A DNA stretch of 44,489 nt, taken from Thermobaculum sp. GTDB taxonomy: Bacteria > Chloroflexota > Chloroflexia > Thermobaculales > Thermobaculaceae. This document shows, in pieces, positions 1-44,489 of this stretch (positions within the stretch are counted from its first letter, which is position 1; every line of letters starts with the position of its first letter). The DNA lies in the NCBI GenBank assembly GCA_016782125.1, contig JADDPA010000209.1, forward strand, positions 1 through 44,489, given 5' to 3'. The notes under the pieces are model-generated. The model saw only the letters and a list, made by a program, of their open reading frames with translations, made no database searches and had not been told where the DNA came from. The position numbers and the translations under genes are program-made.

Positions 1-376
1 TCAGCGCCGCGCCGGCGAAGATCATCGCGCCGCGCATTATCAGAGCCCCAAGGATGCCCCAGAAGAGCACGCGGTGCTGGTAGGTCGCGGGCACAGCGAA
101 ATAGGTGAATATCAGCACGAACACGAAGATGTTATCCATGCTCAGGGTGTACTCGATGATGTAGCCGGTGAAATACTGGAGAGCCGGCTCCGAACCGCGG
201 AAGAAGTAAAGCCCGACCCCGAATATGAGCGCCAAGGTCACCCAGACTCCGACCCAGATGCCTGCCTCCTTGGTGGAGACAACGTGCGCCTTCCGGTTAA
301 AGATGCCGAGGTCGAGTGCCAGCATCGCCAGCACGAAGATATTAAAGCCGATCCAGACCAGGGTGGTAGGGGACAA
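1..376 (-). CDS. TerC/Alx-family integral membrane protein, C-terminus off window
   Basis: Reading the minus strand from 376 down to 1 gives an open frame for the first 125 residues of a TerC-family protein. Recognisable stretches are TTLVWIGFN, MLALDLGIFNRK, EYTLSMDNIFVFVLIF and YQHRVLFWGILGAL; the SMDN block with its acidic residue in a membrane helix is typical of the family. TerC/Alx proteins are polytopic membrane proteins, several of which export Mn2+. The start is TTG at 376-374: an in-frame stop lies just upstream, and a GTGAGG ribosome site sits about 7 bases before this TTG, whereas the earlier TTG (382-380) is too close to it. The gene runs off the left edge, so the remaining helices are unseen. 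The manganese riboswitch upstream strongly supports a role in Mn2+ homeostasis. Confidence 0.9.
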   Translation of the reverse strand, partial: MSPTTLVWIGFNIFVLAMLALDLGIFNRKAHVVSTKEAGIWVGVWVTLALIFGVGLYFFRGSEPALQYFTGYIIEYTLSMDNIFVFVLIFTYFAVPATYQHRVLFWGILGALIMRGAMIFAGAAL

Positions 377-381
377 CAGCA

Positions 382-433
382 AACCTCACTTTGCAGGTTG
401 GCCGTGGGAGGCACTACGGCGAGGACCCACGGC
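382..433 (-). promoter_or_regulatory. Probable expression platform of the Mn riboswitch
   Basis: Between aptamer and start codon the minus strand can form an 8-bp perfect stem GCCGTGGG/CCCACGGC (433-426 with 408-401). It can also form a second small hairpin, AACCT/AGGTT (399-395 with 386-382), that hides the ribosome binding site of terC. No run of T follows either stem, so control of translation looks more likely than transcription termination. The pairing is seen; the switching mechanism is inferred. Confidence 0.6.
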
Positions 434-435
434 AC

Positions 436-556
436 GCATCGGTGCCTTATAGGTCTCGCCATCAGTGCCTAATCGATTGGCACCTACCGGTCAACCGAGG
501 GTCGAGAGACCCCGTATTGACGACCGACCAGCCCGTGCGGGTGGCTACTCCCCCAA
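436..556 (-). promoter_or_regulatory. yybP-ykoY manganese riboswitch upstream of terC
   Basis: On the minus strand the leader of the TerC gene carries the two hallmark loops of the yybP-ykoY aptamer: GGGGGAGTAGCC (554-543) and GGCGAGACCTAT (460-449), about 80 bases apart. Between them are GTCAATAC (521-514) and paired segments such as GTGCC/GGCAC. In this family the two loops dock and bind Mn2+, and the usual target genes are TerC/Alx, MntP and P-type ATPases, so the downstream gene fits. Exact aptamer ends are my estimate. Confidence 0.9.
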
Positions 557-563
557 CAATGAC

Positions 564-593
564 ATTCTATCCTACGACTCCGGTGCCAGTCAC
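564..593 (-). promoter_or_regulatory. Promoter for riboswitch-terC
   Basis: GTGACT (593-588) and TAGAAT (569-564) are separated by 18 bases on the minus strand. The predicted start of transcription falls just before the riboswitch aptamer, which is where it should be. Confidence 0.6.
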
Positions 594-920
594 TTCACTT
601 CTCCCTATTGCTCGGAGAAGGCGATTAAATCAACGCTCGTAGATTGCTGCGTCGAGAAGGTGCCGTTAACGGAGAACGAAACGGCCTTTGGTGACGCGAA
701 GCAGTGATCAGGGCGATGTCAAAGTCGTGGCACTGACGGTGTGGCCGCCGAATCAGGGCAGTGGACGCGACGGCTCAGTGGTGTGACGCTGCACGGACGC
801 GGCTGGCAGGACCGTTCCGGGATTGACCAGGGCACACGTGTGGCCCATGGATGTGTGCTGAACAGACTTTGACATGACCCTGAGCAGTGATTCAACGGCG
901 GAACAGTGCGGCAGTCCGGA
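594..920. other. Intergenic stretch with no supported gene; one near-palindrome
   Basis: I find no convincing coding frame or RNA here. The only structure of note is a near-perfect inverted repeat at 830-846, GGGCACAC/GTGTGGCCC with one extra base, which could be an operator but has no obvious promoter next to it. Confidence 0.4.
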
Positions 921-929
921 TGGTATAAT
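921..929 (+). promoter_or_regulatory. Extended -10 promoter for the tRNA pair
   Basis: TGGTATAAT is a TG-n-TATAAT extended -10 element ending 9 bases before the first base of tRNA-Pro. No good -35 lies 16-18 bases upstream, which an extended -10 can tolerate. Confidence 0.6.
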
Positions 930-938
930 CACGGGAAG

Positions 939-1010
939 CGGGGTGTGGCGCAGGGGTAGCGCGCGCGCTTTGGGAGCGTGAGGTCGGAGGTTCAAATCCT
1001 CTCACCCCGA
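939..1010 (+). tRNA. tRNA-Pro (TGG)
   Basis: A 72-base cloverleaf: acceptor CGGGGTG/CACCCCG with discriminator A, anticodon stem CGCGC/GCGTG, loop TTTGGGA giving anticodon TGG, and T arm GGAGG-TTCAAAT-CCTCT. The 3' CCA is not encoded. Transcribed together with the following tRNA-Gly. Confidence 0.96.
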
Positions 1011-1016
1011 CCGCGA

Positions 1017-1087
1017 GCGGGTGTGGTGAAATGGTATCATAGGTGCCTTCCAAGCACTTGGCACGGGTTCGATTCCCGTCACCCGCT
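1017..1087 (+). tRNA. tRNA-Gly (TCC)
   Basis: A 71-base cloverleaf: acceptor GCGGGTG/CACCCGC with discriminator T, anticodon stem GGTGC/GCACT, loop CTTCCAA giving anticodon TCC, and T arm ACGGG-TTCGATT-CCCGT. It begins 6 bases after tRNA-Pro. No encoded CCA. Confidence 0.96.
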
Positions 1088-1149
1088 CCCTGTACTAGTC
1101 GCTTGCTGGATTGTTGAGCGGTTAGCACTTTTGCGTCGCCATACCGCCC

Positions 1150-1178
1150 TTGATAAACACCCCGAATGTTGATACTCT
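1150..1178 (+). promoter_or_regulatory. Putative promoter of the 6S RNA
   Basis: TTGATA (1150-1155) and TACTCT (1173-1178) are 17 bases apart. The predicted start near 1185 coincides with the 5' strand of the 6S closing stem. Confidence 0.45.
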
Positions 1179-1184
1179 CTTAGT

Positions 1185-1378
1185 GGCACCCCGATGGAAG
1201 CCACCAGCGCCACTGAAGTTTTGAACCAACACTCAAAACTTGGGAGCTGAACTCTTGATACCCGCGTAAGCACGAGGGGCCTCTGGTCCGACTAGAGTAA
1301 CGCTACAGTTTCGAGGTAGGCGCCCACCTGCACAGGCAGGTTCAAAACGAGGCTGTTGGTTGGCCCCACGGGGTACTA
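1185..1378 (+). ncRNA. ssrS: 6S RNA
   Basis: This non-coding stretch between tRNA-Gly and holA has the order of elements seen in E. coli 6S RNA. The terminal hairpin CTCTGGTCCGACTAGAG (1281-1297) parallels CTCGGTCCGTCCGAG. It is followed by an AACGCTACAGTTTCGAGG strand, then by the 3' bubble hairpin GCCCACCTGCACAGGCAGG (1322-1340) and TTCAAAACG. The ends can pair as a closing stem: ACCCCG (1189-1194) with CGGGGT (1369-1374), TGG with CCA, and CCACCAG with the CTGTTGG region. At about 190 bases it has the normal length. 6S RNA mimics an open promoter and binds the sigma70 holoenzyme to dampen transcription in stationary phase. The ends are estimates. An alternative local hairpin, GTTTTGA/TCAAAAC at 1218-1239, may compete with the long stem. 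Confidence 0.8.
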
Positions 1379-1400
1379 CTTTGTCTGGAGCTCCCCACTG

Positions 1401-2387
1401 ATGGTGATCACCCTCTGCGGCGACGATAACGCCCGGCTTTCGGCCCGGCTTCGCCAGCTTGTTGCGCAGCACTCACCGGGCGAGCTTGCCACATTCAACC
1501 TCTCCGAGCTGGATGGTACCGACCTTACCCTCCCAACTCTGCGCTCGGCGTGCGATGCGTTCCCGTTCATGGGAGATGAGCGCGTCGTTGTCGTGAAGGG
1601 ACTGCTCGGCCGCTTCTCCGAAAAGGACGGTGAGAACGCACCGGAAAAGGGTGCCACGGCCACCTTCGCAAAGGAGCTTAAGGCGTACCTGCCGGAGGTT
1701 CCGGCTTCCACGGTGCTAATCGTCGTGGAGCGGCGAAAGCTCGGGGCTGGTGTCGTTGCGAAAGTGCTCCGTGACTGTAGCACGCTTGAGGAGTATAGCT
1801 TTCCTGATAAGAAGGATCTTAAGGGATATGTTATTAGTTTAGCACGACAGCACGGTACCAGCGTTGATCGCGAAGCTGCGGGCCTGCTGGCAGAGGCAGT
1901 TGGTGAGCAACCCGCGCGACTGCAAACCGAACTGCAGAAACTGATTGCGTACAAGGCGGGTGAGACTCCCATCACCGCCGACGACGTGCGCTCACTCGTA
2001 GACATGCCGCTTGAGATCGTCGTCTGGGACTTGACGGACGCCATCTACGCCCGACAGTCTCGAGCAGCGCTGCGAGCTCTGCGTGCTCTCCGGGAGCGTG
2101 GCCAGCCGACACAGATGGTGATCGGCGCGCTCGCGTCGCAGGTCCGGAATCTTGTGCTTGCGGACGACCACCGAGGAAAAGGGCCGGATCAACTGGCCAA
2201 GGCGACGGGTATGAAGCCATACTCCGCACGCAAGGCGTCCGCCGCGCTCCGCGCTTTTCAGCCGAAAGAACCCAGCCGAATACTTGCAGCACTGATGGAG
2301 CTAGACTTCCGTTCTAAAACGGGTAAAGCCGAGCTAGACCCGGCCCTTGAACTGCTCATCGTTAACGCCTGTGAACGGAGATTGTGA
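1401..2387 (+). CDS. holA: DNA polymerase III delta subunit
   Basis: A 328-residue protein with the layout of HolA: an N-terminal nucleotide-binding-like fold beginning VITLCGDDNARLSARL, a middle helical domain (SVDREAAGLLAEAVGEQPARLQ) and a C-terminal collar region (LRALRERGQPTQMVIGALASQVRNL). Delta is the wrench of the clamp loader that opens the beta clamp. The ATG at 1401 is preferred over an in-frame GTG at 1356 because it matches the family N-terminus, has GGAG at 1387-1390, and the GTG lies inside the 6S RNA. Its last codon is 3 bases from the end of rpsT on the other strand, the usual holA/rpsT neighbourhood. Confidence 0.92.
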   Translation: MVITLCGDDNARLSARLRQLVAQHSPGELATFNLSELDGTDLTLPTLRSACDAFPFMGDERVVVVKGLLGRFSEKDGENAPEKGATATFAKELKAYLPEVPASTVLIVVERRKLGAGVVAKVLRDCSTLEEYSFPDKKDLKGYVISLARQHGTSVDREAAGLLAEAVGEQPARLQTELQKLIAYKAGETPITADDVRSLVDMPLEIVVWDLTDAIYARQSRAALRALRALRERGQPTQMVIGALASQVRNLVLADDHRGKGPDQLAKATGMKPYSARKASAALRAFQPKEPSRILAALMELDFRSKTGKAELDPALELLIVNACERRL

Positions 2388-2390
2388 GGG

Positions 2391-2684
2391 CTACGCGGAC
2401 TGCGTGGCCTTCGCAACCGCCCGCATCAAGCGAGCCTTCCGTCGAGCGGCGTTGTTGCGGTGGATGATTCCCTTCGAGGCGGCCGAGTCGAGCGCGCTGA
2501 CCGCGGCCCGAAGCTCCTGCTCCGCTGTCGGCTCACCGGTCCTGATCGTTCGCCGTGCCCGCGAGATGAGGGTCCGCGCGCGACTCTTCGCCGCCTGATT
2601 ACGCTCCCTGCGCTGCTCGGAGGTGCGGTGCCGCTTATCCACCTTGTGCTTGTTTTCGGTTGTGCGCTGGTGTTGTCTGCTCAT
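2391..2684 (-). CDS. rpsT: 30S ribosomal protein S20
   Basis: A 97-residue, strongly basic protein with the S20 pattern: a Lys/Arg-rich N-terminal helix (NKHKVDKRHRTSEQRRERNQ), a central helix with SRARRTIRTGE, and the C-terminal NNAARRKARLMRAV motif that packs on 16S rRNA. S20 binds 16S rRNA early in 30S assembly. The ATG at 2684 is chosen because everything upstream of it is promoter: TATACT ends only 6 bases before the ATG, so the mRNA should begin at or next to the start codon and have no leader. It is convergent with holA and divergent from lepA. Confidence 0.95.
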   Translation of the reverse strand: MSRQHQRTTENKHKVDKRHRTSEQRRERNQAAKSRARTLISRARRTIRTGEPTAEQELRAAVSALDSAASKGIIHRNNAARRKARLMRAVAKATQSA

Positions 2685-2690
2685 ACGGCG

Positions 2691-2720
2691 AGTATAGCAA
2701 AGCGCGAGTAGCGGCGGCAA
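2691..2720 (-). promoter_or_regulatory. rpsT promoter giving a leaderless transcript
   Basis: TTGCCG (2720-2715), 18 bases, TATACT (2696-2691), then 6 bases to the ATG. No Shine-Dalgarno site could fit between. Confidence 0.75.
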
Positions 2721-2721
2721 C

Positions 2722-2751
2722 TTGACGCTCGCTCCCGCTACACTGTTAACT
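2722..2751 (+). promoter_or_regulatory. lepA promoter, back to back with rpsT
   Basis: TTGACG (2722-2727) and TTAACT (2746-2751) are 18 bases apart. The -10 is weak (3 of 6), but the -35 begins one base after the rpsT -35, making a compact divergent promoter pair. Confidence 0.45.
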
Positions 2752-2787
2752 AGTACGAGTAACGCGGTGCACAGCCGAAGGATAGCC

Positions 2788-4605
2788 TTGCTTCAAGATC
2801 ACATCCGGAACTTCTCCATAATCGCCCACATCGACCATGGGAAGTCGACGCTGGCCGACCGCCTTCTTCAGATGACGGGTACGGTCTCGGACCGCGACAT
2901 GAAGGAGCAGCTCCTGGACTCCATGGATCTGGAGCGGGAGAAGGGCATCACAATCAAAGCGCGCGCCGTACGAATGCAATACACCGCAAGCGACGGCGAA
3001 ACGTATGAGCTGAATCTCATCGACACGCCGGGACACGTCGATTTCTCCTATGAAGTCAGTCGCAGTCTCGCGGCGTGTGAGGGTGCGGTACTCGTTGTGG
3101 ACGCCACACAGGGCATCCAGGCACAAACGCTGGCGAACGTCTACCTCGCGCTCGGTTCCGACCTGGAGATCATCCCGGTCGTGAATAAGATCGACCTACC
3201 CAGCGCGGATGTCGCGGCGGTCGCCGGCGAGATCGAGCGGGTCGTCGGATTGCCTGCCGACGACATCATACCTGCGTCGGCCAAGACCGGCACTGGCGCC
3301 AAGGACGTTCTTGAGGCGATTGTGCGGCGGATCCCACCGCCGTCCGGCCAGCAAGATGCTCCCCTGCGCGCGCTGATTTTCGACTCGCACTACGACCCCT
3401 ACAAAGGGGTGATCGCGTACGTTCGCGTCGTGGATGGCCAGGTCCGTCGTGGCGACCGGCTGCGCATGCTTTCGAACGACAAGCTAACGGAAGCCGCCGA
3501 GCTCGGCTACTTTGTCCCCTCTCTCCGCTCTGCCGAATACCTCGGCACGGGCGAAGTTGGGTACATCGCGACTGGACTAAAGGTTGTTGTTGATTGCCGT
3601 GTAGGCGACACCATCACGCTGGAACGCGCGGGCTCGGCGGAGCAACTCCAAGGCTACCAGCCCGTAAAACCAATGGTGTTCGCCGGGATCTTCCCGGTCA
3701 ATGGCGAGGACTATCCGCTGCTGCGCGACGCGCTGGAAAAGCTGACCCTCAATGATGCGTCGCTCACGTACGAGCCGGAAACGAGCGGGGCGCTCGGCTT
3801 CGGGTTCCGCGCGGGCTTTCTCGGCCTGCTACACATGGAGATCGTGCAGGAACGACTGGAACGCGAGTATGACCTTGACCTGCTGACCACTGCGCCCAGC
3901 GTGGAGTATCAGGTGGAGACAACGGACGGGAAGACGACCCCGGTGCATAACCCGACGGAGATGCCAGCGCCACAGCGCACACGGCGCGTGCTCGAGCCCT
4001 GGATGCAGATCTCCATCGTTGCACCGTCGAACCATATCGGTACTGTGATGGAACTCGTATCCAAGCGGCGCGGTGAGTTCTCGAAGATGGAGTATCTGGA
4101 CGAAAACCGGGTCTTACTGACGTACGAGATCCCACTGAGCGAGATCGTCTCGGACTTTTACGACCAGCTCAAGTCGCGCACGCAGGGTTATGCTTCCCTC
4201 GACTACAGCTTCGGAGAGTATCGCTCGGCCGATCTGGTGAAGTTGGACGTGCTAGTTAACGCCCAGCCCGTCGATGCGCTGTCGCTCATCGTGCACCGTG
4301 ACCAGGCGTACAACCGTGGCAAGATGCTGGTCGAGCGGCTGTGTGAGCTGATCCCTCGACAGATGTTCGAGATCCCGGTTCAGGCGGCGATCGGACAAAA
4401 AGTCATCAGCCGCGAGACGATCCGCGCGATGCGGAAGAACGTTATCTCCAAATGTTATGGCGGGGACATCACCCGAAAGCGAAAGCTCCTCGAGAAGCAG
4501 CGTGCCGGCAAAGCCCGAATGAAAACGGTTGGGAACGTGCAGATTCCGCAGGAGGCGTTCATGGCGGTACTCCGGCTGGACGGCGAAGAAGCCGCGCGCC
4601 GATGA
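2788..4605 (+). CDS. lepA: Elongation factor 4 (LepA)
   Basis: A 605-residue translational GTPase. From the N-terminus: P-loop AHIDHGKST (residues 13-21), switch region [26 protein letters not shown], domain II, then the LepA-specific C-terminal part with [30 protein letters not shown] and the tail [18 protein letters not shown]. LepA acts on ribosomes, promoting back-translocation and helping initiation or biogenesis. The TTG at 2788 is preferred over the in-frame TTG at 2722: it has GAAGGA (2777-2782) 5 bases upstream, gives the usual family N-terminus, and the upstream TTG fits a -35 box. Its stop overlaps the next start (ATGA), implying translational coupling. Confidence 0.96.
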
Positions 4606-6116
4606 TCGAAGCCCGCACGCCACACATCACGGTCGTCGGGCTGGGGCCGGGGGATCCCGCTCTCCTCACCGTAGGAGCCAGCCAGAAACTGGCGGCCGCC
4701 ACGGCCGTGTATCTGCGGACTACGCGCCATCCAACCGTGGAAGCACTGGAGCTTGGCGAGCGGCAGCACAGCTTTGACTACCTCTACAATACCCTGCAAA
4801 CCGTCGATGAAGTCTATGAGCGGATTGCGGATACACTTGTGCAGATCGCGCTCAGTAATCCGCTTCACGATGTAGTCTACGCGGTACCCGGCAGCCCTGC
4901 TACCGGAGAACACTCGGTGCTGCTGCTACGTGATCGAGCGCGCACAGCCGGTGTCACCCTCTCGATCCTGCCCGGAATCTCCGCCCTGGAGGCGGCGTTT
5001 GTCGAGTTGGGAATCGACCCCATCGGCGATGGGCTGCAGACGGTGGATGCGCCGGAGCTTGCACACCTGCTTGAACAACGACCGAGTGTGATATCACAGT
5101 TCCTGAATCCAACGCTGCCGATCCTGATAACAGGAGTCTGGCAGCACGGTCTCGCCGCCTCCGTAAAACTGTTCCTCCTAGCGAACTATCCGCCGGACTG
5201 GAGTGTACAGCTCGTTCGTGCCGGTCTGGGTGAGGCGCCGACCCCGGTGGCGCTGGTGGACCTGGACCGCGGTGCCCCCGTGGACCACCTGACCACCCTT
5301 TATGTCCCGCCGCTGCCGCTGGATGAGCCGGGCACCCACTTCTACCAACTCACACACATCGTGGCGCAGCTTCGGGGCACCGACGGTTGCCCGTGGGACC
5401 GCGAGCAGACGCACGACTCGATCAAGCGCAACATGCTGGAGGAGGCGTATGAGGCGGTCGAGGCCCTCGACTCCGGAGATCTGCATGCGTTCGAAGAGGA
5501 GTTGGGCGACGTGCTGATGCAGGTCAGCTTGCAGAGCGAGATCGCCCATTCGGACAGCGACTTCGACATCGGCGATGTTATCCGCGGCCTCTCCGCCAAG
5601 CTGGTGCGGCGGCACCCGCACGTCTTCGGTGATACGGAGGCGAGCTCCGCGTCGGAAGTGCTCGCAAACTGGGCTCAGATCAAGCAGGAGGAGCGAGCGG
5701 ACCGTGGCGAGACACGCCAATCAGCCCTTGACGGGGTTCCCACGGCACTGCCCGCGCTCGCTCGGGCACAGATGATCAGCGGTCGTGCCGCGAAAACCGG
5801 CTTTGATTGGCGCGACACCGCCGAGGTATGGCAAAAGGTGCGCGAGGAGCTTCTTGAGGTCGAGCAGGCACACCCCGACGATCGCCTGGAGGAACTAGGT
5901 GATCTGTTCTTCGTGCTCGTCAACTGGGCACGCTTCCACTCGTTGGAGGCCGAAGAGGCACTGCGGCGCGCCACGCTGAAGTTCGAGGGTCGCTTCCGCG
6001 AACTGGAACAGCGTGTTCGCGACCGAGACCAGGAGATACGGCAGCAATCACCAGAACAACTCGATGCGATTTGGAACGACGTGAAGGGCGCGACCGCCCT
6101 CCCGTCGCACGGCTAG
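4602..6116 (+). CDS. mazG: Tetrapyrrole methylase/MazG fusion (YabN-like) pyrophosphohydrolase
   Basis: A 504-residue fusion. Residues about 8-230 are a tetrapyrrole (corrin/porphyrin) methylase-like domain ([50 protein letters not shown]). The rest holds two MazG repeats. The first has the intact metal motif [10 protein letters not shown]...[11 protein letters not shown] after [14 protein letters not shown]. The second has REELLEVEQ...[11 protein letters not shown]. MazG hydrolyses NTPs, including damaged or non-canonical ones, to NMP and pyrophosphate. B. subtilis YabN has the same architecture; the role of its methylase half is not clear. The ATG at 4602 overlaps the lepA stop (ATGA). The frame is open further upstream, but that part lies inside lepA. 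Confidence 0.9.
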
Positions 6117-6131
6117 ATACCCGAGGGAAAC

Positions 6132-7922
6132 GTGGGGAAAGAGGTTACGTGTGGCGCGCTCACGCGTGCCGATGAGGGGCGAAAGATCACCCTGCACGGC
6201 TGGGTTAACAGCCGGCGTGATCATGGCGGCGTTCTGTTTCTGGACATCCGCGACCGATGGGGTCGAACCCAGACGGTGTTCAACCCTGATAATACCGAGG
6301 CGTTCAGAACCGCGGATGCGGTGAGGAGCGAGTGGGTCGTCGCCATTACCGGCACGGTGCGGCTCCGGCCAGCGGGAACGGAAAACCCACGCATGTCCAC
6401 GGGGGAAGTCGAGCTCGCCGCGGAGACGATAGCAGTGCTGAACGCCGCCGAGCCGCTGCCCTTCGAGATCAGCGACGACTCCTTGCCCGACGAGTCCATC
6501 CGACTCATGTACCGCTATCTCGATCTCCGTCGTCCCCGGATGCTGCACAACCTGGAACTGCGGCACAAGACCGTGAAGTTCATCCGCGACTTCCTCTCCG
6601 AGCGCGACTTCCTGGAAGTAGAGACACCGGTCCTGATGAAAAGCACGCCGGAGGGCGCCCGCGACTACCTCGTGCCCAGCCGGGTGCACGCTGGCGAGTT
6701 CTACGCGCTCCCGCAGTCGCCTCAGCAGCTCAAACAGTTGCTGATGGTAGCGGGCGTGGAGCGCTACTTCCAGATCGCTCGCTGCTTTCGAGATGAAGAT
6801 CTGCGCGCCGACCGGCAGCCCGAGTTTACGCAGCTCGATCTTGAGATGTCGTTTGTCAACCAGGAGGACATCCTCCGACTCGCCGAAGACCTTTTCACTC
6901 AGCTAACTGAAACGGTAACGACTAAGCGGATACAGACCAAGCCCTTCCCTCGGCTCTCGTTCCAGGAGTCGCTGGATCGCTACGGCACGGACAAGCCGGA
7001 CATGCGCTTCGGGTTGGAGATCCACGATGTCACTTCGCGGATGGCACATAGCGGATTTAAGGTGTTCTCCAGTGCGGCAGCGACTGGCGGGACCATCCGC
7101 GGCATCAGCGTCCCCGGGGCATCCACGATGACCCGCAAGCAGATCGACGAACTGACCGGGATGGCACAGAGTTTCGGGGCGAAGGGGTTGGTGTGGATCG
7201 CGGTGGAAGACCTCGATCAGGGCCCCGATGGGTATCGCTCGCCCATAGCAAAGTTCCTGTCAGACGAGGAACTCTCCAGCCTCACCGAAGCGTTGGGTGC
7301 AGGCAACGGCGACCTCCTGCTGGTCGTCGCAGACCAGCGGCGCGTCGCGCTTGATGTGCTGGGACGGCTCCGGAGCCACTTGGGCGGGGCGTTGGGTCTG
7401 ATCGATCCCGAAGTCATGGCGTACGCGTGGGTTGTCGAGCCGCCCCTGTTCGAGTGGAACGAAGACGAGGATCGCTGGGACGCCTCACACCACCCGTTCA
7501 CTGCTCCTATGCCTGGCCAGGAGGAACTGTTGCGGAGCCGACCCGAAGAAGTCAAAGCCGAGGCGTATGACATCGTCTGCAACGGCTATGAGCTCGGGAG
7601 CGGGAGTATACGCATCCATCGCCGTGAGGTGCAGACCGACGCTTTCCGGCTCATGAAGTACACGGACGAGGAGATCGAGGCGCGATTTGGTCACCTCCTG
7701 CGCGCGTTCGAGTATGGCGCCCCACCACACGGTGGCATTGCGCCGGGCATCGACCGCTGGGTCATGTTGCTGGCAGACGAGCCGAACATTCGGGAGGTGA
7801 TCGCTTTCCCGAAGAATCAGGCGGGCGTTGACCTTATGCTCGGAGCACCTGCTCCCGTGGACGAACGCCAACTGCGGGATCTGCACCTGCTGCCTCGCCA
7901 GCCAGTCAAGCCGCAATCCTAG
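6132..7922 (+). CDS. aspS: Aspartyl-tRNA synthetase
   Basis: A 596-residue bacterial-type class II synthetase. An N-terminal OB fold binds the anticodon (ITLHGWVNSRRDHGGVLFLDIRDRWG). The catalytic core has motif 1 near FLEVETPVLMKSTPEGARDYLVPSR, motif 2 RCFRDEDLRADRQPEFTQLD, and motif 3 GGIAPGIDRWVML. A GAD insertion domain lies around residues 290-400. Whether it also charges tRNA-Asn, as in organisms using the GatCAB route, cannot be told from the sequence alone. The GTG start has GAGGG 5 bases before it and begins 15 bases after mazG, so it is probably in the lepA-mazG operon. It converges on murE. Confidence 0.96.
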   Translation: MGKEVTCGALTRADEGRKITLHGWVNSRRDHGGVLFLDIRDRWGRTQTVFNPDNTEAFRTADAVRSEWVVAITGTVRLRPAGTENPRMSTGEVELAAETIAVLNAAEPLPFEISDDSLPDESIRLMYRYLDLRRPRMLHNLELRHKTVKFIRDFLSERDFLEVETPVLMKSTPEGARDYLVPSRVHAGEFYALPQSPQQLKQLLMVAGVERYFQIARCFRDEDLRADRQPEFTQLDLEMSFVNQEDILRLAEDLFTQLTETVTTKRIQTKPFPRLSFQESLDRYGTDKPDMRFGLEIHDVTSRMAHSGFKVFSSAAATGGTIRGISVPGASTMTRKQIDELTGMAQSFGAKGLVWIAVEDLDQGPDGYRSPIAKFLSDEELSSLTEALGAGNGDLLLVVADQRRVALDVLGRLRSHLGGALGLIDPEVMAYAWVVEPPLFEWNEDEDRWDASHHPFTAPMPGQEELLRSRPEEVKAEAYDIVCNGYELGSGSIRIHRREVQTDAFRLMKYTDEEIEARFGHLLRAFEYGAPPHGGIAPGIDRWVMLLADEPNIREVIAFPKNQAGVDLMLGAPAPVDERQLRDLHLLPRQPVKPQS

Positions 7923-7965
7923 CGCTCAGGCGCTTGCGGCAAGCAGGTTAGGACGACGCCCCAGA

Positions 7966-9471
7966 CTACGAGAGCGAGCGCAGCAACGAGCGCGCGGTTT
8001 CGGCCTCGCTCCATGGAAGGGAGCGATCGGACAGCTCGATGGACGTTTCATGCCCCTTGCCGGCCAGGAGCACAAGATCGCCTGCCTCGGCGCGCTGGAA
8101 CGCCTTGTGTATTGCCTCCTCGCGATCGGGTACCAAAACGAAGTCCCGGCCCTCCACTGCGCCTTCGCGCACGGCTCCCGCCGCAATCTCTTGAAGGATC
8201 GAGACCTCGTCTTCCCCCCGTGGATCTTCATTGGTCAGGACAGCGAAGTCGGCCCAGCGCGCCGCCACCGCGCCCATTGCCGGCCGCTTCGCACGGTCCC
8301 GCTCGCCCGCGCTGCCAAACACGGCGATCAGCTTCCCCCGCGTGGCGGGTCGCAGTGTTCGTGCGACCTTCTCCAGGGCATCGGCTGTGTGCGCGTAGTC
8401 GACCACCACGCCAAAGGGTTGCCCGGCTTCGATACGCTGCATGCGTCCTGGAACGCCCGGAAAGCTCTCCAGTGCTCGTAATATCGCCGGGAGTGACATC
8501 CCTTGGGACAGGCCCACACAAGCGGCCGCGAGCGCATTGTAGACGTTGTACGCGCCGAGAAGAGGAAGCAACACATCGTCCTGGTCCTGATCATGCCGTA
8601 CCTTGAACCGGATACCCTCCAGCGACTGCTGGATGTCCTGGGCCACGAGATCAGCGTGCCTGCTTGTGCCGTACGTTAGTGTCGGGCCGGCGGTGGCGCG
8701 CAGAAACAGGTCGGCGCTCGGGTCGTCGGCATTGACTATACCGACCCTCTCCGTGCCCTTGTCGTGGCTTCTTCCCAGCATAGTGAAAAGCCGCGCCTTG
8801 TCCAGTCGATACTGCTCGACCGTTCCATGCAGTTCCAAATGCTCACTCGTGACGTTGGTCAGCACCGCCACGTCGTACGCCACGTCGTTCAGGCGAGACA
8901 GCCGCAAGCCGTGCGACGAGCTCTCGACGACGGCGTGTGTGTTGCCTGCGTCAACCATCTCGCGCAGACGGCGGTGGAGCTCCGGGGGTTGCGGCGTCGT
9001 CGTCCGGTCGGGATTCGAGTGCCGCTGCCGTCCTATTTTCAGGTCGACCGTGCTGACGTATCCGGTGGAGTTGCCGCCCGCCTCCAGCACAGCCGTCGTG
9101 AGGAAGGTCGTCGTCGTCTTGCCATCCGTGCCAGTGATACCCACGACGCGCAGTTCGTGGCTCGGATTGTTCCAGTATGTCGCAGCGAGCCGGCTGAGTG
9201 CCGCGCGGGCGTCACGTACCCGCACCAGTGGGACGGTACCGTTCAAATGGTCGGATAACTCGGTCACAATCGCGGCGGCACCGAGCCGCTCGGCATCACG
9301 GATAAAGCGAGCACCGTCCACATGATCGCCGGGCAGCGCGACGAAGATTTCGCCCGGTTGAAGACGCCGGGTGTCGGAGCTGACACCGGTCACCATCGTA
9401 GCCGGAAGCGGGTCCGGGAAAGATGCGTCGTCGAGTGCGGCAAGCAAGGTTCGCAGGCTAGTCGCGATCAC
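7966..9471 (-). CDS. murE: UDP-MurNAc-tripeptide ligase MurE
   Basis: A 501-residue Mur ligase. The N-terminal UDP-binding domain has SSDTRRLQPGEIFVALPG, the ATPase domain has P-loop GITGTDGKTTTT (residues 111-122), and HAVVESSSHGL and NVTSEHLELHGTVEQY follow. It adds the third residue to UDP-MurNAc-L-Ala-D-Glu in the cytoplasm. The C-terminal specificity motif, DNPR in meso-diaminopimelate enzymes, reads EDPR here (TNEDPRGEDE, about residue 413), so the third residue may not be meso-DAP; ornithine or lysine are candidates. The start is GTG with AAGGAG 8 bases upstream, 2 bases after the stop of the FemX-like gene. It is the last gene of a minus-strand wall operon. Confidence 0.94.
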   Translation of the reverse strand: MIATSLRTLLAALDDASFPDPLPATMVTGVSSDTRRLQPGEIFVALPGDHVDGARFIRDAERLGAAAIVTELSDHLNGTVPLVRVRDARAALSRLAATYWNNPSHELRVVGITGTDGKTTTTFLTTAVLEAGGNSTGYVSTVDLKIGRQRHSNPDRTTTPQPPELHRRLREMVDAGNTHAVVESSSHGLRLSRLNDVAYDVAVLTNVTSEHLELHGTVEQYRLDKARLFTMLGRSHDKGTERVGIVNADDPSADLFLRATAGPTLTYGTSRHADLVAQDIQQSLEGIRFKVRHDQDQDDVLLPLLGAYNVYNALAAACVGLSQGMSLPAILRALESFPGVPGRMQRIEAGQPFGVVVDYAHTADALEKVARTLRPATRGKLIAVFGSAGERDRAKRPAMGAVAARWADFAVLTNEDPRGEDEVSILQEIAAGAVREGAVEGRDFVLVPDREEAIHKAFQRAEAGDLVLLAGKGHETSIELSDRSLPWSEAETARSLLRSLS

Positions 9472-9473
9472 GA

Positions 9474-10553
9474 CTATAGCTCCTTGCTTTTGCGCAGGTG
9501 GGACCAGAGCCGATACAGCAGACGGTTATACGGGAAGTCATACGCGCCAGTGTATCGGCTGTGCTCGCCGCCGAAGCCCTGCTTGAAGCGATAAACGCCC
9601 CAAAGCCCCGTGCGAACGTTCTTGTCTTCCAGTGCTTCCCTCTCGTCCGTCCCGTCGGCCACTTGCTCGGGTATGCCCCACATGTCATAGCGTGAGCAGC
9701 CGTGCTCCATGCACCACTGGATCGCTCGCCACTGCAACAGGTACGTTGGCATCTCCCGGCGGTGCTCATTCGAGGACGCGCCATACATGTAAATGCCCTC
9801 AGCCCCGTACGCGAACACCATGATGCCCGCGACAATCACGTCATTAAACTCCGCAAGCAAGAGCTCACCCTGCCCTCGGCTTCGGAACGCTTCCAGTACA
9901 TCGCGGTAATAGGCTTGGTACCGCACTGGAAACCCGTCGCGTTCACCCGTCTCGACCATCAGTTCGTGGAAGCGCGCCATATCTTCCGCGCCGCTAACTG
10001 CACGGATCTGCACCCCTCTCCGCTCCGCAAGGCGGACGTTGTAGCGCGTCTTGCCTTTCATCCGGGCCAGCACCGCCTCCTCCCCGCCATCGAGCGGGAT
10101 GTGCAGAGTGGCGCGCGCCTGCACCGTATGCGGGCTCCGCAGAAATCCGTGGAACCTCAGGAATGGCTCGACGGCGGAGCCAGCAAGCTCGTTTGGCTCC
10201 AGCTTTAGGAACACCCCGTGGCGCTGAGTGCCCAGCCGGTGCATAGCTTCTAGGAGCGGGGCGTACAGTTCCGGCCGGTCTGCCGCGACCACCGGACCGC
10301 GAGGGACGTAGGGCAGGGAAAAGCCCGCAATGGAACGGATCAGCACCTGCGCTCCGGCTAGTATCTCGCCGTCGATAGACAGTGCGAGACGCACCGGCTG
10401 CCAACCATAGGCGCGCTTGAACTCGCCCCAGGCCCAGCTCTGAAGGATATGACCGTTCGGTGCGCCGGACACGAAGGCGTCCCACGCCGACTCCTCGCCT
10501 GGACCAAGCTCGCGGATGATTGCCGTGCGCGGTGCGATGGCTACCACGCACAC
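9474..10553 (-). CDS. FemX/FemAB-family aminoacyltransferase (peptidoglycan bridge)
   Basis: A 359-residue protein of the Fem family: W-A-W-G-E-FKRAYGW near residue 42, LPYVPRGPVV, FLKLEPNE, then a second GNAT-like half with MKGKTRYNVRLAERRGV and the C-terminal YDMWGIPE and YTGAYDFPYNRLLYRLW blocks. These are the conserved FemX/FmhB landmarks. Fem enzymes add amino acids from aminoacyl-tRNA to the third-residue side chain of lipid II or its precursor. Adjacency to murE, which installs that residue, supports this role. The start is GTG at 10553 (or GTG at 10547); neither has a good ribosome site. Specificity (Gly, Ala or Ser) cannot be read from the sequence. Confidence 0.87.
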   Translation of the reverse strand: MCVVAIAPRTAIIRELGPGEESAWDAFVSGAPNGHILQSWAWGEFKRAYGWQPVRLALSIDGEILAGAQVLIRSIAGFSLPYVPRGPVVAADRPELYAPLLEAMHRLGTQRHGVFLKLEPNELAGSAVEPFLRFHGFLRSPHTVQARATLHIPLDGGEEAVLARMKGKTRYNVRLAERRGVQIRAVSGAEDMARFHELMVETGERDGFPVRYQAYYRDVLEAFRSRGQGELLLAEFNDVIVAGIMVFAYGAEGIYMYGASSNEHRREMPTYLLQWRAIQWCMEHGCSRYDMWGIPEQVADGTDEREALEDKNVRTGLWGVYRFKQGFGGEHSRYTGAYDFPYNRLLYRLWSHLRKSKEL

Positions 10554-10565
10554 CAGCCGAGAGTT

Positions 10566-11477
10566 CTACGCGTCATACCCACCCGCATACGTGGCCTCGC
10601 CGAGTGCCTCCTCGGCCGCCTCGCAAACATCCTCCGCATCGGATTGCGTAAGCAACTCGAGCTTCTCCCTTGCGAGCTTGGAGCCGATCTGACCCAAGGC
10701 CCAGATGGCAGTTGCGCGTACTTCGGGATCCGATCCGTCTGAGAGCGCTATGAGCTGTGGCACTGTCTCCTGCAGGCCCATCTCCCCGGCGGCGCGCGCA
10801 GCCTGGAAACGAATGCCCGCATCCTCGTTCTCTAGCTCGTCTGCCACCGCATCACGCCACCGCATGTCCATGCTTCGGCCCATGGCGACAACGGCACTCT
10901 CCTGTTCCGGCTCCTCACCCTCCCGGTACAGCCGCCCGATGAAGTCGTGTACGAGGCTATCGTCGTGGAAATACGCAAGTGCCTCGACCAATCGCCGCTG
11001 CACCTCGGTACCGTCGCTAGTGTCGACGAGTGCCCGCCGCAAGACCTCCTGTAACTGGTCCGCGCGGGGACTGGGCAGGTCACCCGCCGCCGCCAGGAAG
11101 GCAAAGCGACCGAGAGCCGTCGCGGCGGCCGCACGCACTGCGGGATCACTGTCCGTGACCACAAGCACCTGGAGCCGCTCCAGCAACTCGGTCCCTTCGT
11201 CCTCCCACAGACCTTCTATCGCCGCCTGCCGAACCTCTGGACTAGGATCGTCCAGCCCAAACCGGAAGATCGACTTGAAGTTCAACTCGACGTTGTCCTC
11301 GGCCAGCGAGCGCAACATCGTCAGCAGACGATGACGGCGCTCCAACGGTGCGGCGAGCCAAGCCTCGCTCTGCCTCCGCAACTCAGCAGCCGATGTATCA
11401 GAGAGCGCGGTCAGCTTGGTCGCACACATCGGCTCTGCGCTCTCCAGTACGTTCCCTAAGGGTTCCGGTAAGGTCAC
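10566..11477 (-). CDS. HEAT-repeat protein (PBS-lyase type)
   Basis: A 303-residue protein made almost wholly of paired helices. Several repeats of the PBS-lyase HEAT type can be seen, for example SPEVRQAAIEGLWEDEG, DPAVRAAAATALGRFAF, DAGIRFQAARAAGEMGL and DPEVRATAIWALGQIG, each with the D/P-x-V-R-x-A-A core. Such solenoids are protein-binding scaffolds; no catalytic residues are visible. GTG start with GGAG 9 bases upstream. It lies 14 bases after the 588-aa gene and 12 before the FemX-like gene, so it is probably co-transcribed with wall genes. Its partner is unknown. Confidence 0.85.
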   Translation of the reverse strand: MTLPEPLGNVLESAEPMCATKLTALSDTSAAELRRQSEAWLAAPLERRHRLLTMLRSLAEDNVELNFKSIFRFGLDDPSPEVRQAAIEGLWEDEGTELLERLQVLVVTDSDPAVRAAAATALGRFAFLAAAGDLPSPRADQLQEVLRRALVDTSDGTEVQRRLVEALAYFHDDSLVHDFIGRLYREGEEPEQESAVVAMGRSMDMRWRDAVADELENEDAGIRFQAARAAGEMGLQETVPQLIALSDGSDPEVRATAIWALGQIGSKLAREKLELLTQSDAEDVCEAAEEALGEATYAGGYDA

Positions 11478-11491
11478 GATGTTTGTCTCCG

Positions 11492-13258
11492 CTACGGCCG
11501 GTACGCGGCGAGTCCGATCGCCGGGTCCTCGAGCGTGAACTGTGGATACTGCCCACTCTCGACGATTGACTCAACATATGACCGCGAGAAGGGCCGGTCG
11601 ATGTTCATCACCGGCGTCAGATCGTCAACGAGCGCGGTCAGCGAACCATCCGTGCCCCGCTCACCGACAAGTTCGAACGCTTGCTGCAAGAGAACATCCG
11701 GGCGCTTTCGCTCACTATCCGAAGCGCGCTTCCGGCCATTGAGTTCGCCCACACGCTCCTCAGACAGCAGATAGGAGGGATCGACCGGGCACTCGTATAC
11801 CACGGGTCCGAAGAACCAGCGCTCGCGCCGGTCATCCCACTGCAGCAGCCGTGACTCCTGCGCGGCCTGACGCTCGTACTCTATCGTAAACTCGTTGCTA
11901 TTCGCGCCCTGTACCAGGGTGAAGATCGCCCCAGGAACCAGAGTACTCTGGAACAACTCCTCGAGTCCGGCGATATGCGTCCCCCGATTGCCGACGCCGA
12001 GACGTAGCTCCGCCATGTGTGTGGCGAAGTTCTGCGGATCCTGTATGCGCAGTATCACGACCGGCTGGTCTTCGAGCAGCGGGACAGGCATCATCAACTG
12101 CGTTGCAGGGCCGACCGGCAGCACGCCATTCTCGCTTTCGTACCACGTCAGCACGTGCCGAAGCTGCAAGCGCCCGCTCGCGTCTGCACCACTCGCCGGC
12201 GTCACGGGATCAGCATCGGCCAGCTCCGGGTCGGTCAGGTAACGATAGTCCTGCGCGATTTCGGACGGCTTACGGTACGACTGGCCGATCGGCGGCAGTG
12301 ACGTCGTTGCCCAACGGCGGTCTTCCGCCGTGCCAACAAAGCGGAAGTCCTTTCGCTCGCGCCCAAGCCGGTAGTTGATCGTGAACCGCCATAGGCTGTA
12401 ATCCGCGCCCTGCAGTGGGCGGCGGAGGGCGTCGGAGATCAACTCCTCGTCGGTCAGCGGCTCTCCCCGCTCGTTGATGTAATCTTTTATGTCGCGCAGC
12501 TGCCCCTTGCTGAGGCGCTCAAGTCGATCCTCGATGTAGTAATCCCCGCCGAATCGCACGAAGCGGAAGTCCTCATCCAGGTACTTGCCGAGCAATTCCT
12601 TGAAGGGCCCTGCATGCTTCTGTGCGATCGAGTTGGCGTTTTCGGAGAGGTCGATCACCACGTCGCCAATACGGACGCGTCGATCCGCAGGCTGTGTCTC
12701 GGGTTGTACCTCGGGCTGCTCCTCGACCACCACCCGCTCCGCGACATCAGCAAGCACGGGCTCCTCGTCCGGCTCGAACAGCTCGGGGATGCCGAGGGGG
12801 AAGACGGGGTGGACCGCCTCCGGATACGCCATGATGACGTCCGGCATCTCGCGAGCCACACCACGTACCGCCTTCAACTCATCTTCCGATGGCTCGTGTG
12901 CGCCCTCAAAGAACCGTGTCTTGAACGAATGTGCCGTGAGATCTTCGCCGCCAGCGCTCGGCGGAGTCCCTCGCTTCGTGGTAACGAATACGGGGCCATC
13001 TTCCCCCTGTTCGCGCGCGAACACGTGGTCGTTCAGGGTTAGGCTCGTCTCGATAAGTTCCGGGTAGTTGGTTTCCTTTGTCTGCAGCTCGACGGGATGC
13101 TGTTTCTCAAAAAAGCCCTGCAGGTGCGCCAGACTCTGGCGTATCGGCGCATCGTCCGCGAAGAAACGCGCCCGCGCGGTCAGCAACGCGTACACCGTAC
13201 TCGCCACTGCCTTCTGATCGTCCGTGCCCTGCCACTGAATCTCGACTGATATTGCCAC
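11492..13258 (-). CDS. Conserved-looking protein of unknown function, 588 aa
   Basis: I do not recognise this protein. Three parts can be made out. Residues 1-165 form a mixed fold starting AISVEIQWQGTDDQKAVAS. Residues 170-215 are an acidic, proline-containing linker (FEPDEEPVLADVAERVVVEE). From about 215 there is a helical region, IDLSENANSIAQKHAGPFKELLGKYLD then RLERLSKGQLRDIKDYINERGEPLTDEELISDAL, that reads like winged-helix segments, followed by a beta-rich C-terminus. No signal peptide or membrane helix is present, so it should be cytoplasmic. GTG start with GGGAGG 7 bases upstream. It sits between a 50-aa ORF (3 bases away) and the HEAT, FemX-like and murE genes. The winged-helix idea is a guess from helix and loop pattern. 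Confidence 0.75.
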   Translation of the reverse strand: MAISVEIQWQGTDDQKAVASTVYALLTARARFFADDAPIRQSLAHLQGFFEKQHPVELQTKETNYPELIETSLTLNDHVFAREQGEDGPVFVTTKRGTPPSAGGEDLTAHSFKTRFFEGAHEPSEDELKAVRGVAREMPDVIMAYPEAVHPVFPLGIPELFEPDEEPVLADVAERVVVEEQPEVQPETQPADRRVRIGDVVIDLSENANSIAQKHAGPFKELLGKYLDEDFRFVRFGGDYYIEDRLERLSKGQLRDIKDYINERGEPLTDEELISDALRRPLQGADYSLWRFTINYRLGRERKDFRFVGTAEDRRWATTSLPPIGQSYRKPSEIAQDYRYLTDPELADADPVTPASGADASGRLQLRHVLTWYESENGVLPVGPATQLMMPVPLLEDQPVVILRIQDPQNFATHMAELRLGVGNRGTHIAGLEELFQSTLVPGAIFTLVQGANSNEFTIEYERQAAQESRLLQWDDRRERWFFGPVVYECPVDPSYLLSEERVGELNGRKRASDSERKRPDVLLQQAFELVGERGTDGSLTALVDDLTPVMNIDRPFSRSYVESIVESGQYPQFTLEDPAIGLAAYRP

Positions 13259-13261
13259 TGG

Positions 13262-13414
13262 CTACCTCCCCTGCTCGCCTGAAACGCGCTGAACGACGAT
13301 ACCGATGTACCAGTCCGTGAGCGTATCCAGCGTCTGAGATGCACCAACCCGAACGAGCCGATCCACCACTTCGCGAATATCAGCCTCTTCGATTCTTAAC
13401 TCTTCTGGTTCCAT
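13262..13414 (-). CDS. Small acidic protein of unknown function, 50 aa
   Basis: A short frame starting at ATG 13414 with GGAAGGA 3 bases upstream and ending 3 bases before the 588-aa gene. The product is acidic at its N-terminus (MEPEELRIEEADIREVVDRL) and looks like one amphipathic helix followed by TDWYIGIVVQRV. The frame stays open to 13468, but the ATG with its strong ribosome site is the better start. The tight spacing suggests co-translation with the 588-aa protein. No family recognised. Confidence 0.6.
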   Translation of the reverse strand: MEPEELRIEEADIREVVDRLVRVGASQTLDTLTDWYIGIVVQRVSGEQGR

Positions 13415-13533
13415 AAATCCTTCCAATTGGCCATCCGCGGTCGTACACACTGGCCGATACTGCAGCACAAAAGCAACCAGGCTGCGTCAGCGGTACGCTT
13501 ACAAAGCCGTTCTGGCACAGAATATTTGGCCCA

Positions 13534-13542
13534 ATTATACCA
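13534..13542 (-). promoter_or_regulatory. Extended -10 promoter for the downstream wall operon
   Basis: TGGTATAAT on the minus strand, just after the nadK stop. It gives an mRNA start near 13527 and a leader of about 110 bases before the 50-aa ORF. No clear -35. The break in gene spacing here (130 bases, when the others are under 15) supports a separate transcript. Confidence 0.55.
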
Positions 13543-13543
13543 G

Positions 13544-14419
13544 TCAGGCCTTCGCGCGTTCCACGTCTGTGCCTGAGGGACCGTGCGTGCGATCGAGATC
13601 ATGTTGCAGGCGTGCGACGAGTTGCGTGTAGAACTGACTCGGCGGGGTCATGCGAACGAAGCTGGCTCGTACGTCGCTCGTCGTGATGAGCAGCCGGTCG
13701 CCGAGCGAAAAGGTCGTGTCGACTTGTCCGTCTACGGTAAGCGATGCGTCCTGCGAGCGGACCAGCTTGAGCTCCACCCGCGATTCGGGCGAGAGTATCA
13801 CGGACTGGACGATACTCAGATGAGCGGCGATCGGCGTCAGGGTAATGTTCTGCAACTCGGGCGCGAGGATCGGTCCGCCGGCAGCGAGTGAGTATGCCGT
13901 GGAGCCGGTCGGCGTAGCCGCAATAATCCCGTCTGCCACATAGTTCGCGAGGTGCGAGTCATCCACCGAGACGGAGATCCAGAGCGAGCGAGGCGAACGC
14001 CCCCGCGCCAGTACGGCGTCGTTGAGCGCGGTATGCTCGCCGTGGGGGCGGCCGTCGCGCTCGTGAACCACACACAACATGCCCCGACGTTCGATGCGAT
14101 AGTCACCGTTCAGAAGCCGCTGAATCGAGTCATCGAGTTGTGCCGGCGCAATCTCGGCCAGGAAACCGAGCCGCCCAGCAGCGATGCCCAACACTGGAAT
14201 GCCCTCAAGCACCGCCATGCGTTGTGCACGCAACACCGTGCCATCTCCACCAACCGCGATCAGAAGCTCCACATCGGCAGGCAGCCTGCGGTCCTTGCCG
14301 CGCTCGCGCTGTGTTCGCAGTGTGTGAACCCCGGCCGCGCGCAGCATCTGCTCCAACCGCTGTGCGATCTCCGCAGCCTCTTTGCCCCTCGGATGCGTCA
14401 GGAGTGCTACCTTTTTCAG
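13544..14419 (-). CDS. nadK: NAD kinase
   Basis: A 291-residue ATP-NAD kinase with the catalytic GGDGT loop, the NDAVLARG motif, the YVADGIIAATPTGSTAYSLAAGG block and a VDGQVDTTF strand. It phosphorylates NAD to NADP in the cytoplasm. The usual family N-terminus (KKVALLTHPRGKEAAEIAQRL) is encoded upstream of the first TTG at 14356, and the only possible start is CTG at 14419-14417. That CTG overlaps the tlyA stop as CTGA, with a G-rich ribosome site (GGGGGGG) 7 bases before it. A start at TTG 14356 would remove the first beta strand of the fold. I favour CTG; expression coupled to tlyA. Confidence 0.9.
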   Translation of the reverse strand: MKKVALLTHPRGKEAAEIAQRLEQMLRAAGVHTLRTQRERGKDRRLPADVELLIAVGGDGTVLRAQRMAVLEGIPVLGIAAGRLGFLAEIAPAQLDDSIQRLLNGDYRIERRGMLCVVHERDGRPHGEHTALNDAVLARGRSPRSLWISVSVDDSHLANYVADGIIAATPTGSTAYSLAAGGPILAPELQNITLTPIAAHLSIVQSVILSPESRVELKLVRSQDASLTVDGQVDTTFSLGDRLLITTSDVRASFVRMTPPSQFYTQLVARLQHDLDRTHGPSGTDVERAKA

Positions 14420-15249
14420 CTGTCCGCCCCCCCGTGTCGTGACTGCCTGATCGTGTCGGCTTCACGCAGCGCGGCTACTATAAGTCGATCCGAGCCTTCG
14501 ATGTCAGTAGTCCCGTCTGCACACCACGCCAGGAACTCCACGTTTCCGGCAGGTCCGAGTATAGGCGATGCGGTGAGCCCCCGAAGCGTCAACCCGAGGG
14601 ACGCGACGTGTGCCGCGATCTTTTCCAGGACGCGCCGGTGAATCGCCGGATCCCGCACGACGCCGTTCTTGCCAACCTCCGCCCGCCCAGCCTCGAACTG
14701 CGGCTTTACGAGAAGAACGTAACCCGTGCCCGGACCGGCAAACTGACGCATGGCCGGCATTACCAGGGTAAGCGATATGAAAGACAGATCCGCCGTGACG
14801 ATCTGGACCGCTTCCGGCAGCTCGCGGACGTATCGAATGTTCGTACGCTCCATTGTGACGACGCGCGGATCGGTGCGAAGCTTCCAATCGAGTTGACCAT
14901 AGCCAACGTCAACCGCATATACCCGCGCCGCGCCGCGCTGAAGCAACACATCCGTGAATCCTCCGGTCGAGGCGCCGGCGTCGAGTGCGGTAAGGCCTGT
15001 GACATCAATACGAAACGTGTCCAGCGCATGAGCCAGCTTGTATCCTCCGCGGCTCACATATGCGTCGGGCCGGTCACATTCGACCTGCGCCTCCGCCGCC
15101 ACGAGAGTGCTCGCCTTGTCGATGCGCTGGTTATCGACGCGGACCTGACCGGCAAGGATCAGCGCTCGTGCCTTCTCACGGCTCTCCGTTAGCCCTCGCT
15201 CCACAAGCAGGGTATCCAGACGCTGTCGGCCCAACTTCACGTCCGTCAT
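14416..15249 (-). CDS. tlyA: TlyA-family rRNA 2'-O-methyltransferase / hemolysin-like
   Basis: A 277-residue protein with an N-terminal S4 RNA-binding domain (RQRLDTLLVERGLTESREKA, GQVRVDNQRIDK) and an FtsJ-like methyltransferase domain (YVSRGGYKLAHALD, LDAGASTGGFTDVLLQRGA, YAVDVGYGQLDWKLR, LVKPQFEAGR). TlyA of mycobacteria methylates the 2'-OH of C1409 in 16S rRNA and C1920 in 23S rRNA and sets capreomycin sensitivity. Others in the family are of short form and act on 23S only. ATG at 15249 overlaps the ruvC stop (ATGA). tlyA-nadK adjacency is common in bacteria. Confidence 0.92.
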   Translation of the reverse strand: MTDVKLGRQRLDTLLVERGLTESREKARALILAGQVRVDNQRIDKASTLVAAEAQVECDRPDAYVSRGGYKLAHALDTFRIDVTGLTALDAGASTGGFTDVLLQRGAARVYAVDVGYGQLDWKLRTDPRVVTMERTNIRYVRELPEAVQIVTADLSFISLTLVMPAMRQFAGPGTGYVLLVKPQFEAGRAEVGKNGVVRDPAIHRRVLEKIAAHVASLGLTLRGLTASPILGPAGNVEFLAWCADGTTDIEGSDRLIVAALREADTIRQSRHGGADS

Positions 15250-15743
15250 CGTGCTTGTTCGGCAAGCTGATTCAGGCGGTAGCTGCCACAGTGACACAGG
15301 GCAACAGCCAGGGCGTCCGCAGCATCGTCCGGCTTGGGCACCGCTTGCAAGCCGAGCATCATGGTGAGGAACGTCTGGATCTGGAGCTTATCGGCGCCAC
15401 CGTAACCTACTAGCGATTGCTTGATCTGCATCGGCTTGTACTCGTACACCCGCCGGCCACTCTCAGCAACAGTCAGCAATATAACGCCGCGCGCATGGCC
15501 CACCGCGAGCGCCGTCTTCGCGTTCTTCGAGAAGAACAGTTCCTCCACGGCAATATGGTCGGGATGCATCCGCTCGATAAGTCCGGTGAGCTCACGCTTG
15601 ATCTGCAGCAGACGCTCAGAGAGTGGATGATCCGGCGAGGTCCGCAACACGCCATGCTCCAGGCACTCGAAGTTCCGGCCGTCATACTCGACGAGGCCGT
15701 ACCCCACGATTGCGGTACCGGGATCGATGCCGAGAACGCGCAG
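15246..15743 (-). CDS. ruvC: Holliday junction resolvase RuvC
   Basis: A 165-residue RNase H-fold nuclease with all four catalytic acids: D in LGIDPGTAIVGYG, E in VEELFFSKNAKTA, and the D pair in KPDDAADALAVALCH. It cuts four-way junctions made by RuvAB during recombination repair; ruvA and ruvB are not in the window. The first possible start is TTG at 15749, but its ribosome site AAGGG touches it directly. CTG at 15743, two codons later, has AAGGG at 6 bases and gives the classic N-terminus RVLGIDPG. I therefore favour a CTG start, the second in this operon. It lies after yebC, a classic neighbour. Confidence 0.92.
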   Translation of the reverse strand: MRVLGIDPGTAIVGYGLVEYDGRNFECLEHGVLRTSPDHPLSERLLQIKRELTGLIERMHPDHIAVEELFFSKNAKTALAVGHARGVILLTVAESGRRVYEYKPMQIKQSLVGYGGADKLQIQTFLTMMLGLQAVPKPDDAADALAVALCHCGSYRLNQLAEQAR

Positions 15744-15752
15744 ATTCAACCC

Positions 15753-16511
15753 TTAGGCGCTGGAGTTGACGGCGACTTCCGAGTCGACCTGCAGGTTCGT
15801 GTAAACTCCCTGCACGTCGTCAAGGTCTTCCACCTTATCAATGAGCCGCAGAATACCCTGAATCTCGGATTCCGACGGTTCGACCGTGGTCTTGGGAACA
15901 AACGTCTTCTCGGCCGATGTGACGGAAAAGCCTTGGGCAGTCAGCGCTTCCTCTGTGGCCTTGAGGTCTTGTAGCTGGGTGTAGACCTCGACCAGGCCGT
16001 CCTCGACCTCGTTGACATCCTCCGCCCCGGCTTCGATGGCACCCAGGGTGATGTCATCCGTGTCCTGGCCGGGGTTTGGCTCGATAACCAAAAGCCCGCG
16101 CTGCTCAAACAGCCATCCCACCGAGCCGGCCTCGCCCAGCCTGCCACCCGCTCGGTTGAAGACGTTGCGCACCTCGGCGACCGTGCGGTTGCGATTATCC
16201 GTGAGCGCCTCGACTATCACGGCCGCGCCACCCGGACCGTACCCCTCGTACAGTATTTCCTCGAAGTTATCGGCTCCCGCGCCGTCGGCGGTGGCTTTAT
16301 CAATCGCACGCTTGATGTTGTCCGCCGGCATATTCACCGAACGCGCCTTTTGGATGGCGAGCCGGAGGCGGAAGTTGGTTTCGGGATCGGCACCGCCTTG
16401 CTTCGCCGCGACGCTGACTTCGCGGGCGATCTTCGTGAATACCTGACCACGTTTGGAGTCGGTTGCTTCCTTCTTGCGCTTGATTGTGGACCATTTGGAA
16501 TGTCCGGACAT
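15753..16511 (-). CDS. yebC: YebC/TACO1-family translation factor or regulator
   Basis: A 252-residue protein with the family signature [21 protein letters not shown] at the N-terminus, [36 protein letters not shown], and the [20 protein letters not shown] core. Older work describes YebC as a DNA-binding regulator (for ruvC among others). Recent work links it and TACO1 to translation of proline-rich stretches. ATG at 16511 has GGAGG 7 bases upstream. It leads the yebC-ruvC-tlyA-nadK operon from its own promoter. Confidence 0.95.
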
Positions 16512-16549
16512 CCGCCTACCTCCCCAAAACGTACCAGTCACCGAGCCAG

Positions 16550-16558
16550 ATTATAGCA
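16550..16558 (-). promoter_or_regulatory. yebC operon extended -10 promoter
   Basis: TGCTATAAT on the minus strand, 38 bases before the yebC ATG. No -35 at proper spacing; TTGCCG occurs but only 14 bases away. Confidence 0.6.
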
Positions 16559-16579
16559 CGGGAGCCCTCCGGCAACACG

Positions 16580-16608
16580 TTGCTTGCGCGCCGACCGCTC
16601 CGTATAAT
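16580..16608 (+). promoter_or_regulatory. guaA promoter, near-leaderless
   Basis: TTGCTT (16580-16585), 17 bases, TATAAT (16603-16608), then 9 bases to the guaA ATG. The predicted RNA start falls within about 3 bases of the ATG, leaving no room for a ribosome site. Divergent from the yebC promoter. Confidence 0.7.
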
Positions 16609-16617
16609 CGGCGAAGT

Positions 16618-18258
16618 ATGAAAACTGACAGCGCGCTACAGCCGCGAATCGAGCCCCCTGCGGACGAGTTGAACCTTACCTCACAGGTCGCTCAGGTCAG
16701 TGAAACCGTGCCTGTCGCTGCGCCGGTGCAGGAATCGGTCGTCGTGCTGGACTTTGGCTCGCAGTATACCCAGCTGATAACGCGACGCGTGCGTGAACTG
16801 AACGTGTACTCCCAGCTCGTCCCCAACGACGCATCTTGGGAGACCGTCCGTGCGCTGCAACCGCGCGCCATTATCCTGTCTGGTGGTCCGTCCAGTGTGT
16901 ACGATACGGGCGCACCGGGACTGCCGCCCTGGGTGGTCGAGAGTGGCCTGCCAGTGCTCGCCATATGTTATGGTCTGCAGTTGCTCGCGCACCAGCTTGG
17001 CGGCAGAGTCGATCCATCGAAGGTGCGCGAATACGGCCCCGCGACGGTCCGGGTGGTCGCCGACGCCGAGTTGTTCGACGGATTGCCCCGACAGCTGCCG
17101 GTGTGGATGAGCCACGGTGACTCCGTCACCGCACTGCCCGAGGGCTTCGAGCTCCTCGCGAGCAGTCCGGCGGCCGAATATAGCGCCGTGCGGCGCGGCA
17201 CGACCTATGGCTTGCAATTCCACCCTGAGGTGGCGCACACCCCTTCCGGTGGACAGATACTCGCCAACTTCCTGTTCAAGATCGCCAAACTGGAGCCAAG
17301 CTGGACACCGGCGCACTTTGTCGAGGAGGCGACGGAGCGAATACGCGCTCAGGTCGGCGAGCACCGCGTGCTCTGCGCCCTCTCCGGTGGTGTCGACTCC
17401 GCGGTTGCCGCGACGCTTATTCACGCGGCAATCGGCGATCGATTGACTTGCATCTTCGTCAACAACGGCCTACTTCGCGAGGGCGAAGCAGAACAGGTTG
17501 TCGATGTATTCCGGGAGCAGCAGCACCTCGACCTGCGGTATGTGGACGCGAGCGACCGGTTCTTGGCCGCGCTACGGGATGTGACGGACCCGGAGGAAAA
17601 GCGCAGGCGCATCGGCGAGACGTTCATCCGTGTCTTCGAGCAGGAAGCACTCTCGCTCGGGGAGATTCCGTTTCTCGCCCAAGGCACGCTGTACCCGGAC
17701 ATGATCGAAAGCACGACGCCAGAGACGCGCTCGGCCGCGCGCATCAAGACGCACCACAACGTCGGCGGTCTGCCGCTCGACATCCGATTCAAGCTGGTGG
17801 AGCCGCTCAAGCTGCTATTCAAGGACGAGGTGCGCAAGGTAGGCACGCAGTTGGGCCTGCCGGATGAGATCGTGCATCGCCAGCCGTTCCCCGGTCCCGG
17901 CCTGGCGGTACGCATTCTGGGCGAGGTGACCTCCGAGCGGCTGCAAGCGCTTCGTGCATGTGACGCGATCGTGCGCGGCGAGATCACAGTCGCGGGACTC
18001 GATCGGCAGGTATGGCAGAGCTTCGCGGTGCTCACACCGATGCGTACTGTGGGGGTGATGGGCGATGGTCGAACATACGGCAACGTCGTAGCGATCCGTG
18101 CGGTGACGAGCGAGGACGCCATGACTGCCGCATGGGCGCGCCTTCCGTACGACGTCCTCGACCGGATCAGCACCCGCATCGTGAACGAGGTGCCGGAGGC
18201 CACGCGTGTCGTGTACGACGTAACGAGCAAGCCGCCTGGCACAATCGAATGGGAGTAG
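16618..18258 (+). CDS. guaA: GMP synthase (glutamine-hydrolysing)
   Basis: A 546-residue enzyme that turns XMP into GMP. After an unusual N-terminal extension of about 40 residues comes the class I glutamine amidotransferase ([20 protein letters not shown], nucleophile in [15 protein letters not shown], His-Glu in [11 protein letters not shown]). Next is the ATP pyrophosphatase with P-loop [13 protein letters not shown], then the dimerisation domain with [15 protein letters not shown] and the ending [14 protein letters not shown] 16618 is chosen because the -10 box is only 9 bases upstream. No ribosome site is present. It overlaps purD by 10 bases. Confidence 0.96.
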
Positions 18259-19502
18259 CGGCCGCTTCTCCGCATGTGCTCGTCATAGGTTCCGGTGGAC
18301 GCGAACATGCATTGGTTCATCGGCTCAGCCAGAGCGCGCTCGCACCGCGCCTTCGCTCCTATCCCGGCAACCCCGGCATTCATCAACTTGCTCCATTGCT
18401 TGCAACACCGGACGACTCTGCTAGGACCATCGCCGCTACAGCACGGAGCGAAGATATCGATCTCGTCGTCATTGGACCCGATGCGTACCTGGCGGCAGGC
18501 GTCGTGGATGCCTGCACCGAAGCGGGCATCGCGGCGTTTGGTCCAACCCGCGGCGCAGCACGTATCGAGACAAGCAAGGCGTGGGCGAAGGACATCATGC
18601 AGCGCTCCGGAGTACCCACCGCGCCACACCACACCTTCACCGACACCACGGCGCTGCGAGACTACCTTTATGCGGGCACTGGCACCGTCGTGGTTAAGGC
18701 GGACGGCCTTGCTGCAGGCAAGGGCGTGCTCGTGTCGGATGATCGGCCGGCGTGCTTTTCGTTCGGTGAGGAGTACCTGCGCCAGGGCAGCGGCGTGCTG
18801 GTGGAGGAGCACCTGACCGGCCCGGAGGTGAGTCTATTCGCCTTTGTCTGCGATGCAGCGGTGTTGCCCTTGGCATGCGCCCGTGACTATAAGCGCGCAC
18901 ATGATTGGGATGAGGGACCGAACACGGGCGGTATGGGCGCAATCAGTCCACCCGACCTGCCGCCCGAGTTCCTCGAAAGAACGACGGAGGAGATCATCCG
19001 CCCGGTCGCTTTGGAGATGGTTCGGTCCGGGTCGCCTTTTCGTGGCGTCCTGTACGCCGGTCTCATGTTGACGGAGGCGGGACCGAAGGTGCTCGAATTT
19101 AACGCGCGCTTCGGGGACCCTGAAACCCAAGTCATTCTGCCTCTGCTTTGCTCAGACCTCCTTCCCCTGCTCACGGATGTAGCGCGGGGCGATCTATCGG
19201 AGGCGCACATAGAACTGAGCACGAGCTACGCCTGCGGCGTCACCATAGCGTCCGCTGGCTACCCCGGCACTCGCGCCACGCCACGCACCTGCACATTGGG
19301 TTTGGTCCCGCCCGGTAGCGTCCTGTATCACGCCGGGACCGCGCTCGGAGAAGACGAACAGCTCCAGGCCGTGGGGGGGCGGGTCTTTACCGCGGTAGGG
19401 CAGGGCGATTCGCTGCCAGAAGCACGGAAACGAGCTTACGAATTGGCCGCACAGGTCGACTTCGAGGGGGCGTGGTATCGCACGGACATCGGCGCGAAGT
19501 AA
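18249..19502 (+). CDS. purD: Phosphoribosylamine-glycine ligase
   Basis: A 417-residue ATP-grasp enzyme, step two of de novo purine synthesis. N-terminal [37 protein letters not shown], the ATP-grasp segments [14 protein letters not shown] and FEEYL-like region, GGMGAISPP, and metal/ATP residues in [18 protein letters not shown]. Length fits the family. The ATG at 18249 lies inside the end of guaA and has no clear ribosome site, so translation is probably coupled to guaA. Together the two genes form a purine pair. Confidence 0.95.
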
Positions 19503-19657
19503 GCAGCCCAATCCCATACAAAACACAGCAGAATGCCCAGTACGCACATGACTTTGACGACGACACCGATTTGAGGGGGTAGCAACCCCCGACCAAGAGT
19601 GCGAAGGCCGACGGAGATCGATGGGATGGCCAGGAGAGCCGCCGTTCGCTCCGTCAA
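19436..19657 (-). CDS. Possible small membrane protein, doubtful
   Basis: A 73-residue frame from TTG 19657 that overlaps the 3' end of purD on the other strand. It contains one hydrophobic segment ([20 protein letters not shown]) with flanking charges, as a one-pass membrane protein would. There is no ribosome site, and the Cys/Ser/Arg-rich tail lies antisense to purD. It may well be chance. Confidence 0.2.
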   Translation of the reverse strand: MTERTAALLAIPSISVGLRTLGRGLLPPQIGVVVKVMCVLGILLCFVWDWAAYFAPMSVRYHAPSKSTCAANS

Positions 19658-19826
19658 AGTGGGCCGATCCGCGATCCATGGAAGACGTCAAAGGAACAGA
19701 CGATATCGCTTCCGGCTGACGAAGTAAGTTAGGATCGTACAGTCCCAACACAAACTTTGAGGACAAAGTGTTGCCCTATTTCTGAGTAGCCTCACGTCGT
19801 GAACCAAGGGCACAGAGCGACGGTGG
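19503..19826. other. Intergenic stretch with a hairpin after purD
   Basis: Apart from the doubtful frame above, I see only a perfect hairpin GGGGGT-AGCA-ACCCCC at 19575-19590. It is placed where a purD terminator would be but lacks a T run on either strand. Confidence 0.4.
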
Positions 19827-19897
19827 AGGCGACGAGCGGATTCGAACCGCTGATCAAGGTTTTGCAAACCTCTGCCTTGCCACTTGGCCACGTCGCC
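19827..19897 (-). tRNA. tRNA-Cys (GCA)
   Basis: A 71-base cloverleaf on the minus strand: acceptor GGCGACG/CGTCGCC with discriminator T, anticodon stem AGAGG/CCTTG-type with loop TTTGCAA giving GCA, and T arm GCGG-TTCGAAT-CCGC. No encoded CCA. Confidence 0.95.
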
Positions 19898-19907
19898 CTG
19901 TGCCGCT

Positions 19908-19937
19908 ATCGTAGCCAAGCCCGCGCTACAGTGTCAA
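19908..19937 (-). promoter_or_regulatory. tRNA-Cys promoter
   Basis: A perfect TTGACA (19937-19932), 18 bases, TACGAT (19913-19908), and about 10 bases to the tRNA. Confidence 0.7.
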
Positions 19938-19960
19938 TGCGATAAAGACCGACCGCGCGT

Positions 19961-19990
19961 TTGCCGCGCTGTGTCAGCGCACGTTATAAT
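19961..19990 (+). promoter_or_regulatory. Promoter of the small tail-anchored protein
   Basis: TTGCCG (19961-19966), 18 bases, TATAAT (19985-19990). Same -35 form and spacing as rpsT and miaB. Confidence 0.7.
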
Positions 19991-20034
19991 GCGGCACGTT
20001 CATGCGTTTCTCGCATACCGTTGAGGGAGATTTC

Positions 20035-20352
20035 GTGCCCCGCAAAACAACCAAGTCGTCCAGGCAGCACGGTGGTCAGCGGCGAGCCGCCAGCAGACCC
20101 GCTCGTCCTGCTGGTACACCCGCACCACAGGAAACCACAACGGCCGCCGCGTCAACGGTTGCCACGGCCCCCCCGCGTGTAGCGCAGGAGCGAGTGGTAC
20201 GTCGCCCGGCTACTGCCCCATCCGGTGCCGTACTCTCCTCCGAGCAGGTCGGCCGGGAGATGCGCTATATACGCCGGGATATCGTGAAGCTCTTGATCAC
20301 GACCGCTGTCGTGCTCCTCTTCATCATCGCCGCAAACCTGGCGATCAACTAG
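20035..20352 (+). CDS. Small basic protein with C-terminal membrane anchor, unknown function
   Basis: A 105-residue protein. The first 60 residues are rich in Lys, Arg, Pro, Thr and Ala and look disordered (PRKTTKSSRQHGGQRRAA). A helix with charges follows (EMRYIRRDIVKLL), then a single C-terminal membrane segment (LITTAVVLLFIIAANLAIN). That is a tail-anchored layout with the basic part in the cytoplasm, where it could touch nucleic acid or the lipid surface. GTG 20035 with GAGGGAG just upstream is a better start than ATG 20002, which has none. No family recognised. Confidence 0.65.
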   Translation: MPRKTTKSSRQHGGQRRAASRPARPAGTPAPQETTTAAASTVATAPPRVAQERVVRRPATAPSGAVLSSEQVGREMRYIRRDIVKLLITTAVVLLFIIAANLAIN

Positions 20353-20437
20353 CGGGGTCCCGCTAACCGCTCGAACTCCCAGGGGCCAGTCAGCCGGCGC
20401 AACTCGCCCCACCCAGTCGGCCCCCCTGCGGGCGGCG

Positions 20438-21274
20438 CTACTCCTCGTTTTCGTCCGTGTCGTCCGGCCCAGCGAGCGATTCCGTCTGCGGATCGTCACT
20501 GTCGTCGGTGTCTTCATCCGGGTCGGTCTCTGCCATGATCTCGTCTCCGGTCGACGCAGAGACAGCAGTACCGAGGAGGGCGGCTCGATTCTCCGGCGCC
20601 AGCCGGGTAAGGGTCGGGAAGGGCAGCCTGCCGTGAGTTTCCGGACTCCGGTACGTCTCCCGAAGCAGTACCCGGACGACATCGAGACTCGCGTTCACGA
20701 CATCAGCGGAGTACTCATTCCTCGCCCGTATAAGCTCGATCAGGCGGTGCGCGGTCTTCGCCGGTACGAGGCCCACTGGGTCACCGCTGCGAGTGTACAG
20801 GCGCAGGTACGGTCCATCGACCTGCAGCTGCAGACTGTCGCCGGGAAGGATGGTGGCGATCTGCTCGGCCGGACTGAGCTCCTCCAACTCGATGACGTCC
20901 GCCCGTCCGGTCTCCATCACGAAGTTTTCCGCCCGGATGTTCACCGGGTCGGACTCCTTGACCACCTCGGCGTCCACGTTATCCAACACCCCGCGCAAAC
21001 GGGCACTGTTGCGTAGTGCGATGGCGTTCGCGGGATCGATCTCCGTCGCATGCTGGTACGCATCAAATGCCTCACGCAGGCGGCCAAGTTTGGTGAGTGC
21101 CCGACCAATCCGGTTGTGAGCCGAGACATCCCGCGGATCCATCTCGATCATCATGCGATTGGTCTCGAGCGCCTCATTCCAATGGCCTTGTTCGCTATGC
21201 TCCAGTGCGGCCTCAAGCAGCTGCGCCCTGGTGCGTGTCTCCTCGGTATTGGTCGTAGTCGAATCAAATGTCAA
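20438..21274 (-). CDS. TPR-repeat protein with acidic tail
   Basis: A 278-residue protein. Residues 18-95 hold two or three tetratricopeptide repeats (ALEHSEQGHWNEALETNRMMIEMDP, AHNRIGRALTKLGRLREAFDAYQHATEIDP). The middle part (GDSLQLQVDGPYLRLYTRSGDPVGLVP) is beta-rich and may be a small barrel. The C-terminus is a long acidic, probably disordered tail (DPDEDTDDSDDPQTE). TPRs bind proteins; no enzyme motif is visible. TTG start; AAGGAG overlaps the miaB stop, 12 bases from the TTG, a little far. It follows miaB by 16 bases. Confidence 0.8.
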   Translation of the reverse strand: MTFDSTTTNTEETRTRAQLLEAALEHSEQGHWNEALETNRMMIEMDPRDVSAHNRIGRALTKLGRLREAFDAYQHATEIDPANAIALRNSARLRGVLDNVDAEVVKESDPVNIRAENFVMETGRADVIELEELSPAEQIATILPGDSLQLQVDGPYLRLYTRSGDPVGLVPAKTAHRLIELIRARNEYSADVVNASLDVVRVLLRETYRSPETHGRLPFPTLTRLAPENRAALLGTAVSASTGDEIMAETDPDEDTDDSDDPQTESLAGPDDTDENEE

Positions 21275-21290
21275 GGTCTCGTATGACTCC

Positions 21291-22592
21291 TTATGCTTGG
21301 GCGCCGACCAACTCTCCGGTCCGTATCAGTTCCGCCTGCATCGACCAGGCGCCCGTCTGTGTTATCTTCACCGGAAAGGTCTGCCCCGTCAGGTCATCCG
21401 CAGAATCGACGAATACCAAACTATTCGTTCGCGTGCGACCCTTCCATTTACCCCGCTGGATCTCCTCGAAGAGCACTTCCGTCGTCGTGCCCAAAAGCGC
21501 GGCGTTGATCTCATTCGAGATTCGCTCGTGCTGCGCGTCCAGCACCCGATAGCGCCGTTGCTTCTCCTCCAGGGGCACGGGGTCGCCAAGCTCGTATGCC
21601 TTGGTGCCCGGACGTGGCGAGTACACCGCGGTGTGAACCGTGTCCAGCCGTAACTCCTCCAGGACATCGTACGTTCGCTCGAATTGCTCCTCGGACTCAC
21701 CTGGAAAGCCCACAATAACGTCCGTCGCGATGCTCACGCCGGGGATGATCCGGCGGGTCCGCTCAACGACCTCATAGTATTGCTCAATCGTATATCCCCG
21801 GCGCATAGCACGCAGCACCGCATTGTCCCCGGCTTGGAACGGGATATTGATGTGCTCGCACACCTTCGGCAGATCTGCGACGGCCTGCAGTATCTTATCC
21901 GTCATCGTGCGGGGGTACGATGTCAGGAAACGAATCCGCTCGATACCGTCCACCTCATGTACCGCGGTCAGCAGATCACCAAGGTCGGGCTTGCCAGGTA
22001 GGTCGCGCCCATAGTGATTGATCGTCTGGCCGAGCAGCGTCACCTCCTTGACGCCCCGCTGCGCCAGCAACCGCACCTCTTCCACAATCTCCGCCACGGG
22101 GATCGAGCGCTCGCGCCCGCGCCGGTACGGCACGACACAGAAGCTACAGAACTTATTGCAGCCCATCACCACCGGCACGAATGCGGTCACCGCGGAGTCC
22201 GCCGCGAGATCGTACAACTGTGTGCCCCACTCATCGTCGACCGGCGGGACGGACGCCATCAACTCGTCGACATCACCAGCTGGGATAAAGTGGTCCACGA
22301 GCGGGAACTGCCGATGCAGCAGCTCGCGATCGGGATGCACCATGCAGCCCATCATCACGACGATGGTATCGGGACTGCTCTGCTTATGACGAGCGAGTGC
22401 GCCGACCTTTCCCGCGGTACGCCGCTCCGCACTGGCGCGCACGCTACACGTGTTCAAAATGACAACGTTCGCGTCTGACACCTGCTCCGTGCGCGAGTAG
22501 CCGGCATCCCGCATCGCGTCCGCAGCTCGTCCGCTGTCGGCGACGTTCATCTGGCAACCAACGGTCCAGATGTAGAAGTTGTTCGCTGTCAT
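21291..22592 (-). CDS. miaB: tRNA-2-methylthio-N6-isopentenyladenosine synthase
   Basis: A 433-residue radical SAM methylthiotransferase. The N-terminal domain has GCQMNVADS, NTCSVRASAERR and MMGCMV (three cluster cysteines). The radical SAM motif is CNKFCSFC in VMGCNKFCSFCVVPYRRGRE. A C-terminal TRAM domain begins near NAALLGTTTEVLFE. It adds a methylthio group at A37 of tRNAs reading UNN codons. ATG 22592 has AAGGGG 5 bases upstream; the earlier in-frame start at 22679 would lie before the promoter. miaA is not nearby. Confidence 0.94.
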   Translation of the reverse strand: MTANNFYIWTVGCQMNVADSGRAADAMRDAGYSRTEQVSDANVVILNTCSVRASAERRTAGKVGALARHKQSSPDTIVVMMGCMVHPDRELLHRQFPLVDHFIPAGDVDELMASVPPVDDEWGTQLYDLAADSAVTAFVPVVMGCNKFCSFCVVPYRRGRERSIPVAEIVEEVRLLAQRGVKEVTLLGQTINHYGRDLPGKPDLGDLLTAVHEVDGIERIRFLTSYPRTMTDKILQAVADLPKVCEHINIPFQAGDNAVLRAMRRGYTIEQYYEVVERTRRIIPGVSIATDVIVGFPGESEEQFERTYDVLEELRLDTVHTAVYSPRPGTKAYELGDPVPLEEKQRRYRVLDAQHERISNEINAALLGTTTEVLFEEIQRGKWKGRTRTNSLVFVDSADDLTGQTFPVKITQTGAWSMQAELIRTGELVGAQA

Positions 22593-22641
22593 GCCCTCCC
22601 CTTGCGCACGAGTGTGCGGCTTCCACGCCACATAACCTGCG

Positions 22642-22671
22642 ATTATAGCCGTCACGCGGGAGTCGCGGCAA
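22642..22671 (-). promoter_or_regulatory. miaB promoter
   Basis: TTGCCG (22671-22666), 18 bases, TATAAT (22647-22642), placed between the selA stop and the miaB start. Confidence 0.75.
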
Positions 22672-22675
22672 ACGA

Positions 22676-24046
22676 TCATGGTGGGCGGAGCGCTGAGTTA
22701 ATGGCTGCCAGCAACGCAGGCTCCTCGTCGGGCTGGACCGTGCGTGGATCAAGCCATACCCGGTCTTGCTCGCTCCGCGCCATGACCGGGAGGTCGCCCG
22801 TGCGCAGTCGCTCAGTTAACGCATTCGACGTAAGGCCGTACTCTGCGGGATCCAAGACCAGCGCGGAACTCGGCAGTTCGGCGTCCGGCAATGAGCCGCC
22901 GCCGACCGTGGACGCGCTAGGGCAGACTGCGATGCCCGCCAGGGGCAGGGCGTCTCGCCATTGCTCGGCGCGAGCCCTTATCTCGTCCGCCGTCAGTCCG
23001 AGCATGCGCAACGTCGGGATACTCTCGTACTGCACCCCGCGCGCGTAGTGCCGTAGGGTCGCGTACAGCGCGGCGAGGGTGACCTTGTCGCACCGCAAGG
23101 CACGGGCGAGTGGGTGGCGACGCACGCGTTCCACGAGATCGCTGCGGCCCGCGATGACCCCGGCCTGGGGACCGCCGAGGAGCTTGTCCCCACTGAACAG
23201 CGTCAGTCCCACGCCCGCTGCGACGCTTTCCTGGACTGTCGGCTCGCGGCGCAGGCCGAACCGAGTGGTATCCACAAGACAACCGCTACCTAGATCGTTT
23301 ACGACCGGCACGGACCGTTCACGGCCGATGCGAGCCATCTCCTCGATATCGACGTCCGCGACGAAGCCCGATACGAAAAAGTTGCTCCGGTGTACCTTAA
23401 GCAGGAGGGCCGTTTGCTCTGAGACAGCATCTCCATAGTCCGAAGCATACGTGCGGTTCGTGGTGCCAACCTCTCGGAGCGTCGCCCCGCTCTGCGCACA
23501 CACGTCCGGTATCCGGAACTTGCCGCCTATCTCAACGGACTGACCACGCGAGACGATTACCTCCCGTCCCCTGCCCAACGCGGTCAGCGCCAGGAAGAGA
23601 GATGCGGCGCAGTTATTCGTGACTGTCGCGGCCTCCGCACCGGTGATGTCCACGAGCAAGCGCTCGACGTACGTGTCGCGGGAGCCACGGGTACCGCTTT
23701 GGAGGTCGACCTCCAAATCTGAGTATGCCGCCGCGTCGAGCATCGCCTGCCGAGCGGCGCCGGATAACACGGCTCGTCCCAGGTTGGTATGCAGAATCAC
23801 GCCGGTCGCGTTTATCACCTTTGTCGGCCAGGGCGCTATGTCCTGCGTCGCACGTGCTGCTACCGTGCGGGCAAGATCCTCCTGACTGACCGAGCCACCC
23901 GCAAGGATGGTCGCCCGCGCCTCGGACAGTACGTAGCGAGCTGCCGCGACCCACACATCGTGCGGCACGGAGTCGTTAGAGGTCAGTTCCAGCAGCTTCG
24001 TGACTGATGGCAACAACCGGGGTTCGGTGATGAGATTCAGGCTCAC
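22676..24046 (-). CDS. selA: L-seryl-tRNA(Sec) selenium transferase
   Basis: A 456-residue PLP enzyme that turns seryl-tRNA(Sec) into selenocysteinyl-tRNA(Sec). Landmarks: VINATGVILHTNLGRAVLS, SDLEVDLQSGTRGSRD, TNNCAASLFLALTAL, SRGQSVEIGGKFRIPDV, EVGTTNRTY, and the PLP lysine K288 in LFSGDKLLGGPQAG. Full length for the family. GTG start with AGGAGG 4 bases upstream. selB, selD and tRNA-Sec are not in the window, so the pathway must be completed elsewhere. Divergent from secA. Confidence 0.95.
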   Translation of the reverse strand: MSLNLITEPRLLPSVTKLLELTSNDSVPHDVWVAAARYVLSEARATILAGGSVSQEDLARTVAARATQDIAPWPTKVINATGVILHTNLGRAVLSGAARQAMLDAAAYSDLEVDLQSGTRGSRDTYVERLLVDITGAEAATVTNNCAASLFLALTALGRGREVIVSRGQSVEIGGKFRIPDVCAQSGATLREVGTTNRTYASDYGDAVSEQTALLLKVHRSNFFVSGFVADVDIEEMARIGRERSVPVVNDLGSGCLVDTTRFGLRREPTVQESVAAGVGLTLFSGDKLLGGPQAGVIAGRSDLVERVRRHPLARALRCDKVTLAALYATLRHYARGVQYESIPTLRMLGLTADEIRARAEQWRDALPLAGIAVCPSASTVGGGSLPDAELPSSALVLDPAEYGLTSNALTERLRTGDLPVMARSEQDRVWLDPRTVQPDEEPALLAAINSALRPP

Positions 24047-24110
24047 AGGTCCTCCTGGCTCATTGTAACAGGGCACTGAATGAGTCCCGTTACCAGGGTA
24101 ATCTGAGCGA

Positions 24111-24139
24111 TGGACACCTCTATAGTCGCGTGATAAACT
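24111..24139 (+). promoter_or_regulatory. secA promoter
   Basis: TGGACA (24111-24116), 17 bases, TAAACT (24134-24139), leaving a leader of about 30 bases before the GTG. Confidence 0.55.
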
Positions 24140-24176
24140 GAGACTTGAGTACATAAGTTGCACACTGGGGGACCAC

Positions 24177-26765
24177 GTGGCAAGTCTACTGAATTTCTTT
24201 CGCGGCAACTCGACGGCACGTACTGCCAAGAAGATGCAGCCGATTGTCGACCGGGTGAACGCGCTGGAGGAGAAGTTTCAGCGTCTCTCCGATTCCGAGA
24301 TGCGCGATTACACTGCCTCGCTGCGCGAGCGGGTTCAGGCTGGCGAGAAGCTCGACGCGATGCTACCCGAGGCATTCGCCCTGGTGCGCGAAGCAACACT
24401 GCGGACCCTTGGCAAGCGTCAGTTCGACGTGCAGATCATGGGCGGCGTCGTGCTGCATCAGGGCAATATCGCGGAGATGCGGACCGGCGAAGGGAAGACG
24501 TTCGCCGCTCCCCTCGCCGTATATCTAAACGCCCTTGAAGGCAAGGGTGTCCACGTAATCACCGTGAACGACTACCTGGTCCGTCGCGACTGCACATGGA
24601 TGGGTCAGGTCTATCACTATCTCGGCCTCACGGTGGGATGCCTCCAGCATGAATCAGCGTTTGTCTTCGACCCGCATCACGAGGGCGACCTGCCGATGCT
24701 TCGGCCCGCGGAGCGGCGAGAGGCATACGCGGCCGACGTCACACACGGCACCAACAACGAGTTCGGTTTCGACTTCCTCCGCGACAACATGGCGCGCAAT
24801 CTTGCTGAGAAAGCGCAGCGCCAGCTGCACTACGCCATCGTCGACGAGGCGGATAACATTCTGATCGACGAGGCGCGCACCCCGCTCATCATCAGCGGTC
24901 AGGCGGAGCAGAATACGCAGGTGTACTATCAGTTCGCCAAGATCGCGGACCAACTGCAGGAGAACCGTGACTACACGGTAGAGCTCAAGCACCGGAGCGC
25001 AAACCTCACGGAAGACGGCATCAGCCGCGCGGAGAAGCTGCTCGGCCTGACGCGTACCCAAAAGGACGAGGAGGAGGGCCGGTCGCCGCTCTACGCCGCC
25101 GAGAACTTCGAGGCGACGCACTACCTCGACAACGCAATCAAGGCAAAGTCGCTTTACCTGCTCGACCGTGACTACGCGATCGTTGACGGCCAGGTCATTA
25201 TCGTTGACGAGTTCACCGGCCGCTACATGTACGGCCGCCGGTACTCGGAGGGTCTGCACCAGGCAATCGAGGCTAAGGAGCGACTCAAGGTTGAACGGGA
25301 AACGCAGACGCTGGCCACGATCACCATTCAGAATTACTTCCGGATGTACGCCAAGCTCGCGGGCATGACCGGCACGGCCGCAACAGAGGCGGAGGAGTTC
25401 GGAAAGATCTACAACGTTGATGTCGTGCCGATCCCAACAAACCGCGAGATGGTCCGCGATGACTTCTCAGACCGTATCTTCAAGACTGAGGCGGCGAAGT
25501 ATCAGGCGGTAGCTGATGAGATCGAGGACCTGCGCGAGTCCGGTCGCCCCACGCTAGTCGGCACCACGAGCATCGAGAAGAGCGAGTATCTGAGCGATAT
25601 CCTCCGCCGGCGTGGGATAAAGCACGAGGTCCTGAACGCCCGCTACCACGAGAAAGAGGCGGAGATCGTAGCGCGTGCGGGCCAGGCAGGCGCGGTGACG
25701 ATTGCCACAAACATGGCGGGTCGCGGCACGGACATCGTGCTCGGCGACGGTGTCGCGGAGCGTGGCGGTCTGCATATCATTGGTACGGAGCGCCATGAAT
25801 CCCGCCGAATCGACAATCAGTTACGGGGCCGAGCCGGCCGCCAGGGCGATCCCGGCACCACCCGGTTCTATGTGTCGCTTGAGGACGAGCTAATGCGCCG
25901 GTTCGGGCTCGACCGCGTGAAGGGCATCATGGAGCGGCTCGGGGTAGATGACGACATTCCAATCGAGAACAGTCTGGTGACCCGGCAGATCGAGGGGGCC
26001 CAGGCAAAGGCCGAGGGCTACAACTTCGATGCTCGCAAGCACGTCGTCCAGTATGACGGGGTCATGAATACCCAACGCGACGTCATCTACACGATGCGCG
26101 ACAGGATCCTCGCTGGTGAGGGAACCCGCGAGCGGGTGCTCCAAGCCATACAGGGTGAGATAAGCCGTTTCGTGGATGAGTACACGGATGACCCAGAGCC
26201 CGAAAACTGGGATTTGGAGAATCTGCTGCGCGCCGTGAACACGGTCTTCCCTGTCCCAGAAGATGTCACCTTCGAATCCCTCACCGGACAAGGGCAGGAG
26301 GAACTGAGCGACTTCCTCCAGGAGTTGGCGGTCGAGGCATACGACGCGCGCGAAGCGGAGATCGGTGCGGACGACGCCCGTCTATTGGAGCGCGTCGTCC
26401 TCCTGAACACGATCGACACCCAGTGGATCGAGTATCTGACCCACATGGAGGAACTCCGGCAGGGCATTGGGCTCCGGGCGTACGGTCAGCGTGACCCGCT
26501 CGTGGAGTACAAGTCCGAGGCTTATAGGCTCTTTGAAGGCCTGATGCAGAGTATCGAACATGAGGTGGCACACGCGATATACAAGGTGTCCATCGCGCGT
26601 GAAGCTCCGGCGCCGGTACAGCAGGTGCATACCAACCGCGAGGAGAGCGTACCGCAGTCCAAGACCAAACGGAGCGGCCAGAAGATCGGGCGCAACGATC
26701 CGTGCCCTTGCGGCAGCGGCAAGAAGTACAAGCGCTGCCACGGCGCAATCGCGACCCCCGTGTAG
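24177..26765 (+). CDS. secA: Preprotein translocase ATPase SecA
   Basis: An 862-residue motor that drives unfolded proteins through SecYEG. Walker A GEGKT at residues 104-108, [17 protein letters not shown]-type [18 protein letters not shown], crosslinking domain, motif [23 protein letters not shown], helical scaffold, and a C-terminal zinc finger [13 protein letters not shown] that binds SecB or the ribosome. GTG 24177 has GGGGGA 6 bases upstream. A strong terminator follows, so it is probably a single-gene unit. Confidence 0.97.
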
Positions 26766-26793
26766 CCGACCGAATCCAAGTTCTGCAGCCGTG

Positions 26794-26835
26794 CAAAACC
26801 CCATCCCGCTCATAGATCGGCGGGATGGGGTTTTG
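26794..26835. terminator. Strong bidirectional intrinsic terminator
   Basis: A perfect 16-bp stem CAAAACCCCATCCCGC (26794-26809) / GCGGGATGGGGTTTTG (26820-26835) with a 10-base loop. A/T runs at both ends allow it to stop secA from the left and the 201-aa gene from the right. Confidence 0.9.
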
Positions 26836-26949
26836 TGACTTTGCCATATCGCGGCTGGCTAGAACACCATACCGTCGCAATCTTATCCGATTGCGTATAA
26901 CGCCTCAGGCACGGTACCAGTCCACCTGGCCCCGACCGAGATTGTGCTG

Positions 26950-27555
26950 CTAGAACTCCAAGCCGGTCATTTGGCGAACGCGGGCGTACAGGTCTTCGCG
27001 CTGGTGCGGCTCCGGGCGAAAGATCCGGATCAGGAGCCAGACGACAACACCGAGCCAGAAGAACAGGCTGAAGACTTGTGTGATGGCGGACCCGGTGGCA
27101 CCAGCAGCCGAGCGTACTGCGCGGGCACTCGTGTCGCGTGCCGCTCTTGCCCCCATTGCGGCCGTGGCGCCCGCCACCATCGCGGCTTCGCCAGCCCGCA
27201 CGGTGCCGGTGTACAGCGCCTCGGAAACCACCGGGCGCGCGTCCTCGATGCGATCAAGGGCAGCGGGGACCCAGTCCTCCCGGGTCGTTTTGGCGAGCCG
27301 CCCGCCGGTATTCGCGGCCCTGGTTGCCGCGGCCGCGGTACTCGCGCTCACGCTCGCGAGGCGGGGCGCCGCTTGCTCTCGCGCCGACATGGCCGCCTGC
27401 TGTGCGCGCTCAGCCGCGACGCGGGCCACATCAAGTCCCTTAACGGAGAGATCCCGCGCCTTGTCGCGCGAAACCATATCGACCAGCGCATCCGGGATCT
27501 CGATCGTCACCTCTCGCGTGCCAAACTGGGGCTTCGCTATCGTTACTTCTGCCAT
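26950..27555 (-). CDS. Ala-rich membrane-anchored protein of unknown function, 201 aa
   Basis: Residues 1-45 are a compact start (VTIAKPQFGTREVTIEIPDALVDMVSRD). Residues 45-155 are a long Ala/Arg-rich helix region with heptad-like spacing (ARVAAERAQQAAMSAREQAA, AGATAAMGARAARDTSARAV). One membrane helix follows near the C-terminus (VFSLFFWLGVVVWLLIRIF) with a short charged tail. This resembles amphipathic surface or coiled-coil proteins; no family recognised. ATG at 27555 with a weak GAGAAAG site. It ends facing secA across the shared terminator. Confidence 0.7.
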   Translation of the reverse strand: MAEVTIAKPQFGTREVTIEIPDALVDMVSRDKARDLSVKGLDVARVAAERAQQAAMSAREQAAPRLASVSASTAAAATRAANTGGRLAKTTREDWVPAALDRIEDARPVVSEALYTGTVRAGEAAMVAGATAAMGARAARDTSARAVRSAAGATGSAITQVFSLFFWLGVVVWLLIRIFRPEPHQREDLYARVRQMTGLEF

Positions 27556-27738
27556 GTCTTTCTCACTTTCGCTACACCGCGTGCCTATGTGTCTGGAAGA
27601 GCCTCAAGCCGCCCTGCCGAGCTGCGCTCGCTGAGTACCCAGGAACGCGCCCGTTGATGGCAGTGTTCGAGACATCTGCAGAGCCAAGGGACGCCTCCTG
27701 AACTTTCGCACAGTATACATCCTGCCAATGAACTTCGG

Positions 27739-27768
27739 TTGCCCGGCTACGCGCTCGTGGGCTATACT
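27739..27768 (+). promoter_or_regulatory. Promoter of the phosphoesterase-trkA genes
   Basis: TTGCCC (27739-27744), 18 bases, TATACT (27763-27768), about 45 bases of leader before the ATG at 27820. Confidence 0.65.
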
Positions 27769-27819
27769 CCTGCGACCCGGCGCGACAGGATATGATAGTA
27801 AACAAGCGGGGTTCGTGGT

Positions 27820-28545
27820 ATGCGATTTGGCGTGTTCAGTGATATCCATGCGAACCTCGTGGCGCTCGAGGCCGTATTGCAACACATGGGACCCGTCGAT
27901 CAATTCTGGTGCCTCGGTGACGTCGTCGGCTACGGCCCAAGTCCAAACGAGTGCGTGCAAACCCTGCTCGACCTCGACCACATTATCGTGATGGGGAACC
28001 ACGACGCCGCGGCGGTCGGCGCCCTCTCTCCGCGGGACTTCAATGGCGAAGCTCGGCGCGCTCTGGAGTGGACTGCCCGCACACTGGACCGCGAGAGCAC
28101 CGCCTACTTGAAATCCGCGCCCGAACAGCTCACGCGCAACGAGCTGCTGCTTGTTCACGGCTCCCCCCGGGAGCCGTTATGGGAATACATCACGACGGAC
28201 GAGCAGGCGCAGGAAAACTTTGCTATTACGGAAAATCCCTACACGTTTGTTGGACATACCCATGTTCCCCTGGTGTTTCTCCTCGACCGCGAGGGCAACG
28301 CCCTGAGCGGCACACCCAGGGATGGTATGCTCCTGCGTCTGGCGGGGGAACGTATGCTGATAAACCCAGGCAGTGTAGGGCAGCCACGCGACGGCGACCC
28401 ACGGGCCGCGTACGCGATCGTGGACGACGAACAGATGCAAGTGGAGTTTCACCGCGTGGAGTATGATATAGCGAAGACGCAAAGCGACATGCGAGCGGTG
28501 GGCGCGAGCACGTGGCTGATCGAGCGAATCGCCTACGGAAGGTAG
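27820..28545 (+). CDS. Calcineurin-like metallophosphoesterase
   Basis: A 241-residue protein of the YfcE/MJ0936 type. Metal motifs in order: D and H in FGVFSDIHANL, GDVVGYGP, GNHD (IVMGNHDAAA), H in LLVHGSPRE, and the GHTH motif in YTFVGHTHVPL, then NPGSVGQPRDG. All dinuclear metal ligands are present. Such enzymes hydrolyse phosphodiesters of small molecules; the natural substrate is unknown. It is 23 bases before trkA on the same strand. Confidence 0.9.
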   Translation: MRFGVFSDIHANLVALEAVLQHMGPVDQFWCLGDVVGYGPSPNECVQTLLDLDHIIVMGNHDAAAVGALSPRDFNGEARRALEWTARTLDRESTAYLKSAPEQLTRNELLLVHGSPREPLWEYITTDEQAQENFAITENPYTFVGHTHVPLVFLLDREGNALSGTPRDGMLLRLAGERMLINPGSVGQPRDGDPRAAYAIVDDEQMQVEFHRVEYDIAKTQSDMRAVGASTWLIERIAYGR

Positions 28546-28568
28546 TGTGCAGCGGTGATGTTCGACTG

Positions 28569-29000
28569 ATGAGGGTGGTAATTTTGGGGTGTGGCCGGGT
28601 CGGGAGTACGCTCGCGCGCTCGCTGGATGCGGAGGGCCATCACGTGACGGTTATCGACCGCAATCAGCACCAATTTCAGCGACTTGGTACGGACTTCCAT
28701 GGTGCAACGGTACGCGGCACGGGCATCGATGAAGATGTGCTCCGCCGCGCCGGAATCGAGGAGGCAGATGTCTTTGTTGCCGTGACAAACGGCGACAACA
28801 CCAGCATCATGGCGTCGCAGATCGTGCAGGAAATCTTCGAGGTGCCGCACGTGGTGACTCGGATCTATGATCCGGTGCGCGAGCAGTTGTACCGGAGCCT
28901 TGGTCTCGACACCGTTTGCCCTACCACACTTATCGCTGGCCTGGTACACGAAAAGCTAAGAGACAACGCGACAGTGCCAAGCAGCGGGGGGGCGGGTTAG
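28569..29000 (+). CDS. TrkA-N (RCK) domain protein, short form
   Basis: A 143-residue single Rossmann RCK domain: VVILGCGRVGSTLARSL with the GxGxxG loop, acidic VIDRNQ at the end of beta 2 (NAD-type), DVFVAVTNGDNTSIMAS, VVTRIYDPVREQLY, and a short helix (PTTLIAGLVHEKL). It lacks the TrkA-C domain. RCK subunits gate K+ transporters in response to nucleotides. ATG 28569 is used; a longer frame upstream reaches into the phosphoesterase gene. It is one base from the second trkA. Confidence 0.88.
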   Translation: MRVVILGCGRVGSTLARSLDAEGHHVTVIDRNQHQFQRLGTDFHGATVRGTGIDEDVLRRAGIEEADVFVAVTNGDNTSIMASQIVQEIFEVPHVVTRIYDPVREQLYRSLGLDTVCPTTLIAGLVHEKLRDNATVPSSGGAG

Positions 29001-29001
29001 C

Positions 29002-29658
29002 ATGTTTATACTCGTCATTGGCGGTGGAAAGATTGGGTACTACCTGACGAAGACGCTGGTCAGCGAGGGCTACGAAGTGCTGCTTATCGAGCGAGACCAG
29101 CATAAAGTCGTGACCTTCACAGACCGCTTTGGCGCGGTCGTTATGCAGGGCGACGGCGCGGAAGCGGCCACCTTGCAGCGTGCGGGAGCGTCACGGGCGA
29201 ATGTCGTTATCGCGACGACGGGCGAGGATGAGGATAACCTGGTCATCTGCCAGCTTGCCAAGCGAATGTTCCAGGTCGGTCACGTTATGGCGCGCGTGAA
29301 CAATCCCAAAAACGAAGAGATTTTCAAGCGGTTGGGCATCGACACGACCGTCTCAGTCACCAACATCATTCTCAGCTACATGGAGCAGAGCCTACCAGAC
29401 CGGCCGCTGACCCATCTGCTCACCCTCTCTCATGCCGACCTCGCGATCGTCGAGGCAAGCATCACGGGCCGCAGCCCTCACATCGGTCGGCCGCTCAGCG
29501 ATGTCAAGTTACCACCCGACGTAGCAGTGAGCGCCATCATCCGCGGTGAGGATCTGCTAATCCCCGGTCCCGAAACCCGCCTGCAGCCCGGCGACGAGGT
29601 GATCGCGGTAACACACCGCGCCAGCGAAGAACTTCTGCGCGAGGCGCTGAGCCGATAG
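29002..29658 (+). CDS. trkA: TrkA-type K+ uptake regulator (TrkA-N plus TrkA-C)
   Basis: A 218-residue protein: RCK domain (ILVIGGGKIGYYLTKTLVSEG, LLIERDQ, VVIATTGEDEDNLVICQLAK, VMARVNNPKNEEIF) followed by a C-terminal TrkA-C/RCK_C domain (IVEASITGRSPHIGRPLSDVKLP, RLQPGDEVIAV). ATG 29002 is one base after the previous stop, so the two proteins are probably made together and form a hetero-oligomeric gating ring. No TrkH/TrkG channel gene is in the window. Confidence 0.9.
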   Translation: MFILVIGGGKIGYYLTKTLVSEGYEVLLIERDQHKVVTFTDRFGAVVMQGDGAEAATLQRAGASRANVVIATTGEDEDNLVICQLAKRMFQVGHVMARVNNPKNEEIFKRLGIDTTVSVTNIILSYMEQSLPDRPLTHLLTLSHADLAIVEASITGRSPHIGRPLSDVKLPPDVAVSAIIRGEDLLIPGPETRLQPGDEVIAVTHRASEELLREALSR

Positions 29659-29704
29659 ACCTTGGCACAACACAACTGGCCCAGGCTAGAAGCCGCGGCA
29701 CATA

Positions 29705-30172
29705 CTAGCTTTGCGTCCCGCGCTTTCCGCCCCTGCCTGAGACTCGGCTCCGCGCGGTAGTGCGGCGCGTGGTGAGCGTGTGTGGCGCTGGGACATACGT
29801 GCGCCGTCGCTCTTGTTCCGCGCGCTCCATCCGCTCGAGTTCGGCGTACCGGGTGTACTTGTAGTAGAGGGCGTACAGCACAACGGCATACACCGCGAAC
29901 AGCATAAGGTAGAGAAAGAAACGTCGGGTGAAGAGAGCACCTTCGTAGAAGAACCAGGAGACGGCCAGCGCGGTGAGACCGACGCTCAACATCCAACCAC
30001 CGAGCTTGCGCAGGTGCTCAATCTGCAGGCGCTTTGCGGGCTCAAGCCGGCGCGCCGCCAGGTAGATGACCAGACCAAGCAGAGTCGTAGTAGCGAACAC
30101 GATGAGCATGGCACGCATCGCCGGCTCCACGGTGAGCGCATCACCTGACACCTGGCCAAACAGATAGTTCAA
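29705..30172 (-). CDS. Small membrane protein after sdhB, unknown function
   Basis: A 155-residue protein with three likely membrane helices (AMLIVFATTTLLGLVIYLAA, LSVGLTALAVSWFFY, RFFLYLMLFAVYAVVLYALYY) and a basic C-terminal tail (RTTARSRVSGRGGKR). TTG start with GGGGAGGA 6 bases upstream. It follows sdhB by 27 bases and converges on trkA. It could be an accessory of the succinate dehydrogenase unit, but the link rests only on position. Confidence 0.75.
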   Translation of the reverse strand: MNYLFGQVSGDALTVEPAMRAMLIVFATTTLLGLVIYLAARRLEPAKRLQIEHLRKLGGWMLSVGLTALAVSWFFYEGALFTRRFFLYLMLFAVYAVVLYALYYKYTRYAELERMERAEQERRRTYVPAPHTLTTRRTTARSRVSGRGGKRGTQS

Positions 30173-30199
30173 GTACGTCCTCCCCTAACCCACACAAGC

Positions 30200-30898
30200 C
30201 TAAGCTCGATCGTAGAGCAGCTTGCGCTTCACTTCCTCCATCACGTTGGTCACCTGTATACCACGCGGGCATGCGTCGGTGCAATTGAACACCGTCCGGC
30301 AACGCCAGACACCCTCTCGTCCACTTATAACATCCGCCCGTTCCGCGCCCGCTTTGTCCCGACTATCAAAGATGAACCGGTGCGCGTTCACGAGCGCCGC
30401 AGGCCCAACGAAGTCCGGATTACTCCAGAATGGCGGGCACGCCGTGGTGCATGCGGCACACAGGATGCACTTCGTCGTGTCATCGTAGGCAGCCCGTTCC
30501 TCGGGAGTTTGCAGACGTTCCGTGACGGGCGCTGGGTCGTCATTTACAAGGTACGGCTTCACCGCCTTGTACTTTTCGAAAAACGGCTCCATATCGACGA
30601 CGAGATCCCGCAGGACCGCGAAGCCCATCATTGGCTCAATGGTCATCTTCTGACCGATGTCTCGCACCAGTACCTTGCACGCGAGCCTGTTCCGCCCATT
30701 GATGCGCATTGCGTCAGAACCGCAGACGCCGTGCGCACAGGACCGGCGATACGTCAGCGTGCCGTCCAGCTTCCACTTGATCTCGTTGAGGAGATCGAGC
30801 ACGCGATCGGTCGGCTCCATTCGTACTTCATAAACGGAGAAGTACGGTTTCTTATCCTGGGTCGGATTATAACGCCGGATCTTACATTGAACCTGCAC
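30200..30898 (-). CDS. sdhB: Succinate dehydrogenase iron-sulfur subunit
   Basis: A 232-residue protein with the three clusters of complex II: [2Fe-2S] SCAHGVCGSDAMRINGRNRLAC, [4Fe-4S] CILCAACTTACP, and [3Fe-4S]/[4Fe-4S] ligands in CRTVFNCTDACPRG. It passes electrons from SdhA to the quinone site. I favour GTG 30898 (AAAGG at 8 bases) over TTG 30904 (2 bases). It lies 81 bases after sdhA. Confidence 0.95.
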   Translation of the reverse strand: MQVQCKIRRYNPTQDKKPYFSVYEVRMEPTDRVLDLLNEIKWKLDGTLTYRRSCAHGVCGSDAMRINGRNRLACKVLVRDIGQKMTIEPMMGFAVLRDLVVDMEPFFEKYKAVKPYLVNDDPAPVTERLQTPEERAAYDDTTKCILCAACTTACPPFWSNPDFVGPAALVNAHRFIFDSRDKAGAERADVISGREGVWRCRTVFNCTDACPRGIQVTNVMEEVKRKLLYDRA

Positions 30899-30985
30899 AG
30901 CCAACGCCTTTCATCTTGCGAACCGAACTTGCGGTGCCTAGTGTCCGTCCCATAGTGCACTCCGGTGGACCGCCCAATGTACCGT

Positions 30986-32716
30986 CTAGTACTTCCGCTC
31001 TTTCGGCTCGAACTTGGAGATATTTACCGGCTTATGGGCGATCCGAAGACCATCCGGCGTGTTGTATACGAACGAGTGGCGCAGGAAGTTTGTGTCATCG
31101 CGTTCGGGGTAATCTTCCCGATAGTGCCCGCCTCGGCTCTCCTGTCGGGCGAGCGCCCCGGCGATGATGCTTTCCGAAAGGTCCAGCAGGTAGCCAACCT
31201 CCAACGTCTCCAGCAACTCTGAGTTGTACCAGGTCTGCCGGTCCTGAATGGCTACCTGTGCGAAACGAGCCTGAAGCTCATGCACCGTCTTCCTCGCGCT
31301 CTGCAGCGTTTGCTCTGAGCGCACGACGGAGACCTTGTCCATCATCTCCTCTTGCAAGGTCTCCCGAATCTCCGGGGCGGACTCGCCTCTCTCCCGCGAC
31401 AGGAGCGCACTTACCTGCTGGCGCGCCTCGTCATCGGGCGTCCTAGGCAGCTCGGTGAAGGGTGCCTCCTGGACGTACGCTGCCATGTGCTTACCCGCGC
31501 GGCGTCCAAACACCACGATATCCACGAGGGAGTTGGTGCCGAGCCGGTTGGCGCCGTGGACCGATACGCAGGCGCACTCCCCCGCGGCGTAGAAACCAGG
31601 CAGGACCGTGTTCGACTCGTCCATCAGTACCCTGCCATCCACATCGGTCGGGATCCCACCCATCGCGTAGTGTGCCGTGGGCTGGATCGGGATTAGCTCC
31701 CGGACGGGATCTACGCCAAGGTACACCCGCACGAAGTCCGCGAGATCGGGGAGTTTGTTCTCCACGACGTCCGCACCGAGGTGTGTGAGGTCGAGGTGCA
31801 CAAAGTCGGAACCGTTAATGCCGCGGCCCTCCTTCACCTCCTGGTAGATGAAGCGAGAGACCATGTCGCGCGGTGCGAGGTCTAGCAGCGTCGGTGCGTA
31901 CCGCTCCGTGAATCGCTCACCGTCGTTATTGCGGAGGATACCGCCCTCACCCCGGGCGCCCTCCGTAAGCAGTATGCCCAACTTGTAGACGCCGGTGGGA
32001 TGGAACTGGTACAGCTCCATATCCTCCAGAGGGATGCCGCGCCTGAACGCGATCGCGACGCCATCGCCCGTGTTCGAGAGAGCATTGCTCGTGATCTTCC
32101 AGGCCCGTCCGAATCCCCCGGTCGCGAACAGGATCGCCTTCGCGTGGAAGATGTGGATCTCGCCGTCTTTGATGTTGAGCACGACCAGACCGCAGCACAC
32201 ACCTTCAGAGATAATAAGATCGAGCAACTGAAACTCGGAGTAAAACTCAACCTCGCGTTTGATGCACTGCTGGTACAAGGTCTGGAGAATCATGTGCCCA
32301 GTGCGGTCCGCCGCGAAACAGGAGCGACGCACCGGTGCCTCACCGAAGTTACGCGTGTGACCGCCAAAACGCCGCTGATCGATCTTGCCTTCCGGTGTGC
32401 GGCTAAATGGCAACCCGTAGTGCTCCAACTCGTACACGCTCTCGACCGCCTCGTGGCACATGATGTCCGCGGCGTCCTGATCGACGAGGTAGTCGCCGCC
32501 CTTCACCGTATCGAACGTGTGCCACTCTGGATAGTCTTCTTCCAGGTTGCCGAGCGCGGCACCGATACCGCCCTGCGCCGCGCCGGTGTGGGATCGCGTG
32601 GGGTACAGCTTGCTAATAACCGCCGTGCGAATTCCCGGCGTGCGGGCAAGCTGCATGGCGGCCATGAGTCCCGCACCACCTGCACCGACTACGATAGCGT
32701 CAAACCTGTGGTACAT
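30986..32716 (-). CDS. sdhA: Succinate dehydrogenase flavoprotein subunit
   Basis: A 576-residue flavoprotein: VVGAGGAGLMAAMQLA for FAD, the SHTGAAQGGIGAALGN loop with the histidine that carries FAD covalently, the active-site GGHTRNFGEAPVRRSC, MGGIPTDVDGRV, and SVHGANRLGTNSLVDIVVFG. It oxidises succinate to fumarate on the cytoplasmic face. ATG 32716 with GGAGGG just upstream. In an sdhC-sdhD-sdhA-sdhB order. Confidence 0.97.
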   Translation of the reverse strand: MYHRFDAIVVGAGGAGLMAAMQLARTPGIRTAVISKLYPTRSHTGAAQGGIGAALGNLEEDYPEWHTFDTVKGGDYLVDQDAADIMCHEAVESVYELEHYGLPFSRTPEGKIDQRRFGGHTRNFGEAPVRRSCFAADRTGHMILQTLYQQCIKREVEFYSEFQLLDLIISEGVCCGLVVLNIKDGEIHIFHAKAILFATGGFGRAWKITSNALSNTGDGVAIAFRRGIPLEDMELYQFHPTGVYKLGILLTEGARGEGGILRNNDGERFTERYAPTLLDLAPRDMVSRFIYQEVKEGRGINGSDFVHLDLTHLGADVVENKLPDLADFVRVYLGVDPVRELIPIQPTAHYAMGGIPTDVDGRVLMDESNTVLPGFYAAGECACVSVHGANRLGTNSLVDIVVFGRRAGKHMAAYVQEAPFTELPRTPDDEARQQVSALLSRERGESAPEIRETLQEEMMDKVSVVRSEQTLQSARKTVHELQARFAQVAIQDRQTWYNSELLETLEVGYLLDLSESIIAGALARQESRGGHYREDYPERDDTNFLRHSFVYNTPDGLRIAHKPVNISKFEPKERKY

Positions 32717-32739
32717 CAGCGCCCTCCGATGGCAGTCAC

Positions 32740-33123
32740 CTACTCGGGCACCGGCTGGAAGGTCACGATAACCAACGCGCCGAGAACGGTGAATATAAGC
32801 GCCGCCGAGTAAAGGACGGAGTACGCGAAAACCCGCCAGGGGCGCGAGCGGATGTAGTCGTGCAGGACAAGGCGCATACCGTTTACGCCGTGGCTCATCG
32901 CGAGCAGGAGAAGCAGCAGATCATACGTACGCCAGAAGGGTTTGGCGTATCGGGCGGCGACAAAGGCGTAGTTGACCTGCTCGATCGGGGTCAGAATGTG
33001 CACGATATAAACATGCCCAAGTGCGAGAAAGAGCAGCAGCACGCCCGAGATCCGGAAGTAGTACCACGACCAGAGCTCGAAGTTGGTTCCCCTGCGCGCG
33101 ACGGCACGCTCTGCCAGGCTCAT
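32740..33123 (-). CDS. sdhD: Succinate dehydrogenase membrane anchor subunit
   Basis: A 127-residue membrane protein with three helices (ISGVLLLFLALGHVYIVHIL, LLLLLLAMSHGVNGMRLVLHDY, VLYSAALIFTVLGALVIVTF). Histidines in GHVYIVH and MSHGVNG are placed as haem b or quinone ligands of SdhD. ATG 33123, 4 bases after sdhC. Confidence 0.9.
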   Translation of the reverse strand: MSLAERAVARRGTNFELWSWYYFRISGVLLLFLALGHVYIVHILTPIEQVNYAFVAARYAKPFWRTYDLLLLLLAMSHGVNGMRLVLHDYIRSRPWRVFAYSVLYSAALIFTVLGALVIVTFQPVPE

Positions 33124-33127
33124 AAGG

Positions 33128-33499
33128 TCACCCTTGGCGTGTTTCTATGCCGAACACGGGGCCCAGCAGGAAGTAACCCGTGGGGATCAGCGCAAGAACG
33201 GTGAGGGCCATCGCACCGTAGAACAGCTGACGCTGGTACTTGTAGCCCTTCGGCCAGAAATCGATCACGATCACCCGCAGGCCATTGAAGGAATGGTACA
33301 GCACCGCGGCGATAAGGGTAAACTGCAGAAACCGGAAGATCGTCCACTCGTGGTAGATGCTGGTGACCGCGTTGTACACGCCAGGCCCCCAGCCGATGAG
33401 TGCGGTATCAACAATGTGAATGAACAGGAAAAGCAGGACTCCAATGCCGCTAACGCGGTGGAAGATCCAGGCCCACATGCCCTCTCGGCCCCTGTACAT
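33128..33499 (-). CDS. sdhC: Succinate dehydrogenase cytochrome b subunit
   Basis: A 123-residue three-helix protein: GREGMWAWIFHRVSGIGVLLFLFIHIVD, a second helix with LYHSFNGLRVIVIDFWP, and a third (FYGAMALTVLALIPTGYFLL). The HRVSG and HSFNG motifs are those of cytochrome b-556, giving the haem and quinone sites. ATG 33499 has GAGGG 7 bases upstream. A longer product from GTG 33556 would add a His-rich stretch (AHNGHAIHHKEEGD) but has no ribosome site. Confidence 0.9.
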   Translation of the reverse strand: MYRGREGMWAWIFHRVSGIGVLLFLFIHIVDTALIGWGPGVYNAVTSIYHEWTIFRFLQFTLIAAVLYHSFNGLRVIVIDFWPKGYKYQRQLFYGAMALTVLALIPTGYFLLGPVFGIETRQG

Positions 33500-33594
33500 C
33501 AGATCGCCCTCTTCCTTGTGGTGAATCGCATGACCGTTGTGGGCAACGTCGGGCACCGTTGCGTCATTATTCGATTGACGGTCACCCTAATGTC

Positions 33595-33623
33595 ATTATA
33601 GACACAGACCTGCACTGCAACAA
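33595..33623 (-). promoter_or_regulatory. sdh operon promoter
   Basis: TTGTTG (33623-33618), 17 bases, TATAAT (33600-33595), between icd and sdhC. The leader to the ATG at 33499 is about 90 bases. Confidence 0.65.
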
Positions 33624-33628
33624 CGCAC

Positions 33629-34711
33629 TCAGGCCCGGAGCCGCTCGACCAGCGCATCGGCGACCTGGCTCGTACCCAGGGCGCGTCCTCGCTCCTCCAT
33701 GGGCAGGAGGTCGTACGTGACGTTCCTCCCCTCGGCGATCGTCTCCGAGAGCGCACGGTCGAGCCGGTCTGCCGCGTCCATTTCGCCCAAGTGTCGCAGC
33801 ATAAGTACACCGGAGAACATCATCGCCATCGGGTTTGCTTTGTTTTGTCCCGTGTACTTCGGCGCACTACCGTGGATGGGCTCAAAGAGGGCGGTATCCT
33901 CGCCGTAGTTGGCGCCTGGGGCGAGTCCCAGGCCACCAACGAGTCCGGCGCACAAGTCGGAGACGATATCACCGTACAGGTTGGGGCAGACGAGCACGTC
34001 GTACAGTTCCGGCTTCTGCACCAACTGCATCATCATGTTATCCACGATTACGTCGTTGAACTCAATCTCCGGGTATTCAGCCGCGACGCTCCGGGCCACC
34101 TCTAGGAACAGACCATCGGCGTACTTCATGATGTTCGCCTTGTGTACCGCCGAGACTTTCTTACGCCCGTTTTCGCGCGCGTAGTCGAACGCGAAGCGAA
34201 CGATTCGCTCCGACGCTTCTGGTGAGATGAACTTGATCGCGAGCGCGCTGCTTTCCGGAATGCGGGTCCCTTCGAGCTGCTTGATGACCCGGATCATCTC
34301 GCGCGCACCTTCCGAACCGTCATCGAACTCGACACCGCTGTACAGGTCCTCAGTGTTCTCCCGGACGACGACCACGTCAACTTCCTCATACCGTGACTGA
34401 ACGCCCTGATAAGTCTTACATGGACGCAAGCAGGCGTACAGGTTCAGTGCCTTGCGCAGGCCGACGTTCACGCTACGGAAACCACCACCAACGGGCGTCG
34501 TGATGGGTCCCTTGATCGCGACCTTGTTACGCCGGATGCTATCGAGCACCGCATCCGGAAGAGGGGTACCAGTCGCATCGATCTGGTCAGCGCCGGCTTG
34601 CTGCACATCCCACTCCAGCGCGACGCCGGTAGCGTCAAGAACGCGGCGAGTTGCCTCCGCGAGCTCTGGCCCGATTCCATCGCCGGGGATAAGGGTGACT
34701 TGATAGCTCAT
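33629..34711 (-). CDS. icd: Isocitrate dehydrogenase, likely NADP-linked
   Basis: A 360-residue decarboxylating dehydrogenase of the IDH/IPMDH family. [18 protein letters not shown] and [13 protein letters not shown] are isocitrate-type substrate motifs, and metal acids lie in [13 protein letters not shown]. In the coenzyme loop [15 protein letters not shown], Lys-Tyr matches the E. coli NADP-binding pair, and a later VTYD keeps the Tyr. The Arg that E. coli has four residues after it is Pro here, so NADP preference is likely but not certain. ATG 34711 with GGAGG 7 bases upstream. It precedes the sdh operon, so two TCA steps are neighbours. Confidence 0.9.
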
Positions 34712-34894
34712 AAGGCATCCTCCAGGAACACGTCGAAACTCACGATCGTAACGCTGCGGCTCAGCGACGCAAATGCACGCAGACCTGCGTCCCCAGCATC
34801 ATATGAGACTGCGGGCAGGTGACAGGCGCAGATATCCAGCGGGTTCGGAGACACCAAGCGTGCTCCGCGCGTTTGAGGAGTGGTCGAAGGCGAA

Positions 34895-36289
34895 TCAGCT
34901 GGCCGCTTTTGAGGCACCGTTCTGCCGAACAGCCGCCAGACGCGCTTCCAGGTCCGATGGAGAGAGCGCGAGACCCGCTGCCGCCTGGTCACGGTCGCCG
35001 CCGGCTTTGGCAACGGCTTCCACCAACAGCCGGCTCTCAATCTCCCGCATCGCATCGTCCAGTGACCGGGTGTTTTCCAGCACATCCCCCAGGTCCAGCG
35101 TTCGCCCGGACCGAACCTGGCTGAAGACGAGATGATGTGTCGTCACCACACCACCCTGCGCGAGGATCACCGCGCGCTCAACAGTATTCTCCAACTCGCG
35201 CACGTTACCCGGCCAGTCGTGCTCCATGAGCAGCCGCACCGCGTCTTGGGAGATGCTCGCGGGCGGCCCGTCGCTGCGATAGCGATGCTTGCCGAGGAAG
35301 TAGTCAACCAACTCCGGAATGTCCTCCTTGCGCTCGCGCAGAGGTGGCAAGTGGATGTGAATGACGCTCAGCCGGTAAAAGAGATCCTCTCGGAAGTGCC
35401 CTTCGGTGACCTCTTCCTCTAGCACCTTGTTCGTTGCCGCGACTACGCGCGTGTCCACCTTCACGGTCGAGACGCCACCCACCCGTTCGAACTCCCGCTC
35501 CTGCAGGACGCGCAGTAGCTTCTTCTGAGTGCCGAGCGTCATCTCACCGATCTCATCCAGGAAGATCGTGCCCTTGTCTGCCAGCTCGAATCGGCCTTTA
35601 CGCTGGTTGAGGGCGCCGGTGAATGATCCCTTCTCGTGACCGAAGAGCTCGCTCTCGAGCAGCGTCTCCGGCAGCGCAGCACAGTTCACCTTGACAAGGG
35701 GACCACGGCTGAAGGTGGAGTTCGTGTGCAGCGTGTGGGCGACGAGTTCCTTGCCGGTACCGGTCTCGCCGGTAATCAGCACCGTAGCATCCGAACCTGC
35801 CACGCGCCCGATATTCTTGTACACGGACTGCATGGCCGGGCCATTGCCGATTATGCGATCCGAAAGGTCCAGAGGCTCGGCGCGGCCACGCACGTTTTCC
35901 AGCTCACCGGATCGCTTTTCCCGTTCGAAGAACCGATCGACCATACCACTGACATCGTCCAGATCGAACGGCTTTGCGATGTAGTCATACGCGCCGAGTT
36001 GGATGGCCTTGATCGTCGTGGTCGAACTGCCGTATGCGGTCATAACAATCACCGGCACGGCGTTGCCCGTCTGCTTGAGATCGGTAAGCACCCCGATGCC
36101 ATCCAGCTTGGGCATACGGACATCCATGAGGACCAGGTCCGGGCCGTTATTACGGATTCCTTCGAGCACCTGTTCGCCATCTAGAGCGACACATACGTCG
36201 AAACCCTCATCTTCCAGGAAGTCGCGCAGAAGCGATCGTATGGACGCATCATCATCGGCGACCAGTATTCTGCCCCTGTCCTCTGGCAA
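34895..36289 (-). CDS. NtrC-family sigma54-type response regulator
   Basis: A 464-residue three-part regulator. Receiver: D11-D13 acid cluster, phospho-Asp D56 in LMDVRMP, T84 and K106. AAA+ domain: Walker A GETGTGKE (174-181), sigma54-contact loop GSFTGA (221-226, where most have GAFTGA), Walker B TIFLDEIGEM, and NVRELENTVERAV. C-terminal Fis-like helix-turn-helix (DRDQAAAGLALSPSDLEARL). It should activate sigma54 promoters after phosphorylation by a histidine kinase; no kinase is adjacent. TTG start with GGAGG 9 bases upstream. Confidence 0.92.
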   Translation of the reverse strand: MPEDRGRILVADDDASIRSLLRDFLEDEGFDVCVALDGEQVLEGIRNNGPDLVLMDVRMPKLDGIGVLTDLKQTGNAVPVIVMTAYGSSTTTIKAIQLGAYDYIAKPFDLDDVSGMVDRFFEREKRSGELENVRGRAEPLDLSDRIIGNGPAMQSVYKNIGRVAGSDATVLITGETGTGKELVAHTLHTNSTFSRGPLVKVNCAALPETLLESELFGHEKGSFTGALNQRKGRFELADKGTIFLDEIGEMTLGTQKKLLRVLQEREFERVGGVSTVKVDTRVVAATNKVLEEEVTEGHFREDLFYRLSVIHIHLPPLRERKEDIPELVDYFLGKHRYRSDGPPASISQDAVRLLMEHDWPGNVRELENTVERAVILAQGGVVTTHHLVFSQVRSGRTLDLGDVLENTRSLDDAMREIESRLLVEAVAKAGGDRDQAAAGLALSPSDLEARLAAVRQNGASKAAS

Positions 36290-36342
36290 AGTGTGGTTCC
36301 TCCAGTACGGTGCTTGGGAAACGAGGGAAGCCTCAAGGCCGT

Positions 36343-36371
36343 ATTATAGAGAACATACCTAGACTGCGCAA
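36343..36371 (-). promoter_or_regulatory. Promoter of the NtrC-family regulator
   Basis: TTGCGC (36371-36366), 17 bases, TATAAT (36348-36343). A 6-bp inverted repeat ACCTAG/CTAGGT (36357-36380) spans the -35 and may be an operator. Confidence 0.6.
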
Positions 36372-36471
36372 CAGCTAGGTAAAGCTAGCACTGGATGCCT
36401 GTGTTTCTCGCAGCCAAACAGGCTGGACCTTTGTGTGAACGCCCGCCTACGCGCGCGCCACTGGCGTGCGG

Positions 36472-36477
36472 TATAAT
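36472..36477 (+). promoter_or_regulatory. -10 of the apt operon, near-leaderless
   Basis: TATAAT ends 9 bases before the apt ATG at 36487. The -35 region is not recognisable. The predicted RNA start is within a few bases of the ATG. Confidence 0.55.
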
Positions 36478-36486
36478 GCCGCGTTG

Positions 36487-37032
36487 ATGGTAACAAATCA
36501 TATGCAGCAAACATCTAGCGCGGACCTGGCCGAGAAAATTCGGGACATACCCGACTTCCCGAAACCGGGCGTCGTTTTCAAGGATATCACGACGCTGCTG
36601 AAGGAACCAGATGCCTTCAAGCGCGCGATCGATGACCTTGCGCAGCGATTCCAGGCGGATCACATCGACAAGGTCGTGGCGGCAGAGAGTCGGGGGTTCA
36701 TTCTCGGTGCGCCGCTCGCGTACCTGCTCGGTGCTGGCTTCGTACCCGCACGCAAGCTCGGCAAGCTGCCGGGCAAGACAGTGCACGCGCAGTACACGCT
36801 GGAGTACGGCACCAACGACGTAGAGATGCATACGGACGCCGTCACGGCAGGCGACCGGGTGCTGGTGGTCGACGACTTGTTAGCAACCGGCGGAACGGTC
36901 GGGGCAACGATCGAGCTAGTAGAGCAGTTGGACGGCGAGGTCGTCGCGCTTGCGTTCCTCGTTGAGCTTGAGTTCCTGCAGGGTCGCGACAGACTCAAGA
37001 ATCATCGGATTGAGGCCGTTATAACGTATTAG
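36487..37032 (+). CDS. apt: Adenine phosphoribosyltransferase
   Basis: A 181-residue type I PRTase: IRDIPDFPKPGVVFKDITTLL, VAAESRGFILGAPLAY, and the PRPP loop VLVVDDLLATGGTVGATIEL. It salvages adenine to AMP. An ATG at 36502 is also possible. A start before 36472 is excluded by the -10 box. It heads a plus-strand run with ahcY, whose S-adenosylhomocysteine cycle releases adenosine, so the pairing makes metabolic sense. Confidence 0.94.
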   Translation: MVTNHMQQTSSADLAEKIRDIPDFPKPGVVFKDITTLLKEPDAFKRAIDDLAQRFQADHIDKVVAAESRGFILGAPLAYLLGAGFVPARKLGKLPGKTVHAQYTLEYGTNDVEMHTDAVTAGDRVLVVDDLLATGGTVGATIELVEQLDGEVVALAFLVELEFLQGRDRLKNHRIEAVITY

Positions 37033-37072
37033 TGCTGTGAATCGATCGTACACCCAGTAATAGGAGCATGAG

Positions 37073-38341
37073 TTGACGACCACCGAAAACCGATATGACG
37101 TGAAGGATATGACGCAGGCAGCGGCGGGGCACAATCGGATTGCCTGGGCCGAGCGAGACATGCCCGTGCTTCGACAGATCAGCGAACGGCTCGAGACGCA
37201 GAAACCGTTTCAGGGCATACGCATCGCGGGGTGCCTGCACGTCACGACCGAGACCGCGAACCTGTTGCTGGCACTCCAGGCAGGCGGCGCGGAGGTCGCA
37301 TGCGCGGCGAGCAACCCGCTCTCCACACAAGACGACGTGGCTGCAGCCCTGGTCGAGCGTGGTATCGCGACGTATGCCGTCAAGGGTGAGGACGAGACTC
37401 GCTACTACAGCCACATTGAAGCCGTGCTGGCTACCCGCCCCCACATCACGATGGACGACGGCGCGGATCTGGTATCTATGCTCCACCTCAAGAGCCCTGA
37501 ACTCCTGGAGAACGTGCTCGGTGGTACGGAAGAGACGACCACGGGCGTAAACCGTCTGCGCGTGATGGCGGCCGAGGGTGAGCTCAAGTACCCAATCGTC
37601 GCCGTGAACGAGGCATATACCAAGCATATGTTCGACAACCGGTACGGCACTGGCCAGAGCACGCTTGACGGCATTTTGCGCGCTACCAACCGGCTACTCG
37701 CCGGCCGCGTGTTCGTAGTCGCGGGCTACGGCTGGTGCGGTAAGGGCATCGCCCTCCGGGCGCGCGGCATGGGCTGCCAGGTTGTCGTCACCGAGGTGGA
37801 TCCGACGCGTGCACTAGAGGCGGTCATGGACGGCTTCCGCGTGATGCCGATGGCGGAGGCTGCGCCCATAGCAGATATCGTTGTCACCGTCACCGGTGGG
37901 CTACACGCCCTCGGTGAGGACGCGCTCTCGAAGCTCAAAGACGGAGCGATGCTCGCGAACAGCGGCCACTTCAACGACGAGATTGACATCCCCGTGCTGG
38001 AGCGCCTGAGCAAGACAAAGCGTACCTTGCGTACCTTTGTCGATGAGTACGAGATGGAGGACGGCCGCACGCTGTTCCTCATAGCCGATGGGCGACTGGT
38101 GAATCTCGGCGCGGCCGAGGGCCACCCGGCTAGTGTGATGGACATGAGTTTCGCGAATCAGGCGCTCTGCGTCGAGTGGGTGCTGGCGAACCGGCGGGAC
38201 CTCAAGGGCCAGGTATACGACGTGCCCAAGGAGATCGACCAGCAGGTCGCCAAACTCAAGCTCGCGAGCCTTGGCGTGCGCATCGATGAACTCACCGCAT
38301 CGCAGAATGCGTATGCTGGTGACTGGCGCTCCGGAACGTAG
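37073..38341 (+). CDS. ahcY: Adenosylhomocysteinase
   Basis: A 422-residue NAD-dependent enzyme that splits S-adenosylhomocysteine to adenosine and homocysteine. Landmarks: [39 protein letters not shown], the NAD loop [30 protein letters not shown], and [14 protein letters not shown]. Short form without the insert of plant or cyanobacterial enzymes. TTG 37073 with TAGGAG 6 bases upstream. An ATG at 37068 runs at once into a stop. Confidence 0.95.
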
Positions 38342-38376
38342 TGCAGAGAAGCGCTTCTATCCGAGGAGTACCACAT

Positions 38377-39804
38377 ATGGCTGATAGTACCATCAAGTTC
38401 GGGACGGATGGCTGGCGGGCGGTTATCGCGGAGGACTATACCTTCGACAACGTTCGGCTTGTGTCTCAGGCGGTGGCTCAGTATCTCGAAAAGAACGGCA
38501 CCGCCAGCGGCCCGCTGGTCGTTGGATACGACACGCGCTTCGGCAGCGAGGACTTCGCCCAAGCATGCGCCAGCGTGCTGGCGGCGAACGGGGTGCAGAT
38601 AGTCCTGACTAGTGCGGCAACCCCAACACCTGCGGTCTCCCTGGCGGTGATTGAGCAGAAACTTGCGGGCGGAATCATCATCACCGCGAGTCACAATCCC
38701 GGCCGCTGGAACGGGTTCAAGTACAAGCCCGATTACGGTGGGTCCGCCTCTCCGGAGGTGATCGCCGCAATTGAGGCGGAGTTGGCTGCAATCCCGGATG
38801 GCGGTGTCAAGACCATGTCGTTCGGCGACGCCGTTCAGCAGGGCATGATCGAGACACGAGACGTCGGACCGGCATATCTAGAGAAACTCGCTAGCTTGGC
38901 AGATCTTCCGTCACTCACAGCACGGTCGGGCACGGTGGTGTACGACGCGATGTTCGGGGCAGGTGCCGGTCATCTGAACTCGTTGCTTGATGGTGGCGCG
39001 CTGCGGCTCGTCGGTATCAATCAAGAGCGCAATCCGTTGTTCCCCGGTATCCACGCGCCGGAGCCGATTACGCCGAACCTGGCGAAGCTATGCGCGGCAG
39101 TGCCGGAGTCGGATGCCCTGCTTGGCATCGCCACTGATGGTGACGCCGACCGGGTAGGTATCGTCGACGAGAACGGGAGGTTTGTGAACCAGTTGCAGGT
39201 ATATGCACTGCTCGCGCTGTACCTGCTTGAGGTGCGTGGCATGCGAGGGCCACTCGTCAAGACGCTTTCGCAGAGCTATATGGTGGACAAGCTGGGTGAG
39301 TTGTATGGCGTGCCGGTGCACGAGACGCCGGTCGGCTTCAAGTATGTCGGGCCGAAGATGACCGAAACGGGCGCGATTCTGGGTGGCGAGGAAAGCGGTG
39401 GCTTCGGCTTCCAAGGGCACATCCCGGAGCGTGACGGGACACTGGCGGGGCTGTATATGCTCGATCTGGCTGCCCAGCTAGAGCGGCCACTCAGCAAGGT
39501 GATCGAGTACCTGCATGAGAAAGTCGGCCAGTACTACTACAATCGGCTCGACCTAACGTTCGACGGGGGCTTGCGATCCGAGATCGAGCAGCGGCTGCGC
39601 GCAAATCCTCCCGACTCCTTGCTTGGCAGGAAGCTTGCGCGGTTCCAGTCCGATGACGGCTATAAGTACGTCCTTGAGGACGGTACGTGGCTACTCCTTC
39701 GCTTCTCCGGCACGGAACCGGTGATGCGCGTATACACAGAGACCGACGCTGAGGAAAACGTGCAGCCAATGCTCTCTCTGGGTCGCGAACTGGCAGGCGT
39801 GTAG
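38377..39804 (+). CDS. Phosphoglucomutase/phosphomannomutase family protein
   Basis: A 475-residue alpha-D-phosphohexomutase. Phosphoserine loop ITASHNPGRWNGFKYKP, metal loop DGDADRVGIVD, sugar loop GGEESGGFGFQGHIPERDG, and phosphate loop RFSGTEPVMRVY, in the right order. GEESGG leans to glucose phosphates. Start ATG 38377 has GAGGAG 8 bases upstream. It interconverts hexose 1- and 6-phosphates for wall, polysaccharide or glycogen precursors. Exact substrate is not determined. Confidence 0.92.
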   Translation: MADSTIKFGTDGWRAVIAEDYTFDNVRLVSQAVAQYLEKNGTASGPLVVGYDTRFGSEDFAQACASVLAANGVQIVLTSAATPTPAVSLAVIEQKLAGGIIITASHNPGRWNGFKYKPDYGGSASPEVIAAIEAELAAIPDGGVKTMSFGDAVQQGMIETRDVGPAYLEKLASLADLPSLTARSGTVVYDAMFGAGAGHLNSLLDGGALRLVGINQERNPLFPGIHAPEPITPNLAKLCAAVPESDALLGIATDGDADRVGIVDENGRFVNQLQVYALLALYLLEVRGMRGPLVKTLSQSYMVDKLGELYGVPVHETPVGFKYVGPKMTETGAILGGEESGGFGFQGHIPERDGTLAGLYMLDLAAQLERPLSKVIEYLHEKVGQYYYNRLDLTFDGGLRSEIEQRLRANPPDSLLGRKLARFQSDDGYKYVLEDGTWLLLRFSGTEPVMRVYTETDAEENVQPMLSLGRELAGV

Positions 39805-39806
39805 GC

Positions 39807-40535
39807 GTGCCAATGGCGGATTCCAACAGCCCCAGCAACATCCCGCACCGGAAGGATTCGCTGGAGTTGATTGCCCGGGAAGTGCGCACCTGCCAGCTTT
39901 GTCCACTGAGCAAGACTCGCACGCACGCCGTACCAGGCGAGGGAGACCCTGAAGCGGCGCTGCTCCTGATCGGCGAAGGCCCAGGGTACAACGAGGACAA
40001 GCTCGGGCGACCGTTCGTTGGCGCGGCAGGCAAATTTCTGGGGGAGTTGCTTGCCTCAGCGGACCTGAAGCGAGACGACGTGTACATCACGAACGTGGTG
40101 AAGTGTCGCCCGCCGCAGAACCGCGATCCAGCGCCCGAGGAGATATGGGCCTGTAGTGGCTACCTGCAGCGGCAGATTCGACTCATCCAGCCATCGGTGA
40201 TCGCGACGCTGGGCCGGCACTCGATGGCGGTGTACTTCCCTACGGAGCGCATCTCACGGATCCACGGACAGGCGCGCAGCGTTGACGGGCTGACGATCGT
40301 GCCTTTGTTCCATCCGGCGGCGGCGCTCCACCAGCCCGCGCTCAAGGCGGCGGAATTCGAGGACTTCGCGCGCCTGCCGGAGATCCTTCGTCAAGCGTCC
40401 ACGCCACAGGCGTCAGTGGTGGAGAAACAGGTAGGCGCCGAGCCAGAGCAGAACGCACCACGGCCGCAGCAAGAAGAGGTCGCTCCCGAGAAGCGAGCGC
40501 AAGAAGCACCGGAACAGTTGAAACTATTCGAGTAG
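39807..40535 (+). CDS. Type 4 (Fe-S) uracil-DNA glycosylase with clamp-binding tail
   Basis: A 242-residue family 4 UDG. Four cluster cysteines: CQLC near residue 30, and those in VVKCRPPQNRDP and EIWACSGY. Motif 1 GEGPGYNEDKLGRPFVG, motif 2 LFHPAAAL. It removes uracil from DNA. A C-terminal extension of about 45 residues, Glu/Gln/Pro-rich and probably disordered, ends in QLKLFE, which fits the beta-clamp motif QL(S/D)LF in all but the middle position. GTG start, 2 bases after the mutase; ATG 39813 is an alternative. Confidence 0.92.
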   Translation: MPMADSNSPSNIPHRKDSLELIAREVRTCQLCPLSKTRTHAVPGEGDPEAALLLIGEGPGYNEDKLGRPFVGAAGKFLGELLASADLKRDDVYITNVVKCRPPQNRDPAPEEIWACSGYLQRQIRLIQPSVIATLGRHSMAVYFPTERISRIHGQARSVDGLTIVPLFHPAAALHQPALKAAEFEDFARLPEILRQASTPQASVVEKQVGAEPEQNAPRPQQEEVAPEKRAQEAPEQLKLFE

Positions 40536-40565
40536 GCAAACACGCCTGCTGATGAGGAAGATATC

Positions 40566-42224
40566 GTGAGAAGTGATAACGTCAAGATAATACCGCTCGG
40601 TGGCGTCGGCGAGGTCGGCAAGAACATGATCGCCATCGAGTACGACAACGAGATAATTATCGCCGACTGCGGCCTCGCGTTCCCGGAAGATGACATGCTG
40701 GGGGTCGACTTGCTGATCCCCGACATTAGCTACCTTCGCCGAACGAAGAAGAGGATTGTGGGATATGTCATCTCGCACGGTCATGAGGACCATATCGGCG
40801 GCCTGGCATACATACTTCCGGAGATCAACGCCCCAATTTGGGCGACGCCGCTCACGCGAGGACTGATCGAAGGCAAGCTACGGGAAGCGAAGCTTCTCGA
40901 CAAGACCCAGTTGCATACCTTTGAAGATGGCGACACCGTCCAGGTGGGCGGCTTCACGGTCGAAACGTTCCTGGTCAGTCACAGTATCCCGGACGCGGTC
41001 GGCCTGGCCATAACGTGCGGCGCGGGCACGGTGGTGTACACCGGCGACTTCAAGTTCGACCAGACGCCGGTGGATGGCCGCGTCTCCAACTTCGCGAAGA
41101 TGGCAGAGATCGGTGGCAAGAGTGTTCTGGTACTGCTGTCGGACTGCGTGCACGTAGAAACGCCGGGGCACACGCCGAGCGAACAGGTCGTAACCGAGAC
41201 CTTCCGACGGGTGTTTGGGCGGGCTGAGGGCCGGATCATTATCGCGACTTTCGCCTCACTCATCGCGCGGATTCAACAGTCGATCGATGTCGCCGAGGAG
41301 TACGGCCGCAAGGTGGCGGTTGTCGGACGATCGCTGGAACGCAACGTCGCGATTGCAACGGAGTTGGGCTATCTCCGCTCCCGACCGGGGACGCTCGTCA
41401 GCTTGCAGGAACTGGGTCGGGAAGACGCAGAGAAGGCAGTACTGATCGTCACCGGCAGCCAGGGCGAACCAACCAGTGTGCTGAATCGGATCGCCAACAA
41501 GGACCACAGAAGTGTTAAGCTGCAGGAGGGCGACACGGTGATCGTCTCTGCCACGCCAATCCCGGGTAACGAGACCGCCGTGTCGCGTATCATCAACAAC
41601 CTATTTGTCCAGGGTGCGGAGGTGATTTACAGCGCGATTGATCGCGTGCACGTCTCGGGGCACGCGAGTTCCGACGAGCTTCGGCTGATGCTCAACATCA
41701 TGAAACCGAAGTACGCCGTACCCATTCACGGGGAGCGTCGGCATCTTATGATGTACAAGAAACTCGCGGTGAGTGTCGGTATTCCGGCCGAGAACGTCGT
41801 AATCCCCGAGAACGGTGCGGTCATGCAGTTCGGGCCCGAGCGCGGCGGCATCGTGGACCGCACCCCGAGCAAACTCGTCTTCGTGGACGGTGTCTCGGTG
41901 GGCGATGTGGATCACGTGGTGCTCCGAGACCGGCAGTTGCTATCGCAGGACGGGATGCTACTCGTCGTTCTCAGCATCGACCGGCAGACGGGCCACCTCG
42001 TTGCCGGGCCGGACTTGATCTCCCGCGGCTTCCTGTACGAGGGGGAGGAGTATCGGGTAACGGAGGAAGCTCGCGAACTGGTGCGACGCACGTTCCAGCA
42101 TGATGGGGACATACCGTCTGAATGGAGCTGGGCGCACAGAAAGATCAAGAACTCGCTCGGACAACTGGTGTACCAGCGCACCGGGCGTAGACCGATGATA
42201 CTGCCGGTCGTGATGGAGGTTTAG
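40566..42224 (+). CDS. rnj: Ribonuclease J
   Basis: A 552-residue beta-CASP nuclease for mRNA decay and rRNA processing. Metal motif SHGHEDHIGG, H in LVSHSIPDAVG, D in YTGDFKFDQTP, beta-CASP segment ATFASLIARIQQSIDVA, SGHASSDELRLML, PIHGERRHL, and the C-terminal domain. The segment after the second metal Asp reads SDCVHVETPGHTPSE where RNases J usually have SDSTNAE. GTG 40566 with GAGGAAG 5 bases upstream. Confidence 0.92.
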   Translation: MRSDNVKIIPLGGVGEVGKNMIAIEYDNEIIIADCGLAFPEDDMLGVDLLIPDISYLRRTKKRIVGYVISHGHEDHIGGLAYILPEINAPIWATPLTRGLIEGKLREAKLLDKTQLHTFEDGDTVQVGGFTVETFLVSHSIPDAVGLAITCGAGTVVYTGDFKFDQTPVDGRVSNFAKMAEIGGKSVLVLLSDCVHVETPGHTPSEQVVTETFRRVFGRAEGRIIIATFASLIARIQQSIDVAEEYGRKVAVVGRSLERNVAIATELGYLRSRPGTLVSLQELGREDAEKAVLIVTGSQGEPTSVLNRIANKDHRSVKLQEGDTVIVSATPIPGNETAVSRIINNLFVQGAEVIYSAIDRVHVSGHASSDELRLMLNIMKPKYAVPIHGERRHLMMYKKLAVSVGIPAENVVIPENGAVMQFGPERGGIVDRTPSKLVFVDGVSVGDVDHVVLRDRQLLSQDGMLLVVLSIDRQTGHLVAGPDLISRGFLYEGEEYRVTEEARELVRRTFQHDGDIPSEWSWAHRKIKNSLGQLVYQRTGRRPMILPVVMEV

Positions 42225-42264
42225 CCCTCGGGCGCCTCCCTCGCGTGGTCGATGGAGGTGCAGT

Positions 42265-44475
42265 GTGACAGCAACCGGGCGCCAGGTGCCAACCAAGGAA
42301 CGAGCCGCGTCGAAACGGCCGGCGGCAAAACAGACTATACCGAAGCGAGCCCGGGGAGATCAGCCATCATCGCCAGCGCGAAAAGGGAAGAGGCCGGTAA
42401 GCTCACCACGACCCACCGTGGCGCAGCCGACGGTCAAAGCGCGCCCGCATCTCGCTAGTCGGGTCCTGGGCTTACTGCTGTTTCTCGGCGCGCTATTCCT
42501 TGCGTTCACGGGCATCGACCCAACACTTGGACCAAGCGGGCCACTTGATGCGCTCAAGAACCTCGCCGGCGCGGCGACCATTCCGGCGGTCATAGTGCTT
42601 ACCGGGATCGCGCTGCTATTGCTACTGCGACCCAGTCGGTCTCTCGGCGGCAGAGTCCTCCGTCTTGGAGCTGGGGCTGCGCTTGTCGTATGGTCCATCG
42701 CTGGCCTGCTCGCGGCTGTCAATGCGGGTGGCATAGCTGGCGCGGTCCTGTGGAAGGCGCTAGCGGGCGCTATAGGCCTCAGTGCGCTTCCCATCCTGCT
42801 TGGAGCATGTCTGCTCGGCTTCCTCCTCATGGGGGTGCCGCCACGCACGTTGTTCCGTGGTGCTCGCCGGTCGGTCGGCGCCCTCGCAGCAGCAGGTTTC
42901 TGGCTTGTGGGCTCCCTGATCTGGCTGCGTGAGAAGACGACGCCGCAGCCACCCATGGCCACCGGGCAACAGCCGGCAATGCAGAGGAAACCGGCTAAGG
43001 CACGCCCTGCGCCGGTACCGCCGCCTGCGGAAAAGCAGGAAGCTACGCAGCCGATGCTTCCTGTGATCCACACCCACGTCGATGAGCCGCCACGGACGCC
43101 ACCGCGCCCCGAGGATTGGGCGCTTCCCCCGATCTCCATGCTCCAGCTCTCGGAGCAAGTGGAGGTCAGTGAGGTGGACGCACGGCAGCGGGCAAAGGTC
43201 ATCGAGAATACCCTCAAGAGTTTCGGCGTTGACGCGCTCGTACGGGAGATCAACCCCGGACCCACCGTAACCCAGTTCGCGCTCGAACCCGGCGTGGGCA
43301 CTAAGGTCGCGCGGATAACGTCGCTGCAGAACGACCTGGCGCTCGCCCTTGCGGCGCCGTCTATTCGTATCGAGGCGCCGGTGCCGGGTCAGTCGCGTGT
43401 TGGGCTCGAGATCCCCAACGCACAGGCCGCGTCAGTGTTGCTTAGGGACGTTATGGACAGCGGCGCGTTCCACAACACCAAGGGCAAGCTCAAGCTGGCG
43501 CTGGGACGCGACGTCACGGGACGCGCAGTCGTTGGCGACCTGGCCCGAATGCCGCACCTGCTCATCGCGGGAGCGACCGGCGCGGGAAAGAGTGTGTGCC
43601 TGAACTCCATCATCGCGGGGCTGCTCTTTCAACATACACCCGACGAACTTCGCTTCCTGATGGTCGACCCGAAGATGGTGGAGCTAAAGACCTTCGATGG
43701 TGTGCCCCATTTGGTCTGGCCGGTGGTCACAGAGATGGACAAGGTGGTAGGCGTCCTCAAGTACGCCGTCGGCGAGATGGAGCGGCGCTACAAGGAGTTC
43801 TCGGAGCTCGGGATACGCAACCTTGACGGTTACAACCGGAAGCTAGAAGCGGAGGGAAAACCGAAGCTTGCCCGCATGGTGGTAATCATTGACGAGCTCG
43901 CAGACCTTATGATGGCCGCTCCCGAGGAGGTGGAGGCATCCATCTGCCGCTTGGCACAGATGGCTCGCGCGGTCGGCATCCATCTCATACTGGCTACCCA
44001 GCGCCCGTCCGTTGATGTTGTTACCGGCCTCATCAAGGCGAACTTCCCGTCGCGCATAGCGTTCGCGGTAAGCTCACAGATCGATAGCCGCGTGATCCTC
44101 GACATGCCTGGCGCAGAGCGCCTGCTTGGCCGCGGCGACATGCTGTTCGTCGGACCAGACTCCGTCAAGCCCTCGCGGGTTCAGGGCACCTTCGTCGCCG
44201 ATGAGGAGATAGATGCCGTGGTCAATCACTGGAAAAGCATGCAGCCCGCCGAGTACGACCAGGAGGTGGGCCGAATGCTCGATTCTGAGACGCGGAAGGC
44301 AGAGAACCCGGACGAGGATCCGCTGTTCAAGCAGGCGCTCGCCCTCGCGGAGACGCACGGCCGACTCTCGACCAGTCTCCTGCAGCGGAAGCTGCGCATC
44401 GGGTATAACCGCGCTGCGCGCCTCATGGATGCGCTCAAAGCAAGCGGCGAGCTTGATACGGAACTTGGTGACTGA
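42265..44475 (+). CDS. ftsK: DNA translocase FtsK/SpoIIIE
   Basis: A 736-residue division motor. A basic N-terminus, then four or five membrane helices (residues about 65-220), a short Pro/Gln-rich linker, the alpha domain, the RecA-like beta domain with Walker A GATGAGKS near 435 and Walker B VVIIDELADLM near 541, LATQRPSVDVVTGLIKANFPSRIAF, and the gamma winged helix (RLSTSLLQRKLRIGYNRAARLMDAL) that reads KOPS/SRS. The linker is much shorter than in E. coli. GTG 42265 with GGAGG 6 bases upstream. It is complete and ends 14 bases before the window edge. Confidence 0.96.
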   Translation: MTATGRQVPTKERAASKRPAAKQTIPKRARGDQPSSPARKGKRPVSSPRPTVAQPTVKARPHLASRVLGLLLFLGALFLAFTGIDPTLGPSGPLDALKNLAGAATIPAVIVLTGIALLLLLRPSRSLGGRVLRLGAGAALVVWSIAGLLAAVNAGGIAGAVLWKALAGAIGLSALPILLGACLLGFLLMGVPPRTLFRGARRSVGALAAAGFWLVGSLIWLREKTTPQPPMATGQQPAMQRKPAKARPAPVPPPAEKQEATQPMLPVIHTHVDEPPRTPPRPEDWALPPISMLQLSEQVEVSEVDARQRAKVIENTLKSFGVDALVREINPGPTVTQFALEPGVGTKVARITSLQNDLALALAAPSIRIEAPVPGQSRVGLEIPNAQAASVLLRDVMDSGAFHNTKGKLKLALGRDVTGRAVVGDLARMPHLLIAGATGAGKSVCLNSIIAGLLFQHTPDELRFLMVDPKMVELKTFDGVPHLVWPVVTEMDKVVGVLKYAVGEMERRYKEFSELGIRNLDGYNRKLEAEGKPKLARMVVIIDELADLMMAAPEEVEASICRLAQMARAVGIHLILATQRPSVDVVTGLIKANFPSRIAFAVSSQIDSRVILDMPGAERLLGRGDMLFVGPDSVKPSRVQGTFVADEEIDAVVNHWKSMQPAEYDQEVGRMLDSETRKAENPDEDPLFKQALALAETHGRLSTSLLQRKLRIGYNRAARLMDALKASGELDTELGD

Positions 44476-44489
44476 TGGACGGTTCCAGC

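Follow-up and report, generated by a model that had tools for sequence, protein, structure and literature searches.

Does the leader of a TerC/Alx-family gene at the end of a Thermobaculum contig carry a manganese riboswitch, and if so, by what means would it act on a gene before which no T run is found? A preliminary description of the stretch analysed here (44,489 nucleotides, referred to as the window) had read a complete module of this kind into positions 382 to 593. Here we find that the element belongs to a known riboswitch class, yybP-ykoY, and is ordinary except that the T run of its expression platform has been lost in the genus. The computed basis for this is a covarying aptamer that carries the L1 and L3 loops of validated members and begins about at the start point of a promoter, and on these grounds it is very probable that a yybP-ykoY riboswitch controls the TerC/Alx gene, with binding of Mn2+ predicted from the likeness to known members.

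All components of the locus lie on the minus strand, in the order promoter, aptamer, hairpin, ribosome site and TerC/Alx gene, and the arrangement that had been described, with an 8-bp stem and a hairpin over the ribosome site, is borne out on that strand. The promoter-like sequence GTGACT - 18 nt - TAGAAT (593-564) agrees with the consensus at 9 of 12 positions; the count for this site is 1 in the window against a mean of 0.1 over 50 shuffles. At least nine matches to the promoter consensus occur in 57% of 143 related leaders, against 5% of shuffles, and in these leaders the end of the -10 box typically falls 10-12 nt upstream of the first paired G's of the aptamer. Judged from the position of the promoter, the 5' end of the RNA is predicted to lie close to that of helix P1.1. 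At the other end of the leader, the Shine-Dalgarno sequence GTGAGG (389-384) lies partly within a weak hairpin, AACCT/AGGTT (399-395 with 386-382; the segment folds at -7.9 kcal/mol), which is the hairpin over the ribosome site. The start of the gene had been placed at TTG 382, which we rejected as too near the Shine-Dalgarno sequence; the better placed TTG 376-374, at the position of which sister genomes carry ATG (G001) or TTG (G002), is most likely the start codon.

The gene (376-2) is incomplete, running off the contig end at position 1, and its truncated product scores 58.8 bits with Pfam TerC and 170.6 bits with NCBIfam TIGR03718. A full-length sister protein (L071) belongs to the TerC/Alx family, reaching 438.8 bits with TIGR03718 (R_switched_Alx) against a cut-off of 246.4; over 296 aa its identity to E. 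coli Alx, an annotated Mn2+ exporter, is 50%. The closest named matches of the TerC protein come from 'Chloroflexia bacterium YX1bin4' (94% identity) and, at 79% identity each, from a contig labelled Rubrobacter and from 'Thermomicrobiales bacterium YX1bin8'. For TerC proteins, export of Mn2+ has been reported from Vibrio (PMC13274385) and the loading of exported enzymes with metal from Bacillus (PMC10550928). Because the sister protein falls into R_switched_Alx and shares half of its residues with Alx, and because of these reports, the manganese role that had been assigned to TerC from the leader fits known biology; it is consistent with the Alx relationship and adds little to it, and what is known of TerC is unchanged by the finding.

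Beside the divergent TerC leader, on the plus strand, the window carries two adjacent tRNA genes (RF00005 matches, 939-1087), and the same neighbourhood is found in a sister genome. Beyond them, at 1185-1378 on the plus strand, stands a match to 6S RNA (RF00013; 31.1 bits, cut-off 46.4, E 0.015), which recurs with equal score at the syntenic place of the sister genome (L063 2051-2244). This stretch is probably the 6S RNA gene of the host.

Membership of the class had been proposed to be decided by a search with RF00080, the lack of a hit being named as one refutation. That model (Rfam 15) gave no match in the window at its gathering scores, none at E<=10 in positions 300-940 and none at E<=10 in the whole genome from which the window comes (a 2.96-Mb draft). 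This is a weak test, since the leader of E. coli mntP, given as a validated class member in PMC9603457 and PMC7266159, scores 41.6 bits and so falls under the model's own cut-off of 45; the E. coli alx leader is unlisted at E<=0.01. Because a validated member fails the same score, a missing gathering score does not exclude membership, and the reading of a silent RF00080 as evidence that the element is not a riboswitch was dropped after the mntP control. The RF00080 alignment holds no pairing for the P1 strands, which may be the reason for its poor detection. Over the window's genome and 60 relatives, RF00080 gave matches at E<=1 in 20 of 61 genomes and reached its cut-off in 2, and at 20 loci chosen by motif it matched over the motif in 6 at E<=10, with none above 45 bits. 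Weak matches of the window to RF02534 and RF02927 lay below cut-off and were set aside as chance. The simple pattern GGGGAGTAGCC-N60-90-GGCGAGACC, by comparison, occurs in 24 of the same 61 genomes, mostly before TerC, and in none of them (0/61) when it is read backwards as a control.

What supports the yybP-ykoY aptamer before TerC is a covariance model from which the window's family was withheld, not the RF00080 route. Two alignments were used, A1 with 53 of 54 aptamers including the window (L089:2019-2189, which has a long insertion, was left out) and A4 with 36 rows, P2 included and the window's family left out. In A1, 90.8% of the cells in P1.1, P1.2, P3.1 and P3.2 are paired, with two-sided changes in 18 of 21 pairs, P3.1 and P3.2 contributing all of theirs (13/13); the corresponding values for A4 are 91.4% and 20 of 25. 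On none of five measures did any of 500 shuffles, which ignore kinship, come as high in either alignment, and slid versions of A1, which partly allow for kinship, were paired at 25-46% and stayed below the observed values on all five measures, as did every slide of A4. The helices that covary are P1.1, P2, P3.1 and P3.2; P1.2 is nearly invariant and hence says little. Model R1, which has the window in its training set and includes pairs placed by RNAalifold inside L1 (columns 10-18 and 11-17 of A1) that we reject as contradicting the known L1 loop, scores the window at 83.4 bits. Model R2, built from the 36 A4 sequences with a structure that we drew up ourselves, gives the window 64.8 bits (E 2.3e-15); the two E. 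coli leaders score lower, that of mntP with 46.1 bits (E 2.5e-10) and that of alx with 18.4 bits (E 0.0067), these E-values being rough. One and the same model thus finds the window and a validated member, and the window element is, on this comparative evidence, a yybP-ykoY riboswitch with Mn2+ as its predicted ligand. The assignment to this known class is well supported, and the element is one that Rfam's standard model overlooks. RF00080 misses or under-scores most elements in one whole class of Chloroflexota; searches with it therefore understate manganese control there, and its seed in Rfam 15 may need revision.

The match to both models spans 560-444, of which 560-447 is the aptamer itself. 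In P1.1, a helix that covaries in A1 and A4, the 5' strand UUGUUGG (559-553) pairs with 453-447, with one U-U mismatch. The L1 5' strand GGGGGAGTAGCC (554-543) includes GGGAGUA (552-546), which is invariant in the relatives of the 53-sequence alignment, and opposite it stands the L1 3' strand GGCGAGACC (460-452). By alignment and pair counts, the segment 460-447 divides into the P1.2 3' strand GGC (460-458), the L1 3' strand GAGA (457-454) and the P1.1 3' strand (453-447). The L1 loop (GGGGAGUA / GAGACC) is conserved, the columns GGGAGTA and most of GC-AGAC being invariant in the 53 sequences, the window among them. P2, a hairpin CCC-GCAC-GGG (541-532), has merely 3 bp in the window, and its columns covary in A4. 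The P3.1 - L3 - P3.2 arm (531-487), identified by covariation and by comparison of L3, bears the presumed metal-contact loop L3 (UCGUCAAUAC, 523-514), which contains CGUCA in the window, with an A that is invariant in all 53 sequences. An invariant L3 adenosine is reported to contact Mn2+ in the yybP-ykoY class (PMC6754395), and alignment with the E. coli leaders suggests that the CGUCA adenosine of the window would be the one to do so. The P4 hairpin GGUGCC/GGCACU (484-464) is predicted from the constrained fold of the window, in which it is present; its columns are poorly alignable across relatives.

The leader of E. coli mntP resembles that of the window in its identical L1, in the order P1.1, L1, P1.2, P2, P3.1-L3-P3.2, P4 (as predicted in the window), L1, in being found by R2 and in preceding a Mn transport gene. 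The window differs from it in a short P1.1 with a mismatch, in its platform and in being unmatched by RF00080. E. coli alx shares with the window a TerC/Alx gene and an L3 only one place apart, whereas its leader obtains the low R2 score given above.

How the aptamer could be coupled to expression can be read from the relatives. A terminator-like hairpin followed by at least four T within 90 nt after the aptamer was found in 105 of 144 elements, and in 102 of these the 3' strand of L1/P1.1 also supplies the beginning of the 5' arm. Of the three exceptions, inspection showed two to have an overlapping terminator as well and one (L002, in G002) to be false, its T4 standing beside the start codon, which brings the count to 104 of 144. 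This search replaced a sorting of platforms by fixed 9-nt or 5-nt complements, which proved too crude. The L1/P1.1 3' strand of the relatives covaries with its partner in the terminator: downstream of aptamers with GCGAG stands CTCG in 72 cases and TCTT in 7, downstream of those with GCAAG it is CTCG in 4 and TCTT in 15 (Fisher p 2.6e-9 on 98 of 144 elements, kinship uncorrected; the other 46 were classed as 'both', 'neither' or other cores and are left out of the table). For the transcriptional yybP-ykoY riboswitch of L. lactis, P1.1 and the terminator are reported to compete, the P1.1 3' strand being common to the aptamer and the OFF hairpin (PMC11087558), and the strand shared by aptamer and terminator in the relatives agrees with that mechanism.

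In the window the corresponding strand lies at 427-409. This anti-aptamer strand, homologous to the 3' arm of the relatives' terminator and lacking its T run, forms a duplex with 470-452 when the leader is folded without ligand (470-464 and 462-452 with 427-424 and 422-409) at -29.1 kcal/mol, against -17.5 kcal/mol (sd 2.6) for shuffles, 3 of 1000 being as low. It is the strongest alternative pairing of the leader and is absent from the preliminary description. Its standing against shuffles, together with the overlapping terminators of the relatives, indicates a platform that is exclusive with P1.1/L1. The alternative, ON-state hairpin GCCGUGGG/CCCACGGC (433-401, -17.2 kcal/mol) is the 8-bp stem already described, GCCGTGGG (433-426) pairing with CCCACGGC (408-401); by our reading of the leaders, the T run of many relatives lies inside the counterpart of this hairpin, which is thus an anti-terminator. 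The T run itself is missing beside the anti-aptamer of this leader in 3 of 3 genomes of the window's genus, and the window has no terminator-like site, as the preliminary description had held for the T run. The genus therewith differs from L. lactis, and its OFF hairpin captures the 3' strand of L1 and a portion of P4 as well.

Sister genera keep the terminator (T6 in G003, T4 in G006), so that the genus offers a clean comparison of platforms, with the same gene and aptamer and with the terminator present in sister genera and absent here. A second copy in G002 (L221), before a TerC paralogue, also keeps a T4 terminator. In the window's genome (G000) and in G002, GTAGTGCC stands in place of the T run and extends the pairing into P4; the anti-aptamer of G002 reaches -28.7, a value as low being found in 0 of 300 shuffles, and its 8-bp hairpin is kept, a C to T change there giving a G-U pair. 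G001 has GGCAAGACC and has lost the anti-aptamer (-13.0, with 157 of 300 shuffles as low). Genus g11, of another family, holds five elements with an extended anti-aptamer of -32.6 to -32.9 and no T run. This looks like a repeated conversion of a terminator platform, seen in few genomes. That two Chloroflexota lineages, the window's genus and g11, lost the T run of a terminator-type switch and rebuilt it in T-less form by extending the arm into P4, with the same anti-aptamer logic, is a tentative proposal, possible rather than probable; if true, a single riboswitch before a single gene would show the natural steps by which transcriptional control is converted to control of another kind.

According to the mechanism that we propose, Mn2+ would dock L1 on L3 and hold P1.1, the downstream strand would be kept from the anti-aptamer, and the 433-401 hairpin would form (ON). 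Without Mn2+ the 470-409 hairpin would form and the aptamer would be undone (OFF). In most relatives this OFF hairpin would be an intrinsic terminator; with no T run left in the window's genus, the OFF state there must act other than by intrinsic termination. As a membrane protein, the gene product would either export Mn2+ or supply it to enzymes that are themselves exported. In foldings of the window, imposing the aptamer costs about 21 kcal/mol, and switching would therefore have to be kinetic.

The preliminary description had taken translation control as likely. The absence of a T run on which this rested is real; the exposure of the Shine-Dalgarno sequence changes without consistency. When the aptamer is imposed on the window, exposure rises from 0.34 to 0.93 (mean of six bases) or from 0.24 to 0.71 (four bases) and the start codon becomes less exposed, not more; in G002 exposure falls from 0.59 to 0.25, and in G001 it is flat. 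Over 74 TerC leaders there is no trend (mean change +0.02 with a terminator, n=55, and -0.02 without, n=19), and a rule by which the ON state exposes the Shine-Dalgarno sequence was rejected. That the OFF state acts on the translation start, the likeliest mode, is thus a guess, to which we give an even chance; otherwise it would act through Rho or RNA decay. Control at transcription by the same aptamer and ligand, through a Rho-dependent or unrecognised terminator, is the strongest alternative and in our estimate rather unlikely: it draws on the arm-overlapping intrinsic terminators of the relatives (105 of 144 by search), on the T4 kept in the second copy of G002, on a report that E. coli mntP is regulated by Rho besides its riboswitch (PMC11647493) and on the inconsistent Shine-Dalgarno exposure, and is opposed by the lack of a T run and of any terminator-like site in the window.

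That the aptamer belongs to the class but senses another divalent ion is improbable. Common yybP variants are described as probably sensing other divalent ions (PMC7266159), and elements in this class of Chloroflexota also precede genes for P-type ATPases, Na/Ca exchangers and NhaA. The window and E. coli mntP, however, have the same L1 (GGGGAGUAGCC, GGCGAGACC), the window's L3 UCGUCAAUAC differs from the alx L3 UCGUCAUUAC at one place, and the downstream gene is a relative of Alx. That the riboswitch is decaying, with an aptamer still readable, a platform that no longer switches and a constitutive gene, is least probable of all, for although none of the three genomes of the genus has kept the T run, G001 has lost the anti-aptamer too, and Shine-Dalgarno exposure is inconsistent between G000 and G002, both of the latter retain an extended anti-aptamer far stronger than shuffles together with the 8-bp hairpin, and the five g11 elements likewise have an extended anti-aptamer and no T run.

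Beyond this locus, R1 was run on 158 genomes of the class and matched at E<=0.001 in 87; in the window's genome it finds this element alone (E 7.7e-16), the next match having E 0.43. After removal of identical copies, 157 matches left 144 distinct elements, from a scan of 190 of 233 loci, most of the others being second copies of the same places. The elements precede 80 TerC genes, a kind over-represented here because loci L071-L130 were chosen for encoding TerC, 21 P-type ATPases, 17 Na/Ca exchangers and 3 UPF0016/GDT1 genes, and in one case each a second kind of TerC, NhaA and a DedA-type (VTT) protein; for 20 of 144 no such gene lies in the stretch examined. These assignments were checked with Pfam for eight kinds, one example apiece. 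A literature search for a manganese riboswitch in Chloroflexota found no paper; one found for yybP-ykoY together with Chloroflexi reportedly names the family as widely distributed.

Some of these elements stand before less familiar genes. Five manganese-riboswitch-like aptamers (L162, L167 at 739-848, L190, L194 and L197) precede genes of one cluster, of which the sole one tested with Pfam, that of L162, encodes a membrane zinc protease of family M50; a literature search for a manganese riboswitch together with a site-2 protease or peptidase M50 found no paper. Of the eight aptamers in genome G079, two precede Spo0M-like genes (L167 1799-1909 and 3573-3682). In L207 and L227 the longest downstream reading frame encodes a YugP-type zinc peptidase, with 152-343 nt between, and the single aptamers before NhaA and the DedA-type protein are those of L067 and L154; these four are candidates for a changed ligand specificity or for manganese regulons that have grown larger. 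Finally, aptamers of genus g14 (L208 and L212-L215) have the L1 3' strand GGTCAGACC instead of GGCGAGACC, L209 scoring the same as L208, and this strand is a possible variant binding core.

Follow-up and report, generated by a model that had tools for sequence, protein, structure and literature searches.

Two adjacent genes of Thermobaculum sp., here named p50 and X588, may well encode the two subunits of a core factor of the Chloroflexota that acts in DNA binding or transcription, with a HEAT-repeat protein encoded immediately downstream as a possible partner. Both genes lie on the minus strand of contig JADDPA010000209.1, of which the entire stretch of 44,489 nucleotides was analysed (the window), and both are intact: p50 (13262..13414, ATG start) specifies 50 amino acids, and X588 (11492..13258, GTG start) specifies 588.

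Conservation and distribution of p50 and X588

The p50 and X588 genes are both real and under purifying selection, with dN/dS ratios against sister genomes of 0.14-0.30 and 0.08-0.11, respectively, and the homologues of each span many families. The sequence-only reading had described the 588-amino-acid protein as unrecognised, and the family libraries agree: X588 has no match to a sequence family in Pfam, NCBIfam, PHROGs, PADLOC or the PDB, while p50 gave chance-level matches at most in Pfam and NCBIfam and nothing useful in PHROGs, PADLOC or PDB sequence searches. Single-sequence and profile searches of the PDB and Pfam likewise returned chance-level matches at most, and literature searches for B3 domains of Chloroflexi and for nucleoid proteins of Chloroflexota gave nothing relevant and no description of p50-X588.

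The distribution of X588 was determined from samples of Chloroflexota genomes, collections of plasmids and viral contigs, and a scan of contigs from close relatives. Of 101 sampled relatives, 98 have the gene, among them all 79 with high-quality genomes; it is in practice single-copy, genomes with two rows of matches being mostly split alignments of one open frame. The X588 sequence by itself identified homologues in 43 genomes of a 301-genome sample of the phylum, and a profile of 38 X588 homologues (A1) identified them in 68 genomes of the same sample; the genomes gained with the profile come from further families of the phylum, and most have a homologue of ~530-540 amino acids. A second profile (A2), built from these shorter homologues of a second class, which is probably Anaerolineae, found the X gene in 230 of 249 genomes of that class (155/162 high-quality genomes), and comparison of A1 with A2 aligned 355 columns with a probability of 99.7 (E = 4.9e-26). 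Plasmid collections contain no copies of either the window's class or the second class, and viral contigs contain none detectable with the second-class profile, an absence that fits a housekeeping gene. Having no family name, yet kept as a single copy in most genomes of two large bacterial classes, X588 is likely to have a basic role. Two public records titled 'Rubrobacter sp.' (L034 and L035) also carry an X588 gene, at 59-69% identity; these titles look wrong.

Pairing and fusion of p50 with X588

Starting from five p50-like sequences, a profile search located a small open reading frame upstream of X588 in all but two of 63 loci (61); of the two misses, one is at the edge of a contig, and the other, an artefact of the range searched, was recovered in a wider search. 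The wider search placed p50 directly upstream of X588 in 40/40 distinct genomes, at distances of -4 to 144 bp, and as the sole match per locus (4619 open reading frames tested in the 40 genomes); the profile had been trained on most of these sequences, though not on the p50 of locus L023, which was matched with E = 4.8e-22. In the second class, the p50 profile found no free-standing p50 in the vicinity of the gene; its best matches there are the N-terminus of the X homologue itself. Profile-profile comparison of p50 with this N-terminus gave a probability of 93.5 (E = 2.3e-7), equalled by none of 100 column shuffles. Strict pairing and fusion, either of which would be expected of a single complex, were both found, bearing out the earlier proposal that the 50-amino-acid open reading frame is a partner of X588. 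The strongest evidence is the natural fusion: it implies that p50 belongs to X588 as a subunit, which would be in physical contact with it, and it makes the complex directly testable.

A Shine-Dalgarno-like sequence for p50 (GGAAGGA, 13418..13424, minus strand) precedes its start codon, and that of X588 (GGGGAGGT, 13264..13271, minus strand) coincides with the last bases of p50; in ten relatives, the two genes themselves overlap by 4 bases. Thus, translational coupling of p50 with X588 is likely. A weak match of the p50 profile to slices of X588, at residues 232-298 (window positions 12365-12565, probability 50.6), where the second winged helix of X588 starts, suggests that p50 may be half of a winged helix.

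Predicted structure of X588

AlphaFold2 models were obtained for X588 on the 38-sequence alignment (model 1, mean pLDDT 84.4) and for a fused second-class homologue on an independent 33-sequence alignment (model 2, pLDDT 88.3). Model 1 begins with an N-terminal winged helix (residues ~10-96; 12971..13231) of the order H-S-H-H-S-S (H13-29, E39-42, H43-53, H65-75, E81-85, E88-93), followed by an acidic, mostly disordered linker of low pLDDT (residues ~101-193; 12680..12958; pI 4.3 in the query) and by a long helix and second winged helix (residues ~204-345; 12224..12649), where the core common to the second class starts and where model 1 puts the end of the winged helix at ~318. Next is a predicted B3-like pseudobarrel, recognised by Foldseek, with an invariant R425-G426 (residues ~362-490, a range inferred from secondary structure and the B3 profile, with the barrel of model 1 at ~364-488; 11789..12175), and the protein ends in a C-terminal winged helix (residues ~493-588; 11495..11782; H520-531, E540-543, H544-551, H559-567, E574-578, E583-586), all of these features being encoded on the minus strand. 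Model 2 has an SH3-like barrel in place of the first winged helix of the window's class.

Foldseek comparison of model 1 with the PDB placed plant B3 DNA-binding domains at the top (ARF2, ARF1, FUS3, VAL1 and At1g16640), with TMt mostly 0.56-0.69 for isolated B3 domains (0.69 for 1yel, 0.65-0.67 for VAL1), and Fox-type winged helices and the restriction protein LlaJI.R1 among the lower matches. Model 2 matched the B3 domains of FUS3 and VAL1 first (TMt 0.69), and then LlaJI.R1, the NgoAVII R-protein and the delta subunit of RNA polymerase. The best E-values are modest (6.8e-4 for model 1 and 8.6e-3 for model 2). Both models contain a barrel of about seven strands and two short helices in the B3 order. 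A plant B3 profile, made from sequences verified by PDB search, was run against sliding slices of the homologues with 60 shuffles: the B3-like region was the best slice in the second class, with 0/60 shuffles as good, whereas the match in the window's class had the same register and was not significant (5/60 shuffles as good). The Pfam B3 family had no match in the scanned homologues (38 of the window's class and 14 of the second). In predicted fold, X588 has the same type of barrel as the plant factors ARF, VAL1, FUS3, RAV1 and At1g16640 (TMt 0.56-0.69 in both models), but is bacterial and has winged helices rather than plant domains on either side, and in the window's class its barrel is acidic. 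Overall, the models make p50-X588 look like a protein pair of DNA-binding type, with winged helices and a plant-type B3-like domain, rather than a complex of cell-wall enzymes; they include the structure prediction that the sequence-only reading had proposed as a check on the 588-amino-acid protein.

Proposed function and resemblance to the RNA polymerase delta subunit

The mechanism that we propose is a core complex of Chloroflexota chromosomes in which X588 is the large subunit and p50 the small one, and which would act as a housekeeping DNA-binding factor in transcription or in chromosome organisation. The p50 protein would supply a small helical domain, found in the second class at the N-terminus of the X polypeptide itself; the B3-like barrel would read DNA, and the winged helices may hold either DNA or RNA polymerase; in the window's class, the HEAT-repeat protein could be a partner that provides a scaffold. 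Binding to protein instead of DNA is, however, common among winged helices, and no operator or sequence motif was found.

The charge of the protein complicates this proposal. In the window's class, X588 is acidic in every domain (pI 4.7 and net charge -37 for the whole protein, pI 5.0 for the B3-like domain), whereas the B3-like domain of the second class is basic, with a median pI of 10.1; the DNA-contacting face of the domain was judged in both cases by net charge only. Acidic charge is unusual for a DNA binder. It is the chief argument that X588 of the window's class does not itself simply bind DNA, and it keeps a role of RNA polymerase type in play.

The strongest rival explanation, which we nevertheless regard as unlikely, is that X588-p50 is a delta-like factor associated with RNA polymerase, in which a winged helix docks on the polymerase, the acidic stretch competes with nucleic acid, and the barrel is an interaction module rather than a reader of sequence. 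In favour of this rival, X588 is acidic along its whole length and has an acidic, disordered linker after a winged helix, and model 2 matches structures of delta (RpoE, HARE-HTH; 9a6y_A, probability 0.84; 8x6g_E, TMt 0.56 over 84 residues, probability 0.80). However, these matches rank below those to B3 domains, Pfam HARE-HTH/RpoE has no match in the 38 + 14 homologues, and X588 combines several winged helices and a barrel in one chain with a dedicated small subunit. Delta is not known to contain a B3 domain.

The gene run and its neighbourhood

In the window, p50 and X588 are followed on the minus strand by genes encoding the HEAT-repeat protein (10566..11477; Pfam HEAT_2, E = 7.8e-28), a FemX-like ligase (9474..10553; Pfam FemAB, E = 5.1e-53) and MurE (7966..9471; TIGR01085, E = 3.6e-148), identities confirmed by Pfam and NCBIfam; the latter two are neighbours in the run but outside the proposed complex. 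The intergenic gaps are 3, 14, 12 and 2 bases, in agreement with the spacing of 2-14 bases given previously. The accompanying claim that the run stands behind one promoter holds in part: an extended -10-like sequence, TGGTATAAT (13534..13542, minus strand), is located just past nadK as a candidate promoter of the p50-X588-HEAT-femX-murE run, and is also TGGTATAAT in the nearest species and the near-identical TGGTACAAT in the next, but a promoter scan found no full sigma-70 consensus. A weak terminator-like hairpin lies between nadK and p50 (13473-13485, minus strand).

The sequence-only reading had proposed that the two unrecognised proteins and the HEAT-repeat protein form a cytoplasmic complex acting on cell-wall precursor synthesis, and a scaffold of X588, p50 and the HEAT-repeat protein for peptidoglycan precursor synthesis with FemX and MurE would fit the tight spacing in the window and the acidity of the proteins, which suits protein-protein contacts. 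Among 26 loci of the window's class (L036-L052 and L057-L065), HEAT is near X588 in 22, femX in 14 and murE in 17 (in one on the opposite strand), so that the set is kept together in relatives as far as X588 and HEAT are concerned, and less regularly for the other two genes. However, X588 has no HEAT gene nearby in families f3 and f8, and homologues of HEAT, femX and murE were found near X in none of 14 second-class loci. Since the second-class X genes do without these neighbours, a complex for cell-wall precursors is not supported; with the neighbours changing between loci and classes and the predicted folds matching DNA-binding domains, the scaffold was rejected as the main explanation and appears improbable to us. 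The cell-wall genes are accordingly lineage-specific operon company, with the HEAT-repeat protein as the only plausible further partner.

Other neighbours of X588 in the window's family include yebC, ruvC and tlyA, which could be taken to indicate that X588 is a housekeeping factor associated with RNA or the ribosome, its winged helices and barrel binding structured RNA or protein. The SH3-like domain of the second-class homologues, a type also used on RNA or protein, would be in keeping with such a role, but the best structural matches are to DNA-binding B3 domains and no RNA-binding family was matched, and we give this explanation little credence.

Several further arrangements were observed around the X genes. 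In 8 of the 14 second-class loci, the X homologue is followed by a gene for a protein of ~145 amino acids with a winged-helix-like C-terminus (L101:9294-9728, L098:7743-8189, L099:9532-9966 and others) and the motif IDFDWW...IDWVDP...ILRTLxGxRVYKGIRP; in some of these loci, genes for Hsp20-like and Lon proteins come next. The murE end of the run in the window is convergent with aspS-mazG-lepA (2722-9471), an arrangement kept in 5 to 9 loci of the class (clusters C4, C5 and C7). Between HEAT and murE, locus L036 has three FemX-like genes (9561-14482) where the window has one. The MurE of the window (7966-9471) contains the sequence TNEDPRGED, a variant of the motif from which the diamino acid used can usually be told.

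Relationship to B3 domains of restriction enzymes and to other core DNA-binding proteins

In bacteria, B3 domains have been documented in restriction enzymes such as BfiI and NgoAVII, where they read the target (PMC4267653). LlaJI.R1 and the NgoAVII R-protein are among the structural matches of X588, whose predicted barrel is of the type of these proteins and of EcoRII. That X588 is a former restriction or defence protein retaining a B3-like target-recognition domain is nevertheless very improbable, as no nuclease family was matched in X588 or the scanned homologues, no nuclease or motor domain was found, and the gene is a nearly universal single-copy core gene; a defence system was rejected for lack of any PADLOC match and of plasmid or viral copies, and a library of viral structures likewise yielded no match below 1e-3.

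A broader proposal, which we offer tentatively as a possibility less probable than the core factor itself, is that p50-X588 represents a class of factors, so far undescribed, for general transcription or chromosome architecture in bacteria, ancestral to at least two classes of Chloroflexota. Its B3-type reader of DNA would lie outside restriction systems and make it a prokaryotic counterpart, with a housekeeping role, related to the plant B3 regulators. An origin of plant B3 domains from a restriction enzyme (EcoRII) has been proposed, and was described as being without other evidence (PMC2688026). If the B3-like reading of X588 holds, its B3-type domain would belong to a core protein of bacteria and not to a restriction enzyme, a point of relevance to the origin of the plant regulators.

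HU and MraZ, both core bacterial DNA-binding proteins, co-occur with X588 in relatives, each being present in 24 of 26. X588 was therefore rejected as a replacement for HU. Replacement of MraZ in first place in a division operon was rejected as well, since the run in the window also ends at murE. Because both proteins are present, X588 fills no obvious vacancy and would be an addition to them rather than a substitute.
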